Source: Streptomyces akebiae (GTDB taxonomy: Bacteria > Actinomycetota > Actinomycetes > Streptomycetales > Streptomycetaceae). From it: 64,000 nt of DNA. This document shows, one piece after another, positions 1 through 64,000 of this stretch. The stretch is taken from contig NZ_CP080647.1 in the NCBI RefSeq assembly GCF_019599145.1, forward strand, positions 8,370,001-8,434,000, written 5' to 3'. Position 1 is the stretch's first letter, and each line of letters begins with the position of its first letter. Under the pieces are notes generated by a model that ran no database searches, was not told where the DNA came from, and saw nothing but the letters and a program-made list of their open reading frames with translations. A program made the translations under genes and the position numbers.

Positions 1-199
1 ACTGAGCGGTGCGGGCCCGGCGGTGCTCAGCGAACTCGCCCTCGGCGAGGAACTCTCCGCCCGCCGTCTGGTCCGCGTCCCCGTGAACGGCGTCCGCCTG
101 CGACGCGCCCTACGAGCGGTCTGGCCGACGGGCCACCGCCCGACGGGCCCGGCACGAGACCTGCTGAGCCTCACCCAGGGTGCGAAGCCTGCGCTCTGA
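1..199 (+). CDS. LysR-family regulator, C-terminal end (partial)
   Basis: Only the last 65 codons are present; the reading frame enters at base 2 and ends with TGA at 197-199. The translation contains a stretch of the type ELALGEELSARRLVRVPV followed by a helix LRRALRAVW, which resembles the last strand and helix of the LysR substrate-binding fold, where a regulator's effector domain closes. The helix-turn-helix lies outside the window, so DNA binding cannot be confirmed. It is transcribed away from the minus-strand amidotransferase gene that follows, and a high-copy intergenic repeat lies just after the stop. The family call rests on recognition of this short tail only, and the target genes are unknown. 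Confidence 0.6.
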   Translation, partial: LSGAGPAVLSELALGEELSARRLVRVPVNGVRLRRALRAVWPTGHRPTGPARDLLSLTQGAKPAL

Positions 200-214
200 G
201 GGGCCGCAGGCCCC

Positions 215-250
215 TTCAGGGGCGCGGGGAACTGCGCGACCAGCCCCCAC
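215..250 (+). repeat. Dispersed intergenic repeat (GGGGCGCGGGGAACTGCGCGA family), copy A
   Basis: The core GGGGCGCGGGGAACTGCGCG followed by ACCAGCCCCCAC recurs elsewhere in the window at 17873-17949 (both orientations), 44813-44839 (inverted) and 55774-55807, with a partial copy at 24933-24949. It follows a small GGGGCC..GGCCCC hairpin and sits between two convergent genes. Confidence 0.85.
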
Positions 251-302
251 CGGACCCGCGGATGGGGGGTTGGGGGATGGGGGTCGAAGGGGCGCAGCCC
301 CT

Positions 303-354
303 GGTGGGGCACTTCGGTGGAGCATTTGGGTGGAGCACTTGGGTGGAGCACCTC
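303..354 (+). repeat. Four-copy 13-bp tandem repeat
   Basis: Four head-to-tail 13-bp units with consensus GGTGGAGCACTTG start at 303, 316, 329 and 342. Units differ by one to three bases. The array is in the convergent gap just beyond the stop of the minus-strand amidotransferase gene. No function is visible. Confidence 0.85.
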
Positions 355-370
355 CGCTCAAAGCCCCGTG

Positions 371-1054
371 TCAGGCCGTCGCCGCCGTCACCAGTGCTCG
401 CATCACCCTTACGTCCTCGCCCATCTCCGGATGCCACTGGACGCCCAACACCCAGGCGGGGTGCGGTAGTTCGATGGCCTCGATGGTGCCGTCGGAGGCG
501 TGGGCCGAGTCAAGCAGGCCGGTGCCGAGTCGGTCCACGGCCTGGTGGTGGTAGGTGGGGACGTCGGTCTCCTCGGGGACGAGGTCGCCGTAGCGCGTGC
601 CCGGTACGGGCTTCACCGCGTGGCGGCCGAAGACACCGACCTCGGCCACGTGGTCGTCGACGTGCTGGATCAGCGTGCCGCCGAGGGCGACGTTCAGCAG
701 CTGCATGCCGCGGCAGATGCCGAGGAGCGGGGTGCCGGTGTCCAGCGCCGCCCGGATCAGCGCCAGCTCCCACGCGTCGCGCTCGGGCGCGGGCGGGCCG
801 CAGCGCGGGGAGCGCTCGGCGCCGTAGCGGGCGGGGTCCACGTCGGGCCCGCCCGCGATGACCAGGCCGTCGAGACGGGCGACCGCCGCGGCGGCGTACG
901 ACGGGTCGTCCGGCGGCAGCATCGCGGCGACGCCGCCCGCCGCCTGGACGAGCCGGGGATAGCCGATCGGCAGCAAGGCCGCCTCCAGCTCCCAGACACC
1001 CCAGCGCGCGCCGGACTCCAGATACGTACTCACACCGATCAACGGCCTGGTCAC
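371..1054 (-). CDS. Class-I glutamine-amidotransferase-like gamma-glutamyl amide hydrolase (PuuD type)
   Basis: 227 residues, the usual length for the peptidase C26/PuuD family, which hydrolyses gamma-glutamyl amides to free glutamate. The nucleophile elbow GICRGMQ with the catalytic Cys is near residue 114, and the His-containing segment VQWHPE is near residue 206, so the Cys-His-Glu triad looks intact. No partner synthase domain is fused. It lies downstream of a permease and a GntR regulator on the same strand and opposite a glutamine-synthetase-like ligase. That context suggests it releases the glutamyl group at the end of a gamma-glutamylated-amine pathway. The exact substrate (gamma-Glu-GABA or gamma-Glu-glycine) is inferred, not visible. 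Confidence 0.85.
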   Translation of the reverse strand: MTRPLIGVSTYLESGARWGVWELEAALLPIGYPRLVQAAGGVAAMLPPDDPSYAAAAVARLDGLVIAGGPDVDPARYGAERSPRCGPPAPERDAWELALIRAALDTGTPLLGICRGMQLLNVALGGTLIQHVDDHVAEVGVFGRHAVKPVPGTRYGDLVPEETDVPTYHHQAVDRLGTGLLDSAHASDGTIEAIELPHPAWVLGVQWHPEMGEDVRVMRALVTAATA

Positions 1055-1128
1055 ACATGCTCCTCACGAAGGGAACCCATGGAACCCACGGAACCCACGG
1101 AGTTCTCGGATCCCATGGGGCGGAACGT

Positions 1129-2568
1129 TCAGTCCCGTGCCAACTCTGCCTCGGCCGCGGCCAGCGCGGCGAATTCCTCCTCCGGCGCCTTCGCCACCAG
1201 GTGCTTGCGGCTGTAGAACCCGAAGTACGCCGCCGCGACCGCGTACACGCCGAGCGCGATGAACGCCGCCGTCACGTCCACCAGGAACGTCGCCACCAGC
1301 GCCGAGCACGCGAGGACGAGGGCGACCGAGGAGGTCAGCACGCCGCCCGGCGTGCGGTAGGGCCGTTCGAGCCCCGGCTCCCGGCGGCGCAGCACGATGT
1401 GCGACAGCGACATCAGCGCGTAGCTGATGGTGGCGCCGAAGACGGCGATGTTCAGCATCCGGCCGCCGTCCCCGGTGGCGGCGGCCAGTGCGAAGCCGAT
1501 CGTGCCCGGGACCAGCAGTCCCAGGTACGGGGCCTTGCGGCTGCTGGTGAGGGACAGGACCCGGGGCAGGTAGCCGGCCCGGGAGAGCGCGAAGAGCTGG
1601 CGGGAGCCCGCGTAGATCAGCGAGAAGAACGAGGCCACGAGGCCGGCCAGACCGGCGTAGTTCACGAAACGGCTGAGCGCCGTGGCCTCGCCGTTCGGCT
1701 GGAGCGCCTCGACCAGCGGGTTGCCGGCCGCCTGGATGGCGTTCGAGCCGCGCGCCCCGGCCGCGGCGAAGAAGGTGATCACCGCCAGGACCACCAGGAC
1801 GGCCATCGACCAGCGGATGGCCTTCGGCAGCGTACGCGCCGGGTCCCTGGTCTCCTCGGCGGCCAGCGGCACGCCCTCGACGCCCAGGAAGAACCACATG
1901 CCGAACGGGAACGCCGCCCAGATGCCCAGCAGCCCCATGGGCAGCCAGGAGTTCGCACCGAACGCGGCCGTGTCGACCGGGATGTCGTCGAGGCCGGACA
2001 CACTGAAGTCGGGCAGCGCGCCCAGGGCGAACACGATCAGGGCGAGGACCGCGATGCCGGTGACGACGAAGCTGGCGATCAGCGCCTCACCGACCCCCCA
2101 GAGGTGGATGCCGATGAAGATCGCGAAGCAGACGAGGTAGACCGGCCAGCCGGACTCCAGGCCGAACAGCCCCAGCGACTCCACATAGTCACCGATGAAG
2201 ATCACGATGGCGGCCGGGGCTAGCACGTACTCGATCAGGATCGCCGTGCCGGTCAGGAAGCCGCCCCACGGGCCGAGCGCCCGGCGTGCGAAGCCGTACC
2301 CGCCGCCCGCCGTGGGGAGGATCGCGGACAGCTCGGCGAGGGCGAAGACCATACAGGCGTACATGGTGCCCATGAGCACCGTGGCGATCGCCAGACCGCC
2401 GAAGCCGCCCTCCGCCAGGCCGAGGTTCCAGCCGGAGAAGTCGCCGGAGACGACATAGGCGACGCCGAGGCCGGTCAGCAGCACCCAGCCGGCGCTGCCC
2501 CGGCGGAGCGTCCGGCGCTCCAGGTAGTCGTCCGCCGCATCGGCGGTGTCCGTGGCTTTCAGGGACAT
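1129..2568 (-). CDS. APC-superfamily amino acid/ethanolamine permease
   Basis: 479 residues with about twelve hydrophobic segments, starting with VLLTGLGVAYVVSGDFSGWN. The TM1 glycine-rich motif and the TM6-7 region (WFFLGVEGVPLAAEETRDP) fit the APC superfamily, and the overall pattern is most like ethanolamine permeases of the EAT family. It is predicted to import the amine used by the neighbouring GlnA4-type ligase by proton symport. It is co-directional with the PuuD-type hydrolase (74 bp downstream) and lies 160 bp beyond the GntR regulator gene. A 22-bp near-palindrome lies just upstream of its ATG. The substrate assignment is by family resemblance and context; another amino acid or polyamine is possible. 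Confidence 0.8.
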   Translation of the reverse strand: MSLKATDTADAADDYLERRTLRRGSAGWVLLTGLGVAYVVSGDFSGWNLGLAEGGFGGLAIATVLMGTMYACMVFALAELSAILPTAGGGYGFARRALGPWGGFLTGTAILIEYVLAPAAIVIFIGDYVESLGLFGLESGWPVYLVCFAIFIGIHLWGVGEALIASFVVTGIAVLALIVFALGALPDFSVSGLDDIPVDTAAFGANSWLPMGLLGIWAAFPFGMWFFLGVEGVPLAAEETRDPARTLPKAIRWSMAVLVVLAVITFFAAAGARGSNAIQAAGNPLVEALQPNGEATALSRFVNYAGLAGLVASFFSLIYAGSRQLFALSRAGYLPRVLSLTSSRKAPYLGLLVPGTIGFALAAATGDGGRMLNIAVFGATISYALMSLSHIVLRRREPGLERPYRTPGGVLTSSVALVLACSALVATFLVDVTAAFIALGVYAVAAAYFGFYSRKHLVAKAPEEEFAALAAAEAELARD

Positions 2569-2586
2569 GGCGCACTCTCCCCACTC

Positions 2587-2608
2587 AAAGGAATGGATCC
2601 ATACCTTT
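2587..2608. promoter_or_regulatory. Candidate GntR operator upstream of the permease
   Basis: A 22-bp near-perfect palindrome (AAAGG.ATGGATCCAT.CCTTT with one mismatched pair) sits 19 bp before the permease ATG. It contains ATACCTT (2601-2607), a heptamer also present upstream of glnA4 at 3513-3519. Binding by the adjacent FCD regulator is inferred. Confidence 0.5.
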
Positions 2609-2728
2609 GTGGGGTAGGTGGCCGAAAAGCAATACCCCTGCGTTACGCATCCGTAAATCCATGAGGTCCGTACCCGTTGGCCGGGCCCGTCCTCACCCCT
2701 GTTCGCACCACCGCCCGGCTCGCCGTCC

Positions 2729-3475
2729 TCACCCCAGGAAGCCGCGCAGCAGGGCCGCCGTACCCGCGCAGTGTTCCCGCATGATCTCCCGCGCCCCCTC
2801 GGCGTCCTCGTCGAGGACGGCCTCGACCAGGGCCGTGTGCTGCTGCTGCGAGTGCTCCAGGTTGCGCACCAGCAGCGGGATGCAGTCGAGCAGGTCGTTG
2901 ACCCCGGCGCGTACGCCCGCGTACTGGGCGGCGAGCGAGGGGGAGCCGGACAGCTCGGCGATGGTGAGGTGGAGCAGGGTGTCCAGCCGGCGGTACTCGG
3001 TGAGCGGCGCGTTGTGGGTGCGCGCCAGGGCCGCGCGCAGCCGCTCCGCCTGCTCGTCGGTCAGACCGTGCGCCGCGCAGAGCCCCGCCGCACCCACTTC
3101 CAGCACCTCACGGAAGCGCAGCGTGTCCTCGACGTCGATGCCCTTCAGGCGTCGGCGCAGCTCGTCCTCGTCCGGCGTGGCGACGCGGGGCAGCACGAAC
3201 GTGCCGCCGTACCGCCCGCGGCGCGCCTCGATCAGGCCCTGGTCCTGCAGCACCTTCAGCACTTCGCGCAGCGTCACCCGGCTGATCCCGAGCCGCTCCG
3301 CCAGCTCGCGCTCGGCCGGCAGCCGCTCGCCGCCCGGGACCAGGCCGAGTCGGACCACCTGGAGGATCTGCTCCAGCGCCTCCTCGAAGCCGTTGCCCGC
3401 CCGGACCGGACGCAGGACGGACGCCAGTCGGTCGTCGGCCCATGGAGTCTCCGGTTCCGCCCCTGTCCGCGACAT
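2729..3475 (-). CDS. GntR/FadR-type regulator with FCD domain (EpuRII-like)
   Basis: 248 residues from the ATG at 3475, chosen over an in-frame TTG at 3496 because AGGGGG lies seven bases upstream of the ATG. The N-terminal winged helix includes GERLPAERELAERLGISRVTLREVLKVLQDQGLIEARRGRYGGTFV-type sequence (roughly residues 35-85). The C-terminal all-helical FCD ligand domain follows (roughly 110-240). The gene is divergent from the glutamine-synthetase-like gene and co-directional with the permease and hydrolase. In S. coelicolor the regulator beside glnA4 has been named EpuRII and linked to ethanolamine control; equivalence here rests on gene order. It probably controls both arms of the cluster, with a small amine or its derivative as effector (inferred). 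Confidence 0.8.
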   Translation of the reverse strand: MSRTGAEPETPWADDRLASVLRPVRAGNGFEEALEQILQVVRLGLVPGGERLPAERELAERLGISRVTLREVLKVLQDQGLIEARRGRYGGTFVLPRVATPDEDELRRRLKGIDVEDTLRFREVLEVGAAGLCAAHGLTDEQAERLRAALARTHNAPLTEYRRLDTLLHLTIAELSGSPSLAAQYAGVRAGVNDLLDCIPLLVRNLEHSQQQHTALVEAVLDEDAEGAREIMREHCAGTAALLRGFLG

Positions 3476-3501
3476 GTGACCGTTCCCCCTTCCCAACTAA
3501 T

Positions 3502-3524
3502 GGTTACGGGTAATACCTTATGGC
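3502..3524. promoter_or_regulatory. Candidate operator/promoter segment before glnA4-type gene
   Basis: An imperfect inverted repeat GGTTA-CGGG-TAATACC is followed by ATACCTT, shared with the palindrome ahead of the permease. It lies 57-79 bp upstream of the GTG start of the ligase and just behind the regulator start, a position suited to shared control of the divergent genes. Confidence 0.4.
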
Positions 3525-3580
3525 TCCCGGATGGCTGAATGGCTCCGGGGTGGCCGAAGAAGCCCCTAGGAGGCTTTCCC

Positions 3581-4939
3581 GTGGCAGACCGCACACCCCC
3601 GCTCTCCGTCGAGGAACTGCACACCCTCGTCGCGGGCGGTGAGATCGACACTGTCGTCCTGGCCTTCCCGGACATGCAAGGGCGCCTCCAGGGCAAGCGG
3701 TTCGCCGCGCGCTTCTTCCTCGACGAGGTACTCGCCCACGGCACCGAGGGCTGCAACTACCTGCTCGCCGTCGACACCGAGATGAACACCGTCGACGGCT
3801 ACGCGATGTCCTCCTGGGACCGCGGCTACGGGGACTTCGCCATGCACCCCGACCTCAGCACCCTGCGCCGGGTGCCCTGGAACGAGGGCACGGCGATGCT
3901 CATCGCCGACCTCGCCTGGAACGACGGCTCACCGGTCGTCGCCGCGCCCCGCCAGATCCTGCGCCGCCAGCTGGAGCGCCTCGCCGAACTGGGCTACACG
4001 GCCAACGTGGGCACCGAGCTGGAGTTCATCGTCTTCAAGGACACCTACGAGCAGGCCTGGGACGCCGGCTACAAGGGCCTGACCCCGGCGAACCAGTACA
4101 ACATCGACTACTCGGTCCTCGGCACGGGCCGTATCGAGCCGCTCCTCAGAAGGATCCGCAACGAGATGGCGGCCGCCGGGCTGACCGTCGAGTCCGCCAA
4201 GGGCGAGTGCAACCCCGGCCAGCACGAGATCGCCTTCAAGTACGACGAGGCCCTGGTCACCTGCGACCAGCACGCCGTCTACAAGACCGGCGCCAAGGAG
4301 ATCGCGTCGCAGGAAGGCGTCTCGCTCACCTTCATGGCGAAGTACAACGAGCGCGAGGGCAACTCCTGTCACATCCACCTCTCCCTCGCGGACGCCGACG
4401 ACACCAACGTCATGGCCGACGGACATGAGATGTCCCAGGTCATGCGGTACTTCCTCGCCGGACAGCTGGCCGCCCTCCGTGACTTCTCGCTGCTCTACGC
4501 CCCCAACATCAACTCCTACAAGCGGTTCCAGCCGGGCTCCTTCGCCCCCACCGCGGTGGCCTGGGGCGTCGACAACCGCACCTGCGCGCTCAGGGTCGTC
4601 GGCCACGGCCGCTCGATGCGCTTCGAGAACCGGCTCCCCGGCGGTGACGTCAATCCGTACCTCGCCGTCGCCGGACTGATCGCGGCCGGTCTGTACGGCA
4701 TCGAGCAGAAGCTGGAACTGCCGGAGGTGTGCGGGGGCAACGCCTACGCCGCCGAGTACGACCACGTGCCGACCACCCTGCGCGAGGCCGCCGAGCTCTG
4801 GGAGAGCAGCCCCATCGCCAAGGCCGCCTTCGGGGACGAGGTCGTCGCGCACTACCTGAACATGGCCCGCGTCGAGCTGGCGGCCTTCGACGCCGCCGTG
4901 ACCGACTGGGAGCTGCGCCGCTCCTTCGAACGTCTGTGA
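3581..4939 (+). CDS. glnA4: Glutamine-synthetase-like gamma-glutamyl-amine ligase (GlnA4 type)
   Basis: 452 residues from a GTG preceded by AGGAGG seven bases upstream (3568-3573); the upstream ATG at 3539 has no such site. Glutamine-synthetase landmarks are present: TELEFIVF, GECNPGQHEIAFKYDEAL, NSCHIHLSL, KRFQPGSFAPTAVAWG and RFENRLPGGDVNPYLA, which hold the metal, ATP and glutamate ligands. It is not the housekeeping GS: it lacks a full match to GS-I and sits with a permease, an aldehyde dehydrogenase and a gamma-glutamyl hydrolase. S. coelicolor GlnA4 was reported to be a gamma-glutamylethanolamide synthetase. The neighbourhood here supports that role, ligating glutamate to ethanolamine or another small amine at ATP cost. 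GTG start, and first gene of a tight three-gene operon. Confidence 0.85.
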   Translation: MADRTPPLSVEELHTLVAGGEIDTVVLAFPDMQGRLQGKRFAARFFLDEVLAHGTEGCNYLLAVDTEMNTVDGYAMSSWDRGYGDFAMHPDLSTLRRVPWNEGTAMLIADLAWNDGSPVVAAPRQILRRQLERLAELGYTANVGTELEFIVFKDTYEQAWDAGYKGLTPANQYNIDYSVLGTGRIEPLLRRIRNEMAAAGLTVESAKGECNPGQHEIAFKYDEALVTCDQHAVYKTGAKEIASQEGVSLTFMAKYNEREGNSCHIHLSLADADDTNVMADGHEMSQVMRYFLAGQLAALRDFSLLYAPNINSYKRFQPGSFAPTAVAWGVDNRTCALRVVGHGRSMRFENRLPGGDVNPYLAVAGLIAAGLYGIEQKLELPEVCGGNAYAAEYDHVPTTLREAAELWESSPIAKAAFGDEVVAHYLNMARVELAAFDAAVTDWELRRSFERL

Positions 4940-4947
4940 GGAATCCC

Positions 4948-6321
4948 TTGTCCCAGCACCACATCCTGGACGTCCTCAACCCGGCGACGGAGGAGGTGAT
5001 CGCCGCCGTCGCGGGCGCCGCCGAGCACGACGTCGACGCGGCCGTGCGCCGGGCGGAGAAGGCACAGCGCGCCTGGGCCGTCGTCGCCCCCGCCGACCGG
5101 GCCCGGCTGCTGCGCCGCTTCGCCACCGCGGTCGACGACCACGTCGAGGAACTCGCCCGCCTGGAGGTCCGCGAGGCCGGACACACCATCGGCAACGCCC
5201 GCTGGGAGGCAGGCAACGTCCGGGACCTGCTCGACTACGCCGCCGGCGGCGTCGAACGGCTCTCCGGCCGGCAGATCCCGGTGCCCGGCGGCATGAACGT
5301 CACGATCCTCGAACCGCTCGGGGTCGTCGGCGTGATCGCGCCCTGGAACTTCCCCATGCCGATCGCCGCCTGGGGCACCGCACCCGCACTCGCCGCCGGC
5401 AACGCCGTCCTCCTCAAGCCCGCCGAGACCACTCCGCTCACCGCGCTGCGCCTCGCCGAACTCGCCCTGGAGGCCGGGCTCCCGGAACACCTCTTCCAGG
5501 TCCTGCCCGGGCGCGGCGACATCACCGGCGAGGCCCTCGTCCGGCACCCCGGAGTCGCCAAGATCGTCTTCACCGGCTCCACCCGGACCGGCAAGCGCGT
5601 CATGGAACTCTGCGCCGACCAGGTCAAGCAGGTCACCCTCGAACTCGGCGGCAAGAGCCCGAACATCGTCTTCGCCGACGCCGATCTCAAGGCGGCCGTC
5701 GACCCGTTCTCCTTCCTCGACAACGCCGGCCAGGACTGCTGCGCCCGTACCCGCGTCCTGGTCCAGGAGTCCGTGTACGACGAGGTCCAGAGCCTGCTCG
5801 CCGAGTCGCTGGCCGGCGTGGTCGTGGGCGACCCCGCCGACGAGAAGACCCAGATGGGCCCGCTGATCTCCCGTCAACAGCTGGACCGCGTACGGTCGTT
5901 CGTGCCGGACGAGGCATCCGCGCTGCGGGGCGGCGCCCCCGAGGGGCCCGGCTTCTGGTTCCCGCCGACCGTCCTCACCGGGGAGCGGCCCGACTCCGCC
6001 GCCGCCCGCGAGGAGATCTTCGGCCCGGTCGCCGTCCTGCTGCCCTTCACCGACGAGGCGGACGCGATCCGGCTCGCCAACGACACCCCGTACGGCCTCT
6101 CCGGCTCCATCTGGACCCGGGACGTCGGCCGAGCCCTGCGGGTCTCCCAGGGCGTCCGCGCGGGCAACCTGTCCGTCAACTCCCACTCCAGCGTCCGCTA
6201 CTGGACCCCCTTCGGCGGCTTCAAGCAGTCCGGCATCGGCCGTGAGCTGGGCCCGGACGCACTCGCCGCCTTCACCGAAACCAAGAACGTCTTCATCAGC
6301 ACGGAAGGCCCCGCACAGTGA
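4948..6321 (+). CDS. NAD(P)-dependent aldehyde dehydrogenase
   Basis: 457 residues if translation starts at the TTG at 4948, with GAGGA five bases upstream and only eight bases after the ligase stop; a GTG at 4936 is an alternative. ALDH superfamily motifs are in order: PWNFPMP, LKPAE, FTGSTRTGK, catalytic base LELGGKSPN, catalytic Cys in GQDCCARTR, and EEIFGPV. It likely oxidises a gamma-glutamyl aldehyde intermediate to the acid. It is translationally linked on both sides: it follows glnA4 by a few bases and its TGA overlaps the next gene's GTG. In the ethanolamine scheme the product would be gamma-glutamylglycine; in a putrescine-like scheme it would be gamma-glutamyl-GABA. Confidence 0.85.
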   Translation: MSQHHILDVLNPATEEVIAAVAGAAEHDVDAAVRRAEKAQRAWAVVAPADRARLLRRFATAVDDHVEELARLEVREAGHTIGNARWEAGNVRDLLDYAAGGVERLSGRQIPVPGGMNVTILEPLGVVGVIAPWNFPMPIAAWGTAPALAAGNAVLLKPAETTPLTALRLAELALEAGLPEHLFQVLPGRGDITGEALVRHPGVAKIVFTGSTRTGKRVMELCADQVKQVTLELGGKSPNIVFADADLKAAVDPFSFLDNAGQDCCARTRVLVQESVYDEVQSLLAESLAGVVVGDPADEKTQMGPLISRQQLDRVRSFVPDEASALRGGAPEGPGFWFPPTVLTGERPDSAAAREEIFGPVAVLLPFTDEADAIRLANDTPYGLSGSIWTRDVGRALRVSQGVRAGNLSVNSHSSVRYWTPFGGFKQSGIGRELGPDALAAFTETKNVFISTEGPAQ

Positions 6322-7109
6322 CCTCGACGCCCCCTGAGAACATCTGCCGCCGCCTGGTCGGCCGCACCGCCGTCATCACCGGTGCCGGCAGCGGCATCGG
6401 CCTCGCCACCGCGCGCCGGCTCGCCGCCGAGGGCGCCCACATCGTCTGCGGCGACGTGGACGAGGCACGCGGCAAGTCGGTCGCGGAGGAAGTCGACGGG
6501 ATCTTCGTGAAGGTCGACGTCACCGACCCCGAGCAGGTCGAGGCGCTGTTCAAGACCGCCTACGACACCTACGGCAGCGTCGACATCGCCTTCAACAACG
6601 CGGGCATCTCGCCGCCCGACGACGACTCCATCCTGGAGACCGGCCTGGAGGCCTGGAAGCGGGTGCAGGAGGTCAACCTCACCTCCGTGTACCTGTGCTG
6701 CAAGGCCGCGATCCCCTACATGCGCCGTCAGGGCAAGGGCTCGATCATCAACACCGCGTCCTTCGTGGCCCGGATGGGCGCCGCCACCTCCCAGATCTCG
6801 TACACGGCCTCCAAGGGCGGCGTCCTGGCGATGTCGCGGGAGCTGGGCGTGCAGTTCGCCCGGGAGGGCATCCGCGTCAACGCGCTCTGCCCGGGGCCGG
6901 TGAACACCCCCCTCCTCCAGGAGCTGTTCGCCAAGGACCCGGAGCGGGCCGCCCGCCGGCTCGTGCACATCCCGGTCGGCCGGTTCGCCGAGGCGACCGA
7001 GATCGCGGCGGCCGTCGCGTTCCTCGCCAGCGACGACTCGTCGTTCGTGAACGCCACCGACTTCCTGGTCGACGGCGGTATCTCGGGCGCGTACGTCACC
7101 CCGCTCTAG
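6318..7109 (+). CDS. Short-chain dehydrogenase/reductase
   Basis: 263 residues; the GTG overlaps the TGA of the aldehyde dehydrogenase (GTGA), so the genes are translationally coupled. Classical SDR features are present: cofactor motif TGAGSGIG near residue 21, NNAG, active-site YTASK, and C-terminal FLVDGGISGAYVTPL. Asp in CGDVDEA after the second strand suggests NAD rather than NADP. In this operon it is well placed to oxidise the hydroxyl of a gamma-glutamylated amino alcohol to the aldehyde used by the preceding enzyme. That step is needed for ethanolamine but not for polyamines; this role is inferred. Family confidence is high, substrate confidence low. Confidence 0.85.
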   Translation: MTSTPPENICRRLVGRTAVITGAGSGIGLATARRLAAEGAHIVCGDVDEARGKSVAEEVDGIFVKVDVTDPEQVEALFKTAYDTYGSVDIAFNNAGISPPDDDSILETGLEAWKRVQEVNLTSVYLCCKAAIPYMRRQGKGSIINTASFVARMGAATSQISYTASKGGVLAMSRELGVQFAREGIRVNALCPGPVNTPLLQELFAKDPERAARRLVHIPVGRFAEATEIAAAVAFLASDDSSFVNATDFLVDGGISGAYVTPL

Positions 7110-7163
7110 GGGCCCCAGGCGGCACATCCCCGACGACCGGAACACCGACCCCGCCGGTGTGAT

Positions 7164-7169
7164 TAGAGT
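7164..7169 (+). promoter_or_regulatory. -10 box TAGAGT, leaderless start of DUF2510 gene
   Basis: TAGAGT ends six bases before the ATG at 7176, so transcription would begin at or next to the start codon. No Shine-Dalgarno sequence is present. The -35 is weak. Confidence 0.55.
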
Positions 7170-7175
7170 GCCGGG

Positions 7176-8099
7176 ATGAGCAGTTCGCCGCCCCCCGGCT
7201 GGTATCGCGACCCGTCCTACCCGCTCACCGAACGCTGGTGGGACGGGACCACGTGGACCGACCACCGGCGCCAGCCGGAACAGCCCGTGCCGCCGGTGCT
7301 CCAGCCCCAGCCGCCCGCGCGCCGGGGCCCCGGCCGCACCAGGGCCGTGGCCCTGGCCGCCGTCGGAGCCGTCCTGGTGGCCGGGGCGGTCACCGGCGGC
7401 GTCCTGCTGCTGGGCGAGGACGGCGACGGCGGCCGGCAGACGAGGACCACCACCGCGTCCCCGACCTCCGAGGCCGAGGACAGCCCGTCACCGACGAAGC
7501 CCGCCACCCCGTCCCCCTCCGGGGACGCCGACGTCGTCGTGGACGGCCTCAACGGCATCTCGTTCCCGATCCCCGACGGCTGGGAGAACGGCGACCGATC
7601 CGGTGAGGAGGACGCCGTCCTCGTCACCGACGGCACCTTCGACTGCCCCGGCGAGGGCAGTGTCTGCCGCGGTGGCGTCGTCGTCTCACGGACCGTCACC
7701 GGCAGTGACGAGACCTCGCCGAAGATCCTCGCCGAGAACGACATCGCGGACGCCGCGAACGACGCCTTCGACCGCGACGCCCTGGAGCAGCAGCCGTACG
7801 ACGGCATCACGGGTCACGAGGTCGTCGGTTCCGGTTCGGTCGCCGTCGCGGGCCGCGCCGGCTACTACGTGCGCTGGCGGGTGACGACCGGGGCCGGGGC
7901 CGGCGGCTACGTCCAGTCCCTCGTCTTCCCCTCCAGCAGTGGCTCCGAGGCCCCGGTCCTGGTCCGGTTCGCCCTCGACGCGGGCGACGACGGCCCCCCG
8001 CTCGACGACATCGACGAGATCGTCGAGGGCATCCGGCCGGCGGTCGACGCGGACACCGACACGGGCGGGGGAGTGGGCAGCAGCCTCGGACCCTCGTGA
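7176..8099 (+). CDS. DUF2510-domain single-pass membrane protein
   Basis: 307 residues. The N-terminus PPPGWYRDPSYPLTERWWDGTTWTDH is the DUF2510 module (W-x-D-P..RWWDG..W), common in actinobacterial membrane proteins and of unknown function. One transmembrane helix follows at about residues 50-75 (VALAAVGAVLVAGAVTGGVLLL), then a Thr/Ser/Pro-rich linker. A globular extracytoplasmic domain of about 190 residues has a Cys pair (FDCPGEGSVCRGG). The C-terminus ends in a Gly/Ser tail. Predicted topology is a cytoplasmic DUF2510 module with an external C-terminal domain. It is a single gene, convergent with the PLP enzyme gene after it. Function unknown. Confidence 0.8.
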   Translation: MSSSPPPGWYRDPSYPLTERWWDGTTWTDHRRQPEQPVPPVLQPQPPARRGPGRTRAVALAAVGAVLVAGAVTGGVLLLGEDGDGGRQTRTTTASPTSEAEDSPSPTKPATPSPSGDADVVVDGLNGISFPIPDGWENGDRSGEEDAVLVTDGTFDCPGEGSVCRGGVVVSRTVTGSDETSPKILAENDIADAANDAFDRDALEQQPYDGITGHEVVGSGSVAVAGRAGYYVRWRVTTGAGAGGYVQSLVFPSSSGSEAPVLVRFALDAGDDGPPLDDIDEIVEGIRPAVDADTDTGGGVGSSLGPS

Positions 8100-8151
8100 T
8101 CCCCCGGGCGAGGCCCCGGGAACCCGAGCCCGGGCTCCCGGTCCCCCGGAC

Positions 8152-9354
8152 CTACAGGAACGTGTGACCCTCGCCCCGGTACGTCGGCACGGTCGCCGTC
8201 ACCTCGTCGCCCTCCACCAGGTGCAGCACGTCGAACCGCTCGCACAGCTCACCGGCCTTGGCGTGCCGGAACCACACCTTGTCCCCGAGCAGCAGATCGT
8301 CGGCGGGCGCGCCGAGCAGCGGGGTCTGCACCTCCCCCGGACCCTCCTGCGGGTCGTACTTCAGGCCCTCCGGCAAGTACGGCACCGGCAGCCGGTCGCG
8401 GCCGGGCGCACCGGAGGCCGGGTAGCCGCCGCCCAGGACGGTGACGACGCCGACACCCGGGCGTCGTACGACGGGCATCGCGAACAGCGCGGCCGGACGC
8501 CCCGTGAACGAGGTGTAGTTGTCGAAGAGCCGAGGCACGTACAGCCCGGACCCCGCGCCGATCTCGGTGACCGCGTCCTCGGCCGCCGTGTGCTGCACAC
8601 TGCCCGTGCCGCCGCCGTTCACGAACTCCAGGTCCGGCGCCACCCGCCGGACGGCGCGCACCACTTCGGCCCGCCGCGCGGCCAGCTCCTTCTTCGCGGT
8701 GGCCTGCATCAGCCGGATGGCACGCGACCGGAACGGCCGCCCGGCCACCGAGTCACCGACACCGGCGACATGACCCTCGTACGCCATGATCCCGACCAGC
8801 TTGAACCCCGGGCGCTCGGCCACGGCGCGGGCCATCTCGCCGACCTGCGCGGGGGAGTGCAACGGGGAGCGCAGGGCGCCGACGCGCACCCGTCCGCCGA
8901 GCAGCTTCAGCGAGGTGTCCAACTCCAGGCAGACCCGGACGACTTCGGTGCCGCCGCGTCGCGAGTTGTCGATCAGCTGGAGCTGGGCCGGGTCGTCGAC
9001 CATCACGGTCACCGCGGCGGCGAGCTTGGGGTCGCCCGCCAGTTCGGCGAACGCCGCGTGGTCGGCCGACGGGTAGGCCAGCAGGACGTCGTCGAACCCG
9101 GAACGGGCCAGCCACAGGGACTCGTCGAGGGTGAACGACATGATGCCCTGGAAACCCTCACGGGCCAGGACCCGCTCCAGCAGCGCCCGGCAGCGAACGG
9201 ACTTGCTCGCGACGCGGATCGGCTTGCCGCCGGCCCTGCCGACGAGGTCGTCCGCGTTGGCGTCGAAGGCGTCGAGGTCGACGATCGCCACAGGGGCGTC
9301 GAGATGAGCTGTGGCCCGGTCGTACCGGGCCCGGTCGGCGGCGCGCGCAGTCAT
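8152..9354 (-). CDS. Fold-III PLP enzyme, D-threonine aldolase / amino acid deaminase-like
   Basis: 400 residues from the ATG at 9354; longer in-frame extensions lack a ribosome site and are low-complexity. The N-terminal alanine-racemase-like barrel carries the PLP lysine in RVASKSVRC (near residue 44). GGGTGS near residue 240 is a likely phosphate-binding loop. The C-terminal beta domain ends with WFRHAKAGELCERFD, typical of D-threonine aldolase/D-serine dehydratase relatives. Length fits the family (about 380-420). The reaction is probably cleavage, deamination or racemisation of a D-amino acid in the cytoplasm; the substrate is not determinable. It is divergent from the proline-rich/mycosin pair with a 337-bp gap. 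Confidence 0.8.
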   Translation of the reverse strand: MTARAADRARYDRATAHLDAPVAIVDLDAFDANADDLVGRAGGKPIRVASKSVRCRALLERVLAREGFQGIMSFTLDESLWLARSGFDDVLLAYPSADHAAFAELAGDPKLAAAVTVMVDDPAQLQLIDNSRRGGTEVVRVCLELDTSLKLLGGRVRVGALRSPLHSPAQVGEMARAVAERPGFKLVGIMAYEGHVAGVGDSVAGRPFRSRAIRLMQATAKKELAARRAEVVRAVRRVAPDLEFVNGGGTGSVQHTAAEDAVTEIGAGSGLYVPRLFDNYTSFTGRPAALFAMPVVRRPGVGVVTVLGGGYPASGAPGRDRLPVPYLPEGLKYDPQEGPGEVQTPLLGAPADDLLLGDKVWFRHAKAGELCERFDVLHLVEGDEVTATVPTYRGEGHTFL

Positions 9355-9691
9355 GCACGAAGCCTGCCAGACATGATTACCGCAGGGTAGGGGGACGTTC
9401 CGGGCTAAAGCCGCGGTCCCGCCGACTGGTTCCCGTTCGACCGGGGCCAACCCGTAGAGTGACGCGCACGCAGGGACGACCTCGACGGGGATGCCGATCC
9501 GCTGCCACGGGTATGGCTTGCCCGAGGTGTCGGCGGGCCGTCGTCGGGCGACTCCCACGGTATGCGCGACGACCGCTCCCCACGGGTGGTCGGTCACCCG
9601 GACGACCGTCGGGTCTGCCGGAACGACGACCTCCGGGTCGGCGGGAAACGACGACCTCCGGGTCTGCAAGGGACGAGGAAACGGGGGGTGC
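9355..9691. other. 337-bp divergent intergenic region with a promoter-like box and direct repeats
   Basis: No convincing gene is seen here. TAGAGT at 9455-9460 could be a plus-strand -10 box. An 18-bp direct repeat (AACGACGACCTCCGGGTC) occurs at 9622-9639 and 9647-9664, with a degenerate third copy near 9600. The repeats lie immediately before the proline-rich protein start and may be leader or operator sequence. Confidence 0.5.
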
Positions 9692-12232
9692 ATGAGCACG
9701 GAAGCGCGTCGCGCCTCCATTCCCCCACGCCCCCCGGTCCCACCCCGCCCCTCCATACCACCGGGCCAGGACCCGTCGGCCGCGACGCCGGGCACCCCGA
9801 CGGACACCACGTACCCGACCACCCCGGCACCGGACACCACGTACCCGGCCGCCCCGAACCGGCCGCCGTCCCGCGAGACCGCTTCGGACCGGCAGACACC
9901 GGGCAGGGGGCCGACCACGACAGGTGGCTCGGGATCGCGTCCATCGGCCGGTGGCGGCCAGGGAGCGCGGCCGGCCGCGGACGGCGGATCGGGATCGGTG
10001 CCGTCGGCGAGGCGGGCGTCCGGGTCGGACCGGGCGGCCTCCGGAACGCAGGGAGCCCTTCCTCCGCTCGGCTCCGGTCCGACGGGCGGCTCCTCGGCGC
10101 TGCCGCCCCGCCCCGATCGCGCGCCCTCCGCCGGGGGCGGGACGACCGTGCCGCACCGCCCGCAGCGGCCGCCGGTGGCGGGTGCGCCCGCACGACCCGG
10201 CACCCCGCCCCGTCCGGCCTCGGCGCCCCCGTCGACGCCGGGCACGGCACGGGACGTACGGCACCCGGGTGCGGCGGAATCGCCGAACACCGGTGAGAAC
10301 GGCCGGAGTTCCGGCGGTCCGGGCGAGTCAAGGCCCTCCCGCGCCCGAAGCTCCGGCTCGGCGGCCGGTCACGCGGACCCCATGCGAGGCTCCCGACAGC
10401 CGACCACCCAGCGCCCCGGCCACGGCTCCGGCCAGACGAACGGGCGCAACCCGGCGCACGGTTCGGGTGAGGCGACGGAGCAGACTCCCGCCCGGAGCGC
10501 CGGGCAGGCGGCGACCGGTCGTGGTCCTGGGCGCGACTCCGGGCAGGGCATCAACGGGCGTGGTCCCACGCGAGGTTCCGGTCAGTCGTTCGGGCAGAGC
10601 GCCGGGCGGAGCTCCGTCGCGGACGGTGGTGGCGGCCAGCGCCGCGCCGAACACCCGCGCTTCTCCGACTTCCGACGCACCGCGAACCAGAACACCGGCG
10701 CCCCCGCCACCCCGCCGCCGCCCCCGGCGGCCTCCGCCCGTTTCCCGGACACGCCTCCGGCGACGCCGCCCCCTTCCCGTGACGACCGACGAGCGGCCCG
10801 GACCCGTTACCCGAACACCCAGCCGCCCACCGCGACCCGTTTCCCGGACGGGCCGCCCGCGGCGTCCGCCCGCTTCCCGGACGAGCCGCCGGCCGCCCGG
10901 CGCCCGGACGACACCCCGCCCCCGGCCTCGGCCCGCTTCCCCGATTCCCCACCCGCCGCGCACGACACCGGACGCCGTACGGCCGCTGCCGCGCAGGCCT
11001 CGGGCGCCCGAGCCGGTGACCCGGGCGCGCCCCTCGGCGACCGCGCCTCCTGGCACACCGGCCCTTCGGGGACCTCCGCCGACGGCGCACCCCCGCGTTC
11101 CGCCGGGCGTGTCCCCGAGGGTGGTCCGTCCCGTCCCGCCGACCGCCACGGCTCGTCACCCCGCCCGCCCGAACAGTCCCCGACGTCGGCGCGGCGCGAC
11201 CGCGTACCGGCTCCCGGAGGCACCGTGCCGCCCCCGGCCTCGCCCCGCCGACGTCCGCTGCCCGAGGAGGCCGGCCCCGAGGGGACTCCCCGGCCGCGGC
11301 CCCTCACCCCCGAGCCCCCCGGTGGCTGGCAGCCTCCGTCGAGTTCCTCCCGGCGGTCGGCCGAGGCCCTCGACGGCGTGCTCGGAACGTCTTCCGGGCG
11401 ACCCTTCGTGACGTTCGCGCAGCCGGACACCTCTGCCTGGACGCCGCCGGACCCGCACGACGGACGGCGCACACCCCGGCCCACCAAGGCGCGGGCGGCG
11501 GCCGTGGCAGCGTGCGTGGTGCTCGGCATGGGACTCATCGGCGGTGCGGCGGCCGGGAGTTGGCTCACCGGGGACGCGGGGGCGGACGACTCCCGCACCA
11601 CCTTCGCCACGGCCGGCGAGCTGTGGCACGGCGTACCCGTCGACGCGCTGTTCCCGCCCACCGTCCAGGGCGAGGGCGCCGGACCCGGTGGCACCGACCG
11701 CACCTGGACCCGGATCGCCGTCGCGCCCGACAGCGGCTGCGCCGACGCCTTCGATCCGCTGCTGCGCAAGGCCCTCGCCCCGGTCGGCTGCCTGCGGCTG
11801 CTGCGCGCCACCTACACCGACGCGACCCGCAGCAACGTCACCACCGTCGGCCTGCTGTTCACCAAGACGGACGCCGCCGCCATGACCGCGCTCAGGGCCC
11901 GTTTCGCGAAGGACGGCCTCGACCGCCGGACCGATCTGATGCCCCGCCCGTACGCCGCCGAGGACACCGTCGCCGCCGGCTTCGGTGACGACCAGCGGGC
12001 CTCCTGGACGATCTCCGTCCTCACCGACGTCCCCGTGGTCGTCTACGCCGTCTCCGGCTTCGCCGACGGCCGCACCGTCACCGATCCGCAGGCCGCCGCG
12101 GACGCGATGAAGCCCGGTGCCACCACCGCCCCCGCCCAGTCAGGTCTCGGCCACGAGGCCAAGGGCCTCGCCGACCGCATCGAACGCGGCCTGCGCAAGA
12201 CCGCCGCGTCCGCCACGGAGCAGCCCTCATGA
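9692..12232 (+). CDS. Large proline-rich, disordered single-pass membrane protein
   Basis: 846 residues from the ATG at 9692, preceded by a G-rich ribosome site; an open upstream extension is repetitive and lacks one. Roughly the first 600 residues are Pro/Ser/Arg/Gly/Ala-rich and predicted disordered. They include five [AT]R[FY]P[DN]-x-x-P repeats at about 10735-10960 and GSGQ-type repeats before them. One transmembrane helix (AAAVAACVVLGMGLIGGAAAGSWLTG, about 602-627) is followed by an external domain of about 215 residues with a Cys pair (SGCADAF, APVGCLRLL). The stop overlaps the mycosin start (ATGA). The pairing suggests a type VII secretion-associated scaffold or protease partner, but no ESX genes are nearby. 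Function unknown. Confidence 0.75.
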   Translation: MSTEARRASIPPRPPVPPRPSIPPGQDPSAATPGTPTDTTYPTTPAPDTTYPAAPNRPPSRETASDRQTPGRGPTTTGGSGSRPSAGGGQGARPAADGGSGSVPSARRASGSDRAASGTQGALPPLGSGPTGGSSALPPRPDRAPSAGGGTTVPHRPQRPPVAGAPARPGTPPRPASAPPSTPGTARDVRHPGAAESPNTGENGRSSGGPGESRPSRARSSGSAAGHADPMRGSRQPTTQRPGHGSGQTNGRNPAHGSGEATEQTPARSAGQAATGRGPGRDSGQGINGRGPTRGSGQSFGQSAGRSSVADGGGGQRRAEHPRFSDFRRTANQNTGAPATPPPPPAASARFPDTPPATPPPSRDDRRAARTRYPNTQPPTATRFPDGPPAASARFPDEPPAARRPDDTPPPASARFPDSPPAAHDTGRRTAAAAQASGARAGDPGAPLGDRASWHTGPSGTSADGAPPRSAGRVPEGGPSRPADRHGSSPRPPEQSPTSARRDRVPAPGGTVPPPASPRRRPLPEEAGPEGTPRPRPLTPEPPGGWQPPSSSSRRSAEALDGVLGTSSGRPFVTFAQPDTSAWTPPDPHDGRRTPRPTKARAAAVAACVVLGMGLIGGAAAGSWLTGDAGADDSRTTFATAGELWHGVPVDALFPPTVQGEGAGPGGTDRTWTRIAVAPDSGCADAFDPLLRKALAPVGCLRLLRATYTDATRSNVTTVGLLFTKTDAAAMTALRARFAKDGLDRRTDLMPRPYAAEDTVAAGFGDDQRASWTISVLTDVPVVVYAVSGFADGRTVTDPQAAADAMKPGATTAPAQSGLGHEAKGLADRIERGLRKTAASATEQPS

Positions 12233-13620
12233 AAGCCGACAAACCCGAGACCGCCGTACCCGCCCGGCCGGACGGGCGGGCCGAGACCTTCACCGTCGCA
12301 CCGACCGCCGAGGAGACGGAGCGGACGGGGCGGGTGGAAGCGCCGACGGGGGCGGTCGGAAACGTGCGGCCGACGAGGGAGGCGGCAGCACCGCGGGCCG
12401 ACGCCCGCCTGGGCGCCGCCGACGTCGGTCGACGCGGACCGCGTCGGCGTCTGCGGACCGGCCTGCTCAGCGTGCCCCTCGCCGCCTCCCTGGCGCTCCT
12501 TCCGTCCACCGCCGCGCATGCCGACGGCATCCGGGACCAGCAGTGGGCGTTGGACGCGATGCGCACGCAGGAGGCGTGGCGTACGACGAAGGGCGCCGGG
12601 ATCACGGTCGCCGTGCTCGACACGGGCGTCGACGACGAACACCCCGACCTGGCCGGCAACGTCCTGCCGACCAAGGACATGGTCGGCTTCGGGGCCTCGC
12701 GCGGCGACCGCTCCTGGGCCCGGCACGGCACCGCCATGGCCGGCATCATCGCCGGACACGGACACGGCGTGAACCGCTCCGAAGGCGTCCTCGGCATCGC
12801 TCCCGAGGCCAAGATCCTCCCCGTCCGCGTCATCCTCGAGGACGGCGACCCGGCCCGCTCCGAGGCCCGCAGCACCCGGGGCAACGCCCTCGCCGACGGC
12901 ATCCGCTGGGCCGCCGACCAGGGCGTCGACGTCATCAACCTCTCCCTCGGCGACGACTCCGAGTCCGCCCACCCCGAGCCCTCCGAGGACGCCGCCGTCC
13001 AGTACGCCCTGGCGAAGGGCTCGATCGTCGTCGCCTCGGCCGGCAACGGTGGCGAGAAGGGCGACCACGTCTCCTACCCCGCGGCCTACCCGGGCGTGAT
13101 AGCGGTGACCGCGGTCGACGAGGACGGCGACCGCGCCCCGTTCTCCACCCGCCGCTGGTACGCCACCGTCAGCGCCCCCGGCATGCACGTCGTCATCGCC
13201 GACCCGGACCGCAAGTACTACGAGGGCTGGGGCACCAGCGCCGCCGCGGCCTTCGTCTCCGGCGCAGTCGCCCTCGTCAGGGCGGCCCACCCTGGCCTGA
13301 GCCCCGCCCAGGTCAAACGCCTCCTGGAGGACACCGCCCGCGAGGCGCCGGTGGGTGGTCGCGACGACTCCCGGGGCTTCGGCTTCGTCGACCCGGCCGC
13401 CGCCATCGAGGAGGGTGGCAAGCTCACGCCCGACGACCTCGAGGCCGCGTCGTACGGCGGCAAGTACTTCGGCTCCGGCCCGGACCCGGTCGAGGAGGAG
13501 GACCCCACCGCCGGCTGGACGGCCCCCGCCGCGGGCGGCCTCGGCGTGGTCCTGCTGATCACCGCGGTGGTGATCTGGCGCGGCCGGGGTCGCGGCCGAC
13601 CCGACGAGTTCATCGTCTGA
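12229..13620 (+). CDS. Mycosin-type S8 serine protease (type VII secretion-associated)
   Basis: 463 residues; the ATG overlaps the TGA of the preceding gene. After an unusual Arg/Ala/Thr-rich N-terminal extension of about 75 residues comes a hydrophobic signal-like segment (LLSVPLAASLALLPSTAAHA). The catalytic triad follows: Asp in VAVLDTGVDDEHPDL, His in RHGTAMAGIIAGHGHG, Ser in GTSAAAAFVSGAVALVRAAHPGL. A C-terminal transmembrane anchor (GGLGVVLLITAVVIWRGRGRG) and a short basic tail complete the mycosin architecture. Mycosins sit on the external face of the membrane and are linked to ESX machines. Here the only partner is the proline-rich membrane protein. The N-terminal extension may mean that the true start is further in, but the ATGA coupling argues for this one. 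Confidence 0.85.
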   Translation: MKADKPETAVPARPDGRAETFTVAPTAEETERTGRVEAPTGAVGNVRPTREAAAPRADARLGAADVGRRGPRRRLRTGLLSVPLAASLALLPSTAAHADGIRDQQWALDAMRTQEAWRTTKGAGITVAVLDTGVDDEHPDLAGNVLPTKDMVGFGASRGDRSWARHGTAMAGIIAGHGHGVNRSEGVLGIAPEAKILPVRVILEDGDPARSEARSTRGNALADGIRWAADQGVDVINLSLGDDSESAHPEPSEDAAVQYALAKGSIVVASAGNGGEKGDHVSYPAAYPGVIAVTAVDEDGDRAPFSTRRWYATVSAPGMHVVIADPDRKYYEGWGTSAAAAFVSGAVALVRAAHPGLSPAQVKRLLEDTAREAPVGGRDDSRGFGFVDPAAAIEEGGKLTPDDLEAASYGGKYFGSGPDPVEEEDPTAGWTAPAAGGLGVVLLITAVVIWRGRGRGRPDEFIV

Positions 13621-13629
13621 CGCCCCGCG

Positions 13630-14631
13630 CTACGAGGCGCCGGCCGCGTCCGCCACGTCGGCGCCTTCCGTGTCCGCGAAGATCGACACCGCCGCCTTCG
13701 CCGCCGCCTCGACCGACGAGATTCCCTTCGCCTTCGTCGAGTGGCCGTCGGACACCACGGCGACCAGATAGTCCCGCCCGTCCACCGAGACGCGGCCGAC
13801 GCTGTTGATGTCCCACAACCCGGTGGCGGTACGGGGCAGCCACCCGTTCTTCAGGGCGAAGCCGGACCCCGAGGCCCCGCCCGTCGCCGCAGCCGAGACA
13901 CCCCAGTCCTGGCCCTCGGCGATCCGCCCCATCAGATCCTGGACGTACGCCCGTGAGGCCTCGCTCAGCTCGGAGCTGTCGTCGTCCCCGAACACCTGCC
14001 GGAGCAGGACGAGCTGATCGGCCGCCGTGGTCTGGGTGAGGCCCCAGTACAGCCCGTCGCCGCCCGCGGTCGCCGTCAGCCCGAACCGCTCGTTCGCCGC
14101 GTCCAGGCCCGCCGCCTGCCCGATGGCCTTCCACAGCGCCGTCGCGGAGACGTTGTCGCTGTCGCGGATCATCGCCGAGGCGTACGCCCTCTCCTGCGCG
14201 GTGAGCCGCCGGTCCGCGTCCTGCGCCTGGAGCAGCAGTGCCGCGAGGATGTCCAGCTTGACGATGCTTGCGGTGTCGAACCGGGCGTCCCCGTACCCGG
14301 CCGAGTCGCCGGACGCCACGTCGAGCACGGCCACGGACACCGCCGCCCCGTCCTCGACGGTCACCTCCGCCAGGGCCGTCGCGAGCAGTTCGGCGTGATC
14401 CACCTCGGGTGCCGCCACCGGTTCCACCGACGCCTCCTCAGCGACCACCGCCGAGGGTGTCGGCGGCCCCGACGACGATACGGCGGGAACGCGGCCGTCG
14501 TGCGCCTGGGCCCGCATGAACACCGTCCCCGTGGCCGTGCCGCCCACCAGGACGAGAGAGGCGAGCGCGAGGTGGAGGAGCGGACGGCGCCCGGACGTAC
14601 GGGCGCGGCGCTGGGCTCGGCGAGAGGGCAT
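13630..14631 (-). CDS. Secreted class-A beta-lactamase-like serine hydrolase
   Basis: 333 residues. An Arg-rich N-terminus and a hydrophobic helix (LLHLALASLVLVGGTATGTVF) look like a signal anchor. The penicillin-interacting fold shows the nucleophile motif as SIVK, then SDN as the second motif. The third motif reads KNG rather than K[ST]G. Family members include beta-lactamases, D,D-peptidases and inactive relatives; the altered third motif makes true beta-lactamase activity uncertain. It converges on the mycosin gene with only nine bases between stops. It probably acts on, or senses, cell-wall peptides outside the membrane (inference). Confidence 0.75.
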   Translation of the reverse strand: MPSRRAQRRARTSGRRPLLHLALASLVLVGGTATGTVFMRAQAHDGRVPAVSSSGPPTPSAVVAEEASVEPVAAPEVDHAELLATALAEVTVEDGAAVSVAVLDVASGDSAGYGDARFDTASIVKLDILAALLLQAQDADRRLTAQERAYASAMIRDSDNVSATALWKAIGQAAGLDAANERFGLTATAGGDGLYWGLTQTTAADQLVLLRQVFGDDDSSELSEASRAYVQDLMGRIAEGQDWGVSAAATGGASGSGFALKNGWLPRTATGLWDINSVGRVSVDGRDYLVAVVSDGHSTKAKGISSVEAAAKAAVSIFADTEGADVADAAGAS

Positions 14632-14766
14632 GCCGCGATGGTTCTGCGCCGGGCTGTGCGTGTGGTTAGGCGCTTGTTAGATGGTTGTCAGGGATGACTG
14701 AGAAAACCGTGAGTCAGGTGACAGCCACGTTTCCGGCCTGCCGAACGCCCAGGAGACTTCCCCCGA

Positions 14767-14772
14767 TAGGGT
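14767..14772 (+). promoter_or_regulatory. -10 box TAGGGT, leaderless start of SseB-like gene
   Basis: TAGGGT ends eight bases before the GTG at 14781 and no Shine-Dalgarno lies between, so the mRNA is probably leaderless. This decides the start in favour of 14781 over an upstream in-frame ATG. Confidence 0.55.
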
Positions 14773-14780
14773 CGACGACC

Positions 14781-15542
14781 GTGGCGAACAAGAACATTCC
14801 CGACCCCGGCTTCTCCGACGACGACGGTTCCGCCGACCCCCGGCTGAGCGCCGCGCTCGTCGCCTGGGCCGACGACCGGACCGCCGTGGGCCCTGTCCTC
14901 GAAGCGCTCAAGGGTGCCCGACTGCTCGTGCCCGTCGTGGCCGTGCTCGGCGAGGTCGAGGTGGACGAGAACGGGCTGCGCCGCGAGAAGACCAGCGAGA
15001 TGGCGGTGCCCACCCTCAAGGCCGGCGGCCGCACCGCGCTGCCCGCCTTCACCTCCACCGACAGCCTCGCCCGCTGGGACCCCGCCGCCCGCCCCGTCGC
15101 CGTACCGCTGCACCAGGCCCTGCAGGCCGCCGCGCACGAGAAGGCCGACACGATCGTCCTGGACCTGGCCGGCCCCGTCCCCTACGAGCTGACCGGCCGC
15201 GCCCTGCTCGCGCTCGCCGAGGGCCGCACCACCACCGACCCGCTCGCCGACCCCGCCGTCCTGGACGCGGTGCGCTCCGCCGTCGCCGCCGAGCCGGCCG
15301 TGCTCCGCGCCCACCTCGGCCCCGGCCGGGCCGACGGCACCCTCGCGCTCGTCCTCGACGCGACCGCGCCCCCGGCCGAGACCGCGCAGTCCGTCGCCGG
15401 ACGCCTCGCCGCCGACGACACACTGAGGGCCCGCCTGGTGCGCGGCCTCGACCTGGCACTGCTGCCGGCCGGGGCGACACCACCGGGCGAGCCCCTGTAC
15501 GTACGGGCGCAGCCGTCGGGGACGGCCGACGGTCAGCCGTAG
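14781..15542 (+). CDS. SseB-family protein
   Basis: 253 residues from GTG 14781 (leaderless context). The central part (VVAVLGEVEVDENGLRREKTSEMAVPTL, then GGRTALPAFTSTDSLARWDPAARPVAVPLHQAL) matches the SseB N-terminal domain of actinobacterial proteins, an alpha/beta fold of unknown role. The DLAGPVPYELTGRALLALAEG segment is typical of this family. There is no signal peptide, so it is cytoplasmic. It converges with the DUF1844 gene and their coding ends overlap by ten bases. These neighbours sit just before infC in many streptomycetes, suggesting conserved but untested housekeeping roles. Confidence 0.75.
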   Translation: MANKNIPDPGFSDDDGSADPRLSAALVAWADDRTAVGPVLEALKGARLLVPVVAVLGEVEVDENGLRREKTSEMAVPTLKAGGRTALPAFTSTDSLARWDPAARPVAVPLHQALQAAAHEKADTIVLDLAGPVPYELTGRALLALAEGRTTTDPLADPAVLDAVRSAVAAEPAVLRAHLGPGRADGTLALVLDATAPPAETAQSVAGRLAADDTLRARLVRGLDLALLPAGATPPGEPLYVRAQPSGTADGQP

Positions 15543-15889
15543 ACCGGGCCCGTGTACTTCTCGCCCGGGCCCTGGCCCGGCTCGTCCGGGACGAGCGACG
15601 CCTCGCGGAACGCCAGCTGCAGCGACTTCAGGCCGTCGCGCAGCGGGGCCGCGTGGAAGGAACTGATCTCGGTCGCGGACGCGTCCAGCAGACCGGCGAG
15701 GGCGGTGACCAGCTTGCGGGCCTCGTCCAGGTCCTTGTACTTGTCGCCCTCCTCGGTCAGGCCGAGCTTCACCGCGGCGGCGCTCATCAGGTTGACGGCG
15801 ACCGTCACGATCACCTCGACCGCGGGGACCTCGGCGATGTCGCGGGTCATCGAGTCGAAGTCGGGGTTCTCAGGAGGGGTCTCACTCAT
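15533..15889 (-). CDS. DUF1844 family protein
   Basis: 118 residues from the ATG at 15889. The sequence AVEVIVTVAVNLMSAAAVKLGL is the DUF1844 signature; the domain is all-alpha and usually about 100 residues. It begins with an acidic tail (MSETPPENPDFDSM). TATCGT lies seven bases before the ATG on this strand, so the gene is probably leaderless. It is divergent from infC, sharing a 60-bp promoter region, and that adjacency is conserved in actinobacteria. Function unknown. Confidence 0.8.
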   Translation of the reverse strand: MSETPPENPDFDSMTRDIAEVPAVEVIVTVAVNLMSAAAVKLGLTEEGDKYKDLDEARKLVTALAGLLDASATEISSFHAAPLRDGLKSLQLAFREASLVPDEPGQGPGEKYTGPVYG

Positions 15890-15896
15890 GCCCCAC

Positions 15897-15902
15897 ACGA
15901 TA
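15897..15902 (-). promoter_or_regulatory. -10 box TATCGT, leaderless start of DUF1844 gene
   Basis: On the minus strand TATCGT is followed by seven bases and then the ATG at 15889, placing the transcript start at the codon. It is back to back with the infC promoter. Confidence 0.5.
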
Positions 15903-15949
15903 GGCCCCGCCACGTACCCCCCGACCTGCGGGAGCCCGCCGCGGCCCGA

Positions 15950-15979
15950 TTGGCACGTCAGGTTTGAACCCGGTATGGT
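15950..15979 (+). promoter_or_regulatory. infC operon promoter (vegetative sigma type)
   Basis: -35 TTGGCA (15950-15955) and -10 TATGGT (15974-15979) are separated by exactly 18 bp, a good HrdB-type match. The start would be near 15986, about 300 bases upstream of the infC start codon. Confidence 0.7.
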
Positions 15980-15985
15980 GGTGTC

Positions 15986-16284
15986 AAAGACCGGCTGGAC
16001 ACCTGTGTGCCCGGCCCGCAAGTGGAGGCTCCGCACTCCCACCTGACTGTCCTCCGGGACGGCAGGTCACCCGGTCAGACGGCCCCCACCGTTCCGTACG
16101 GACGGTGGAGTCGTCCGATACTGCGCCCCGCGGCACACCCGCGGCGGTGCTCCGGCAGTACATGGAGCCCCGCCTGTGTTCCGTCCGGGGCATTTTTCAT
16201 GGCTCCCGGTGGTTGGTCCTTATGTCAACCAGACATGACGCGGCGGTCCGCCAGACCGTCGTGTGGTGCTACCGAGGAGGATCC
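15986..16284 (+). promoter_or_regulatory. Long structured 5' leader of infC-rpmI-rplT
   Basis: About 300 transcribed bases without a convincing gene. Possible stems include CCGTACGG around 16095 and CCGCGG...CCGCGG around 16127-16145. A terminator-like hairpin follows at 16167-16197. Ribosomal protein L20 controls such operons through leaders in other bacteria; autoregulation here is inferred. The leader ends with GAGGAGG before the ATC start. Confidence 0.6.
16167..16197 (+). terminator. Attenuator-like intrinsic terminator in the infC leader
   Basis: GCCCCG (16167-16172) pairs with CGGGGC (16186-16191) across a 13-base loop, followed by A and five T. A U-tract is rare in this GC-rich genome. 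It lies about 90 bases upstream of the infC start, so read-through would control the whole operon. Confidence 0.6.
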
Positions 16285-16938
16285 ATCAGCGCCGAGCCCC
16301 GCATCAACGACCGGATTCGCGTTCCCGAGGTGCGACTTGTCGGTCCCAGCGGCGAGCAGGTCGGGATTGTTCCGCTTGCCAAGGCCCTGGAGCTTGCGCA
16401 GGAGTACGACCTCGATCTCGTCGAGGTGGCCGCGAACGCCCGTCCGCCGGTCTGCAAGCTCATGGACTACGGGAAGTTCAAGTACGAGTCGGCCATGAAG
16501 GCCCGTGAGGCGCGCAAGAACCAGGCGCACACGGTCATCAAGGAGATGAAGCTCCGGCCGAAGATCGACCCGCACGACTATGACACCAAGAAGGGTCACG
16601 TCGTCCGGTTCCTCAAGCAGGGCGACAAGGTCAAGATCACGATCATGTTCCGTGGTCGCGAGCAGTCCCGGCCCGAGCTGGGCTACCGACTGCTGCAGCG
16701 TCTCGCGGAGGACGTCCAGGACCTCGGGTTCGTCGAGTCGAACCCGAAGCAGGACGGCCGCAACATGATCATGGTCCTCGGTCCGCACAAGAAGAAGACC
16801 GAGGCGATGGCCGAGGCCCGTCAGGCTCAGGAAGCCCGGAAGGCGGAAGCGAAGGCCAACCCCGGCAAGTCGCAGAACGCCGCCGAGATCGAGCACGTCG
16901 AGGTCGAGGCGCCGGCCGAGGAGCCTGCCGAGGCGTAA
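16285..16938 (+). CDS. infC: Translation initiation factor IF-3
   Basis: 217 residues from a non-canonical ATC codon at 16285, preceded by GAGGAGG at 16274-16280. The protein opens [20 protein letters not shown], the expected IF-3 N-terminus. GTG 16261 and ATG 16222 in the same frame would add unsupported residues and lie at or before the ribosome site. The N-domain (about 1-75, [21 protein letters not shown]), linker and C-domain ([14 protein letters not shown] through VLGPHKKK) are complete. An Ala/Glu-rich tail of about 45 residues is typical of streptomycetes. IF-3 discriminates against non-standard start codons, so an ATC start gives negative feedback as for the AUU start of E. coli infC. 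First gene of infC-rpmI-rplT. Confidence 0.95.
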
Positions 16939-16940
16939 GT

Positions 16941-16985
16941 CCCCGGGACGCGAGTCCGGGGGAAGCCCTGGACACCGGTCCAGGG
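16941..16985 (+). other. Two hairpins in the infC-rpmI spacer
   Basis: CCCCGGGAC/GTCCGGGG (16941-16961) and CCCTGGAC-accg-GTCCAGGG (16966-16985) follow the infC stop directly, without a T-run. They may stabilise the upstream message or partly attenuate rpmI-rplT. Confidence 0.5.
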
Positions 16986-17069
16986 TGTCAACCGATAGAA
17001 ATGACGTTCCGTCGTGCCCGGTTTCGCGACCGGGCACCGGAGCGCCACTGACGAGGAGAGAACGGCGCT

Positions 17070-17264
17070 ATGCCGAAGAACAAGTCGCACAGCGGTGCCA
17101 GCAAGCGCTTCAAGGTCACCGGCTCCGGCAAGGTGCTCCGTGAGCGCGCCGGCAAGCGCCACCTGCTCGAGCACAAGTCGTCCCGCGTGACGCGTCGCCT
17201 CACCGGCAACGCCGAGATGGCCCCGGGCGACGCCGCGAAGATCAAGAAGCTTCTCGGCAAGTGA
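17070..17264 (+). CDS. rpmI: 50S ribosomal protein L35
   Basis: 64 residues, the normal bL35 length, beginning [15 protein letters not shown] and ending KIKKLLGK, with the basic segment [11 protein letters not shown] in the middle. A GAGGAGAG ribosome site precedes the ATG. Second gene of the infC-rpmI-rplT operon, 131 bp after infC with two small hairpins in the spacer. A structural protein of the large subunit, without unusual features. Confidence 0.97.
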
Positions 17265-17377
17265 CGCGACGGCGCCCGATCGTCCGTCGATCTCCGCGCG
17301 CCGTACGTCAGGACCGGGACCCCATCGATTTCGGGTCGTGTGACGACAACCACGGCCCCGCTACAAGGAGTTAACAA

Positions 17378-17761
17378 GTGGCACGCGTCAAGCGGGCAGT
17401 CAACGCCCACAAGAAGCGCCGGGCGATCCTCGAGCAGGCCTCCGGCTACCGCGGTCAGCGTTCGCGCCTGTACCGCAAGGCCAAGGAGCAGGTCACCCAC
17501 TCGCTGGTCTACAACTACAACGACCGCAAGAAGCGCAAGGGCGACTTCCGTCAGCTGTGGATCCAGCGCATCAACGCTGCGGCCCGCCAGAACGGCATGA
17601 CGTACAACCGCCTCATCCAGGGTCTGAAGGCCGCCAACATCGAGGTGGACCGCAAGATCCTCGCCGAGCTGGCCGTCAACGACGCCACGGCCTTCGCCGC
17701 GCTGGTCGAGGTCGCGCAGAAGGCGCTGCCGGCGGACGTGAACGCGCCCAAGGCGGCGTGA
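17378..17761 (+). CDS. rplT: 50S ribosomal protein L20
   Basis: 127 residues from a GTG with AAGGAG upstream. It has the bL20 signature [25 protein letters not shown] followed by [21 protein letters not shown] and the C-terminal helix bundle. It binds 23S rRNA during early assembly, and in other bacteria represses its own operon by binding the infC leader. The long leader and attenuator-like hairpin seen here make that plausible but unproven. Last gene of the operon; a strong terminator follows. Confidence 0.97.
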
Positions 17762-17794
17762 CGCTCGCGCTGGCTGAGCCGTGTGAGATGTGAA

Positions 17795-17837
17795 CCGGAC
17801 CCGCAGGTGCTTGCCGCCTGCGGGTCCGGGTGTTTTT
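17795..17837 (+). terminator. rplT operon terminator
   Basis: A 13-bp perfect stem (CCGGACCCGCAGG / CCTGCGGGTCCGG, 17795-17807 and 17817-17829) with a nine-base loop is followed by GTG and five T. It is one of only a few classic intrinsic terminators in the window. Confidence 0.9.
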
Positions 17838-17976
17838 CGGGTGCGTTGTCGGGCGCGGGCCGGTGGGGCTTCTCGCGCAGTTCCCCGCGCCCCTGAAAGC
17901 CCAGCCCCTGCTTTTCAGGGGCGCGGGGAACTGCGCGACCAGCCCCCACGCACCCGCGCCCGACAACGCACCCGAA
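17836..17976. repeat. 141-bp inverted repeat built from two opposed dispersed repeats (copy B)
   Basis: The outer arms of 24 bp (starting TTCGGGTGCGTTGTCGGGCG) and inner arms of about 25 bp (GCGCAGTTCCCCGCGCCCCTG) are perfectly complementary, separated by about 13 diverged bases per arm and a short loop near 17899-17911. The inner arms are the same family as the copies at 215, 44813 and 55774. It lies between the rplT terminator and trmH. Confidence 0.9.
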
Positions 17977-18007
17977 CCCCCCGAGCCTCCGATCCAAAAG
18001 GTGACCC

Positions 18008-18853
18008 ATGCCCGCCGTCCCCGAGTTGATCTCCCCCCGGTCCGCCCGCGTCGCCGCGGCCCGTCGGCTGGCGAAGCGGAACTTCCGGGGGAAGGACCGG
18101 CTGTTCCTGGCGGAGGGCCCGCAGGCCGTCCGGGAGGCCACCGGGCGCGCGGACACCTTGGTCGAGCTGTTCGTCACGGTCGACGCCGCGGAGCGGTACG
18201 CCGACATCGTCGGAGCCGCCCGCGCCGTCGGCGCACGCGTCCACCTCGCCGACGAGGCCGTCATCGCCGACATCTCCACGACGGTCACCCCGCAGGGACT
18301 CGTCGGGGTCTGCCGGTTCCTGGACACCCCCTTCGAGGAGATCCTCCAGAGCCGCCCCAAGCTCGTCGCCGTACTCGCCCACGTCCGCGACCCCGGCAAC
18401 GCCGGCACCGTACTGCGGTGCGCCGACGCCGCCGGAGCGGAGGCCGTCGTGCTCACCGACGCCTCCGTGGACCTCTACAACCCCAAGGCCGTGCGCGCCT
18501 CCGTCGGGTCGCTGTTCCATCTGCCGGTGGCCGTCGGCGTACCCGTGGAAGAGGCCGTCGCGGGACTCAAGGACATCGGCGTACGCGTCCTCGCAGCCGA
18601 CGGCGCCGGCGACGACGACCTCGACGCCGAGCTGGACAAGGGCACCATGGGCGGGCCCACGGCCTGGGTGTTCGGCAACGAGGCCTGGGGGCTGCCCGAG
18701 GAGACCCGGGAGCTGGCCGACGCCGTCGTCCGCGTACCGATCCACGGAAAGGCGGAAAGCCTGAACCTGGCGACCGCCGCCGCCGTATGTCTCTACGCGT
18801 CCGCCCGTGCACAGCGCGCCTTCGGAGGGTGCCGCACCGTCACGCCCAGCTAG
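18008..18853 (+). CDS. TrmH/SpoU-family RNA 2'-O-methyltransferase
   Basis: 281 residues. After an N-terminal substrate-binding domain (about 1-100, RNFRGKDRLFLAEGPQAVREA) comes the knotted SPOUT domain with all three motifs. These are DPGNAGTVLRCADAAGAEAVVL, the GNEAWGL motif, and IPIHGKAESLN-type ESLNLATAAAVCLY. It transfers methyl from S-adenosylmethionine to a ribose 2'-OH in rRNA or tRNA; the exact target cannot be told from sequence. GGTGA sits before the ATG. It lies between the rplT terminator/palindrome and the histidine kinase, an order conserved with S. coelicolor as I recall it. Confidence 0.9.
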   Translation: MPAVPELISPRSARVAAARRLAKRNFRGKDRLFLAEGPQAVREATGRADTLVELFVTVDAAERYADIVGAARAVGARVHLADEAVIADISTTVTPQGLVGVCRFLDTPFEEILQSRPKLVAVLAHVRDPGNAGTVLRCADAAGAEAVVLTDASVDLYNPKAVRASVGSLFHLPVAVGVPVEEAVAGLKDIGVRVLAADGAGDDDLDAELDKGTMGGPTAWVFGNEAWGLPEETRELADAVVRVPIHGKAESLNLATAAAVCLYASARAQRAFGGCRTVTPS

Positions 18854-18859
18854 TAGGGT
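18854..18859 (+). promoter_or_regulatory. -10 box TAGGGT ahead of the histidine kinase
   Basis: TAGGGT immediately follows the trmH stop codon; transcription would start near 18866, about 40 bases before the kinase ATG. The -35 is not clear. Confidence 0.45.
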
Positions 18860-18906
18860 GACGGGCTCGGGGGCCCACTGCACAACGCGAGAGGTGGGGT
18901 ACGGGG

Positions 18907-20043
18907 ATGAGGGTCGGCACGAGCAGCACACCGGTGGCACGGGACGTGCTCGCCGCATCCGCGGCCCGGCAGGGCGATCTCGCCGAACTGGGCATCGACC
19001 CCGACGACCTCCCCGACGGACTGGTCGTGGCCGACGAGAACGGCCGCGTGATCTGCTTCAACGCCGCCGCCGCCCGGATCACCGCCACCCCCGCCGCCGA
19101 CGCCCTCGGCCGACACCTCGAACGGGCCCTCCCCTTAGAGGACCTCGAAGGGCGCCGCTGGTGGCAGCTGACCGACCCCTACGGGGGGCTCGCCATCCGG
19201 GTCGGGCAGCCCGAGCGGAACCTGCTGCTGCCCGGGGCGCGCGAGATCCTGGTATCGGCCCGCTACATCCGTACCGAACCCACCGGCCCCGTCCGCCGCG
19301 TCGTCGTCTCCCTGCGCGACACCGAGGCCCGGCGCCGCACCGAACGCAGCCACGCCGAACTCATCGCCACCGTGGCCCACGAGCTGCGCTCACCCCTGAC
19401 GTCGGTCAAGGGGTTCACCGCGACGCTGCTCGCCAAGTGGGAGCGGTTCACGGACGACCAGAAGAAGCTGATGCTGGAGACCGTCGACGCCGACGCCAAC
19501 CGCGTCACCCGGCTCATCGCCGAGCTGCTCGACATCTCGCGGATCGACTCCGGGCGGCTGGAGGTGCGCAGGCAGCCCGTCGACATCGGTGCCGCCGTCG
19601 GACGGCACATCCAGGCGTACGTCGCCGCCGGACAGCCCGCCGACCGGTTCCTGCTGCGCGTGGAGCAGCCGCTCCCCGCTCTGTGGGCGGACCCCGACAA
19701 GATCGACCAGGTGCTGAGCAACCTGCTGGAAAATGCGGTGCGGCACGGCGAGGGAACCGTCACGATTGACGTCACGCCCACGGTGTCTCCCCGGGAGGGG
19801 GAGGACACCGGCACGTCGGTCACGGTGAGCGACGAGGGCAGTGGCATCCCGGAGGAGTCCATGAACCGCGTCTTCACCCGCTTCTGGCGGGGCAGCAAGC
19901 GCGGCGGCACCGGTCTCGGGCTGTACATCGTCAAGGGCATCGTCGAAGCCCACGGCGGCACCATCACCGTCGGACGCGCCCCCGGCGGCGGCGCCGAGTT
20001 CCGATTTACGTTGCCCGTGGCGGCACCGGCCTACCTGGCCTGA
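18907..20043 (+). CDS. Orphan PAS-domain sensor histidine kinase with a TTA codon
   Basis: 378 residues. A PAS domain (about 30-130, LPDGLVVADENGRVICFNAAAARI) leads into the dimerisation helix with the phospho-accepting His in ATVAHELRSPLTSVKG (His about 158). The HATPase domain has N-box LSNLLENAVRHGEG, G1 VSDEGSGIP and G2 GGTGLGLYIVKGIVEAHGG. There is no transmembrane segment, so it is a cytoplasmic sensor. No response regulator gene is adjacent. Codon 77 is TTA (19135-19137), the only in-frame TTA noticed in any gene here, which in streptomycetes makes translation depend on the developmental bldA tRNA. The signal and partner are unknown. It sits between trmH and pheST. Confidence 0.9.
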   Translation: MRVGTSSTPVARDVLAASAARQGDLAELGIDPDDLPDGLVVADENGRVICFNAAAARITATPAADALGRHLERALPLEDLEGRRWWQLTDPYGGLAIRVGQPERNLLLPGAREILVSARYIRTEPTGPVRRVVVSLRDTEARRRTERSHAELIATVAHELRSPLTSVKGFTATLLAKWERFTDDQKKLMLETVDADANRVTRLIAELLDISRIDSGRLEVRRQPVDIGAAVGRHIQAYVAAGQPADRFLLRVEQPLPALWADPDKIDQVLSNLLENAVRHGEGTVTIDVTPTVSPREGEDTGTSVTVSDEGSGIPEESMNRVFTRFWRGSKRGGTGLGLYIVKGIVEAHGGTITVGRAPGGGAEFRFTLPVAAPAYLA

Positions 20044-20078
20044 GCACCACGGGCGCGTTCGCAAGCCCTCCACCCCGT

Positions 20079-20084
20079 TAGACT
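20079..20084 (+). promoter_or_regulatory. Likely -10 box (TAGACT) of pheST
   Basis: TAGACT lies about 95 bases before the pheS ATG, leaving a leader of roughly 90 bases. No T-box or leader-peptide ORF rich in Phe codons was recognised in it. Confidence 0.45.
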
Positions 20085-20119
20085 CGGCCTTTGGCACCTT
20101 TGTGTCCCAAAAACCGTGA

Positions 20120-21300
<1,181 letters not shown>

Positions 21301-21301
<1 letters not shown>

Positions 21302-23823
21302 TGCGGGTCCCGCTTTCCTGGCTGCGGGAGTACGTCGACCTGCCGGCCACCGAGACAGGTCGTGACGTCCAGGCCAAGCTCATCTCGGCCGGCCTGGAGG
21401 TCGAGACGGTCGAGCAGCTCGGCGACGGCCTCAAGGGCCCCCTCGTCGTCGGTCAGGTGCTGACCATCGAGGAGCTGACGGAGTTCAAGAAGCCCATCCG
21501 CTTCTGCACCGTCGACGTCGGCACCGCCAACGGCACCGGCGAGCCCCAGGAGATCGTCTGCGGCGCACGCAACTTCGCCGTCGGCGACAAGGTCGTCGTG
21601 GTCCTCCCGGGCGCCGAACTGCCCGGCGGCTTCGCGATCTCGGCCCGCAAGACCTACGGCCGCAACTCGCACGGCATGATCTGCTCCAGCGACGAGCTGG
21701 GCATGGGCGACGACGGCACCAAGGGCATCATCGTGCTGCCGCCGGAGACCGAGGTCGGCAAGGACGCGATCGAGCTCCTGGAGCTGGTCGACGAGGTGCT
21801 CGACATCGCCGTCACACCGGACCGCGGCTACTGCCTGTCGATCCGCGGCGTCGCCCGCGAGACCGCCATCGCCTACGGTCTGCCGCTGCGCGACCCGGCA
21901 CTCCTCGACGTCCCTGGCCCGAACGCGTTCGGCCACCCCGTCCAGGTGTCCGACCCGCTCGGCTGCGACCGCTTCACGGCCCGCACCGTCACCGGTCTCG
22001 ACCCCGAGGCGCGCTCCCCGATCTGGCTCAAGCGCCGGCTGCAGAAGGTCGGCATGCGTCCGATCTCCCTCGCCGTCGACATCACCAACTACGTGATGAT
22101 GGAGCTCGGCCAGCCCCTGCACGCCTACGACCGCTCCCTCGTCCAGGGCACGATCGGCGTCCGCCGGGCCGAGGAGGGCGAGAAGATCGTCACCCTCGAC
22201 GGCACCACCCGCACCCTGCACGCCGAGGACCTGGTCATCACCGACGAGCGCGGCCCCATCGGCCTCGCCGGTGTCATGGGCGGCGCCAACACCGAGATCG
22301 CCGACCACGACGCCACCGAGAACGGTGGGAACGCCTCCACCGACGTCGTCATCGAGGCCGCCCACTTCGACCAGGTCGCCATCGCGCGCACGGCCCGCCG
22401 GCACAAGCTGTCGTCGGAGGCGTCGCGTCGCTTCGAGCGCGGCGTCGACCCGCTGGCCGCGGCCGCCGCCGCCCAGCGCACCGTGGACCTGCTCGTGCTC
22501 CTCGCGGGCGGCACCGCCGACGCGGGCGTCACCGAGGTGATCGCCCCGTCCGCACCCCGCACGATCACGATCCCGGCGGACCACCCGGACAAGGTCGCGG
22601 GCGTCGAGTACGGCCGCGAGACCGTCGTACGCCGCCTCCAGGAGGTCGGCTGCGACGTCTACGGTCAGGACGAGCTGATCGTCACCGTGCCGTCCTGGCG
22701 CCCCGACCTCACCGACCCGAACGATCTGGCGGAGGAGGTCATCCGCCTGGAGGGCTACGAGAACCTGCCCTCCACGCTGCCCAAGCCCCCGGCCGGGCGC
22801 GGCCTCACCCAGCGGCAGCGGCTGCACCGCCGGGTCGGGCGGGCGCTGGCCGGTGCCGGATACGTCGAGGCACCCAACTACCCCTTCACCGGCGAGCAGG
22901 TCTTCGACCAGCTCGGTCTGGAGGCGGACGACCCGGCCCGCCGCGTCGTCAAGCTCACCAACCCGCTCAACGACGAGGAGCCCGCGCTGCGCACCTCGCT
23001 GCTGCCGGGGCTGCTGGGCGCGCTGCGGCGCAACGACGGCCGGGGCACGCACGACCTCGCCCTGTTCGAGACCGGCCTGGTCTTCCTCCCCCGGGAGGAG
23101 CAGCGCGTCGCCGTCGCGCTGCCGGTCGACCGCCGGCCCACCGACGAGGAGATCGCGACGCTGAACGCCGCGCTGCCCGAGCAGCCGCGCCACGTCGCCG
23201 TCGTCGTCGCCGGAGCCCGTGAGCAGGCCGGCTGGTGGGGCAAGGGCCGCCCGGCCGACTGGGCCGACACCGTCGAGGCCGGTCGCGCGGTCGCCCGCGA
23301 GGCCGGTGCCGAACTGGTCGTCCGCAAGGGCCAGTACGGCCCCTGGCACCCCGGGCGCTGCGCCGAGTTCGTGGTCGTCGCCGACGGCACCGAGCGGGTC
23401 GTGGGCCACGCCGGTGAGCTGCACCCGCGCGTCCTCAAGGCGCTCGGGCTGCCGGCCCGGACCGCCGCGATGGAGATCGACCTGGACGCCCTGGAGCAGG
23501 TGGGGGACAGCACCCCGCAGGCGCCGAGCATCTCCACGTTCCCCGTCGCCACGCAGGACGTCGCGCTCGTCGTCGACGCGTTCGTGCCGCACGCCGACGT
23601 GGAGGCCGCGCTGCGTGAGGGCGCGGGTGAACTCCTGGAGGGCATCCGGCTGTTCGACGTGTACGAGAACGCGGAGCAGTTGGGCGACGGGCGGAAGTCG
23701 CTGGCGTACGCGCTGCGCTTCCGGGCCGCGGATCGCACGCTGACCGTGGACGAGGCGTCGGCGGCCCGGGACGCGGCGGTCGCCCTCGCGGGCGAGCGCA
23801 CGGGAGCGGTGCTGCGTAGTTAG
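21301..23823 (+). CDS. pheT: Phenylalanine--tRNA ligase beta subunit
   Basis: 840 residues, normal for bacterial PheT. In order: N-terminal tRNA-binding (EMAP-like) domain ([18 protein letters not shown], about 40-150), B3/B4 editing domain (around 200-380), B5 domain (about 420-490), a catalytic-like module and the C-terminal ferredoxin-fold anticodon-binding domain ([15 protein letters not shown] to the end). The B3/B4 domain hydrolyses mischarged Tyr-tRNA-Phe. Coupled to pheS by a one-base overlap. A GC hairpin follows the stop. Confidence 0.97.
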
Positions 23824-23838
23824 GGCGCCCAGGGGCAT

Positions 23839-23868
23839 GGGGGCACGGGGGCCAGCCCCCGTGCCCCC
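23839..23868 (+). terminator. pheST terminator hairpin
   Basis: A 14-bp perfect stem, GGGGGCACGGGGGC pairing with GCCCCCGTGCCCCC across two bases. Only a short CGCTTT follows, so it is a strong hairpin with a weak U-tract, as is common in Streptomyces. Confidence 0.75.
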
Positions 23869-24004
23869 GTCGCTTTCCCGCGTCACCTCACTCATTCGGG
23901 TGACAAATGTGGGTGATCGCCTCCATCCGGCCGTCCGGTGGACAGAATCGGACCGGCCTTTCTGGGCCTAACGCGCTGTCCGGGCCTGATGGGGGGCCAA
24001 CGGC

Positions 24005-25009
24005 ATGATTCGAGTCAGGGCTGGGCTTCCTCGCCGGACATGGTCCCGGGGGCGAGGGCTGTTCGGCCGGCGGTCCGTCCGTGCCGGTGCCCGGATGGTC
24101 GGAGGCGTCGTGTGCCTCGCGGTCGGCACGGGGCTGATGCTGCACGTCAGGCAGGTGATGCTGCGGGAAGTGCGGCAGGCGCGCGCGGTCGCGGGCGCCG
24201 TGCGGAGCGTGCTGCTCAGGCCGCTGCCCGCTCGGATCGACGGGCTCGCCACCGCCGCCGCCCAGCTCTCCGCAGACCGGGGTACGACCGTCGGCGGCGA
24301 CCTGTACGAGGTGATCGCCACCGAGCACGGTGTACGGGTGGTGATGGGCGACGTACGCGGGCACGGTATCGCCGCGATCGGGACCGTCGCCGCCGTCCTC
24401 GGCAGCTTCCGTGAGGCCGTCCACGACGAGGCCGAACTCGTCGGCGTCCTGGCCCGTCTCGACCGTGCCCTCGCCCGCCATCTGCGGGACCGCGCCCGCA
24501 CCGAGGTCACCGAGGACTTCGTCACCGTCCTCCTGCTGGAGATCACCCCCGACGGCGAACTCCACGCCCTGAACTGCGGCCATCCCTGGCCCTATCTGCT
24601 CAGTGGCGGCCGAGTGTCACCCGTCACCCGCGCCGACCCCCTGCCCCCGCTCGGCCTCTTCCCGCTGCCCGCGGAACTGCCGGTCACGGCCTGCGGCCAA
24701 CTCCTCCCGGGCGAGGCCCTGTTCCTGCACACGGACGGGGTGGAGGACGCGAGGGACAGCCAGGGTCGGTTCTTTCCTCTGGGCATCGCACTGGCGGCGG
24801 CCGTACGGGGCCGCCCCATCTCCCCCCATTCCGTCCTGCGGGCCGTCTTCACCCAGCTCCTCCGCCACACGGGAGGAAGGCCCAAGGACGACGTCGCCAT
24901 ACTGGTACTCCGCAATGAGCGTCCACTTGTTCTCAGGGGCGCGGGGAACGGCACCACCGGCCACGACCTGCCCGCGGTCGGCAAGCCGCCTGTCGCCCCT
25001 ACCCGCTAG
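24005..25009 (+). CDS. SpoIIE-type PP2C phosphatase, membrane-anchored
   Basis: 334 residues. A basic N-terminus and one transmembrane segment (MVGGVVCLAVGTGLMLHV, about 31-48) precede a SpoIIE/PP2C domain. Metal-binding Asp motifs are GGDLYEVI, MGDVRGHG, LHTDGVEDARD and KDDVAILVL. Such enzymes dephosphorylate anti-sigma-factor antagonists; there is no anti-sigma gene beside it. The C-terminal 25 or so residues are encoded partly by a copy of the dispersed GC-rich repeat (24933-24949, giving VLRGAGN), suggesting that insertion or mutation extended the frame into repeat sequence. Length is otherwise typical for short streptomycete members. Confidence 0.85.
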   Translation: MIRVRAGLPRRTWSRGRGLFGRRSVRAGARMVGGVVCLAVGTGLMLHVRQVMLREVRQARAVAGAVRSVLLRPLPARIDGLATAAAQLSADRGTTVGGDLYEVIATEHGVRVVMGDVRGHGIAAIGTVAAVLGSFREAVHDEAELVGVLARLDRALARHLRDRARTEVTEDFVTVLLLEITPDGELHALNCGHPWPYLLSGGRVSPVTRADPLPPLGLFPLPAELPVTACGQLLPGEALFLHTDGVEDARDSQGRFFPLGIALAAAVRGRPISPHSVLRAVFTQLLRHTGGRPKDDVAILVLRNERPLVLRGAGNGTTGHDLPAVGKPPVAPTR

Positions 25010-25149
25010 TGCCTGTCGCGGCACCAGGCGCCCCGGCCGCGCCCGGACGGGCCACCGCACTGTACGAGGGGGAGCCGGCGGCCCGTCGGCCTCTTGGCGA
25101 GGGATGTCAGTCAACCTGTCCGAAACTCTCTGCGACAGCGCGCACACAG

Positions 25150-25184
25150 CCCGAATTCGGGCGTTCCCATCACACCCCGTGTGA
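25150..25184. promoter_or_regulatory. Two perfect palindromes upstream of the TPR regulator
   Basis: CCCGAATTCGGG (25150-25161) and TCACAC-ccc-GTGTGA (25170-25184) lie 53-87 bp before the regulator start. Either may be an operator; their pairing next to a regulator gene suggests autoregulation. Confidence 0.45.
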
Positions 25185-25236
25185 AGAGGGAGGCGCTACG
25201 CTGCGATTCGCCGGCACCGAGCCTCCGGAGGGCCCC

Positions 25237-26577
25237 ATGCAGCCCAACACCCTGCTCGACGCGATCCTCGACGAGGCCGGTATCTCCCACGCCGGTCTCG
25301 CCGCCCACGTCAACCAGGCGGGACGGGCCCGGGGGCTGGCGCTGAGATACGAACACACCGCCGTGGCACGGTGGTTGAAGGGACAGCGGCCGCGCGGACA
25401 GGTGCCCGACCTGATCTGCGAGGTGCTCGCCGGGCGGCTGCGCCGGACCGTCACCCTCGACGACATCGGGCTCGGCGTGCCGGGTGAGGCCGCCTCCCCG
25501 CACGGTGCCGGGCTCTCCGGCTTCGTGGAGCGCGCCACCGCCCTGTGGCGCTCCGACGAACAACAGCGCCCCCACGTCCTCGGCGCCCCCGCCGTCACCG
25601 GGACGCCCGCCGTGATGCCCGTCTGGGAGTGGGAGAACCCGCCGGAGGACGTCGACGTCTCCCGGGGCGGACGGCACCGCGTCAGCATGGCCGACATCGA
25701 AATGCTGCGCGCGGCCCGGACACACTACGAGCAGATGTACCGCAAGGCCGGCGGCGTCGCCACCCGCACCCGGATCGTCGGGTTCCTCAACGCCGAGGCC
25801 GCGCCGCTGCTTCGGGGCAGTTACACCGACGCCACCGGCCGCCAACTGCACCGGGCCACAGGCGGGTTGGTCGCGATCGCCGGGATCTGCGCGTACGACT
25901 CCGACGCCCACGGCCTCGCCCAGCGCTACTTCCACCAGGCGCTGCGGCTGGCCAAGGCCAGTGGGGACCGGGGGCTGGGGGCGTATGTGATCGCGCTCCT
26001 CGTCAACCAGTCGCTGTTCATGCGGGAGCACCGCCAGGCCGTCGCCTTCGCCGAGGCGGCGCTGCGCACGGCCGGCCCGCACATCACCCCGGCGCTCGCC
26101 TCCGACCTGTACGCGATGCAGGCGAAGGCGTACGCGCACCTGGGCGACGGCACGAGCGCGCTGTCCTGCATCCGGCGGGCGGAGCAGGCCGCCGAGCGCA
26201 TCCGGCGCGGGTACGAACCCGATGAGACCGGCTATGTCCAACCCGGCCTGGTGAACGTACAGGTGGCGGAGGCGCTGCTCAGCCTCGGTGACCTGACGGC
26301 CGCGGCGGAGCACGCCACGGCGGCCGTCGACACCCCGGCGCACGACCGGGGGCGGGTGCACCGGCTCGCGATGCTCAGCCAGATCGAACTGCGGCAGGGC
26401 AACGCGGACAAGGCGGTGGCCACGGCCGTCGAAATGGCCGAGCGGGCGCGCGGAATGGAGTCCATGCGCCTGCGTGACAGATTGCGGGCGGTACGCGAAC
26501 ACCTCGTGCGCAGCGACTGCGCGGGCACGTCCGAGGCCGCCGAACTCATCGACGGGGCACTGCGCGTACCGCTCTGA
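25237..26577 (+). CDS. HTH-plus-TPR transcriptional regulator
   Basis: 446 residues from the ATG at 25237, preceded by GGAGGG. Residues 1-75 look like a divergent XRE-type helix-turn-helix (LLDAILDEAGISHAGLAAHVNQ...HTAVARWLKGQRPR). The rest, from about 150, is helical with TPR-like repeats (LAQRYFHQALRLAKASGDRGLGAYV, ALASDLYAMQAKAYAHLGDGTSALSCIRRAEQAAERI). This is the streptomycete regulator class that includes NsdA-like proteins, often involved in development or antibiotic control. Assignment to that subgroup is from memory of architecture only. Two palindromes lie upstream. A ligand or peptide-binding role for the TPR part is inferred. Confidence 0.75.
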   Translation: MQPNTLLDAILDEAGISHAGLAAHVNQAGRARGLALRYEHTAVARWLKGQRPRGQVPDLICEVLAGRLRRTVTLDDIGLGVPGEAASPHGAGLSGFVERATALWRSDEQQRPHVLGAPAVTGTPAVMPVWEWENPPEDVDVSRGGRHRVSMADIEMLRAARTHYEQMYRKAGGVATRTRIVGFLNAEAAPLLRGSYTDATGRQLHRATGGLVAIAGICAYDSDAHGLAQRYFHQALRLAKASGDRGLGAYVIALLVNQSLFMREHRQAVAFAEAALRTAGPHITPALASDLYAMQAKAYAHLGDGTSALSCIRRAEQAAERIRRGYEPDETGYVQPGLVNVQVAEALLSLGDLTAAAEHATAAVDTPAHDRGRVHRLAMLSQIELRQGNADKAVATAVEMAERARGMESMRLRDRLRAVREHLVRSDCAGTSEAAELIDGALRVPL

Positions 26578-26675
26578 CGCCGTCCCGGGGGCGCGGCCGT
26601 GCACCGGCTGTGCGCCTGCTGTCACCAAGCTCCTGCTGCGATATTGCCACTTACTCGGCGGAAGGTGGCAGAACC

Positions 26676-27221
26676 GTGCAGTGGACGAAACAGAGCGAAC
26701 AAATCGTGTACTCGAACCGCTGGTTCAGCGTCAATCTCGCGGATGTGGCGTTGCCGGACGGGCGGCACCTCGATCACTTCCTGATACGGCTGCGGCCTGT
26801 CGCCGTGGCCACCGTGGTCAACGAGGCGAACGAGGTGCTGCTCCTGTGGCGGCACCGCTTCATCACCGACAGCTGGGGCTGGGAGCTCGCGGCGGGCGTC
26901 GTCGAGGACGGCGAAGCCATCGCCGAGGCGGCCGCCCGCGAACTGGAGGAGGAGACCGGATGGCGGCCGGGACCCCTGCACCACCTGATGAGCGTCGAGC
27001 CCTCCAACGGGCTCACCGACGCCCGGCACCACGTGTACTGGGCCGACGAGGGCGCGTATGTCGGTCACCCCGTGGACGACTTCGAGTCGGACCGTCGGGA
27101 ATGGGTTCCCCTCAAGCTCGTCCCCGACATGGTCGCCCGCGGCGAGGTCCCGGCCGCCACCATGGCGGCCGCCCTGCTCCTGCTGCACCATCTCCGGCTC
27201 GGACAGGACACCAAGCCGTGA
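26676..27221 (+). CDS. Nudix hydrolase
   Basis: 181 residues from the GTG at 26676 with AGGTGG seven bases upstream; a longer in-frame start at 26610 lacks support. The Nudix box GVVEDGEAIAEAAARELEEETGW is complete, including the REL-EEE-G catalytic glutamates, at about residues 72-94. The opening (YSNRWFSVNLADVALPDG) resembles ADP-ribose pyrophosphatase relatives, which cleave ADP-ribose or similar nucleoside diphosphate derivatives. It follows the TPR regulator by about 100 bp and may be transcribed with it. Confidence 0.85.
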   Translation: MQWTKQSEQIVYSNRWFSVNLADVALPDGRHLDHFLIRLRPVAVATVVNEANEVLLLWRHRFITDSWGWELAAGVVEDGEAIAEAAARELEEETGWRPGPLHHLMSVEPSNGLTDARHHVYWADEGAYVGHPVDDFESDRREWVPLKLVPDMVARGEVPAATMAAALLLLHHLRLGQDTKP

Positions 27222-27248
27222 ATCCCCCGCCGTGTCCCGCCCTGGAGG

Positions 27249-27530
27249 CTAGCGGCCCAGCGCCTGCCAGACGGACACCACCAGGGCGCCCAGGGCCGTG
27301 AGGGCCGCCACCGCGGGCAGCGGCCAACGGGCGTGCTCCAGGGTGACGACCCGCGTGTTGAGGTCGTCGAGTTCCTTGGCGCTCTGTTCGGCGCGGTGGC
27401 TCAGCAGGGTCAGCCCTCCTTCGACGCGGGTGTGCGCCACATCCAGGCGGCGACGTAACTCTGCGAGTTCGCCGTGGTGCACCGGATGCTCGGGGTCGAT
27501 GGCCACGAGTCCGCTCCTTTCTGTAGTCAT
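27249..27530 (-). CDS. Small coiled-coil protein with C-terminal membrane anchor
   Basis: 93 residues from the ATG at 27530 with AAGGGA upstream. The middle (HGELAELRRRLDVAHTRVEGGLTLLSHRAEQSAKELDDLNTRVVTLEH) is heptad-like coiled coil. The last 22 residues (WPLPAVAALTALGALVVSVWQALGR) form one transmembrane helix. The layout recalls phage-type XhlA/holin-accessory proteins and other tail-anchored oligomers, but there are no phage genes nearby. Function unknown. Confidence 0.65.
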   Translation of the reverse strand: MTTERSGLVAIDPEHPVHHGELAELRRRLDVAHTRVEGGLTLLSHRAEQSAKELDDLNTRVVTLEHARWPLPAVAALTALGALVVSVWQALGR

Positions 27531-27636
27531 CCCATCCCTTGCACGCGCACCTGAAGTCAACTCGCCTGGTGGGCGCGTGGGGAGAGTGTGCGGACGGCAT
27601 ATGCGTGTCCGCCGCGCACACGGTGTGTGAATACGA

Positions 27637-27668
27637 CGGGCCCGGCACCCGATGGGGTGCCGGGCCCG
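27637..27668. terminator. Bidirectional-type hairpin between two minus-strand genes
   Basis: CGGGCCCGGCACCC pairs with GGGTGCCGGGCCCG around the loop GATG. It lies 44 bp beyond the stop of the 3-hydroxyacyl-CoA dehydrogenase gene and likely terminates it. Confidence 0.75.
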
Positions 27669-27711
27669 TGCGCGAAAGGGAACTGACCGTGCGTAGTCGG
27701 ACTGTCGGGGA

Positions 27712-28587
27712 TCAGGCGTACGCGTAGAAGCCCGAACCCGTCTTCCGGCCGAGCCGCCCCGCGTCCACCATGCGCTGGAGCAGCGGGGGAGCGGCGTACA
27801 GCGGCTCCTTGTACTCCTCGTACATCGAATTGGCGATCGAGACGATGGTGTCCAGGCCGATCAGATCGGAGAGCCTCAGCGGACCCATCGGGTGGGCACA
27901 GCCCAGCTCCATGCCGTTGTCGATGTCCTCGCGGCCCGCGATGCCCGACTCGAACATCCGGATCGCGGAGAGCAGATACGGCACCAGCAGCGCGTTGACG
28001 ACGAAGCCCGAGCGGTCCTGGGCCCGCACGGAGTGTTTGCCGAGCACCTTCTCGGCGAACAGCTGCGCCCGGCTGAGCGTGCCCTCGGAGGTGGTCAGCG
28101 CCGGGATCAGCTCGACGAGCTTCTGCACCGGGGCCGGGTTGAAGAAGTGGATGCCGATGACATGGTCCGGCCGCGAGGTGGCGACCGCGAGCTTCACCAG
28201 CGGGATCGAGGAGGTGTTGGAGGCGAGGATCGCGTCCGGGCGGGTCACCACCTGGTCGAGCACCTGGAAGATCTCCGTCTTCACCTGCTCGTTCTCCACG
28301 ACCGCCTCGATGACGAGGTCACGGTCGGCGAACTCGCCGAGATCGGTGGTGAAGCTCAGGCGCGCCTGGGTCCCGTCCCGCTCCGCCTCGGTGATCTTGC
28401 CGCGCTCGGCGGCCTTGGACAGGGAGTTGAACAGCCGGGTGCGGCCGATCTCCAGGGCTTCGCCGGTGGTCTCGGCGACCTTGACGTCCAGTCCGGCGCG
28501 GGCGCACACCTCGGCGATGCCCGCTCCCATCTGGCCGCAGCCCACGACTCCGACGCGTGCAATGTCTCCCGCCGGGATGTCCGTCAC
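27712..28587 (-). CDS. 3-hydroxybutyryl-CoA dehydrogenase
   Basis: 291 residues from a GTG with AAGGGA upstream. The N-terminal Rossmann domain GVVGCGQMGAGIAEVCARAG binds NAD(P). ASNTSSIP and GIHFFNPAPVQKLVELI carry the catalytic His-Glu region. The C-terminal helical domain GFVVNALLVPYLL..AHPMGPLRLSDLIGLD completes the fold. Single-domain enzymes of this length oxidise or reduce 3-hydroxyacyl-CoA (acetoacetyl-CoA/3-hydroxybutyryl-CoA) in fatty-acid, butanoyl-CoA or PHB-type metabolism. Monocistronic, followed by a hairpin and divergent from a secreted hydrolase. Confidence 0.9.
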   Translation of the reverse strand: MTDIPAGDIARVGVVGCGQMGAGIAEVCARAGLDVKVAETTGEALEIGRTRLFNSLSKAAERGKITEAERDGTQARLSFTTDLGEFADRDLVIEAVVENEQVKTEIFQVLDQVVTRPDAILASNTSSIPLVKLAVATSRPDHVIGIHFFNPAPVQKLVELIPALTTSEGTLSRAQLFAEKVLGKHSVRAQDRSGFVVNALLVPYLLSAIRMFESGIAGREDIDNGMELGCAHPMGPLRLSDLIGLDTIVSIANSMYEEYKEPLYAAPPLLQRMVDAGRLGRKTGSGFYAYA

Positions 28588-28764
28588 ATCGTCCCTTTCA
28601 CTGGGTTTCGTGCCTGGCAGATACCCCTGGTGGAGGCCTGCGCCAAACCTGCACGTTACCCGCGACGCCTACTGATCAGTATCCCGGGTGCCCCATGGAA
28701 GGCTGGCCTGGAACGGTCCGCGCGCGGGCGGACAGGTGGGACGCGGTAGGCGGAGGTAATGAGG

Positions 28765-30039
28765 ATGCATCGCAAGCCACGGATGTCACGGCGGGCCTTC
28801 TGGGCGACCGCGGCGGCGACCCTGGTGGCGGCGGGAGGCGTGGCGGCGGGCACCGCCATCGCCGGCGGCGAACCGAGCCCGCGCCGCAGGGCGGGGGAGG
28901 GTGAGCTGCGCGGCATGTGGCTGGCCACCGTCGTCAATCGGGACTGGCCCTCGAAGTCCGGCCTGACCGCTGCCGAACAGCGTGCCGAACTCCTCGCTCA
29001 CCTCGACACCGCCGTGGACCGTCGCCTCAACGCGGTGATCTTCCAGGTTCGCCCCAGCGCCGACGCCCTCTGGCCCTCCCCGTACGAGCCCTGGTCGCAG
29101 TACCTCACCGGCACCCAGGGCAAGGACCCCGGCTGGGACCCGCTGGGCACGGCCGTCGAGGAGGCGCACGCCCGGGGGCTCGAACTGCACGCCTGGTTCA
29201 ACCCGTACCGGGTCGCGGTCCACGCCGACCCGAGCCGGCTGGTCGCTTCCCATCCGGCCCGGCAGAGCCCCGACTGGGTCGTCCCCTACGGCGGCAAGCT
29301 CTACTACAACCCCGGCATCCCCGCCGTCCGCGCCTTCGTGGAGAAGGCCATGCTCGACGCCGTCCGCAGGTACGCCGTGGACGCCGTGCACTTCGACGAC
29401 TACTTCTACCCGTACCCGGTGGCCGGCCAGGTCTTCGACGACGACGCGGCCTTCGACCGGTACGGCGCGAGCTTCCCCAACCGGGCGGCCTGGCGGCGCG
29501 ACAACATCGACCGGCTGGTGCGGGAGACGGCGGCCCAGATCAAGGCCATCCGCCCCGGCACCCAGTTCGGGATCAGCCCCTTCGGCGTGTGGCGCAACGC
29601 CGCGACCGACGAACTGGGCTCGGACACCCGGGCGGGCGTGCAGACCTACGACGACCTGCACGCGGACACCCGGAAATGGGTCCAGGAGAACTGGATCGAC
29701 TACATCGTCCCGCAGCTGTACTGGAACATCGGCTTCAGCGCCGCCGACTACGCCAAGCTGGTGCCCTGGTGGGCGGAGACCGCCCGGGGCAGCGGGACGC
29801 GGCTGTACATCGGCGAGGCCCTCTACAAGGCGGGCGACCCGGCACAGCCCGCGGCCTGGCAGGACCCGGCGGAGCTGTCGGCGCACCTCACCCTCGCCCG
29901 CGACTTTCCCGAGGCACGCGGACATGTCTTCTTCTCGGCCAAGGAGGTCGGCCTCGACAAGATCGGCGCGATGGCACGCGTGGTCGCCGACCACTACCAG
30001 CGGCCGGCGGAACCACCGCGCCGACGGAACCGGGGGTGA
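28765..30039 (+). CDS. GHL10-family (DUF187) secreted glycosyl hydrolase-like protein
   Basis: 424 residues from the ATG at 28765, eight bases after GGAGG; the ATG at 28759 is too close to that site. A twin-arginine-like signal (MSRRAFWATAAATLVAAGGVAAG) suggests Tat export. The mature domain starts ELRGMWLATVVNRDWPS, the hallmark of glycosyl-hydrolase-like 10 proteins (E. coli YddW relatives). VHFDDYFYPYP, GISPFGVWRN and DYIVPQLYWNIGF are typical conserved segments of the barrel. The substrate is probably a cell-wall or surface glycan, unproven. Ends with a basic tail. Confidence 0.85.
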   Translation: MHRKPRMSRRAFWATAAATLVAAGGVAAGTAIAGGEPSPRRRAGEGELRGMWLATVVNRDWPSKSGLTAAEQRAELLAHLDTAVDRRLNAVIFQVRPSADALWPSPYEPWSQYLTGTQGKDPGWDPLGTAVEEAHARGLELHAWFNPYRVAVHADPSRLVASHPARQSPDWVVPYGGKLYYNPGIPAVRAFVEKAMLDAVRRYAVDAVHFDDYFYPYPVAGQVFDDDAAFDRYGASFPNRAAWRRDNIDRLVRETAAQIKAIRPGTQFGISPFGVWRNAATDELGSDTRAGVQTYDDLHADTRKWVQENWIDYIVPQLYWNIGFSAADYAKLVPWWAETARGSGTRLYIGEALYKAGDPAQPAAWQDPAELSAHLTLARDFPEARGHVFFSAKEVGLDKIGAMARVVADHYQRPAEPPRRRNRG

Positions 30040-30079
30040 CGGAAGCGGGAGTGCCGGAACCGGTGTGCCGGGGCTGCCG

Positions 30080-30274
30080 CTACTCGTCGTCCCCGAGGTG
30101 ACGGACGACGGTGTCGGGGCCCGGGGACATCAGCGCCTCGTGCCCGTCGTCGAACCTGACCTTGTAGGGTGGATTCCCGTTCTGGCCGAGCACCTCCAGG
30201 ACCTCCGCGGTCCGGTCGTGGTGCCCGACGGTCCTGCCGTGCACCAACAGGGTGTCGCCTTTGGCTGCCTGCAT
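30080..30274 (-). CDS. DUF1918 family small protein
   Basis: 64 residues matching the whole DUF1918 domain: GDTLLVHGRTVGHHDRTAEVLEVLG followed by PYKVRFDDGHEALMSPGPDTVVRH. It folds as a small SH3-like barrel in family members and is usually a stand-alone actinobacterial protein. There is no export signal. It is convergent with the GHL10 gene. Function unknown. Confidence 0.85.
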   Translation of the reverse strand: MQAAKGDTLLVHGRTVGHHDRTAEVLEVLGQNGNPPYKVRFDDGHEALMSPGPDTVVRHLGDDE

Positions 30275-30321
30275 CGGGGGCCTCCTCGTCTTGCACGGGA
30301 GTGGCGGTCCGTGACCTCAGT

Positions 30322-31398
30322 CTATTGCGGGGGGCGCCGGTCGGACCGGTCGCGTACGGGCTCTCGGGTGGACGAGCGCTGGGTGACCGCGATGCAGACC
30401 AGTACCGCGGCGGCCGTCAGGGGCGCGGCCGGGGTGAGCTGCTCACCGAGGAGCAGCACCGACCACACCAGTGTGAGCAGCGGCTGAGCAAGCTGCAACT
30501 GGCTGGCCTTCGGTATGCCGATGGCCGCCATGCCCCGGTACCAGACGACCAGCCCCAGGAACTGCGACCCGGCCGCCACCCACAGCAGACCGGCCACACT
30601 GTGCGCGGTCAGCCGCGCCGGCTCGTGCGCCAGGGCCAGCAGCGCGCCCGGCACGCTCAGCGGCAGACAGAACACCAGGGCCCAGCCGATGACCTGCCAG
30701 CCGGGCATCACCCGGGCCAGTCGGCCGCCCTCGGTGTAGCCGGCCGCGCACACCAGCAGGGCGCCGAAGAGACAGAGGTCGGCCGTGGTGAGGGAGCCGC
30801 CGCTCTGCGTCACGGTGAACGCGAGTACGGCGACGGCTCCGGCGACGGCGGCCGTCCAGAAGGCGCGCGAGGGGCGGGTGCCCATGCGCAGGGCCGAGAA
30901 CAGGGCGGTCGTCAGCGGGAGCAGACCGACCACGACGGCGGCGTGCGCGGTGGTGGAGGTCTGGAGCGCGAGCGTGGTCAGCATCGGGAAACCCAGCACG
31001 ACACCGGCTGCCACGACCGCGAGCCCCGCCCAGTGTGGACGGCCCGGCAGCGGCACCCGCAGGACCAGCAGACACACGCCCGCGATGACGGCGGCCAGGG
31101 CGCTGCGCACGGCCACCAGTGACCAGGGGCCGAAGCCCTCCAGGCCCCAGGCGGTGGCGGGGAAGGTGAGGGAGAAGGCGGTGACACCGAGCGCTGCCTG
31201 GAGCGTGCCGCCGACGCGGTGGCCGTGGCTGTGGCGGCGGCTGTAGCGGTGACGGCGCGGGAGCGCGGCGGGGGCGGCCTGACCGGCGACGGTGCCGGTG
31301 TCGGTGCCCGGGGTGGTCGGTCGCGGCTCGGTGTCCTGTGGCCGGTCGGTGTCCACCGCTACTGACGAACCGGCGATAGCGCTACTCTCTACTCTCAT
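30322..31398 (-). CDS. DMT-superfamily (EamA) transporter
   Basis: 358 residues from the ATG at 31398. After a hydrophilic N-terminus of about 65 residues (His/Arg/Thr-rich) come ten hydrophobic helices arranged as two EamA repeats (LQAALGVTAFSLTFPATAWGLEGFGPWSLVAVRSALAAVIAG onward). SQLQLAQPLLTLVWSVLLLGEQL near the end is characteristic of the second repeat. The probable role is export of amino acids or small metabolites. It is divergent from a MocR regulator; the two start codons overlap on one palindrome, so the regulator very likely controls this transporter. A substrate linked to vitamin B6 or amino acids is plausible for MocR partners, but not shown. Confidence 0.85.
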   Translation of the reverse strand: MRVESSAIAGSSVAVDTDRPQDTEPRPTTPGTDTGTVAGQAAPAALPRRHRYSRRHSHGHRVGGTLQAALGVTAFSLTFPATAWGLEGFGPWSLVAVRSALAAVIAGVCLLVLRVPLPGRPHWAGLAVVAAGVVLGFPMLTTLALQTSTTAHAAVVVGLLPLTTALFSALRMGTRPSRAFWTAAVAGAVAVLAFTVTQSGGSLTTADLCLFGALLVCAAGYTEGGRLARVMPGWQVIGWALVFCLPLSVPGALLALAHEPARLTAHSVAGLLWVAAGSQFLGLVVWYRGMAAIGIPKASQLQLAQPLLTLVWSVLLLGEQLTPAAPLTAAAVLVCIAVTQRSSTREPVRDRSDRRPPQ

Positions 31399-31409
31399 GC
31401 ATGAGCGTA
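31383..31409. promoter_or_regulatory. Overlapping divergent leaderless promoters and operator palindrome
   Basis: CTCATGCATGAG (31394-31405) is a perfect 12-bp palindrome holding the plus ATG (31397) and the minus ATG (31398). Plus -10 candidates TACTCT are at 31383-31388 and 31390-31395; the minus -10 is TACGCT (31409-31404). Outer GCTAC/GTAGC arms flank the whole. Both mRNAs would lack leaders. Confidence 0.6.
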
Positions 31410-32863
31410 GCAGTGTCATGGAACTGGCGGAACAGCTGCGAAAGGAGCTTGACCGCTACTCCGTAGGTGGAAAGCTGCCGTCGAGCCGGGCCCTCGTCGA
31501 GCGATTCCGGGTGAGCCCGGTGACCGTGTCGCGGGCCCTCGCGCACCTGGCTGCGGAGGGGCTCGTGGTGACCCGGCCCGGGGCGGGCGCCTTCCGGGCC
31601 GCCCCGCGCCAGGGCGGTACGGCGCCGGTGGGGGACACCTCCTGGCAGGAGGTCGCGCTGAGTGCCGACGGCAGCGCCGAGCCGTCGCCCCGCACGGTGG
31701 ACGCCTCCGGGGTGCTGGTCTCGCTCGCCTCTCCGCCGCCCGGTGTCATCGAGTTCAACGGCGGCTATCTCCACCCGTCGCTGCAGCCGGAGCAGGCGAT
31801 GGGAGCCGCCCTGTCCAGGGCGGGGCGTCGGCCCGGGGTGTGGGCGAGGCCGCCGGTCGAGGGAGTGCCGGAGCTGCGCGAGTGGTTCGCGCGGAGCATC
31901 GGCGGAGCGATCACCGCGGCCGAGGTGATCGTCGCGGCGGGCGGGCAGTCCGCCCTGACCACCGCGCTGCGCGCCCTCGCGCCGCCCGGGGCGCCCGTGC
32001 TCGTCGAATCACCCACGTATCCCGGCATGCTGGCGATCGCCCGGGCGGCCGGGCTGCGGCCGGTGCCGGTGCCGGTGGACGCGGACGGGGTCAGACCCGC
32101 CCTCCTCGCCGACGCGTTCAAGGCGTCCGGCGCCCGGGTCTTCGTCTGTCAGCCGCTCTTCCAGAACCCCACCGGCGCGACCCTGTCGGTCGACCGCAGG
32201 GGCGAGGTGCTGCGGATCGCCCGCGAGGCGGGGGCGTTCGTCGTGGAGGACGACTTCGTACGCCGTCTCGTGCACGAGGACGCGGGGCCCCTGCCGCGGC
32301 CCCTGGCGGCCGGCGATCCCGACGGCGTGGTCGTGCACGTCTCCTCGCTGACCAAGGCGACCTCGCCCAGCTTCCGGGTGGGTGCCCTGGCCGCACGGGG
32401 CCCGGTCCTGGAGCGGCTGCGCGCCATCCAGGTCGTCGACACCTTCTTCGTGCCGCGCCCCCTTCAGGAGGCCGCCCTCGAGCTCGTCGGCTCGCCCGCC
32501 TGGCCCCGCCATCTCCGTTCGGTGTCAAGGGAGTTGAAGCTCCGGCGGGACGCGCTCACGTCCGGGCTGCGGTCGCGCCTCCCGCAACTCGCCCTGCCCC
32601 ACGTCCCCTCCGGCGGCTACCACCTGTGGCTGCGTCTCCCCGACGGCACCGACGAGCCCGCCCTGGTCGCCGCCGCCCTCCGCGCCGGTGTCGCCGTCAC
32701 TCCCGGCCGCCCCTACTTCAGCGCCGAACCCCCGGCCGGCCACCTGCGGTTGAGCTTCGCGGGGGTCGCGGGCGCGGGCGAGATCGCGGAAGGGGTGCGG
32801 CGTCTGGAGGAGGCTGTAAACGGTTCGACAGCGGGCGCCCGGCCTGCGAACGTCTCGCCATGA
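31397..32863 (+). CDS. MocR-type regulator (GntR winged helix fused to aminotransferase)
   Basis: 488 residues from the leaderless ATG at 31397 (an internal ATG at 31418 is an alternative). The N-terminal GntR helix-turn-helix (SVGGKLPSSRALVERFRVSPVTVSRALAHLAAEGLVVTRPGAGAF) is followed by a class-I aminotransferase-like domain. The PLP lysine lies in VSSLTKATSPSFRVGAL. MocR proteins use PLP and an amino-acid effector to regulate neighbouring genes and usually have little catalysis. Divergence from the DMT transporter points to it as target. The stop overlaps the next gene (ATGA). Confidence 0.88.
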   Translation: MHERSSVMELAEQLRKELDRYSVGGKLPSSRALVERFRVSPVTVSRALAHLAAEGLVVTRPGAGAFRAAPRQGGTAPVGDTSWQEVALSADGSAEPSPRTVDASGVLVSLASPPPGVIEFNGGYLHPSLQPEQAMGAALSRAGRRPGVWARPPVEGVPELREWFARSIGGAITAAEVIVAAGGQSALTTALRALAPPGAPVLVESPTYPGMLAIARAAGLRPVPVPVDADGVRPALLADAFKASGARVFVCQPLFQNPTGATLSVDRRGEVLRIAREAGAFVVEDDFVRRLVHEDAGPLPRPLAAGDPDGVVVHVSSLTKATSPSFRVGALAARGPVLERLRAIQVVDTFFVPRPLQEAALELVGSPAWPRHLRSVSRELKLRRDALTSGLRSRLPQLALPHVPSGGYHLWLRLPDGTDEPALVAAALRAGVAVTPGRPYFSAEPPAGHLRLSFAGVAGAGEIAEGVRRLEEAVNGSTAGARPANVSP

Positions 32864-33303
32864 GCGACGAGTCGAACCCTGCAGCCCCGAAGGGCTACGA
32901 GATCTCCGCCGATCCCGGACGCATCGATGTCGGACGGGTCCACCACTGGCTGTCCACCGACGCCTACTGGGCCCTCGGCCGCGCCCGCGAGAAGCAGGAG
33001 AGCGCGATCCGGGGATCCCTCAACTTCGGGGCGTACGAGGTGGCTTCGGGGGAGCAGGTCGCCTACGCGCGGGTGGTGACCGACCGGGCCACGTTCGCCT
33101 GGCTGTGCGACGTGTACGTCGCTCCGTCGGCGCGCGGGAACGGGCTCGGCACCGCGCTGGTCGCGGCCGTGCGTGAGCACCTGCGGTCGTACGGGCTGCG
33201 GCGCGTCCTGCTCGCCACGCACGACGCGCACGGCGTCTACGCGAAGCTCGGGTTCGAGCCGCTCGCCAAGCCCGACCAGTGGATGGCGCTGGTGTTCGAC
33301 TGA
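32860..33303 (+). CDS. GNAT-family N-acetyltransferase
   Basis: 147 residues; the ATG overlaps the MocR stop codon. The acetyl-CoA site reads LCDVYVAPSARGNGLGTALVAAV (Q/R-x-x-G-x-G/A motif), followed by LLATHDAHGVYAKLGFEPL, a normal GNAT C-terminus. The N-terminus GRIDVGRVHHWLSTDAYWALGRAREKQESAI is typical of a common small-GNAT subgroup. Being translationally coupled to the MocR regulator, it may modify the metabolite sensed or exported by the MocR/DMT pair (inference). Confidence 0.85.
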   Translation: MSDESNPAAPKGYEISADPGRIDVGRVHHWLSTDAYWALGRAREKQESAIRGSLNFGAYEVASGEQVAYARVVTDRATFAWLCDVYVAPSARGNGLGTALVAAVREHLRSYGLRRVLLATHDAHGVYAKLGFEPLAKPDQWMALVFD

Positions 33304-33374
33304 GGGGCCGGGTGTGGCGGCGCGGGCCCGGAGCGCGGGACGGAGTACCCCGGGTAACTCCTGAGTAACGCCTC

Positions 33375-33403
33375 TTGACCTGCGCAGAACCCCGTTCCAC
33401 CAT
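33375..33403 (+). promoter_or_regulatory. Promoter of the histidine-phosphatase-fold gene
   Basis: TTGACC (33375-33380) and CACCAT (33398-33403) are 17 bp apart, six bases before the ATG at 33410, so transcription probably begins at the start codon. Confidence 0.5.
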
Positions 33404-33409
33404 CGCCGC

Positions 33410-33985
33410 ATGCATCTTCGGGTCACGTTCGTCGCCGCCGCGCGCTGCTCCTCGCTGCTCGCGGAGCGTTTCGAGGACGACCGGCCGCTGGACCAGGCAG
33501 GCTGGGACGAAGTGCAGCGTGCCGCCCATGAGCTGGTGCCGCTGGCGGCGGCCGAGCTGCGCTACTGCTCGCCCACGCCCCGCAGCCGGGCCACCGGGGA
33601 CGCCCTCGGCTACGCGCCGCTGGCCCAGCCCGCACTGCGGGACTGCGACATGGGCCGCTGGCGCGGTTTCACGCTGGGCGAGGCCATGGCGCGGGAGCCC
33701 TCGGCCGTGGACGCCTGGCTCGCCGACCCGCACGCCACCCCGCACGGCGGCGAGTCGCTGGTCGGCTTCATCTCCCGCATAGGCGGATGGCTCGAAACCC
33801 GTCCGCTGGGCGAGGGCGGCCGTGTCGTCGCGGTGGCCGAGCCGTCCGTGCTGCGCGCCGCCCTGGTCTACGCGCTGAAGGCTCCGCCGTCGTCGTACTG
33901 GAACATGGACATCCGTCCCCTGTCGACGGTCACGGTCGCCGGCCACGCGGGCCGCTGGAACCTGCGGTTGGGCGCGGCGCAGTAG
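33410..33985 (+). CDS. Histidine-phosphatase-fold protein lacking both catalytic histidines
   Basis: 191 residues, the usual size for this family. The fold signature is visible: [16 protein letters not shown] (the normal SPLxRAxQTA strand-helix), DCDMGRWRGFTLGE, HGGESLVGFISRIGGWLE and VVAVAEPSVLRAALVYAL. However, the N-terminal RHG motif is replaced by VAAARCS. The second His (normally SHGGVIR) is replaced by AEPSVLR. Phosphotransfer chemistry is therefore unlikely; a binding or regulatory role is more probable. Its 3' end overlaps the convergent DUF6314 gene by 56 bp. Confidence 0.7.
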   Translation: MHLRVTFVAAARCSSLLAERFEDDRPLDQAGWDEVQRAAHELVPLAAAELRYCSPTPRSRATGDALGYAPLAQPALRDCDMGRWRGFTLGEAMAREPSAVDAWLADPHATPHGGESLVGFISRIGGWLETRPLGEGGRVVAVAEPSVLRAALVYALKAPPSSYWNMDIRPLSTVTVAGHAGRWNLRLGAAQ

Positions 33986-34445
33986 GCCGAGGGGCGCCGG
34001 TCGGCGGGTCGCGGGTGTAGTCGGTGATCAGGAGCTGGTCCTTCGCGGGGCCGCCGACCCGCCAGATCGTCCGCCAGCGGGACTCGTCGTACACCTCGAA
34101 CTCGCCCCGGTAGAGGTCGGCGACGCAGGGGTGGTCCGCGCGCCACCGGCCGGTGGTCAGATCCAGGTCGTGGAAGGCGCGGCCGTCGGCGAAACGGACG
34201 TCCGCCGTGCCGGGCGCCGCCCCCGGCAGGAAGCGCAGGGTGCGTTCGGCGGGGCGACGGACGCCCTGCCAGACGAAAGTTCCGGTTTCCCGGTGCAGCA
34301 GGCCGCCGTCGTCCAGCGGGCTGAAAAGGGTCGTCCCGGAGAACTCCCCCTGCGCGCCGTTCGCGAGATCCCGCACGGACCGCAGGACCCGCCACGCCCC
34401 GAAGAGGTGGGCGAGGACATCGGGAACTGGCAGGAAACCGCTCAT
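33930..34445 (-). CDS. DUF6314 family protein
   Basis: 171 residues. The sequence LFGAWRVLRSVRDLANGAQGEFSGTTLFSP with GLLHRETGTFVWQG and FADGRAFHDLDLTTGRWRADHPCVADLYRGEF is a small beta-rich fold, assigned to DUF6314 from memory. WRTIWRVGGPAKDQLLITDYTRD closes the barrel. The last 25 residues are Pro/Arg-rich and encoded over the end of the convergent upstream gene, so the tail may be a recent extension. No signal peptide. Function unknown. Confidence 0.7.
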   Translation of the reverse strand: MSGFLPVPDVLAHLFGAWRVLRSVRDLANGAQGEFSGTTLFSPLDDGGLLHRETGTFVWQGVRRPAERTLRFLPGAAPGTADVRFADGRAFHDLDLTTGRWRADHPCVADLYRGEFEVYDESRWRTIWRVGGPAKDQLLITDYTRDPPTGAPRPTAPRPTAGSSGPRGRRP

Positions 34446-34560
34446 CCGTCCTTCCTTTCCGAGACTTTCGGTGCTGCGCGACCCGTTGACGCTGTCTCGG
34501 TCACCTCCCTATCTTGCCGTTCGAAGTGTTGATCATTGTCCGGCATTTCGAACGCCCCAA

Positions 34561-34575
34561 GCGTGTCAAACACGC
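34561..34575. promoter_or_regulatory. Palindrome upstream of the arabinofuranosidase gene
   Basis: GCGTGT-CAA-ACACGC is a perfect 15-bp inverted repeat 60 bp before the start codon, preceded by an AT-richer stretch (TTGATCAT). It is a candidate binding site for a sugar-responsive repressor; no regulator gene is adjacent. Confidence 0.4.
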
Positions 34576-34634
34576 CATGCACGCCATGCAACTCCCTGCA
34601 CCTCATGACCCCCACCCCGAGCCGCGGAGTATCC

Positions 34635-37118
34635 ATGTCACGCAGTACCCGCACCCGTTGGAGACTCGGCCTCACCGCCACCGCCTTCCTGGTGGCCGCC
34701 GCATCCGTCCCGGCCCCCGCGCACGCCGAGGACGTCACCGACTACGCGATCACCGTCAACCCGGCCGCCAGGGGCGCGAAGATCGACGACACGATGTACG
34801 GCGTCTTCTTCGAGGACATCAACTGGGCCGCCGACGGCGGTCTGTACGCCGAACTCGTGCAGAACCGGTCCTTCGAGTACTCGACCGCCGACAACCGCGC
34901 CTACACCCCCCTCACCTCGTGGACCGTGGACGGCACCGCGCAGGTCGTGAACGACGCCGGCCGGCTCAACGAGCGCAACCGCAACTACCTCTCGCTGGGC
35001 GCCGGTTCAGCCGTCACCAATGCGGGCTACAACACCGGCGTCCACGTCGAGGAGGGCAAGAAATACGACTTCTCGGTGTGGGCCCGCGCCGACCGCCGCA
35101 CCGCGCTGACCGTCACCCTCCAGGACGCCGACGGCACGCTCGCCGAGGCCCGGCGGGTGGCGGTCAAGGGGGGCTGGGCCAAGTACCGGGTCTCCTTCAA
35201 GGCGACGCGGACCAGCTCCGACGGCCGTCTGACCGTCGCCTCCGCCGACGCCGTCGCCCTCGACGAGGTGTCCCTGTTCCCGCGCGACACCTACAAGGGG
35301 CACCGGAACGGCCTGCGCAAGGACCTCGCCGAGAAGATCGCCGCATTGAAGCCGGGCTTCGTCCGCTTCCCGGGCGGCTGCCTCGTCAACACCGGCTCGA
35401 TGCAGGACTACAGCGAGGCCTCCGGCTGGGAGCGCAAGCGCTCGTACCAGTGGAAGGACACCATCGGCCCGGTGGAGCAGCGCGCCACCAACGCCAACTT
35501 CTGGGGCTACAACCAGAGTTACGGCCTCGGCTACTACGAGTACTTCCAGTTCTCCGAGGACATCGGCGCCATGCCGCTGCCCGTGGTACCCGCCCTCGTC
35601 ACCGGCTGCGGCCAGAACAAGGCCACCGACGACGAGGCCCTGCTCCAGCGGCACATCCAGGACACACTGGACCTCATCGAGTTCGCCAACGGGCCCGTGA
35701 CCAGCACCTGGGGCAAGAAGCGGGCGCAGATGGGCCACCCGAAGCCCTTCCACCTCACCCACCTCGGCGTCGGCAACGAGGAGAACCTGCCGAACGAGTT
35801 CTTCGCCCGCTTCCAGAAGTTCCGGGCCGCCATCGAGGCGAAGTACCCGGACATCCAGGTGATCTCGAACTCCGGTCCCGACGACACCGGCGCCACGTTC
35901 GACACCGCCTGGAAGCTGAACCGCGAGGCCGACGTCGACATGGTCGACGAGCACTACTACAACAGCCCGCAGTGGTTCCTCCAGAACAACGACCGCTACG
36001 ACTCCTACGACCGCGGCGGCCCGAAGGTCTTCCTCGGTGAGTACGCCTCCCAGGGCAACGCCTTCAAGAACGCGCTCTCCGAAGCCGCGTTCATGACAGG
36101 CCTGGAGCGCAACGCCGACATCGTGAAGCTGGCCTCCTACGCGCCGCTCCTCGCCAACGAGGACTACGTGCAGTGGCGCCCCGACATGATCTGGTTCAAC
36201 AACCACGCGTCGTGGAACTCCGCCAGCTACGAGACGCAGAAGCTCTTCATGAACAACGTCGGCGACCGTGTGGTGCCCTCGACGGCCACCGGCACACCGG
36301 CGCTGACCGGACCGATCACCGGAGCCGTGGGTCTCTCCACCTGGGCCACGACGGCGGCGTACGACGATGTGTCGGTGACCTCGGCCGACGGCTCGTCCCT
36401 GTTCACCGACGACTTCGGCCAGGACGCGTCGAAGTGGAACCACACCGGTGCCGGCAGCTGGAGCGTCCAGGACGGACAGTACGTGCAGAGCGACGTGGCC
36501 GCCGAGAACACCATGGTCACGGCCGGTGACACCGCCTGGCACGACTACGACCTCAAGGTGAAGGCCACCAAGAAGTCCGGCAAGGAGGGCTTCCTCGTCG
36601 CCTTCGGCGTCAAGGACACCGGGAACTACTACTGGTGGAACCTCGGCGGCTGGAACAACACCACCAGCGCGGTCGAACAGGCCGTCGACGGCGGCAAGTC
36701 CTCGCTCATCTCCAAGCCGGGCACGATCGAGACCGGCCGTACGTACGACGTCGAGGTCAAGGTGCGCGGCCGGCAGGTGACCCTGCTGCTGGACGGCAAG
36801 GAGTGGGGGAGCTTCACCGACGACAAGCCGGCGGAGCCGTTCCGGCAGGTGGTGACGCGCGACGCGAAGACGGGCGACCTGATCCTGAAGGTCGTCAACG
36901 CGCAGGGCGTGGCCGCGCGTGCGGCGATCGACCTCGGGGGTGCGAAGGTGCGCTCCAAGGCACGCGTGACGACGCTGACGGCCGCGCCGGACGCGGTGAA
37001 CACGGAGACGGATACGCCCGTGGCGCCGGTGAGGTCCACGTTCAGCGGGGTGGCAGAGGAGTTCGGCTACACGTTTCCCGCGAACTCCGTGACCTTCCTG
37101 AGGATCAAGAAGCGGTGA
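34635..37118 (+). CDS. Secreted GH51 alpha-L-arabinofuranosidase with C-terminal lectin-like module
   Basis: 827 residues from the ATG at 34635; upstream in-frame ATGs precede a non-signal sequence. Signal peptide MSRSTRTRWRLGLTATAFLVAAASVPAPAHA. A carbohydrate-binding-like beta domain (about 85-210) precedes the GH51 barrel: FVRFPGGCLVNTGSMQDYS, acid/base Glu in LGVGNEEN, VDEHYYNSPQWF, and the nucleophile Glu in FLGEYASQG. From about residue 575 a concanavalin-like domain (LFTDDFGQDASKWNHTGAGSW) is inserted or appended before a terminal beta domain. It releases arabinose from arabinan/arabinoxylan outside the cell. Monocistronic; a palindrome lies upstream. Confidence 0.9.
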   Translation: MSRSTRTRWRLGLTATAFLVAAASVPAPAHAEDVTDYAITVNPAARGAKIDDTMYGVFFEDINWAADGGLYAELVQNRSFEYSTADNRAYTPLTSWTVDGTAQVVNDAGRLNERNRNYLSLGAGSAVTNAGYNTGVHVEEGKKYDFSVWARADRRTALTVTLQDADGTLAEARRVAVKGGWAKYRVSFKATRTSSDGRLTVASADAVALDEVSLFPRDTYKGHRNGLRKDLAEKIAALKPGFVRFPGGCLVNTGSMQDYSEASGWERKRSYQWKDTIGPVEQRATNANFWGYNQSYGLGYYEYFQFSEDIGAMPLPVVPALVTGCGQNKATDDEALLQRHIQDTLDLIEFANGPVTSTWGKKRAQMGHPKPFHLTHLGVGNEENLPNEFFARFQKFRAAIEAKYPDIQVISNSGPDDTGATFDTAWKLNREADVDMVDEHYYNSPQWFLQNNDRYDSYDRGGPKVFLGEYASQGNAFKNALSEAAFMTGLERNADIVKLASYAPLLANEDYVQWRPDMIWFNNHASWNSASYETQKLFMNNVGDRVVPSTATGTPALTGPITGAVGLSTWATTAAYDDVSVTSADGSSLFTDDFGQDASKWNHTGAGSWSVQDGQYVQSDVAAENTMVTAGDTAWHDYDLKVKATKKSGKEGFLVAFGVKDTGNYYWWNLGGWNNTTSAVEQAVDGGKSSLISKPGTIETGRTYDVEVKVRGRQVTLLLDGKEWGSFTDDKPAEPFRQVVTRDAKTGDLILKVVNAQGVAARAAIDLGGAKVRSKARVTTLTAAPDAVNTETDTPVAPVRSTFSGVAEEFGYTFPANSVTFLRIKKR

Positions 37119-37245
37119 CAGCGGGAGGCGCCTGGGCCTGGTGAGCCGGGTGCGCGTGTGCGGGGGCCGTTCGCGCCCACGCGGCTCAGCCGCGGATCGA
37201 CGCCTCCCGCGCCCCCTGATCGGGCCCGCGGCCCGTCCAGGGCGT

Positions 37246-38013
37246 CTATGAGCGGCGGCGGGGCTTTCCGGTCCTGCCGCCGCTCTTGGCGTTCCTGCCG
37301 CCGGACGAGCCGCCTCGGGGACTGCGGGCGGTCGGCTTGCCCGTGCCGGGACGCTTGGGCTTCTGCTGCGGCTTCTTCTCCTCCGCGGGCTTGGCGCGGC
37401 CCCGTGAGCTGTTGACCGTGCGGCCCCGGACGATGCCGATGAAGTCCTCGACCATGTCGGTGGTCGCGTCCTGGGGCCAGGACAGGGCGACACGGGACTC
37501 GGGGGCGTCCGTGACCGGGCGGTAGGTGAGGTCCTTGCGGTGGTGGAGCCGGGCCAGCGACTGGGGGACGACGAGCAGTCCGATCCCGGCCGCCACCAGC
37601 TCGATCGCGTCCGCCGTGGTGGCGGGACGCTCGAACGCCGGTTCTCCCGGCGGGCGCTCCCAGCCGAGGGTGTCGTCCAGGGGATGCAGCACGACCTCGT
37701 CCGCGAGGTCCTCGGTGGTCACCTCGTCGACCGCCGCGACGACATGGTCCTTCGGGATCACGACCACCGTGGTCTCGGTGTAGAGGGGGATCGCGCTGAG
37801 GTCGGTGTCGTCCACCGGCAGCCGTACGAAACCGGCGTCGGCACCCCCCTCCCGCAGCACGCCGAACGCCTCGGCGGCGGACACCTGGAGGAGGGTCAGG
37901 GGGACGTCGGGCAACCGCTCGTTCCAGATCCGCACCCACTTGGTGGGCGTCACTCCCGGGACGTAGGCGAGCCGGAACGAAGGGAACGAGGGGGATGCTT
38001 CCGAGCCTGTCAC
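37246..38013 (-). CDS. LysR-type substrate-binding domain without HTH, basic C-terminal tail
   Basis: 255 residues. Residues 12-200 form a LysR effector-binding fold (FRLAYVPGVTPTKWVRIWNERLPDVPLTLLQVSAAEAFGVLREGGADAGFVRLP, then TTADAIELVAAGIGLLVVPQSLARLHHRKDLTYRPV). The usual N-terminal winged helix is absent; the frame starts right at the effector fold. The last 55 residues are Lys/Arg/Gly/Ser/Pro-rich (KKPQQKPKRPGTGKPTARS), which could bind nucleic acid nonspecifically. It is divergent from the DUF5997 gene, a pairing I recall as frequent in actinobacteria. It may be a ligand sensor that works with its neighbour (inference). Confidence 0.8.
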   Translation of the reverse strand: MTGSEASPSFPSFRLAYVPGVTPTKWVRIWNERLPDVPLTLLQVSAAEAFGVLREGGADAGFVRLPVDDTDLSAIPLYTETTVVVIPKDHVVAAVDEVTTEDLADEVVLHPLDDTLGWERPPGEPAFERPATTADAIELVAAGIGLLVVPQSLARLHHRKDLTYRPVTDAPESRVALSWPQDATTDMVEDFIGIVRGRTVNSSRGRAKPAEEKKPQQKPKRPGTGKPTARSPRGGSSGGRNAKSGGRTGKPRRRS

Positions 38014-38095
38014 GTGACCAGGCTAACGGGCGGGTGGACGGGCCCGGTCATCGCCGCCGAGCAGCTGAGTGGTCGGCGGTCGCGCAGGCGCTCGA

Positions 38096-38101
38096 TACCC
38101 T
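38096..38101 (+). promoter_or_regulatory. -10 box TACCCT, leaderless start of DUF5997 gene
   Basis: TACCCT is followed by seven bases and the ATG at 38109; there is no ribosome-binding site. Confidence 0.5.
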
Positions 38102-38108
38102 TGACCTC

Positions 38109-38510
38109 ATGACGTCGCACCAGACCACCCAGACCATGAAGCCCGCCACCGCGGCGAAGAAGCTGGGTGTGTACCTCCAGGCCACGCCCGCCGAGTTCCA
38201 GGAGGGCGTCGTCTCACGCGCCGAACTGAGCGCGCTCCAGACGAATCCGCCGACCTGGCTGGAGGAACTGCGCCGCAACGGCCCACACCCCCGCCCGGTG
38301 GTCGCCGAGAAGCTGGGCGTCTCCATCGCGGGGCTCGCGCGCGGTGGAGTGACCGAGGCCCTCACCACCGAGCAGATCGAGGCCCTGAAGCAGGAGAGCC
38401 CCGAGTGGCTGCGGAAGGAGCGCGCCACCCAGGCCGAGGTCCGCAAGGAGGGCGCCCGCATCAAGAAGCGCAACGCCGAGCGGGCGGCCAAGGCGGACGA
38501 CAGGGCCTAG
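38109..38510 (+). CDS. DUF5997 family protein
   Basis: 133 residues from the leaderless ATG at 38109. KPATAAKKLGVYLQATPAEFQEGVVSRAELSALQTNPPTWLEELRRNGPHPR is the conserved core, and GVSIAGLARGGVTEALTTEQIEAL resembles a helix-turn-helix-like segment. A charged Lys/Arg/Glu C-terminus follows. No signal peptide. It is divergent from an HTH-less LysR effector domain; together they could form a split regulator (ligand domain and DNA- or protein-binding partner), but this is conjecture. The domain name is recalled, not searched. Confidence 0.75.
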   Translation: MTSHQTTQTMKPATAAKKLGVYLQATPAEFQEGVVSRAELSALQTNPPTWLEELRRNGPHPRPVVAEKLGVSIAGLARGGVTEALTTEQIEALKQESPEWLRKERATQAEVRKEGARIKKRNAERAAKADDRA

Positions 38511-38607
38511 CGCCCCGGCGGGCCGACGTCGCCTGCCGGAGCACCGGCGGCCGCCGCCCTGCGGAAATCAGGAGCCGCGCGGCAGGGGCCCGGGGCAGGA
38601 TGCCCGC

Positions 38608-38859
38608 GTGGATCCCCTCCTGTGCGGGCTCGCCGTCAATCCGGCCCTGCCCGCCGAGCTGGTCGACCGGCCCCTCGCCGCCCGCCACCCGGCGCTCCCG
38701 CCGACGGTCGTCGTCGAGCTGCTCTCGGACCCAGCCGACCCGGTGGCGGAGGCCGCGGCCGCCAACCCGTCCCTGCCGCTCGCCGTAATGGAGGAGCTGG
38801 CCGGGAGACCGACCGGTCGAGGTCCGGCGGCCCGACCTGTCCGGGGCCCCGGTGGGTGA
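38608..38859 (+). CDS. Short LRV-type leucine-rich-repeat protein or remnant
   Basis: 83 residues from a GTG. The sequence CGLAVNPALPAELVDRPLAARHPALPPTVVVELLSDPADPVAEAAAANPSLPLAVMEEL shows repeats of the form (A)NP-x-LP-x-x-(LM)-x-x-L. These are typical of the leucine-rich-repeat variant domains in much longer actinobacterial proteins. The C-terminus degenerates into Gly/Pro/Arg. It may therefore be a truncated relict. No ribosome site stands out. Confidence 0.45.
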   Translation: MDPLLCGLAVNPALPAELVDRPLAARHPALPPTVVVELLSDPADPVAEAAAANPSLPLAVMEELAGRPTGRGPAARPVRGPGG

Positions 38860-38913
38860 GCGGTCAGGGCTCACAGCGTGGGACGGCGGTCCGGGGAGCC
38901 CGCGGGTCCCACG

Positions 38914-39654
38914 TCAGGAGGGCGCGAGGACGCAGAACTCGTGGCCCTCCGGGTCGGCCAGGCACGTCCACGGGACGTCGCCCTGGCCGAGGTCGAGGTC
39001 GGTTGCGCCGAGGGCGCGCAGCCGGGCCACCTCCGCCGCCTTGTCGTCACCGGCATACGGCAGCAGATCGAGATGGACGCGGTCCGGCGCGGTCACGGCG
39101 TCGGCCGAGCGGAGAAACTCCAGGTAGGGGCCGGTTCCCGTGGCCGAGCGCAGCACGGCCTGATCGTCGGTCACCTCGTGCAGGGCCCAGTCCACGGCCT
39201 CGCCCCAGAACCGGGCCATGGCCCGGGGATCCGCGCAGTCGACGACCACCGCGGCGATCGGCCCGGTGTCCCGGTAGATCTCCCGGGGCTCCAGCACACA
39301 GAACTCGTTGCCCTCGGGGTCGGCGAGGACGGTCCACGGCACGTCGCCCTGGCCCACGTCGGCGGGCGTCGCGCCGAGAGCCCTCAGCCGCGCGACCAGG
39401 TCCGCCCGATGCGCCTCGGAGGTGGTGGCGAGATCGAGATGCGTACGGTTCTTCGTGGCCGTCTTGCCCTCGGGGACGGGAACGACGTCGACGCCGACGA
39501 CGACCGGGTCCGGCCAGACCAGGCCACCGGCGGGTCCGACGTACGTGGTCACGCCGGGGCTGTAGGCGGTCCAGCCGAGCGCCTCGGCCCAGAACCGGCC
39601 GACCCCCCCGGCGTCGAGAGCCTTGATGTTCACCTGAACAGGTCGCAGCGCCAT
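38914..39654 (-). CDS. Two-domain VOC (glyoxalase/bleomycin-resistance fold) protein
   Basis: 246 residues from the ATG at 39654. Two tandem VOC modules (about 1-125 and 130-246) end in nearly identical sequence, GQGDVPWTVLADPEGNEFCVLEP and GQGDVPWTCLADPEGHEFCVLAP. That points to internal duplication. Possible metal ligands are His in THLDL / VHLDL and Glu in NEFCVL / HEFCVL. Two-module VOC proteins may be isomerases, dioxygenases or resistance binding proteins; nothing nearby indicates the substrate. It is divergent from the arg operon. Confidence 0.8.
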   Translation of the reverse strand: MALRPVQVNIKALDAGGVGRFWAEALGWTAYSPGVTTYVGPAGGLVWPDPVVVGVDVVPVPEGKTATKNRTHLDLATTSEAHRADLVARLRALGATPADVGQGDVPWTVLADPEGNEFCVLEPREIYRDTGPIAAVVVDCADPRAMARFWGEAVDWALHEVTDDQAVLRSATGTGPYLEFLRSADAVTAPDRVHLDLLPYAGDDKAAEVARLRALGATDLDLGQGDVPWTCLADPEGHEFCVLAPS

Positions 39655-39710
39655 GCCGGTGATCTTATGCGCTCGCTCCCGCCCGGCCTCGCGCGCGCGA
39701 CAGAGGGAAG

Positions 39711-40902
<1,192 letters not shown>

Positions 40903-40906
<4 letters not shown>

Positions 40907-42057
40907 GCGTGACGGCAGCCAAGGGGTTCACGGCGGCGGGCATCGCCGCCGGGATCAAGGAGAACGGCAACCCGGACCTGGCCCTCGTGGTCAACACCGG
41001 GCCCCGCCTCGCCGCCGCGGGCGTCTTCACCTCCAACCGGGTGAAGGCCGCACCGGTCCTCTGGTCCGAGCAGGTGCTGAAGGGCGGCCGGGTCTCCGCC
41101 GTCGTCCTCAACTCCGGTGGCGCCAACGCCTGTACGGGCCCGAAGGGCTTCCAGGACACCCACGCGACCGCCGAGAAGGTCGCCGAGGTCCTCGACGGGC
41201 ACAGCGCGGGCGAGATCGCCGTCGCCTCCACCGGCCTCATCGGCGTACTGCTGCCGATGGACAAGCTGCTGGCGGGTGTGGAGACGGCCGCCGCGCAGCT
41301 CTCCGAGCACGGCGGTGAGAAGGCCGCCATCGCCATCAAGACCACCGACACCGTGCACAAGACGTCCGTCGTCACCAAGGACGGCTGGACCGTCGGCGGC
41401 ATGGCCAAGGGCGCGGGCATGCTCGCCCCCGGCCTCGCCACCATGCTCGTCGTGCTCACCACCGACGCGGACGTGGAGAGCGACGTCCTCGACAGGGCGC
41501 TGCGCGCCGCCACCCGGACGACCTTCGACCGGGTCGACTCCGACGGCTGCATGTCCACCAACGACACCGTCCTGCTGCTCGCCTCCGGCGCCGCCGAAGT
41601 CACCCCCGAGTACGCGGAGTTCGCCGAAGCGGTACGCCAGGTCTGCGACGACCTCGGGCAGCAGCTCATCCGGGACGCCGAGGGCGCCAGCAAGGACATC
41701 AAGATCGAGGTCGTGAACGCGGCGACCGAGGACGACGCCGTCGAGGTGGGGCGCTCCATCGCCCGCAACAACCTCCTCAAGTGCGCCATCCACGGCGAGG
41801 ATCCCAACTGGGGCCGTGTCCTGTCCGCCATCGGCACCACGTCCGCGGCCTTCGAGCCGGACCGCCTGAACGTCGCCATCAACGGCGTCTGGGTCTGCAA
41901 GAACGGCGGCGTGGGCGAGGACCGCGACAACGTCGACATGCGCTACCGCGAGGTGCACATCGTCGCCGACCTCGCGGCCGGTTCCGAGACCGCCACGATC
42001 TGGACCAACGACCTCACCGCCGACTACGTCCACGAGAACAGCGCGTACTCCTCATGA
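40903..42057 (+). CDS. argJ: Bifunctional ornithine acetyltransferase / N-acetylglutamate synthase
   Basis: 384 residues from a GTG with GAGGAG upstream. The self-cleavage site lies in [14 protein letters not shown], with Thr180 becoming the nucleophile of the beta chain. Other landmarks: [16 protein letters not shown] and the C-terminal [14 protein letters not shown]. It recycles the acetyl group from acetylornithine to glutamate, making the pathway cyclic. The C-terminal NENSAYSS-like end (HENSAYSS) is typical. The stop overlaps argB (ATGA). Confidence 0.97.
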
Positions 42058-42977
42058 GCAACACACCCGCGCGGAAGCACACCGCGCTTCCCAAGGCCCA
42101 GATCCTCATCGAGGCGCTGCCCTGGCTGGTCCGTCACAACGGCAAGACCGTCGTCATCAAGTTCGGCGGCAACGCCATGATCGACGAGGACCTGAAAGCC
42201 GCGTTCGCCCAGGACGTCGTCTTCCTGCACCACGCAGGCATCAAGCCGGTCGTCGTGCACGGCGGCGGTCCGCAGATCAGCGCCGCCCTCGACCGGCACG
42301 GCATCGTCAGCGAGTTCAAGGCCGGCCTGCGCGTCACCACCGAGGAGGCCATGGACGTCGTACGCATGGTGCTCGCCGGACAGGTGCAGCGCGAGCTGGT
42401 CGGGCTGCTCAACCAGCACGGGCCGCTCGCCGTCGGACTGACCGGCGAGGACGCGCACACCATCACCGCCACCAAGCACCAGCCCGAGATCGACGGGGAA
42501 CCGGTCGACATCGGGCGGGTGGGCGAGATCACCGCGATCGACACGGGCGCGATCGAGGCACTCCTCGCCGACGGCCGCATCCCGGTCGTCTCGTCGATCG
42601 CCCGTAGCCAGGACGAAGGTGACATGGGGCATGTCTACAACGTCAATGCTGATACGGCGGCTGCGGCACTCGCTGCTGCTCTGGGCGCCGAAACCCTCAT
42701 GGTCCTCACGGACGTCGAGGGCCTCTACGAGGACTGGCCCAACAGCGACGAGGTGATCAGCCGCCTCACCGCTTCCCAACTGGAGAAGCTGCTGCCGGAG
42801 TTGTCCTCCGGCATGGTGCCGAAGATGCAGGGCTGCCTGCACGCCGTACGGGGCGGCGTCCAGACCGCGCGCGTCATCGACGGCCGGGTCCAGCACTCGA
42901 TCCTGCTGGAGATCTTCACCGACGAGGGCATCGGCACGATGGTCGTGCCGGATGCGGAACAGGGGGACGCCGAATGA
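42054..42977 (+). CDS. argB: Acetylglutamate kinase
   Basis: 307 residues with an ATGA overlap to argJ. Amino acid kinase motifs: [12 protein letters not shown] (ATP), [14 protein letters not shown] (acetylglutamate), [19 protein letters not shown] and VLTDVEGLY. An N-terminal extension of about 20 residues ([19 protein letters not shown]) is the helix seen in arginine-feedback-inhibited hexameric kinases, so allosteric inhibition by arginine is likely. It phosphorylates N-acetylglutamate. Overlaps argD by ATGA. Confidence 0.97.
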
Positions 42978-44191
42978 CCGCCAACGAGGAGCTGACCCAG
43001 CGGTGGCGGGGCTCGCTCATGAACAACTACGGCACCCCGAAGCTCTCCCTGGTCCGCGGCGCGGGCTCCAGGGTGTGGGACGCCGACGGGAACGAGTACG
43101 TCGACTACGTCGGCGGTATCGCGGTCAACGCCCTCGGCCACGCCCACCCGGCGATCGTCGAGGCCGTCAGTAACCAGATCGCCTCCCTCGGCCATGTCTC
43201 CAACCTGTTCGTCGCCGAGCCGCCCGTCGCACTCGCCGAACGGCTCCTGGAGCACTTCGGCCGCGACGGCAAGGTGTTCTTCTGCAATTCGGGCGCCGAG
43301 GCCAACGAGGGCGCGTTCAAGATCGGTCGGTTGACCGGTCGGACCCACATGGTCGCCACCGAGGGCGGCTTCCACGGCCGGACCATGGGCGCCCTCGCCC
43401 TCACCGGCCAGCCAGGCAAGCAGACCGGTTTCCACCCGCTGCCCGGTGACGTCACCCACGTCCCCTACGGCGACGCGCAGGCCCTGGCCGCGGCGGTCAC
43501 CGAGGAGACGGCCCTCGTCATCATCGAACCGGTCCAGGGCGAGAAGGGCGTCGTCGTCCCGCCGGCCGGCTATCTGAAGGCCGCGCGGGCCATCACGGCC
43601 GCCACCGGTTCGCTCCTGGTCCTCGACGAGGTGCAGACCGGCGTCGGCCGCACCGGGCACTGGTTCGAGTACCAGGCCCACGAGGGCGTCCTGCCGGACG
43701 TCGTCACCCTCGCCAAGGGCCTCGGCGGCGGACTGCCGCTCGGCGCGACCGTCGCGTTCGGGCGGGCCGCCGAACTGCTCCAGCCCGGCCAGCACGGGAC
43801 CACCTTCGGCGGCAACCCGGTCGCCTGCGCCGCCGGGCTCGCCGTCCTGGAGACCATCCGGGCCGAGGGCCTGCTGGAGAACGTCAAGCGGCAGAGCGAG
43901 AAGCTGCGCAACGGAATCGAGTCCCTCGGCGACCCGATGATCGACCATGTCCGTGGCGCGGGCCTCCTGCTGGGTATCGTGCTCACCGAGCCGCTCGCGC
44001 CCCTGGCGCAACAGGCCGCTCAGGACGCCGGATTCCTGGTCAACGCGCCCGCCCCCGATGTCGTACGGCTGATGCCCGCGCTCAACATCGGTGACGCCGA
44101 GGTGGACGCCCTGCTCCAGGCACTGCCCGGCGTCCTCGACGCGGCGCGGGCGGCGCACGAAGCCGATGGGGACGGACGAGCCGGAGAATGA
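42974..44191 (+). CDS. argD: Acetylornithine aminotransferase
   Basis: 405 residues. Class-III PLP aminotransferase: [53 protein letters not shown], and the PLP lysine in [14 protein letters not shown]. It converts acetylglutamate semialdehyde to acetylornithine and probably also serves in lysine biosynthesis, as in relatives. Overlaps argB at the start; the argR start follows within ten bases of its stop. Confidence 0.96.
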
Positions 44192-44198
44192 GACGACG

Positions 44199-44747
44199 AT
44201 GAGCCAGGCGCAGGAGCACGACCAGGCGGGGCCCGCGGTGCCGCAGACCCGTACCGCCCGCCACCGGCGGATCGTGGACATCCTCAACCGGCAACCGGTG
44301 CGGTCGCAGAGCCAGTTGGCCAAGCTGCTGTCCGACGACGGGCTGAGCGTCACGCAGGCGACGCTCAGCCGGGATCTGGACGAGCTGAACGCGGTGAAGA
44401 TCCGCAACACCGACGGCGACCTCATCTACGCGGTGCCGAGCGAGGGGGGTTTCCGTACGCCTCGGGCTCCGCTGGGGGAGTCGGCGAAGGAGGAGCGGAT
44501 GCGGCGGCTCTCCGCGGAGCTGCTGATCTCCGCCGAGGCCTCCGCGAACCTGGTCGTCCTGCGCACCCCGCCGGGCGCGGCCCAGTTCCTCGCCTCGGCC
44601 ATCGACCAGGCGGAACTGCACGACATCCTGGGCACGATCGCGGGCGACGACACGCTGCTTCTGATCAGCCGCGATCCGGTGGGCGGGCAGGCGTTGGCGG
44701 ACCATTTGCTGCGGTTGGCGCAGAACGGCAACGGCCACGGGCACTGA
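44199..44747 (+). CDS. argR: Arginine repressor
   Basis: 182 residues from the ATG at 44199; an in-frame ATG at 44166 would overlap argD and add 11 residues. The N-terminal winged helix ([51 protein letters not shown]) binds DNA. The C-terminal hexamerisation domain has the arginine-binding motif [15 protein letters not shown] (GT-x-A-GDDT). Last gene of the arg operon, so it is autoregulated through the argC promoter sites. It also probably acts on argH, whose promoter carries similar sites. Confidence 0.96.
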
Positions 44748-44812
44748 GCCGGCGGGGACGGCGACGGGGAGGGGCGGGACCGTTGTGTGATGGCCGCGAG
44801 TCCGTCGTGGCC

Positions 44813-44839
44813 GGTCGCGCAGTTCCCCGCGCCCCTGAA
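44813..44839 (-). repeat. Dispersed intergenic repeat, copy D
   Basis: GGTCGCGCAGTTCCCCGCGC followed by CCCTGAA is the inverted form of the family found at 215, 17873 and 55774. It lies in the 268-bp gap between argR and apbE, which otherwise contains no gene I can support. Confidence 0.85.
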
Positions 44840-45015
44840 CGGACGGGTTGCGCCCGCCTTTCACTCGTCGTGGTCGCGGATATGGTCTGCTCGCCCCGCC
44901 TGCGGGCAGTCGCGCCGCTGGGCCGGCACGGGTGGGCGCAGGCGGCGCCCTGTCAGCGCCGGTGAGCGCCCCACTCCCCGCTCAGCCCTGGCCCGCAGCC
45001 CAGGTCGGCCGCCGC

Positions 45016-45810
45016 TCAACCCAGCCGCGCCGCCAACCCTCCCGTGCAGCGGACCTCGTCGCCCGCGGTGATCAGCAGGGCCTCCGTGTCCTCCAGGGAC
45101 TCCAGCCACGCCAGACCCTCCCGCGAGCCCATCGCGAAGGCGGCCGTGGCCCAGCAGTCCGCCCACGTCAGGCGAGGAGCGACCACCGTCACCGAGACGA
45201 GGTCCGTGACCGCGGACCTACCCGTGCGGGGGTCGACGATATGGGTGCCCCGCTCGGCCGTACCCGAGGTGGCCACCGCCAGCCGGTCCGCACCGGCGGC
45301 CGTGACGACCGCGGCCAGTCCTCCGGGCCGGAGGGGATCCGCGACCCCCACGCGCCACGGCCGGTCCGGTCCGGGCACACCGCACAGCTGCACATCGCCG
45401 CCCCCGTTCACGCTCACCCCGACCGCACCGGCCTCGACCAGCCGCAGCGCGGCCCGCTCGGTGGCCCACCCCTTCACGAGACCGGTCGGATCGAAGCGGC
45501 CCTGGTACGTCGCGCTGAACCAGCCGTCGCTCAACCGCTCGGCCTCGGCGCACAGTTCGAGTACCTCGGCGACCTCGGCATCGCACTCCTCGATCGTCGC
45601 CTCACCCCGGGCGAGCCGGGAGATCTGGCTGTGCTCGCGGTAGGTGCTGAACACCTCGTCCACCGCGTGGAGCCCGGCCACCGCCTCCTCCAGCGCGGCC
45701 TTGACCGCCCTCGGCTCGCCTCCCCGGACGTCGAAGGAGAAGACGGTGCCCATGACCTCCTCGACGTGCCGCAGCTGGGCGGGAGCGGCGGACCCGCCGG
45801 GTTCGACCAC
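45016..45810 (-). CDS. apbE: FAD:protein FMN transferase (ApbE)
   Basis: 264 residues from the GTG at 45810, four bases after the FMN-protein stop; the start was chosen for that spacing. Motifs: EVMGTVFSFDV, GRFDPTGLVKGWATERAA, GVSVNGGGDVQLCG and GTHIVDPRTGR, plus TWADCWATAAFAMG near the end, which form the FAD and Mg sites. No lipobox or signal peptide is evident. ApbE attaches FMN from FAD to a Thr of FMN-binding domains. The gene directly upstream supplies three such sites, so its target is almost certainly local. Last gene of the presumed ferric-reductase operon. Confidence 0.92.
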   Translation of the reverse strand: MVEPGGSAAPAQLRHVEEVMGTVFSFDVRGGEPRAVKAALEEAVAGLHAVDEVFSTYREHSQISRLARGEATIEECDAEVAEVLELCAEAERLSDGWFSATYQGRFDPTGLVKGWATERAALRLVEAGAVGVSVNGGGDVQLCGVPGPDRPWRVGVADPLRPGGLAAVVTAAGADRLAVATSGTAERGTHIVDPRTGRSAVTDLVSVTVVAPRLTWADCWATAAFAMGSREGLAWLESLEDTEALLITAGDEVRCTGGLAARLG

Positions 45811-45814
45811 CGGA

Positions 45815-46909
45815 TCAGCCGGCCTGGTCCAGCGCGGACTGGAGGGACTGCTTGTAGCCACCGCTGGTGTACGTGGCGCCTGAGACAGCATCGATGTCAG
45901 CGCTCCCTGCCGAGACGGCGTTCTGGTTGAGCTTGGGGATGGCGGTGGCGCTGATCTGGGTCGAACGGCCGCCGCTGGGCTGCTGCAGCGCCTCGGCGTT
46001 GGTGATCTTGCCGTCGGTGACCGTGACCCGGACCTGCACCGGACCGTAGTCCGTCTGGATGGCGGAACCGGTGAGCACCTGGGTGCCCGTCGCCTGCCCG
46101 GCCCCTGCCCCGGAGTCCCCGCCGTCCTCGGCGCCGCCGCCCGCGTCCTGCGAGCCGCCCGCCTCGACCTCGGAGCCGGAGCCCTGCGCGTTGCCGGCCT
46201 GGTCCAGCGCGGACTGGAGGGACTCCTTGTAGCCGGCGCTGGTGTAGGTGGCGCCCGAGACGGCGTCGATCTCGGCGCTGCCGGCCGCCACGGCCGCCTG
46301 GTTGAGCTTGGGCACCGAGTCGCCGGTGATCTGGGTGGAGCGGCCGCCGCTCGGCGCCTGGATCGCCTCGGCGTTGGTGATCTTGCCGCCGCTGACCGTG
46401 ATCCGGACCTGCACCGGCCCGTAGTCGGTCTGCACGGTGGTCCCCGTGAGCACCTGGGCACCCGAGTCCTGCGCGTTGCCGGCCTGGTCCAGCGCGGACT
46501 GGAGGGACTCCTTGTAGCCGGCGCTGGTGTAGGTGGCGCCCGAGACGGCGTCGATCTCGGCGCTGCCCGCGGCCACGGCCGCCTGGTTGAGCTTGGGGAT
46601 CGCGTCGCCGCTGATCTGGGTGGAGCGGCCGCCGCTGGGCTGCTGCACGGTCTCGGCGTTGGTGATCTTGCCGCCGTTGACGGTGATCCGGACCTGGACC
46701 GGGCCGTACTCGGTCTGGACGGCGGTGCCGGTGAGGGTCTGCGCGCCGGCCGCCACCCCGCCCTGTGCCGATGGAGCGCCCCCTGCCGCTCCCGCCTGTA
46801 CCGATCCGGCCGGGTCGGAGGCCGGCTTCAGCGACAGCAGCAGCACGATGCCGGACACGGTGGCGGCGGTGGCGAGCAGCGTCCGCCGGATGGGGTGGCT
46901 CTTCTTCAT
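45815..46909 (-). CDS. Exported protein with three tandem FMN-binding domains
   Basis: 364 residues. A basic N-terminus and one hydrophobic segment (LLATAATVSGIVLLLSLKP) form a signal or membrane anchor. Three FMN-binding domains follow at about 58-142, 152-238 and 277-364. Each ends in IDAVSGATYTS; the Thr in SGAT (126, 221, 346) is the expected flavinylation site. Domains 1 and 2 are nearly identical at DNA level (about 285-bp period), domain 3 more diverged, with an acidic Gly-rich linker of about 40 residues before it. Likely an external multi-flavin wire receiving electrons from the ferric-reductase-like protein encoded upstream. It is 153 bp from that gene and four bases from apbE. Confidence 0.9.
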   Translation of the reverse strand: MKKSHPIRRTLLATAATVSGIVLLLSLKPASDPAGSVQAGAAGGAPSAQGGVAAGAQTLTGTAVQTEYGPVQVRITVNGGKITNAETVQQPSGGRSTQISGDAIPKLNQAAVAAGSAEIDAVSGATYTSAGYKESLQSALDQAGNAQDSGAQVLTGTTVQTDYGPVQVRITVSGGKITNAEAIQAPSGGRSTQITGDSVPKLNQAAVAAGSAEIDAVSGATYTSAGYKESLQSALDQAGNAQGSGSEVEAGGSQDAGGGAEDGGDSGAGAGQATGTQVLTGSAIQTDYGPVQVRVTVTDGKITNAEALQQPSGGRSTQISATAIPKLNQNAVSAGSADIDAVSGATYTSGGYKQSLQSALDQAG

Positions 46910-47062
46910 CGCTCCTTCAGCTCCTGAAGTGTGAAGTCTCGCGGGGGAGACCCGGGGCGAACCGCGGGAACCCTTGGCCAGAAGTCGGGGTGGGGCAGGT
47001 CGTGGTGACCTACGGCTGGAAACGGTCGGTCGGGTGGGGCCCCCGGGGAGGGAGCCCGTCGC

Positions 47063-48442
47063 TCACATCTCGAACGACTCGTGGTGGATGCGCCGGGTCG
47101 GGACGCCCGCGCCGCGCAGCGCCTCGTACACGCCCTGCGCGAAACCGGGCGGCCCGCACAGGAAGACGTCATGGCGTTCGATGTCCGGGATCTTGCGGCG
47201 CAGGGAGTCCGGCGAGATGTCGGGGCGTTCGCCGTCCGGGCTGTTCACCGCGTACATCAGCCGCGCCCCGCGCTCTTCCGCGATCTGCGCCAACTCGTCC
47301 CACAGCGCCAGGTCCTGGGTGCTGTTGGCCCGGTAGAGCAGGGTCAGGTCACCGGCCGCGCCGGGTAGCGTCTCGAACAGGGCCCGCATCGGCGTGATGC
47401 CCACACCGCCGGCCACCAGCAGCACCTTGCCCCGGCTGCGCTTGCCTGCCGTGAGCGCGCCGTACGGGCCCTCGGCCCACACCCGGGTGCCGGGCTCCAG
47501 GTCGCGCAGGGCCGAGCTGTGGTCGCCGATCGCCTTGACCGTGATGCGCAGCATGTTGGGGCGGGGCGCCGCAGACAGCGAGTACGGGTGCGAGCTGAAG
47601 CGCATGCCGGGGGCGAGGAACCGCCAGCGGAAGAACTGCCCGGCCTCGGCGCCCATCCGGTGCAGCTTGCGCCCGCTCATCAGCACGGAGACGATCCCGG
47701 GCGACTCCTCGATGACCGCCTCGACCCGCAGCCGGTGCCGCATGTTGAGCCGGATCGGCGTGATGATCCGGTACCAGAGCACCAGCGCGGTCACCGACCC
47801 GTACAGCGCGTACCAGCCGGTCTTCGCGGCGGGCGTGACGGCGAACTCGTTGCCGGTGGAGATCTGATGCCAGAACGTCAGGAACGTGGCCGCGTAGGTC
47901 AGCAGGTGTGTGTGGTACCAGAAGTCGTAGGGGATCCGCTTGCGCACCGGACCGATCGACATCAGTCCGATGAGCACCAGCAGACCGGTGCCGATGGCGG
48001 CCTTGCCCATGTCCGGCAGTTGGTTGATGGAGTCGATGGTCTGCTGCAGGATCGCGGTGTGGGTGAGACCGGCCTGCAGCGCGTACCCGTACATCGTGAG
48101 GACGACGTGCGCGACGACCAGGCAGAGCGTGTAGCGGCCGGTCATCGCGTGCCAGCGGGCGACCCGGTCGGAGCCGACCCGGCGTTCCAGCGCGGGCACC
48201 CGGGCCATCTGGAGCACCACCAGAGCCATCATGTAGCCGCCGAGCAGACCGGTGATCCGGCCGGCGTTGACCATCTTGCTGCCCTGGTCCGCGATGGACG
48301 GCGTGTTGTCCCACCACAGCCAGACCACCGCGGCCACGCCCGCAAAGAAAACGATCAGCAGCGGGACTGCGGGGGAGCGGCGAGGTCGGATGCGGCGCAT
48401 CGTCTGGCGGCGCGCGGCGCGACCTCCGGCGATCGTGGACAC
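47063..48442 (-). CDS. Ferric-reductase-like transmembrane FAD/NAD(P)H oxidoreductase
   Basis: 459 residues from a GTG with GGAGGAA upstream; an in-frame ATG at 48478 is less supported. About six transmembrane helices (VPLLIVFFAGVAAVVWLWW onward) carry His residues suited to heme ligation (RWHAMTGRYTLCLVVAHVVL, DFWYHTHLLTYAATFLTFWHQ). The cytoplasmic part has an FAD domain (FSSHPYSLSAAP) and an NAD(P) domain (VLLVAGGVGITPMRALFE, DVFLCGPPGFAQGVYEAL). It should pass electrons from NAD(P)H across the membrane, here most likely to the flavinylated protein encoded downstream. The external acceptor is unknown. A TGTTCA/TGAACA palindrome lies 58 bp upstream. Confidence 0.9.
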   Translation of the reverse strand: MSTIAGGRAARRQTMRRIRPRRSPAVPLLIVFFAGVAAVVWLWWDNTPSIADQGSKMVNAGRITGLLGGYMMALVVLQMARVPALERRVGSDRVARWHAMTGRYTLCLVVAHVVLTMYGYALQAGLTHTAILQQTIDSINQLPDMGKAAIGTGLLVLIGLMSIGPVRKRIPYDFWYHTHLLTYAATFLTFWHQISTGNEFAVTPAAKTGWYALYGSVTALVLWYRIITPIRLNMRHRLRVEAVIEESPGIVSVLMSGRKLHRMGAEAGQFFRWRFLAPGMRFSSHPYSLSAAPRPNMLRITVKAIGDHSSALRDLEPGTRVWAEGPYGALTAGKRSRGKVLLVAGGVGITPMRALFETLPGAAGDLTLLYRANSTQDLALWDELAQIAEERGARLMYAVNSPDGERPDISPDSLRRKIPDIERHDVFLCGPPGFAQGVYEALRGAGVPTRRIHHESFEM

Positions 48443-48499
48443 GGTTCCTCCGTGGTGGGCTGGACCCTTGGCCCACACGTACGTGCAGGGAGTGCCGTC

Positions 48500-48517
48500 T
48501 GTTCAACCGTGTGAACA
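48500..48517. promoter_or_regulatory. Candidate operator of the redox operon
   Basis: TGTTCA-accgtg-TGAACA is a perfect 6-6-6 inverted repeat 58 bp upstream of the ferric-reductase-like GTG, in the gap before the PPOX-family gene. No regulator gene is adjacent. Confidence 0.45.
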
Positions 48518-48568
48518 ACTGCCTTGCGGAACCATCGGTACCGGAGGGCGCGCCAGCCTCCCACGCCG

Positions 48569-49156
48569 TCAGGGGCTGGACGGCGGCAGCGGCAGCGGCA
48601 GCCCCGGGAGGCCGTCCATGCTGGTCGCGATGTGTTCCTTGGAGCTGAAGTAGGCGCTGAGCGAGTCGTCGTCCTCGCGCGCGAAGCGGCGGCCGTGGAG
48701 GTCGCGCTCCTCCTCGTACGCCATGAACGGCACGGCGTAGCCGCAGCTGTCGCGGATGTGCTCGGCGCGGACCACGATGATCGCGCGCAGGCCGTGCGGG
48801 GCGGGGTCGATGTCGGGGAATCGGGCGAGGAGTCCGGCGAAGCGTGGGTCGTCGCGGAAGACGGGCTCACCCGTGCCGTGCACGCGGACGATGGTGGGCG
48901 GTCCCTGGAAGGCGCACCACATCAGGGTGATCCGGCCGTTCTCGCGCAGGTGCGCGATCGTCTCCGCGTGGGAGCCGGCGAAGTCCAGGTAGGCGACGGC
49001 TCGTTCGTCGAGGACGACGAACGAGCCCTTGAGGCCCTTGGGGGAGAGGTTGACCGTGCCGTCGGCGGACAGGGGCGCCGTGGCGGTGAAGAACAGTGGC
49101 TGTGCCTCGATGAACGTACGCAGGCGGCCGTCGATGCGCTCATAAGTCTTTCCCAT
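48569..49156 (-). CDS. Pyridoxamine-5'-phosphate-oxidase-fold flavoprotein
   Basis: 195 residues from the ATG at 49156 (MGKTYERIDGRL). The split-barrel fold is indicated by FIEAQPLFFTATAPLSADGTVNLSPKG, VVLDERAVAYLDFAGSHAETIAHLRENGRITLMW and RVHGTGEPVF. Such proteins bind FMN, F420 or heme; SPKG with LSADGTVNLSPKG is common in the FMN/F420 group. There is no signal peptide. It lies upstream of, and co-directional with, the ferric-reductase/FMN/ApbE genes, so it may be part of the same redox cluster, though its own stop is 126 bp before that gene. The substrate is unknown. Confidence 0.85.
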   Translation of the reverse strand: MGKTYERIDGRLRTFIEAQPLFFTATAPLSADGTVNLSPKGLKGSFVVLDERAVAYLDFAGSHAETIAHLRENGRITLMWCAFQGPPTIVRVHGTGEPVFRDDPRFAGLLARFPDIDPAPHGLRAIIVVRAEHIRDSCGYAVPFMAYEEERDLHGRRFAREDDDSLSAYFSSKEHIATSMDGLPGLPLPLPPSSP

Positions 49157-49164
49157 GTCTAACA

Positions 49165-49170
49165 ATTATC
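49165..49170 (-). promoter_or_regulatory. -10 box GATAAT of the PPOX-family gene
   Basis: On the minus strand GATAAT is followed by eight bases and the ATG at 49156, implying a leaderless transcript; GAGACA lies 17 bp upstream of it as a possible -35. Confidence 0.45.
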
Positions 49171-49217
49171 GACGGAAACGCTTCGCCTGTCTCACGACTT
49201 GGGGCCGGGAACGCGAA

Positions 49218-49298
49218 TTCCGGGTGGACCCCACGGTGGGGCCCACCCGGAACCAGGTCTTCCGTGTCCGCCCCGGCCGGCGCGCGGGGCGGACACGG
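49218..49298. terminator. Two strong hairpins downstream of the triple-repeat gene
   Basis: A stem with arms TTCCGGGTGG / CCACCCGGAA (49218-49252) and a perfect 14-bp stem CCGTGTCCGCCCCG / CGGGGCGGACACGG with a nine-base loop (49262-49298). They lie in a 317-bp region (49157-49473) that otherwise holds no gene I can support. They probably terminate the minus-strand gene ending at 49474, though about 175 bases beyond its stop. Confidence 0.65.
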
Positions 49299-49473
49299 CC
49301 CCTGTCGCCCACGAGGGGCGCAGGAGGTCACTCGCCGAACGAGGGGACCCGTCGCGGACGGCTCGTCGTGGACGGTTCATCGCGAACGGCCCCTCGGCCG
49401 GACCGCCCGTCAGCTCTCACGCGACCGGCGGACCTCCGGACCACCGGCGCGGCGGGCCGACGGTACGGGCGGA

Positions 49474-50724
49474 CTACTGGTTGAGCTGGCAGGGCGCGAG
49501 CGCCTCCAGGCCTTCGGGCTTGGCGGCGGCGCGGCCGATGGCGGTCTCGATGCGGTTCAGTGTGGCGATGCGCTTGTCCTCCAGCGGGCCGAGGATGGCG
49601 TTGTTGACGAAGTTCGGGCCGCCCTGGCCGACGGTGTCGATGAGGCGCTGGTTGGCTTCCTGGATCTGGGTGTCGAGGAGGGCGAGGTTGCGGTCGACCT
49701 CGGCCTGGGCGGAGGCGGGGATGGCCGGGAGTTCGCCTTCGACCTCGGGGCAGGTGATGGTGCCGGCGGCACCGGCGTTGCCCGCGTCCTCGGCGCCCTC
49801 GCCCGCTCCGGCCTCGGCGCCCGCGCCTGCCTCGGCACCCGCACCGGCTTCGGCCTCCTGGCCGGCGTCCGCTTCCTCACCGGCGCCCGCGGCGCCGCCC
49901 TGGTTGAGCTGGCAGGGCGCGAGGGCTTCGAGGCCCTCGGGCTTGGCGGCGGCGCGGCCGATGGCGGTCTCGATGCGGTTCAGTGTGGCGATGCGCTTGT
50001 CCTCGAGCGGGCCGAGGATGGCGTTGTTGACGAAGTTCGGGCCGCCCTGGCCGACGGTGTCGATGAGGCGCTGGTTGGCTTCCTGGATCTGGGTGTCGAG
50101 GAGGGCGAGGTTGCGGTCGACCTCGGCCTGGGCGGAGGCGGGGATGGCCGGGAGTTCGCCTTCGACCTCGGGGCAGGTGATCGTGCCGGCGGCACCGGCG
50201 TTGCCCGCGTCCTCGGCGCCCTCGCCCGCTCCGGCTCCGGCACCCGCACCGGCGTCCGCTTCTTCACCGGCGCCCGCGGCGCCGCCCTGGTTGAGCTGGC
50301 AGGGGGCGAGCGCTTCGAGGCCTTCGGGCTTGGCGGCGGCGCGGCCGATGGCGGTCTCGATGCGGTTCAGTGTGGCGATGCGCTTGTCCTCGAGCGGGCC
50401 GAGGATGGCGTTGTTGACGAAGTTCGGGCCGCCCTGGCCGACGGTGTCGATGAGGCGCTGGTTGGCTTCCTGGATCTGGGTGTCGAGGAGGGCGAGGTTG
50501 CGGTCGACCTCGGCCTGCGCGGAGGCCGGGATCGCGGGGAGGCTGCCTTCGACAGCCGGGCAGGTGATGGTGCCGGGCGAGGCGTTCCCCGCGGCGTCCT
50601 CGTTGTTGGCACCCTCGCCGGCGAGGGCGGAACCCGCGATGACCGCTCCGGAGAGCACGACCGCGGCGGCGCCGCCGATGATCCCTACGCGACGCTTGTT
50701 GTACTTCGGAAGAGCCCTGGACAT
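49474..50724 (-). CDS. Secreted protein of three near-identical two-cysteine domains
   Basis: 416 residues. A basic N-terminus and hydrophobic stretch (VGIIGGAAAVVLSGAVIAGSALA) form a signal peptide. Three domains of about 94 residues each run from TITCP to CQLNQ, with Cys pairs 55/142, 184/271 and 325/412. Each is mostly helical (AQAEVDRNLALLDTQIQEANQRLID, VGQGGPNFVNNAILGPLEDKRIATLNRIETAIGR). Ala/Gly/Glu linkers of 34 and 46 residues separate them. The likely disulfide in each domain would close the helical bundle. I recognise no named family, so its function is unknown. Domain 1 has diverged slightly at its N-end (VEGSLPAIP versus VEGELPAIP); domains 2 and 3 are essentially the same, implying recent amplification. 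Divergent from argH. Confidence 0.8.
   Translation of the reverse strand: MSRALPKYNKRRVGIIGGAAAVVLSGAVIAGSALAGEGANNEDAAGNASPGTITCPAVEGSLPAIPASAQAEVDRNLALLDTQIQEANQRLIDTVGQGGPNFVNNAILGPLEDKRIATLNRIETAIGRAAAKPEGLEALAPCQLNQGGAAGAGEEADAGAGAGAGAGEGAEDAGNAGAAGTITCPEVEGELPAIPASAQAEVDRNLALLDTQIQEANQRLIDTVGQGGPNFVNNAILGPLEDKRIATLNRIETAIGRAAAKPEGLEALAPCQLNQGGAAGAGEEADAGQEAEAGAGAEAGAGAEAGAGEGAEDAGNAGAAGTITCPEVEGELPAIPASAQAEVDRNLALLDTQIQEANQRLIDTVGQGGPNFVNNAILGPLEDKRIATLNRIETAIGRAAAKPEGLEALAPCQLNQ
49477..50565 (-). repeat. Three long direct repeats encoding the triplicated domain
   Basis: Repeat units begin (CTGGTTGAGCTGGCAGGG) at 49477, 49900 and 50287, giving periods of 423 and 387 bp; the 36-bp difference is linker length. 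About 280 bp per unit is nearly identical, including at third codon positions, which points to recent duplication or ongoing gene conversion. Confidence 0.9.
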
Positions 50725-50851
50725 GCGGATGCCTCACTCGGGTCGGGTGTGGTCGGTGTTTACAAACGCGGCGCCTGCGTTCGGTGTGAGTTACGGGAAA
50801 GCGGTTTCGTTTGTTCAAACCTTTCTCGGCGTCTCTCAAAGTTCTCTCAGA

Positions 50852-52358
<1,507 letters not shown>

Positions 52359-52371
52359 GTCGGCCGCACAC

Positions 52372-52388
52372 GCGCCCCTGAGGGGCGC
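52372..52388. terminator. Short hairpin after argH
   Basis: GCGCCCCT and AGGGGCGC face each other around one base 14 bp after the argH stop. No U-tract. The rest of the 209-bp gap to the next gene is GC-rich without recognisable features. Confidence 0.45.
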
Positions 52389-52567
52389 CACCCCTCGGGT
52401 ACGGGACGGGAACGGGCGGCGGGGGAGAGGCAGGGTCGGCGGGGGTGAAAACCTCCCCGGAGGCCCGCCCCTCACCCGCCGCCCCTCACCCCCTACCGCA
52501 CAACGAAGGTCATCACGGGTTACGTTGGCTCAGGAACCGCAAGGAGCCGACCCGAACGGAGCCCGCG

Positions 52568-53539
52568 ATGCCCTTCGCCCGACTGGCCGCAGCGACCACC
52601 CCCACCTGCCACATCGGCTTCGGTCTGGCCGCGGTCGCCCGCCCCGGCTACATCAACCTCGGCCGCGACGCCGACCTCGGAGAGAGCCGCACCGTCGAGG
52701 CCCTCCGCGCCCGCACCCACGAACTCCTCGACGCCGCCTACGCCCAGGGTGTCCGCTACTTCGACGCGGCCCGCTCCTACGGCCGCTCCGAGGAGTTCCT
52801 CGCCGACTGGCTCCGCACCCGACCCGGCCTCGACGACGTGGTCGTCGGCAGCAAGTGGGGCTACACCTACACCGCCGAATGGACCACCGACGCCGAGAAG
52901 CACGAGGTCAAGGACCACAGCCTCCCGACGTACGAGCGGCAGCGCGCCGAGACCGCCGAGCTGCTCGGCGACCGGCTCGACCTCTACCAGATCCACTCGG
53001 TGACTCCGGACAGCCCGGCCCTCACCGACAAGGAACTCCACGCCAGGCTGGCGGAGGCGGCCGCCCAGGGCGTCACCGTCGGCTTCTCCACCAGCGGTCC
53101 GGCCCAGGCGGACGCCATCCGCACCGCCCTCACCGTGACCGTCGACGGCGAACCCCTCTTCCGTACCGTCCAGTCGACGTACAACGCGCTGGAGACCTCC
53201 GCCGCCCCGGCCCTCGCCGAGGCGCACGACGCCGGTCTGACCGTGATTGTCAAGGAGGGCATGGCCAACGGCCGACTGGCGGGTCCGCACGCTCCGGACG
53301 CGCTCAGGGACGTCGCCGAACGGACGGGCCTCGGCTGCGACGCGATCGCCCTGGCGGTGGTCCTGCGGCAGCCGTGGGCCGGAGTCGTCCTCTCCGGCGC
53401 CGCCACCACCAACCAGCTCGCCTCCAACCTGCACGCGGCGGTCGTCGACCTCGACGACGACCAGCTGGCCCGCCTCGCGGACCTCGCCGAGGATCCGCGG
53501 ACGTACTGGGAGAAGCGCGGCAACCTGCCCTGGCACTGA
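52568..53539 (+). CDS. Aldo/keto reductase
   Basis: 323 residues; CGGAG precedes the ATG. The TIM-barrel signature is visible: GVRYFDAARSYGRSEEFLADWL with catalytic Asp and Tyr, VVVGSKWGYTYTAEW with the Lys, and LDLYQIHSVTPDSP with the His. TAELLGDRLDLYQIH and VTVGFSTSGPAQADAI fit the family. It is NADPH-dependent and reduces aldehydes or ketones; the substrate cannot be inferred. Monocistronic, followed by a strong terminator and then the TetR-MFS pair. Confidence 0.88.
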   Translation: MPFARLAAATTPTCHIGFGLAAVARPGYINLGRDADLGESRTVEALRARTHELLDAAYAQGVRYFDAARSYGRSEEFLADWLRTRPGLDDVVVGSKWGYTYTAEWTTDAEKHEVKDHSLPTYERQRAETAELLGDRLDLYQIHSVTPDSPALTDKELHARLAEAAAQGVTVGFSTSGPAQADAIRTALTVTVDGEPLFRTVQSTYNALETSAAPALAEAHDAGLTVIVKEGMANGRLAGPHAPDALRDVAERTGLGCDAIALAVVLRQPWAGVVLSGAATTNQLASNLHAAVVDLDDDQLARLADLAEDPRTYWEKRGNLPWH

Positions 53540-53570
53540 CCGGAACGCGGCAGCCCGCCCCGCACCGAGC

Positions 53571-53613
53571 GAAGCCCCGTCCCGGCGCCTCAAGGCGCCC
53601 GGGACGGGGCTTC
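53571..53613 (+). terminator. Terminator after the aldo/keto reductase gene
   Basis: A 20-bp stem with one bulged base: the left arm starts GAAGCCCCGTCCCGG and the right arm ends GGGACGGGGCTTC, with a CAA-type loop. Being nearly symmetric, it may end transcription in both directions. Confidence 0.8.
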
Positions 53614-53636
53614 TGGCGTGAGACGTCCATAGCCCG

Positions 53637-53658
53637 CATGAGACATACGTGTCTCATG
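53637..53658. promoter_or_regulatory. TetR operator palindrome
   Basis: CATGAGACA-TACG-TGTCTCATG has perfect 9-bp arms and overlaps the -35 zone of the tetR promoter. Half-sites GTGAGACGTCCAT (about 53619) and TTGTCTCATGG (53669-53679) flank it. Confidence 0.75.
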
Positions 53659-53663
53659 TGGTC

Positions 53664-53669
53664 TATGGT
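53664..53669 (+). promoter_or_regulatory. -10 box TATGGT of the tetR-MFS operon (leaderless)
   Basis: TATGGT ends six bases before the ATG at 53676; no ribosome site intervenes. GAGACA, 18 bp upstream and inside the operator, is a possible -35. Confidence 0.6.
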
Positions 53670-53675
53670 TGTCTC

Positions 53676-54242
53676 ATGGCCGTCGATCGTGAACACGTGC
53701 TGCGCAGCGCAGCCGCCCTGCTGACCCGCAAGTCCACCGCGACCATGGACGAGGTCGCCAGGGCCGCCGGGATCAGCCGGGCCACGCTGCACCGCCACTT
53801 CGCCGGACGCGACGCGCTCGTACGGGCGCTGGAGGCGCTCGGCATCCAGGAGTGCGAGGCCGCGCTGGACGCGGCGCGCCCGGACGAGGGACCGGCGCGC
53901 GACGCCGTCCGCCGGCTGGTGCGCGAGATCGAACCCGCCGCGGGCCTGCTCGCCTTCCTCTACACCGAGAACCAGCTGTTCGAGGGGGAGGGGCAGCACG
54001 AGGGCTGGGCCCGGATCGACGACCGCGTCGCGGCCCTGTTCAAACGCGGCCAGGCGGCCGGCGAGTTCCGCATCGACCTCACCCCGGCCTGGCTCACCGA
54101 GGCGCTCTACGGCCTGCTGGCCTCCGGCGCCTGGGCGGTCTCCGAAGGCCGTGTGGCAGCCAAGGACTTCACCTTCATGATCGCCGAGCTGCTGCTCGGC
54201 GGCGCCCTGCGTCATCCCGAACAACCGAGAGAGGAATCATGA
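53676..54242 (+). CDS. TetR-family repressor of the adjacent efflux pump
   Basis: 188 residues from the leaderless ATG at 53676. The TetR helix-turn-helix VLRSAAALLTRKSTATMDEVARAAGISRATLHRHFAGRDALVRALEAL spans about residues 7-52; the C-terminal ligand domain is helical with one Cys (IQECEAAL). A 22-bp palindrome over its own promoter indicates autoregulation. It overlaps the MFS transporter gene by ATGA, so both are under the same control. The inducer is presumably a substrate of the pump. Confidence 0.9.
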   Translation: MAVDREHVLRSAAALLTRKSTATMDEVARAAGISRATLHRHFAGRDALVRALEALGIQECEAALDAARPDEGPARDAVRRLVREIEPAAGLLAFLYTENQLFEGEGQHEGWARIDDRVAALFKRGQAAGEFRIDLTPAWLTEALYGLLASGAWAVSEGRVAAKDFTFMIAELLLGGALRHPEQPREES

Positions 54243-55762
54243 CCAGCACCCTGCGGCCGGCCCGCACCGTCGAGGCGGAGAAGAGGCCGGGCCGCTGGCT
54301 CGCGCTCGCCGTCCTGGTGCTCGCCGTGCTGCTGGTGGCCGTCGACGCGACCGTCCTCGGTCTCGCGACCCCCTACATCAGTGAGGACCTGAAGCCCTCG
54401 GGCACCCAGCTCCTGTGGATCGGCGACATCTACTCGTTCGTCATCGCGGGTCTGCTCGTTTCGGCCGGCAGTCTCGGTGACCGCGTCGGCCGCAAGAAGC
54501 TGCTGCTGATCGGCGCCACGGCGTTCGGCGCGATATCCGTGCTCAACGCCTACGCGACCACGCCCGAGATGATGATCGTCGCGCGAGCGCTGCTCGGTGT
54601 CGCGGGCGCGACCCTGATGCCCGCCACCCTCGCCCTGATCCGCAACCTCTTCCACGACCCGCGCGAGCGCAGCCTCGCCATCGGCGTCTGGGGTGCCACG
54701 GCCTCCGCCGGCACCGCCGTCGGGCCTGTCGTCGGCGGTTTCCTGCTGGAACACTTCTGGTGGGGTTCGGTCTTCCTCATCAACCTGCCCGTGATGGCCG
54801 TCCTGGTCCTCGTCGGCATCAAGCTGCTCCCCGAGTCCCGCCACCCGAACCCGGGCCCGTGGGACATGCCCAGCGTCGGCCTGTCGCTGGTCGGCATGAT
54901 CGGGGTCGTGTACGCGGTGAAGGAGACCGCCACCCACGGCGTCGACGGCAACGCGCTCGCCGCCGGCCTCCTCGGCGTCGCCGGGCTGTTCTTCTTCGTG
55001 CGCCGTCAGCTCACCCTGCCGCACCCGCTGCTGGACATGCGGCTGTTCCGCAACCGGGGCTTCTCCGGAGCCGTCCTCGCCGACCTGCTGACCATTCTCG
55101 GCCTGTCCGGTCTGGTCTTCTTCCTCTCCCAGTTCCTGCAACTGGTCCAGGGCCGGGGCCCGTTGGAGGCGGGTCTCGCCGAGCTTCCGGCGGCGATCGG
55201 AGCGGTGGCCGCGGGCCTGGTCGCCGGAGCCGCGGCCCGCCGCTTCTCGGTCCGTTCCGTGGTGACGGGGGGTCTCGCGGCCATCGGCCTGGCCCTCGCC
55301 CTGCTCACCCTGGTCGACCGCTCCACCGGCTACCCCCTGATCGGCGTCGCCCTGCTGGTCGTCGGCATCGGCGCCGGCTTCTCCTTCACCGTCACCGCCG
55401 ACGTCATCCTCTCCAGCGTCCCCAAGGAGCAGGCGGGTTCGGCCTCGGCGGTCTCCGAAACGGCGTACGAACTGGGCGCGGCCCTCGGCATCGCGGTCTT
55501 GGGTTCGATCGTGACAGGTGTCTACCGCGACTTCGCGGCGCCCGCGGGCACCCCGGAAGGAGCACACGAGTCATTGGGCGGCGCGGTCGAGGCTGCGGCG
55601 CGAATGCCGTCGGCCACCGCCGAGGCCCTGCTGTCCTCCGCGAGGGAGTCCTTCGTGGACGGCCTCACGATCGCGGCGGGCGCGGGTGCGGTGGTTCTGT
55701 TGGCGACGTCGATAGCGGCTTGGTTCATGCTGCGGAACCAGCGCCTGGAGAACCCCGCTTAG
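54239..55762 (+). CDS. DHA2-type MFS multidrug efflux transporter
   Basis: 507 residues with about 14 hydrophobic helices, typical of the DHA2 drug:H+ antiporters. Motif D1-like LAVLLVAVDATVLGLATPYIS in TM1, motif A GDRVGRKKLLLIG in the first loop, and motif C GATASAGTAVGPVVGGFLLEHFWWGSVFLINLP in TM5 are present. Translationally coupled to tetR (ATGA). It exports toxic organic compounds from the cytoplasm; specificity unknown. A copy of the dispersed repeat follows the stop. Confidence 0.92.
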   Translation: MTSTLRPARTVEAEKRPGRWLALAVLVLAVLLVAVDATVLGLATPYISEDLKPSGTQLLWIGDIYSFVIAGLLVSAGSLGDRVGRKKLLLIGATAFGAISVLNAYATTPEMMIVARALLGVAGATLMPATLALIRNLFHDPRERSLAIGVWGATASAGTAVGPVVGGFLLEHFWWGSVFLINLPVMAVLVLVGIKLLPESRHPNPGPWDMPSVGLSLVGMIGVVYAVKETATHGVDGNALAAGLLGVAGLFFFVRRQLTLPHPLLDMRLFRNRGFSGAVLADLLTILGLSGLVFFLSQFLQLVQGRGPLEAGLAELPAAIGAVAAGLVAGAAARRFSVRSVVTGGLAAIGLALALLTLVDRSTGYPLIGVALLVVGIGAGFSFTVTADVILSSVPKEQAGSASAVSETAYELGAALGIAVLGSIVTGVYRDFAAPAGTPEGAHESLGGAVEAAARMPSATAEALLSSARESFVDGLTIAAGAGAVVLLATSIAAWFMLRNQRLENPA

Positions 55763-55773
55763 GGACAGCGAGG

Positions 55774-55830
55774 TCAGGGGCGCGGGGAACTGCGCGAGAA
55801 GCCCCACCGGCCCGCGCCCGACAGACGACC
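55774..55830 (+). repeat. Dispersed intergenic repeat, copy E
   Basis: TCAGGGGCGCGGGGAACTGC followed by GCGAGAAGCCCCAC, then CCGCGCCCGACAGACGACCG, which matches the outer arm of the 141-bp inverted repeat at 17836-17976. It lies between convergent genes. Confidence 0.85.
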
Positions 55831-55855
55831 GAAGTCCCCGGCACCCCCGGCGGAG

Positions 55856-56530
55856 CTACGCCGCTTCCTTCGCCTTGGACGCGTACATGTCCACGTACTC
55901 CTGCCCCGACAACCGCATGACCTCGGCCATCACGGAATCGGTCACCGCCCGCAGCACGTACCGGTCCCGATCCATCCCCTCGTACCGGGAGAACTCCATC
56001 GCCTCACCGAACCGCACGGTCACCCGATGCGGCCGCGGCAACCCCGCACCTCCCGGCTGGATCTTGTCCGTCCCGATCATCGCGAACGGCACGACCGGCG
56101 CCCCGGTCATCAGCGTCAGCCGGGCGATGCCGGTACGGCCCCGGTACAGCCGGCCGTCGGGCGACCGCGTCCCCTCGGGGTAGATGCCGAACACCTTGCC
56201 CTCGTCCAGGATCCGCCGGCCGGTCATCAGCGCCGCGACACCGCCCCGGCCGCCGTCGCGGTCGACGGGGATCATGCCGACGCCGGTGAAGAACCAGGCC
56301 ATCAGACGGCCCTTGATCCCCTTGCCGGTGACGTACTCGTCCTTGCCGATGAAGAAGACCTGCCGGTCGCAGACCAGCGGCAGGATCATCGAGTCGATGA
56401 AGGTCAGATGGTTACCGGCGAGGATCACCGGACCGTCGCCCGGAATGTGCTCCGCGCCCTCCACCCGGGGGCGGAACATCAGGCGCATGATCGGTCCGAG
56501 CACTGCCTTGATGAGCGCGAAGCGGGACAA
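55856..56530 (-). CDS. 1-acyl-sn-glycerol-3-phosphate acyltransferase (PlsC type)
   Basis: 224 residues from a TTG at 56530 with GGGAGGG four bases upstream; an in-frame start at 56608 has no such site. Motif I NHLTFIDS (H-x4-D), motif II region GRGGVAAL, motif III YPEGTRSPDGRLYRG and motif IV VPFAM are all in place. There is a membrane-associated hydrophobic N-terminus. It acylates lysophosphatidate in phospholipid synthesis. It is divergent from the exported GlpQ, so two phospholipid-related genes share an intergenic region, though only glpQ is likely phosphate-regulated. Confidence 0.9.
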   Translation of the reverse strand: MSRFALIKAVLGPIMRLMFRPRVEGAEHIPGDGPVILAGNHLTFIDSMILPLVCDRQVFFIGKDEYVTGKGIKGRLMAWFFTGVGMIPVDRDGGRGGVAALMTGRRILDEGKVFGIYPEGTRSPDGRLYRGRTGIARLTLMTGAPVVPFAMIGTDKIQPGGAGLPRPHRVTVRFGEAMEFSRYEGMDRDRYVLRAVTDSVMAEVMRLSGQEYVDMYASKAKEAA

Positions 56531-56613
56531 CGGGCCCTCCCATGTCAAGCGTTCCGGTACAAGTCTGTGCAGGTGAGGACGATACTCCCGGCCCACGGGG
56601 CGGCGCACGTCGG

Positions 56614-56653
56614 GTTCACCGAGTGGATACCAACTGTTGACGCTGTTTTACCT
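56614..56653 (+). promoter_or_regulatory. PHO-box-like direct repeats upstream of glpQ
   Basis: Four consecutive 11-bp units read GTTCACCgagt, GGATACCaact, GTTGACGctgt and (T)TTTACCtgc. This matches the Streptomyces PhoP pattern of GTTCACC direct repeats at 11-bp spacing. They lie about 210 bp before glpQ in a 331-bp divergent gap (56531-56861) that holds no other gene. Confidence 0.65.
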
Positions 56654-56861
56654 GCGGTGACGCCGTGGCGGCGGGATGTCACCCGGGTGCGGCATGTGAC
56701 GGACATCGCGTCACCGAACCGACACCCCGTCAAATTCCGCCTCCCGTGCGACACGAGGCGTCTTCCGCGTGTTCGGTCCCAGGTCTCCCGACGGTCACCT
56801 CAGGACACCTACGATCGTCCCGCTTTGACAGGTGCAGGGCATCACGGTGGAGGAGCCGGTC

Positions 56862-58064
56862 ATGGGGACGCAGGAGTCGCGGCAGCCGCAGGACGCGAAC
56901 GAACAGGGACGCGCAACGGGCCGACGGGCGCTGCTCGGTGCCGCGGTGCTCGGCGCGGGCGGAGCGGTCCTCGGACTGCCGGCCGCGGCGAGAGCCGACG
57001 AGGCGACGCCGGACGCCAAGGCGGCCGGCCACTCGGGCGGCGGCTACCGGAGTCTTCCGGTGCCGACGATCATCGCGCACCGAGGGGCCAGCGGCTACCG
57101 CCCGGAGCACACGCTCGGCTCGTACCAGCTCGCCCTCGACATGGGCGCGCACGTCATCGAGCAGGACCTCGTGCCCACCAAGGACGGCCATCTCGTATGC
57201 CGTCACGAGAACGACATCACCGGCACGACCGATGTCGCGGCACACCCCGAGTTCGCCGGTCGGAAGACCACGAAGGTCGTGGACGGCGTCACCTACACCG
57301 GCTGGTTCACCGAGGACTTCACCCTCGCCGAGCTGAAGACCCTGCGCGCCAAGGAGCGCATCCCGGGCAACCGCCAGGAGAACACCCTCTACGACGGCCG
57401 CTGGGAGATCCCCTCCTTCGAGGAGGTGCTGCGCTGGGCCGAGAAGGAGGGCCGGAAGCGGGGCAGGCGCGTCTGGCTGCACGTCGAGACCAAGCACCCC
57501 ACCTACTTCCGCAAGCTGGGCCTCGGCCTGGAGGAGCCGCTCGCCAAGCTGCTGCGCAAGTACGACCGGCACCGGAAGAACTCGCCCGTCTTCCTGCAGT
57601 CCTTCGAGCCGAGCAGCATCCAGCGCCTGAACCGGCTGGTCGACAGCCCGCTCGTCGTCCTGCTCTCCGGAGCCGCCACCCGCCCCTGGGACTTCGTCGA
57701 GGCCGGTGACCCGCGCACCGTCGCCGACCTGGTCAAGCCGGCCGGGCTCACCTGGATCGCCTCGTTCGCGAACGGCATCGGCCCCACCCTCGACCTGATC
57801 ATCCCGCGCGACTCGGGCGGCAACCTGACCACGCCGACCACCCTCGTCGCCGACGCGCACGCCGAGGGCCTGATCCTGCACCCCTACACCCTGCGCAACG
57901 AGAACACCTTCCTGCCCGCGAACTTCCGCAAGGGCACGGACGCCAACGCCTACGGCGACTCCTTCGGCGCGCTCAAGGTGTACTTCGACACCGGCATCGA
58001 CGGCATCTTCACCGACAACCCGGACACCGGTCTGCTGGCCCACGCGGACTTCGTCGGCGACTGA
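56862..58064 (+). CDS. glpQ: Exported glycerophosphodiester phosphodiesterase
   Basis: 400 residues from the ATG at 56862 with GGAGGAG six bases upstream. A twin-arginine signal (ATGRRALLGAAVLGAGGAVLGLPAAARA) predicts Tat export. Catalytic features: IIAHRGASGYRPEHTLGSYQLALDMGAHVIEQDLVPTKDGHLVCRHE (His and Glu/Asp metal ligands) and WLHVETKHP, then FTDNPDTGL at the end. It cleaves deacylated phospholipids to glycerol-3-phosphate and an alcohol outside the cell. The PHO-like repeats upstream fit phosphate-starvation control, as reported for S. coelicolor glpQ1. Confidence 0.92.
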   Translation: MGTQESRQPQDANEQGRATGRRALLGAAVLGAGGAVLGLPAAARADEATPDAKAAGHSGGGYRSLPVPTIIAHRGASGYRPEHTLGSYQLALDMGAHVIEQDLVPTKDGHLVCRHENDITGTTDVAAHPEFAGRKTTKVVDGVTYTGWFTEDFTLAELKTLRAKERIPGNRQENTLYDGRWEIPSFEEVLRWAEKEGRKRGRRVWLHVETKHPTYFRKLGLGLEEPLAKLLRKYDRHRKNSPVFLQSFEPSSIQRLNRLVDSPLVVLLSGAATRPWDFVEAGDPRTVADLVKPAGLTWIASFANGIGPTLDLIIPRDSGGNLTTPTTLVADAHAEGLILHPYTLRNENTFLPANFRKGTDANAYGDSFGALKVYFDTGIDGIFTDNPDTGLLAHADFVGD

Positions 58065-58172
58065 GCGAACGACACACGGGTTCGAACGTCAACGGCCGAG
58101 TCCCGAGCCCCGATTGGGGTGACTCGCGCCCGCCCCGGCAACCCCTGCCGGGGCGGTGGCGTCCCGGGGCAT

Positions 58173-58679
58173 ATGACACACGACATGCTCGCCACCCTGC
58201 GCCCCCTGCTGGTCGCGGAGGTCTCGGCGGAGGCGTACGCGGCCGGGGCCGAGGCGGGGGACCTGGAACAGGCGGTCTGGCTGCGCCTGCTGGAACGGCT
58301 CGTCGCCGACGGCCCACCAGAGGACCCGGAGAGCTGGCTGCGCAGCGCCGTCCGCTTCGAGGCCCGCCTCAGCCGTCGCGCGGCCCGCTTCGAACGGCCC
58401 TACGCGTCCGAGCCCGCCGACGAGCACGCGCCCGGTCCCGAGCAGCAGGCGCTCACGGCGGCCCGCCGTCGCGCGCTCTACGCGGCCGTGCGCCGGCTCC
58501 CCGGCCGCTGCCCCCGGCTGCTCGCCGCCCTGCTCTCCCCGAAGGACCTCACCTACCGTGAGATCGCGGGCGAGTTGGGTATCTCACAGGGCAGCCTCGG
58601 CCCGGAACGTTCCCGATGTCTGGGATGTCTTCGGCGATTGCTGGCGGCGGAGGTTGCGGCACGCGAACCACGGGGATAG
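58173..58679 (+). CDS. Small sigma-70-family (ECF-like) protein
   Basis: 168 residues from the ATG at 58173. The C-terminus is a clear sigma region 4 helix-turn-helix: ALLSPKDLTYREIAGELGISQGSLGPERSRCLGCLRRLL. The N-terminal part (MLATLRPLLVAEVSAEAYAAGAEAGDLEQAVWLRLLERL) is a reduced region 2. No anti-sigma factor gene is adjacent. It may direct a small regulon or act as a modulator; its target promoters are unknown. Confidence 0.8.
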   Translation: MTHDMLATLRPLLVAEVSAEAYAAGAEAGDLEQAVWLRLLERLVADGPPEDPESWLRSAVRFEARLSRRAARFERPYASEPADEHAPGPEQQALTAARRRALYAAVRRLPGRCPRLLAALLSPKDLTYREIAGELGISQGSLGPERSRCLGCLRRLLAAEVAAREPRG

Positions 58680-58724
58680 GAGTGAGGGACATCGGGTGAG
58701 CAGGTGAGCGGGAGGCGTGCACAC

Positions 58725-59222
58725 ATGGGCATGAGCGTGACCATCTCGGTGGCGACCGAGCAGGACGCCGAGCAGATCTTCAAACTGCAGTACCTGTGCT
58801 TCCAGAGCGAGGCGGCACTGTACGGCAACTACCGCATCGATCCGCTCGTCCAGAGCCTCGACTCCGTCCGCGCGGAGGTCGCCGCGGACTGCGTGTTCGT
58901 GGCCAGGCTGGGGGACGAGGTGGTCGGTTCCGTGCGCGGTGCCCTCGACGCCGACGGCACCGCCGCGATCGGCAAACTCTGCGTCCACCCGCGCCTCCAG
59001 GGGCACGGCATCGGCGCGAGGCTCCTGCGCGCCGCCGAGTCGGCCCTCGCCGAGGAGCGCGGCGCCACCCGGTTCCGCCTCAGCGCGGGCCACCGCAGTG
59101 AGGGCAACCTCCGGCTGTACCGCCGGGTGGGGTACGAGACGGTCGGCACCAGCCAGGGGCAGGACGGGGTGCCGATGGTGGTGCTGGAGAAGCCGGCGGA
59201 GACGTACGCGGCGACGGCGTGA
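58725..59222 (+). CDS. GNAT-family N-acetyltransferase
   Basis: 165 residues from the ATG at 58725 with GGAGG nine bases upstream (ATG 58731 is also possible). VSVATEQDAEQIFKLQ-type opening (TISVATEQDAEQIFKLQ), acetyl-CoA site KLCVHPRLQGHGIGARLLRAAE and C-terminal RSEGNLRLYRRVGYETVG are normal GNAT elements. Monocistronic, close behind the sigma-like gene. Acceptor unknown. Confidence 0.88.
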   Translation: MGMSVTISVATEQDAEQIFKLQYLCFQSEAALYGNYRIDPLVQSLDSVRAEVAADCVFVARLGDEVVGSVRGALDADGTAAIGKLCVHPRLQGHGIGARLLRAAESALAEERGATRFRLSAGHRSEGNLRLYRRVGYETVGTSQGQDGVPMVVLEKPAETYAATA

Positions 59223-59330
59223 GGGAGCGCGCGGGAGGGGTTGCCGCGTGAGTCCGTCCGGCGGCCACCGGTCCGCTGCGGCTTCTCGCGCCCGCGCGGC
59301 GGAGCCGCAGGCCGATACGCTCCCGCGCCC

Positions 59331-59762
59331 CTAACGGGGCGCCCGCGCACCCTTCCGCAGCCAGTACATCGCCGTGACCGGCAGGATCACGGGAATGAAC
59401 AGGTACCCGATCCCGTAGTCCGACCACACCGTCTTGTCCGGGAACGCCGACGGCTCCACGAGCGTCCACGTGCCCACGATCAGCACGCCGGCCAGTTCCA
59501 CCGCACAGCAGATCCGCGCCGCCTTCCGGGCGAACTCCCCGCCCCGCACCAGCGAGTACGTGATGAACCCGTACACGACACCGGCCAGCGCGGACAGCGA
59601 GTAGGCGAGCGGCGCGTGCTCGAACTCCGTCGAGATCTGCACGACGGACCGCGAAACGGCCCCGACCACCATCACGCCGTACAGCCACACCAGCAGCATC
59701 CCCGGCCCACTGATGAGCCGCGCCCGCTTCTCCCGCTGCGGCACGTCGTCCGTGGCGGTCAC
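59331..59762 (-). CDS. Small four-helix membrane protein
   Basis: 143 residues from the GTG at 59762 with GGGAGG six bases upstream. Four transmembrane helices: GMLLVWLYGVMVVGAVSRSVV, LAYSLSALAGVVYGFITYSLV, ICCAVELAGVLIVGTWTLV and GYLFIPVILPVTAMYWL. A short charged N-terminus (TATDDVPQREKRARLIS) faces the cytoplasm. Its start is one base after the stop of the other small membrane protein, so the two are an operon and may work together. No family recognised. Confidence 0.75.
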   Translation of the reverse strand: MTATDDVPQREKRARLISGPGMLLVWLYGVMVVGAVSRSVVQISTEFEHAPLAYSLSALAGVVYGFITYSLVRGGEFARKAARICCAVELAGVLIVGTWTLVEPSAFPDKTVWSDYGIGYLFIPVILPVTAMYWLRKGARAPR

Positions 59763-59763
59763 G

Positions 59764-60123
59764 TCAGCCTCCCCAGATGTCGTAGAGCCGCACCTGCAGC
59801 ACGGCGAGCACCACACCTCCGGCCGCGACGGTCACGCTGCCCCAGCGGGTGCGCTCCGCCAGCGACATGAACCCGGTGACGGGGACGCAGGCGAACGCCC
59901 CGAGGAGGTAGGAGACGAAGATCGTGGTCCCCTGCTCCGGCTTCTCCCCTCGCGCCAGCTGCACGATCCCGACGACCAACTGGACGAGCGCCAGCACCGA
60001 CACCACGGCCATGCCGATGAAGTGCCAGTCCTTGGTCGGCTGATCGCGATACGCGGCCCAACCGCACCACGCGGCGAGCAGAAGCGCGGCGACGGCGGTC
60101 GTCACCGTCAGGGCAACAAGCAT
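59764..60123 (-). CDS. Small membrane protein, partner of the downstream four-helix protein
   Basis: 119 residues with about four hydrophobic helices (LVALTVTTAVAALLLAAWCGWAAY, GMAVVSVLALVQLVVGIVQLA, IFVSYLLGAFACVPVTGFMSL, VTVAAGGVVLAVLQVRLYDIW). It ends one base before the next gene's start and contains that gene's ribosome site. It is divergent from the metNIQ transcription unit. Function unknown. Confidence 0.75.
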   Translation of the reverse strand: MLVALTVTTAVAALLLAAWCGWAAYRDQPTKDWHFIGMAVVSVLALVQLVVGIVQLARGEKPEQGTTIFVSYLLGAFACVPVTGFMSLAERTRWGSVTVAAGGVVLAVLQVRLYDIWGG

Positions 60124-60270
60124 GCCGCGACCCTATTACGGCCCAAAAATCCGCCGCGCCCGGCCCCGGGCCGGGCCACCCCCGGGACGCGCAGCGTGGC
60201 CTTGGCCACAGCACCGAGTGTCCACATGGTGGACACCTTGCACTGCACCTGCGGATATGTGTCTCAAACT

Positions 60271-60287
60271 CGTCCGTTATACGGACG
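60271..60287. promoter_or_regulatory. Palindrome upstream of the metNIQ leader ORF
   Basis: CGTCCGT-TAT-ACGGACG is a perfect 17-bp inverted repeat, 42 bp before the leader ORF start. It could be an operator for a sulfur-amino-acid regulator; no regulator gene is present. Confidence 0.45.
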
Positions 60288-60316
60288 GCCCACGCTCACC
60301 TGCTGCATACATCTGC

Positions 60317-60322
60317 TTTACT
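60317..60322 (+). promoter_or_regulatory. -10 box TTTACT ahead of the Cys/Met leader ORF
   Basis: TTTACT ends six bases before the ATG at 60329, so the leader ORF could be translated without a 5' leader. The -35 is poor. Confidence 0.4.
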
Positions 60323-60328
60323 GATCTC

Positions 60329-60415
60329 ATGACCACGACGAGCTGCCGCACCCTTGCGACCGAGGCGACGATGACGCCCGGTGCTCGTTGTATGTGTCGA
60401 ATGTGCGCCTTCTAG
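60329..60415 (+). CDS. 28-residue Cys/Met-rich leader peptide of metNIQ
   Basis: ATG 60329 to TAG 60413-60415. The peptide ends ARCMCRMCAF, i.e. codons for Cys21, Met22, Cys23, Met25 and Cys26 cluster in the last eight; Cys6 and Met15 are additional. The stop codon sits in the loop of a perfect hairpin GCCTT-CTAG-AAGGC (60407-60420), and a CGCGCG/CGCGCG stem follows. Only the methionine importer lies downstream (160 bases to metN). Ribosome stalling at Cys or Met codons when charged tRNA is scarce would alter folding of the following RNA; this mechanism is inferred. No other gene function is likely for such a peptide. It has a promoter-like box directly upstream. Confidence 0.65.
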   Translation: MTTTSCRTLATEATMTPGARCMCRMCAF

Positions 60416-60445
60416 AAGGCCCCGCGCGTCGCCGCGCGTGACGGA
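60407..60445 (+). promoter_or_regulatory. Leader hairpins overlapping the end of the Cys/Met ORF
   Basis: GCCTTCTAGAAGGC (60407-60420) encloses the ORF's stop codon; CGCGCG..CGCGCG follows within 20 bases. No T-run is present, so control may be translational or through Rho rather than intrinsic termination. The rest of the 160-base spacer also includes GTTCTC...GAGAAC, a further possible stem. Confidence 0.5.
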
Positions 60446-60574
60446 CGAAGCCTCCCCGCGCACAAGTTCTCCTCCGGTTCCATCGCCACCGCGAGAACCG
60501 TGTCGCGTCCCTGACCGCTTGCACCCGTGTCCGGGCACACCCACGCCCGCGCACTCGACAGTGACGGAAATCCA

Positions 60575-61651
60575 GTGATCACCACATCGGGCCTGACGAA
60601 GATCTATCGGGCCGACCGAGGTCGCGGCCGCGAGGTCACCGCCCTCGACGGCGTCGATCTCCACGTACGCGAGGGCGAGGTGTACGGCGTGATCGGCCAG
60701 TCCGGCGCCGGCAAGTCCTCGCTCATCCGCTGCGTCAACCTCCTCGAGCGCCCCACCTCCGGAACCGTGACCGTCGCGGGCCAGGACCTCACCGCCCTGG
60801 CCGGCCGCGGCCCCCGCGCCGGCCGGCGACTGCGGCAGGCGCGCAGCGGGATCGGCATGGTCTTCCAGCACTTCAACCTTCTCTCCTCCCGCACGGTCCA
60901 GGACAACGTCGAGCTGCCGCTCGAAATCCTCGGCAGGTCCGGCCAGGAGCGCTCCCGCAAGGCCCTGGAACTGCTCGACCTCGTGGGCCTCGCCGACAAG
61001 GCCAAGGCCTACCCGGCCCAGCTCTCCGGCGGCCAGAAGCAGCGCGTCGGCATCGCCCGCGCGCTGGCCGGGGACCCGAAGGTGCTCCTCTCCGACGAGG
61101 CGACCAGCGCCCTCGACCCGGAGACCACCCGCTCGATCCTGGCGCTGCTGCGCGACCTGAACCGGCAGCTGGGCCTGACCGTCCTGCTCATCACGCACGA
61201 GATGGACGTCGTGAAGAGCATCTGCGACTCCGCCGCCCTCATGGAGAAGGGGCGCATCGTCGAGTCCGGCACGGTCAGCGAACTGCTCGCCACCCCCGGT
61301 TCCGAACTGGCCGCCGCGCTCTTCCCGGTGGGCGGCGAGGCCACCGGCGACGACCGCACGGTCCTCGACGTCACCTTCCAGGGCGAGGCCGCGACCCAGC
61401 CGGTCGTCTCGCGGCTGTCCCGCACGTACAACATCGACATCTCGATCCTCGGCGCCGCCATCGACACCGTCGGCGGCCTCCAGATCGGCCGGATGCGCAT
61501 CGAACTGCCCGGCCGCTACGAGGACAACGTGGTCCCCGTCGGCTTCCTGCGCGAACAGGGCCTCCAGATCGAGGTGGTCGGCCGGGACACCGGGACGACC
61601 GCACCGACGGCCACGCCGACGTCCACGCCGGTGAAGGAAGGTGCCAAGTGA
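60575..61651 (+). CDS. metN: Methionine ABC importer ATP-binding protein
   Basis: 358 residues from the GTG at 60575. Walker A GQSGAGKSS, Q-loop VFQHFNLL, signature LSGGQKQRVGIARAL, Walker B VLLSDEATSALDP and the switch His (ITHEMD) are intact. The C-terminal NIL domain (about 255-340, VTFQGEAATQPVVSRLSRTYNIDISILGAAIDTVGG) binds methionine and inhibits transport when Met is abundant. The Thr/Pro tail (TTAPTATPTSTP) is unusual. First gene of metNIQ; the weak ribosome site (GGAA) fits leader-mediated control. The stop overlaps metI (GTGA). Confidence 0.95.
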   Translation: MITTSGLTKIYRADRGRGREVTALDGVDLHVREGEVYGVIGQSGAGKSSLIRCVNLLERPTSGTVTVAGQDLTALAGRGPRAGRRLRQARSGIGMVFQHFNLLSSRTVQDNVELPLEILGRSGQERSRKALELLDLVGLADKAKAYPAQLSGGQKQRVGIARALAGDPKVLLSDEATSALDPETTRSILALLRDLNRQLGLTVLLITHEMDVVKSICDSAALMEKGRIVESGTVSELLATPGSELAAALFPVGGEATGDDRTVLDVTFQGEAATQPVVSRLSRTYNIDISILGAAIDTVGGLQIGRMRIELPGRYEDNVVPVGFLREQGLQIEVVGRDTGTTAPTATPTSTPVKEGAK

Positions 61652-62385
61652 TCTGGTCCGAGACGCGGCCGCTGCTGGAGCAGGCCTGTTGGGACACCCT
61701 CTACATGGTCGGCTGGTCCACCCTCATCGCCGTCGTCGGCGGCCTCCCGCTCGGCATCCTGCTCGTCCTCACCGACCGGGGCGGCCTGCTGCAGAACCTC
61801 CTCGCCAACAGGGTCGTCGGGCAGATCGTGAACATCGCCCGCTCGATGCCCTTCATCATCCTGATGGTCGCGTTGATGGGCTTCACCCGCTGGGTCACCG
61901 GCTCGACCATCGGCCGTGAGGCCGCCATCGTGCCGCTCGCGATCGGCGCGATCCCGTTCTTCGCGCGCCTCGTCGAGACGGCGGTCCGCGAAGTGGACCA
62001 CGGGCTCGTCGAGGCCGTACAGGCCATGGGCGGCAACACCTGGACCGTCGTCCGCAGCGTCCTCGTCCCCGAGTCCCTGCCGTCGCTCATCTCGTCCGCC
62101 ACGACCACCGTCGTCGCCCTCATCGGCTACTCGGCCATGGCCGGCACCGTCGGCGCGGGCGGCCTCGGCGACATCGCCATCCGCTACGGCTACCAGCGCT
62201 TCGAGACCGAACTGATGTGGATCACCGTGGCGGTCCTGGCCGTCGCCATCTCCGCCATCCAGTTCGCCGGCGATTACGCGGCCCGTGCCCTGCACCGACG
62301 CGGCGGCCGGTCCGGCCCCGCACCGGCACTCCGGCTGCTGAGGGCCAAGGCCGAACCCACCGCGGCGGACGCAACCAAGGCCTGA
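61648..62385 (+). CDS. metI: Methionine ABC importer permease
   Basis: 245 residues; the GTG overlaps the metN stop. Five or so transmembrane helices (TLYMVGWSTLIAVVGGLPLGILLVL, IVNIARSMPFIILMVALMGF). The EAA-type cytoplasmic loop GLVEAVQAMGGNTWTVVRSVLVPESLPSLISSA couples to MetN. The C-terminus is basic and Pro/Ala-rich. It transports D- and L-methionine with MetQ and MetN. Confidence 0.95.
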   Translation: MIWSETRPLLEQACWDTLYMVGWSTLIAVVGGLPLGILLVLTDRGGLLQNLLANRVVGQIVNIARSMPFIILMVALMGFTRWVTGSTIGREAAIVPLAIGAIPFFARLVETAVREVDHGLVEAVQAMGGNTWTVVRSVLVPESLPSLISSATTTVVALIGYSAMAGTVGAGGLGDIAIRYGYQRFETELMWITVAVLAVAISAIQFAGDYAARALHRRGGRSGPAPALRLLRAKAEPTAADATKA

Positions 62386-62462
62386 CCCCCTTCCCGGGCA
62401 CCGACAGATCTCCCGTCCCACCCATGACGGGATCACTCCACCCAAAAGGAAAGGCACTTTTC

Positions 62463-63293
62463 GTGCGTAACACCGCCAAGCTCACCACCGCCGTGCTCGC
62501 CGCCGGAGCCCTCACCCTCGGGCTCACCGCGTGCGGCGCGGGCGGCGACTCCGCCTCCGACACCAGCGGTCCGCTGGTCGTCGCAGCGAGCCCCACCCCG
62601 CACGCCGAGATCCTCGGCTTCGTCAAGGACAACCTGGCGAAGGACGCAGGCCTCGACCTGGAGGTCAAGGAGTTCACCGACTATGTCCTGCCGAACACGG
62701 CGACCGAGGACGGCTCCGTGGACGCCAACTACTTCCAGAACCAGCCCTACCTCGACTCCTTCAACAAGGAGCGGGGCACCCACATCGTGCCCGTCGTCAC
62801 CGTGCACCTGGAGCCGCTCGGCCTCTACTCGAACAAGGTCAAGAGCAAGGACGACCTCAAGAGCGGCGCGACCGTCGCCGTCCCGAACGACACGGTCAAC
62901 GAGGCGCGTGCCCTCAAGCTCCTCGACTCCGCCGGGATCATCACGCTCAAGGACGGCGTCGGCACCGACGCGACCCCCGCCGACATCACCGAGAACCCGA
63001 AGAAGCTCAAGTTCAAGGAGCTGGAGGCGGCCCAGACCCCGCGTTCCCTGGACGACGTCGACGCCGCGGTGATCAACGGGAACTACGCCCTGGAGGCCGA
63101 CCTCTCGCCCGCCGACGACGCCCTCGCCGTCGAACCGGCCAAGGGCAACCCGAACGGCAACTTCCTCGCCGTGAAGGAAGGCAACGAGGACGACCCGCGC
63201 GTCGAGAAGCTCGCCGAGCTCCTCACCTCGGACGAGGTCAGGAAGTTCATCGAGGACGAGTGGAGCAACGGCTCCGTCATCCCGTCCTTCTGA
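62463..63293 (+). CDS. metQ: Methionine-binding lipoprotein
   Basis: 276 residues from the GTG at 62463 with AAAGGAAAGG upstream. Signal peptide with lipobox LTAC (Cys near residue 22). The NlpA/MetQ fold is evident from SPTPHAEILGFVKDNLAKDAGLDLEVKEFTDYVLPNTATEDGSVDANYFQNQPYLDSF and the later VNEARALKLLDSAGIITLK. It delivers methionine to MetI-MetN at the outer membrane face. It ends the operon; a hairpin follows. Confidence 0.95.
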   Translation: MRNTAKLTTAVLAAGALTLGLTACGAGGDSASDTSGPLVVAASPTPHAEILGFVKDNLAKDAGLDLEVKEFTDYVLPNTATEDGSVDANYFQNQPYLDSFNKERGTHIVPVVTVHLEPLGLYSNKVKSKDDLKSGATVAVPNDTVNEARALKLLDSAGIITLKDGVGTDATPADITENPKKLKFKELEAAQTPRSLDDVDAAVINGNYALEADLSPADDALAVEPAKGNPNGNFLAVKEGNEDDPRVEKLAELLTSDEVRKFIEDEWSNGSVIPSF

Positions 63294-63340
63294 CCGCTCG
63301 TCCGAACAGACGGCACGTATACGGCGTATCGCCACGCACG

Positions 63341-63369
63341 GGGTCCACTTGCTCACCGCGGGTGGACCC
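63341..63369 (+). terminator. Hairpin after metNIQ
   Basis: GGGTCCAC (63341-63348) pairs with GTGGACCC (63362-63369) across a 13-base loop, 48 bp after the metQ stop. No strong U-tract. Confidence 0.6.
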
Positions 63370-63451
63370 TGTGGTGCGATTCAGTGCTTTCATGCTGCAT
63401 GCTGGGCAGTTCAGCAGGCTCTCAAAGTTTTCGAAGGTTACGGAGCGGCGC

Positions 63452-64000
63452 ATGACGAGCACCTTTCCCGACATCTCCATCAGCACGGATCGGTTGGTTC
63501 TGCGCCCGTTCGACGAGGACGACACCCAGGCGTTCACCGAGATGATGAACGACGAGCAGGTGATGGCCTGGACCGACGTCCCGCAGCCCTTCACCGAACG
63601 TGAGGCGCGTACCTGGATCACCGAGTACGCGCCCACCGAACGCACCTCAGGACGCGGCCTCGACCTCGCGGTCACCGAGTTCCTCACCCAGCGGCTCGTC
63701 GGCGTCATCCAACTGACCAGGACGGACTGGCACGTGCGGGCGACGGAGCTGTCGTACGTCGTCGCCCCCTGGGCGCGCGGCGAGGGCTACGCCTCCGAAG
63801 CCGCCCTCGCGACCGCCCAATGGCTGTTCCGCGAGCAGAAGTTCGAACGCATCGAGCTGCGCACCGCCGCCGACAACACCGCCTCCCAGCAGGTCGCGCA
63901 GAAGATCGGCTGTATCAGTGAGGGAGTGCTGCGCAACGCCTGCATAGCACGGGCCCGCACCGCCGAGGACGGCTGGACCGAGATCCGCACGGACTTCATC
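63452..64000 (+). CDS. GNAT acetyltransferase (RimJ/RimL type), cut by the window end
   Basis: 183 codons are present from the ATG at 63452 (CGGAG seven bases upstream); the frame is open at the window edge. ISTDRLVLRPFDEDDTQAFTEMMNDEQVMAW and LSYVVAPWARGEGYASEAALATAQWLF, then IELRTAADNTASQQVAQKIGCISEGVLRN, match the RimJ/L subgroup that acetylates protein N-termini or small-molecule amines. The remaining C-terminal part should be only a few residues. Independent of metNIQ, which ends with a hairpin before it. Confidence 0.85.
   Translation, partial: MTSTFPDISISTDRLVLRPFDEDDTQAFTEMMNDEQVMAWTDVPQPFTEREARTWITEYAPTERTSGRGLDLAVTEFLTQRLVGVIQLTRTDWHVRATELSYVVAPWARGEGYASEAALATAQWLFREQKFERIELRTAADNTASQQVAQKIGCISEGVLRNACIARARTAEDGWTEIRTDFI

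Follow-up and report, generated by a model that had tools for sequence, protein, structure and literature searches.

What is a short open reading frame (ORF) whose last codons are crowded with cysteine and methionine doing directly before the methionine importer genes metN, metI and metQ? In the window, by which we mean the whole 64,000-nucleotide stretch of Streptomyces akebiae DNA analysed here, we found a real, strongly conserved leader ORF that, from sequence comparison, is most likely a Cys/Met-codon attenuator of methionine import. The ORF, its place, its conserved terminal codons and an RNA fold inside it can be read directly from the sequences. The leader and the genes behind it, which follow as one run on the + strand, are:

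60329..60415, + strand: leader ORF metL, 28 codons plus stop (reading frame, conservation of terminal codons)
60575..61651, + strand: metN (Pfam ABC_tran and NIL)
61648..62385, + strand: metI (Pfam BPD_transp_1; best NCBIfam name MetI)
62463..63293, + strand: metQ (Pfam NlpA lipoprotein; best NCBIfam name MetQ)

The ORF runs from the ATG at 60329-60331 to the TAG at 60413-60415 and encodes the peptide MTTTSCRTLATEATMTPGARCMCRMCAF; a first-pass annotation of this DNA had described just such a 28-codon ORF ending in ARCMCRMCAF before metN, and had placed it correctly. Five of the final eight residues, CMCRMCAF, are Cys or Met. This clustering had been called striking, and counting bears that out: at least five Cys or Met among the last eight codons precede 1 of the 1325 stops in the window (both strands, stops with eight sense codons before them). 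Cys and Met account for 0.85% and 1.5% of codons, respectively, in 46 crudely called window genes. The stop is separated from the metN start by 159 nt. That the genes encode a methionine importer is supported by their Pfam domains (ABC_tran and NIL, BPD_transp_1, NlpA lipoprotein), all of which pass the Pfam cut-offs; the best NCBIfam names are MetN, MetI and MetQ, with all three scores below the NCBIfam cut-offs. The leader accordingly lies upstream of genes of sulfur metabolism or transport. Base 60574 immediately precedes the metN GTG at 60575, and a further GTG at 60527 is also in frame with metN. Across this start region (60527-60577), conservation around GTGATCAC favours 60575 over 60527, and annotations may differ.

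As an object the ORF is not new: it is an orthologue of S. lividans metL (SLIV_29928), with which it has position and peptide pattern in common. The reannotation of S. lividans TK24 lists metL, with the peptide MSTTSDRTPATEATTTPGARCMCRRMCAF, before metNIQ, and its RNA-seq shows the transcript to be leaderless (PMC8079986). The same report describes hairpins, the lack of a typical terminator and a peptide with several methionines and threonines; its accessible part mentions neither Cys codons nor conservation between species nor an RNA fold (PMC8079986). A short ORF with this peptide pattern stands directly before metNIQ in the window, and another Streptomyces leader of our set (L061) encodes exactly the S. 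lividans peptide. Among the papers listed by a search that mostly covered literature outside subscription, no other description of the leader was recognised.

The attenuator proposal had been staked beforehand on conservation of the ORF and of its terminal Cys/Met codons ahead of metN, and this conservation proved strong. Loci were chosen by searching MetN in 61 genomes, the leader itself playing no part in the selection. A close metN is present in 35 of 37 Streptomyces genomes, 34 of them with enough upstream sequence, and at all 34 of these assessable loci, found through MetN alone, the leader precedes metN. In a second family of the order (f3) it occurs at six of seven close metN loci, with ends of the form CRMC[SG]C before the stop; the seventh locus has 264 nt upstream, too short to assess. 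The leader was not found upstream of the two metN-like genes of genome G053. Among other families we examined 40 metN loci of the 61 listed outside Streptomyces, using a filter for distant loci (ORF of at most 45 codons, with at least two Cys and at least three Cys plus Met in the last ten residues) that could miss leaders. Leader-like ends, RRMCGC or CRMCR before the stop, were found at 2 of 18 metN loci of one family (f19), and at none of 22 loci, one of them incomplete, of the remaining more distant families. The filter also listed Cys-rich ends lacking Arg-Met-Cys (L367, L373, L383, L393, L405). Outside these two families of the order the leader is patchy or absent, and it is missing before most metN genes of more distant families.

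Three further searches started from the leader. A core pattern taken from mid-ORF, at three mismatches or fewer, matches 379 of 392 Streptomyces genomes, part of these matches being due to chance because a reversed control pattern matches many genomes too. The 17 genomes with no or weak core match comprise nine without a close metN (some of them incomplete assemblies), two at contig ends and six with a diverged leader. A blind scan of genome contigs with the terminal motif TGYCGAATGYGYN5CTGAGGGCC yielded at least 118 loci; among those listed, metN lies within 1.5 kb downstream at 111 of 118, and the other seven have less than 300 bp of downstream sequence. Beyond the family, the scan matched two Actinomadura loci (L246, MTAVRPCQPRRPQTMRVMGCMSACRMCDR; L270, VTAAHPCPTRRPRAVRAMGCTCRCRMCDR) and one of Glycomyces buryatensis (L300, VNGQHFERACDADRAAAQCCRMCAG). 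The gene downstream of L270 encodes ABC_tran and NIL, and that of L300 encodes ABC_tran without NIL and is followed by a MetQ-like ORF. Finally, a covariance model built from 69 leaders (R1) was run on 200 Streptomycetaceae genomes; at E of 0.1 or below it hits 130 of them, from 13 of the 17 genera, with a single match in 128 of the 130 and a second one in G458 and G530 at E about 0.065. The ORF was found at all 60 R1-matched places examined, mostly diverged ones; the endings of these loci are partly selected because R1 includes the terminal motif. Four weak class-level matches (E 0.005-0.085) have no metN nearby and were dismissed as probable chance.

The conservation is concentrated in the last codons of the ORF, at the following site of the window:

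60389..60406, + strand: candidate sensor codons TGT ATG TGT CGA ATG TGC (Cys-Met-Cys-Arg-Met-Cys), CGA ATG the most conserved (Arg-Met in 160/160, CGA in 152/156)

The leader count had 107 read and seven repeats dropped, and the final set holds 160 distinct leaders. Two further sequences, L092 and L111, end in RMCAS and RMCAI and stand outside the 160, their pattern not being matched. Three leaders (L034, L116, L117) are cut at contig ends, L040 has 264 nt upstream, and metN could be placed for 156 of the 160 (all except L076, L103, L176 and L185). Every one of the 160 ends in Arg-Met-[Cys/Arg/His]-x(0-2)-stop, while the rest of the peptide diverges; the residue after Arg-Met is Cys in 138 and Arg or His in 22. 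Within the last 12 residues Cys makes up 24% and Met 16%, whereas in the earlier part of the peptide the figures are 2.5% and 2.9% (160 leaders), and at least one Cys and at least one Met are found among the last 12 residues in 156/156 leaders. As in a trp-type attenuator, codons for the relevant amino acids stand near the leader end. At the Cys after Arg-Met, TGC (69) and TGT (66) interchange, which argues that the residue itself is kept. Overall, TGT represents 306 of 456 terminal Cys codons, compared with 16 of 138 in window genes. The invariant Arg is encoded by CGA in 152 of 156 leaders and by CGC in the other four, compared with 63 CGA among 1346 Arg codons in window genes, and CGA ATG is kept in all six f3 leaders, whose other nucleotide sequence is unalignable. 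CGA is a slowly decoded codon and may be kept for pausing or as an RNA motif. In 22 of 98 leaders the start and CGAATG are separated by a different distance, always in frame, and the distances from the stop to metN are spread over the three frames as 35/33/30 (98 leaders). The argument from frame is carried by this: start and CGAATG stay in frame although their distance varies, and ORF length alone proves nothing. In L054, L076 and L170 a longer stretch separates GARC from RMC, in frame in all three, which end in RMCAR before the stop.

An end so close to fixed might also belong to an arrest peptide, in which a nascent chain ending in Arg-Met-Cys would stall on a ligand (Met, SAM or another) and not on uncharged tRNA. 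The invariance of Arg-Met close to the stop (160/160), with the Arg kept even where it is written CGC (4/156), is what such a peptide would predict. However, the preceding residues diverge and Arg-Met lies at very different distances from the upstream GARC (L054, L076, L170), which is unusual for a peptide that binds the tunnel, and the inserted stretches are often themselves rich in Cys and Met (L004, L188, L189, L209). We consider an arrest peptide unlikely. The codon attenuator, our preferred reading, has features counting against it as well: CGA is retained at a position where a plain codon sensor could use any of the other Arg codons, and the putative sensor Cys after Arg-Met is replaced by Arg or His in 22 of 160 leaders. 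Leaders using Met codons are rare, and limitation for Met also affects initiation.

The nucleotides encoding the peptide also fold. RNAalifold on 57 leaders predicts a three-way junction within the ORF:

60335..60343, + strand: P1 5' strand ACGACGAGC, pairing with 60383-60391 (fold and covariation)
60347..60358, + strand: P2 hairpin CGCA....TGCG (fold and covariation)
60360..60381, + strand: P3 hairpin CCGaGGCG.......CGCCCGG (fold and covariation)
60383..60391, + strand: P1 3' strand GCTCGTTGT, codons 19-21, Ala-Arg-Cys (fold and covariation)

Changes on both sides were seen at 8 of 32 named pairs among 69 aligned sequences, a count that includes H2 pairs, and at 8 of 20 among 67 sequences. 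Four of five covariation measures exceeded all 500 shuffles, which ignore relatedness, and all exceeded slid controls; for further pair types, 20 of 500 shuffles equalled or exceeded the observed value with 69 sequences and 83 of 500 with 67. The compensatory changes amount to few events: in P1, AGC/GCT became AAC/GTT (G-C to A-U) in one related group, and in P2 and P3 the changes occur in L120 and L121/L122. The ORF folds better than its shuffles in the window (z -2.3) and on average in 40 sampled Streptomyces (mean z -2.0) and 40 others (mean z -1.2). The whole leader up to metN folds no better than shuffles in the window (z -0.59). In one genus (g27) a long hairpin takes the place of the three-way junction.

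This fold raises the possibility that a structured RNA, riboswitch-like or protein-binding, is what has been conserved, with the ORF incidental. The junction with some of its pairs compensated and the folding scores of the ORF (window z -2.3; mean z -2.0 in the 40 Streptomyces) are consistent with it. Yet the terminal codons persist where the shape changes (g27) and where the nucleotides become unalignable (f3), they remain in frame with the start, and Rfam offers no match, all of which makes this explanation quite improbable. The first-pass annotation had recognised no SAM riboswitch, and the Rfam searches of the leader region agree: a permissive search of 60200-60640 gave no match, and in the relatives L002, L029 and L121 a single snoRNA match appeared at chance level (E 0.86). 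A known Rfam riboswitch before metN was rejected, there being no match to the leader in the window and chance-level matching in relatives. At the gathering threshold, the search of the whole window returned one match, away from the leader: Scr1601, a Streptomyces RNA, at 15986-16198 with 175 bits.

Downstream of the candidate codons lie three features:

60407..60420, + strand: stem GCCTT-CTAG-AAGGC around the stop (sequence; weakly conserved)
60416..60574, + strand: spacer from leader stop to metN, 159 nt, C-rich (no T-run terminator found)
60550..60569, + strand: CGCACTCGACAGTGACGGAA, element before metN, conserved within Streptomyces (alignment)

The stop codon does lie in the loop of this stem, as had been noted earlier. 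As a switch the stem was rejected for its weak conservation: among 69 sequences, two of the five pairs fail to form in 12 and 20, respectively, and none of the five shows a change on both sides. No intrinsic terminator with a U tract was found in 60150-60650, a departure from the trp-type attenuator, and the longest T run in the spacer is three or less in 145 of 156 leaders. The spacer is 157-244 nt long in 98 leaders and rich in C (C 0.45, G 0.29), a composition that is no proof of a Rho site. The ORF fold is supported, and among the candidates examined no downstream partner that would make it one of two mutually exclusive hairpins gained support. A hairpin directly after the stop, with a mean fold z of -0.14 in 40 sampled Streptomyces and -0.75 in 40 others, is not general and was rejected. 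Candidate hairpins over the metN ribosome site differ in predicted shape between two clades, and no compensatory changes convincingly back them. Two relatives have a post-stop hairpin with the nearly fixed loop GCCCCGAA (L002, 1250-1383; L029, 1203-1329). The sequence CGCGCCCCGAAGCG follows the stop in 129 of 156 spacers and is absent from the window.

Translational attenuation could also work through long-range pairing, the leader end UGUCGAAUGUGCG binding CGCGCACUCGACA just before metN until a stalled ribosome breaks the duplex. Such pairing is present in the minimum-energy fold of the window leader and is strong within Streptomyces, with a mean duplex energy of -20.7 against -15.3 for shuffled partners in 98 leaders. 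But partners swapped between species pair equally well (-20.8), so there is no covariation, and in the other 58 leaders the pairing is no better than shuffled (-15.9 against -15.5), the metN side changing while the leader side does not. This candidate was set aside as unsupported, and we regard it as very improbable. The most improbable explanation of all is a functional Cys-rich micropeptide that just happens to be co-transcribed with metNIQ and might, for instance, bind metal or thiols: g27 ends such as CMCCRMCHC bear what we take to be a resemblance to metal-binding motifs, yet anywhere from 1 to 5 Cys occur among the last 12 residues (156 leaders) and metN lies downstream at every listed blind-scan locus with enough sequence.

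Upstream of the leader, two elements are conserved:

60317..60322, + strand: probable -10 element TTTACT, six bases before the leader ATG (conserved)
60272..60286, no strand assigned: inverted repeat GTCCG-TTATA-CGGAC upstream of the promoter, possible regulator site (GTCC and CGGAC in at least 95% of 57 aligned leaders)

A promoter-like box had been proposed at the ATG. A sigma-70 consensus scan found no promoter before the leader; what survives of that claim is the conserved TTTACT. From its spacing, and from the leaderless start mapped in S. lividans, transcription probably starts at 60329, the A of the leader ATG, so that a ribosome could load at once. The conserved repeat at 60272-60286 may be a regulator site. 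Its pattern has three matches in the window against 1.49 expected, and because 22 of 100 shuffles reach three matches the pattern alone is no evidence. Two inverted repeats lie upstream of the leader promoter, at 60272-60286 (GTCCGTTATACGGAC) and 60218-60236 (GTGTCCACATGGTGGACAC). Further downstream, CCGTGTCGCGTCC at 60498-60510 resembles a SenR site predicted before SCO1559 (PMC4991794); with a transcription start at 60329, this sequence would fall within the transcribed leader. In S. coelicolor, a 2016 study, as far as its available text goes, reports that oxidative stress up-regulates metNIQ together with cysteine and cobalamin genes in a manner dependent on HbpS-SenS-SenR (PMC4991794), a response that speaks neither for nor against attenuation.

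Polycysteine leaderless short ORFs of mycobacteria were reportedly described by Canestrari et al. in 2020. They are said to act by translation attenuation (PMC13236596) and, as far as the source describes them, resemble the window leader in being short and leaderless, in lying ahead of sulfur genes and in having Cys codons towards their end. The window leader differs in alternating Cys with Met and Arg around a fixed CGA ATG, and in preceding an operon that imports methionine. It lacks the consecutive Cys run of the mycobacterial leaders, reading Cys-Met-Cys-Arg-Met-Cys, and runs of two or three Cys occur in some relatives only (L201, L209). Candidate cys leader peptides are also known from Mycobacterium, Propionibacterium and Bifidobacterium (PMC1262725). 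In the accessible part of that 2005 Actinobacteria survey, they are likewise short ORFs with Cys codons near the stop, where no terminator was found and Rho was suggested, whereas they carry Cys runs and precede cys or cbs genes; for methionine operons, the same part reports no conserved upstream RNA structure with a regulatory role (PMC1262725). The Corynebacterium ilvB-II motif, in the portion of its report available, is similar as a conserved structured RNA overlapping an ORF rich in the regulated amino acids, occurring a single time in each genome some 150 nt upstream of the gene, but has a terminator stem followed by a U stretch (PMC10272879); none was found at the window leader.

Our preferred reading is that metL is a leader peptide gene acting in cis as a ribosome-mediated Cys/Met-codon attenuator of metNIQ; we give this a probability of about three in four. 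Of the sulfur-amino-acid attenuator proposed in the first pass, the leader stands, backed by sequence and by the leaderless S. lividans orthologue, whereas the stop stem as its switch is not supported. We infer translation of the leader in this strain, ribosome stalling, and likewise the amino acid that matters most and the output step, as follows. On a leaderless mRNA beginning at the A of the ATG, ribosomes would load immediately. With Cys- and Met-tRNAs charged, the ribosome would pass through the folded leader, reach the stop and leave, and in the C-rich, ribosome-free spacer transcription would end, probably through Rho, or metN would be poorly translated. With charged Cys- or Met-tRNA short, the ribosome would halt on the codons just before the stop and cover the stop-proximal RNA, and metNIQ would be expressed. 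In Rho-dependent leaders such as tnaC, a ribosome halted before the stop shields stop-proximal RNA, and the stop-adjacent candidate codons, the C-rich spacer and the lack of a T-run terminator would fit that scheme. An output at translation is about as likely, because that is the level at which the mycobacterial Cys leaders reportedly act (PMC13236596). Tentatively, metL might represent a sulfur attenuator of new design: a leaderless ORF that tests the charging of Cys and Met together at a nearly fixed TGY-CGA-ATG-TGY, in which the rare CGA may time the ribosome before Met and the same nucleotides fold, with no intrinsic terminator. Such a design would have persisted ahead of metN in Streptomycetaceae, in a second family of the order and in some Actinomadura and Glycomyces at least.

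In its available text, the S. lividans report describes metL as an annotation in one strain (PMC8079986), and the 2005 survey, as far as accessible, saw no conserved regulatory RNA structure at methionine operons (PMC1262725). Sequence comparison here adds to metL its conservation across Streptomycetaceae and somewhat beyond, the Cys codons and the predicted RNA fold. The overlap of a required peptide end with folded RNA makes the leader a useful case for finding small regulatory ORFs, and its conservation singles out exact codons as regulatory candidates. Should the leader respond to Cys as well as Met, it would by itself integrate signals from two linked sulfur amino acids. This conservation suggests that the leader is likely a general control element of methionine import in Streptomycetaceae.
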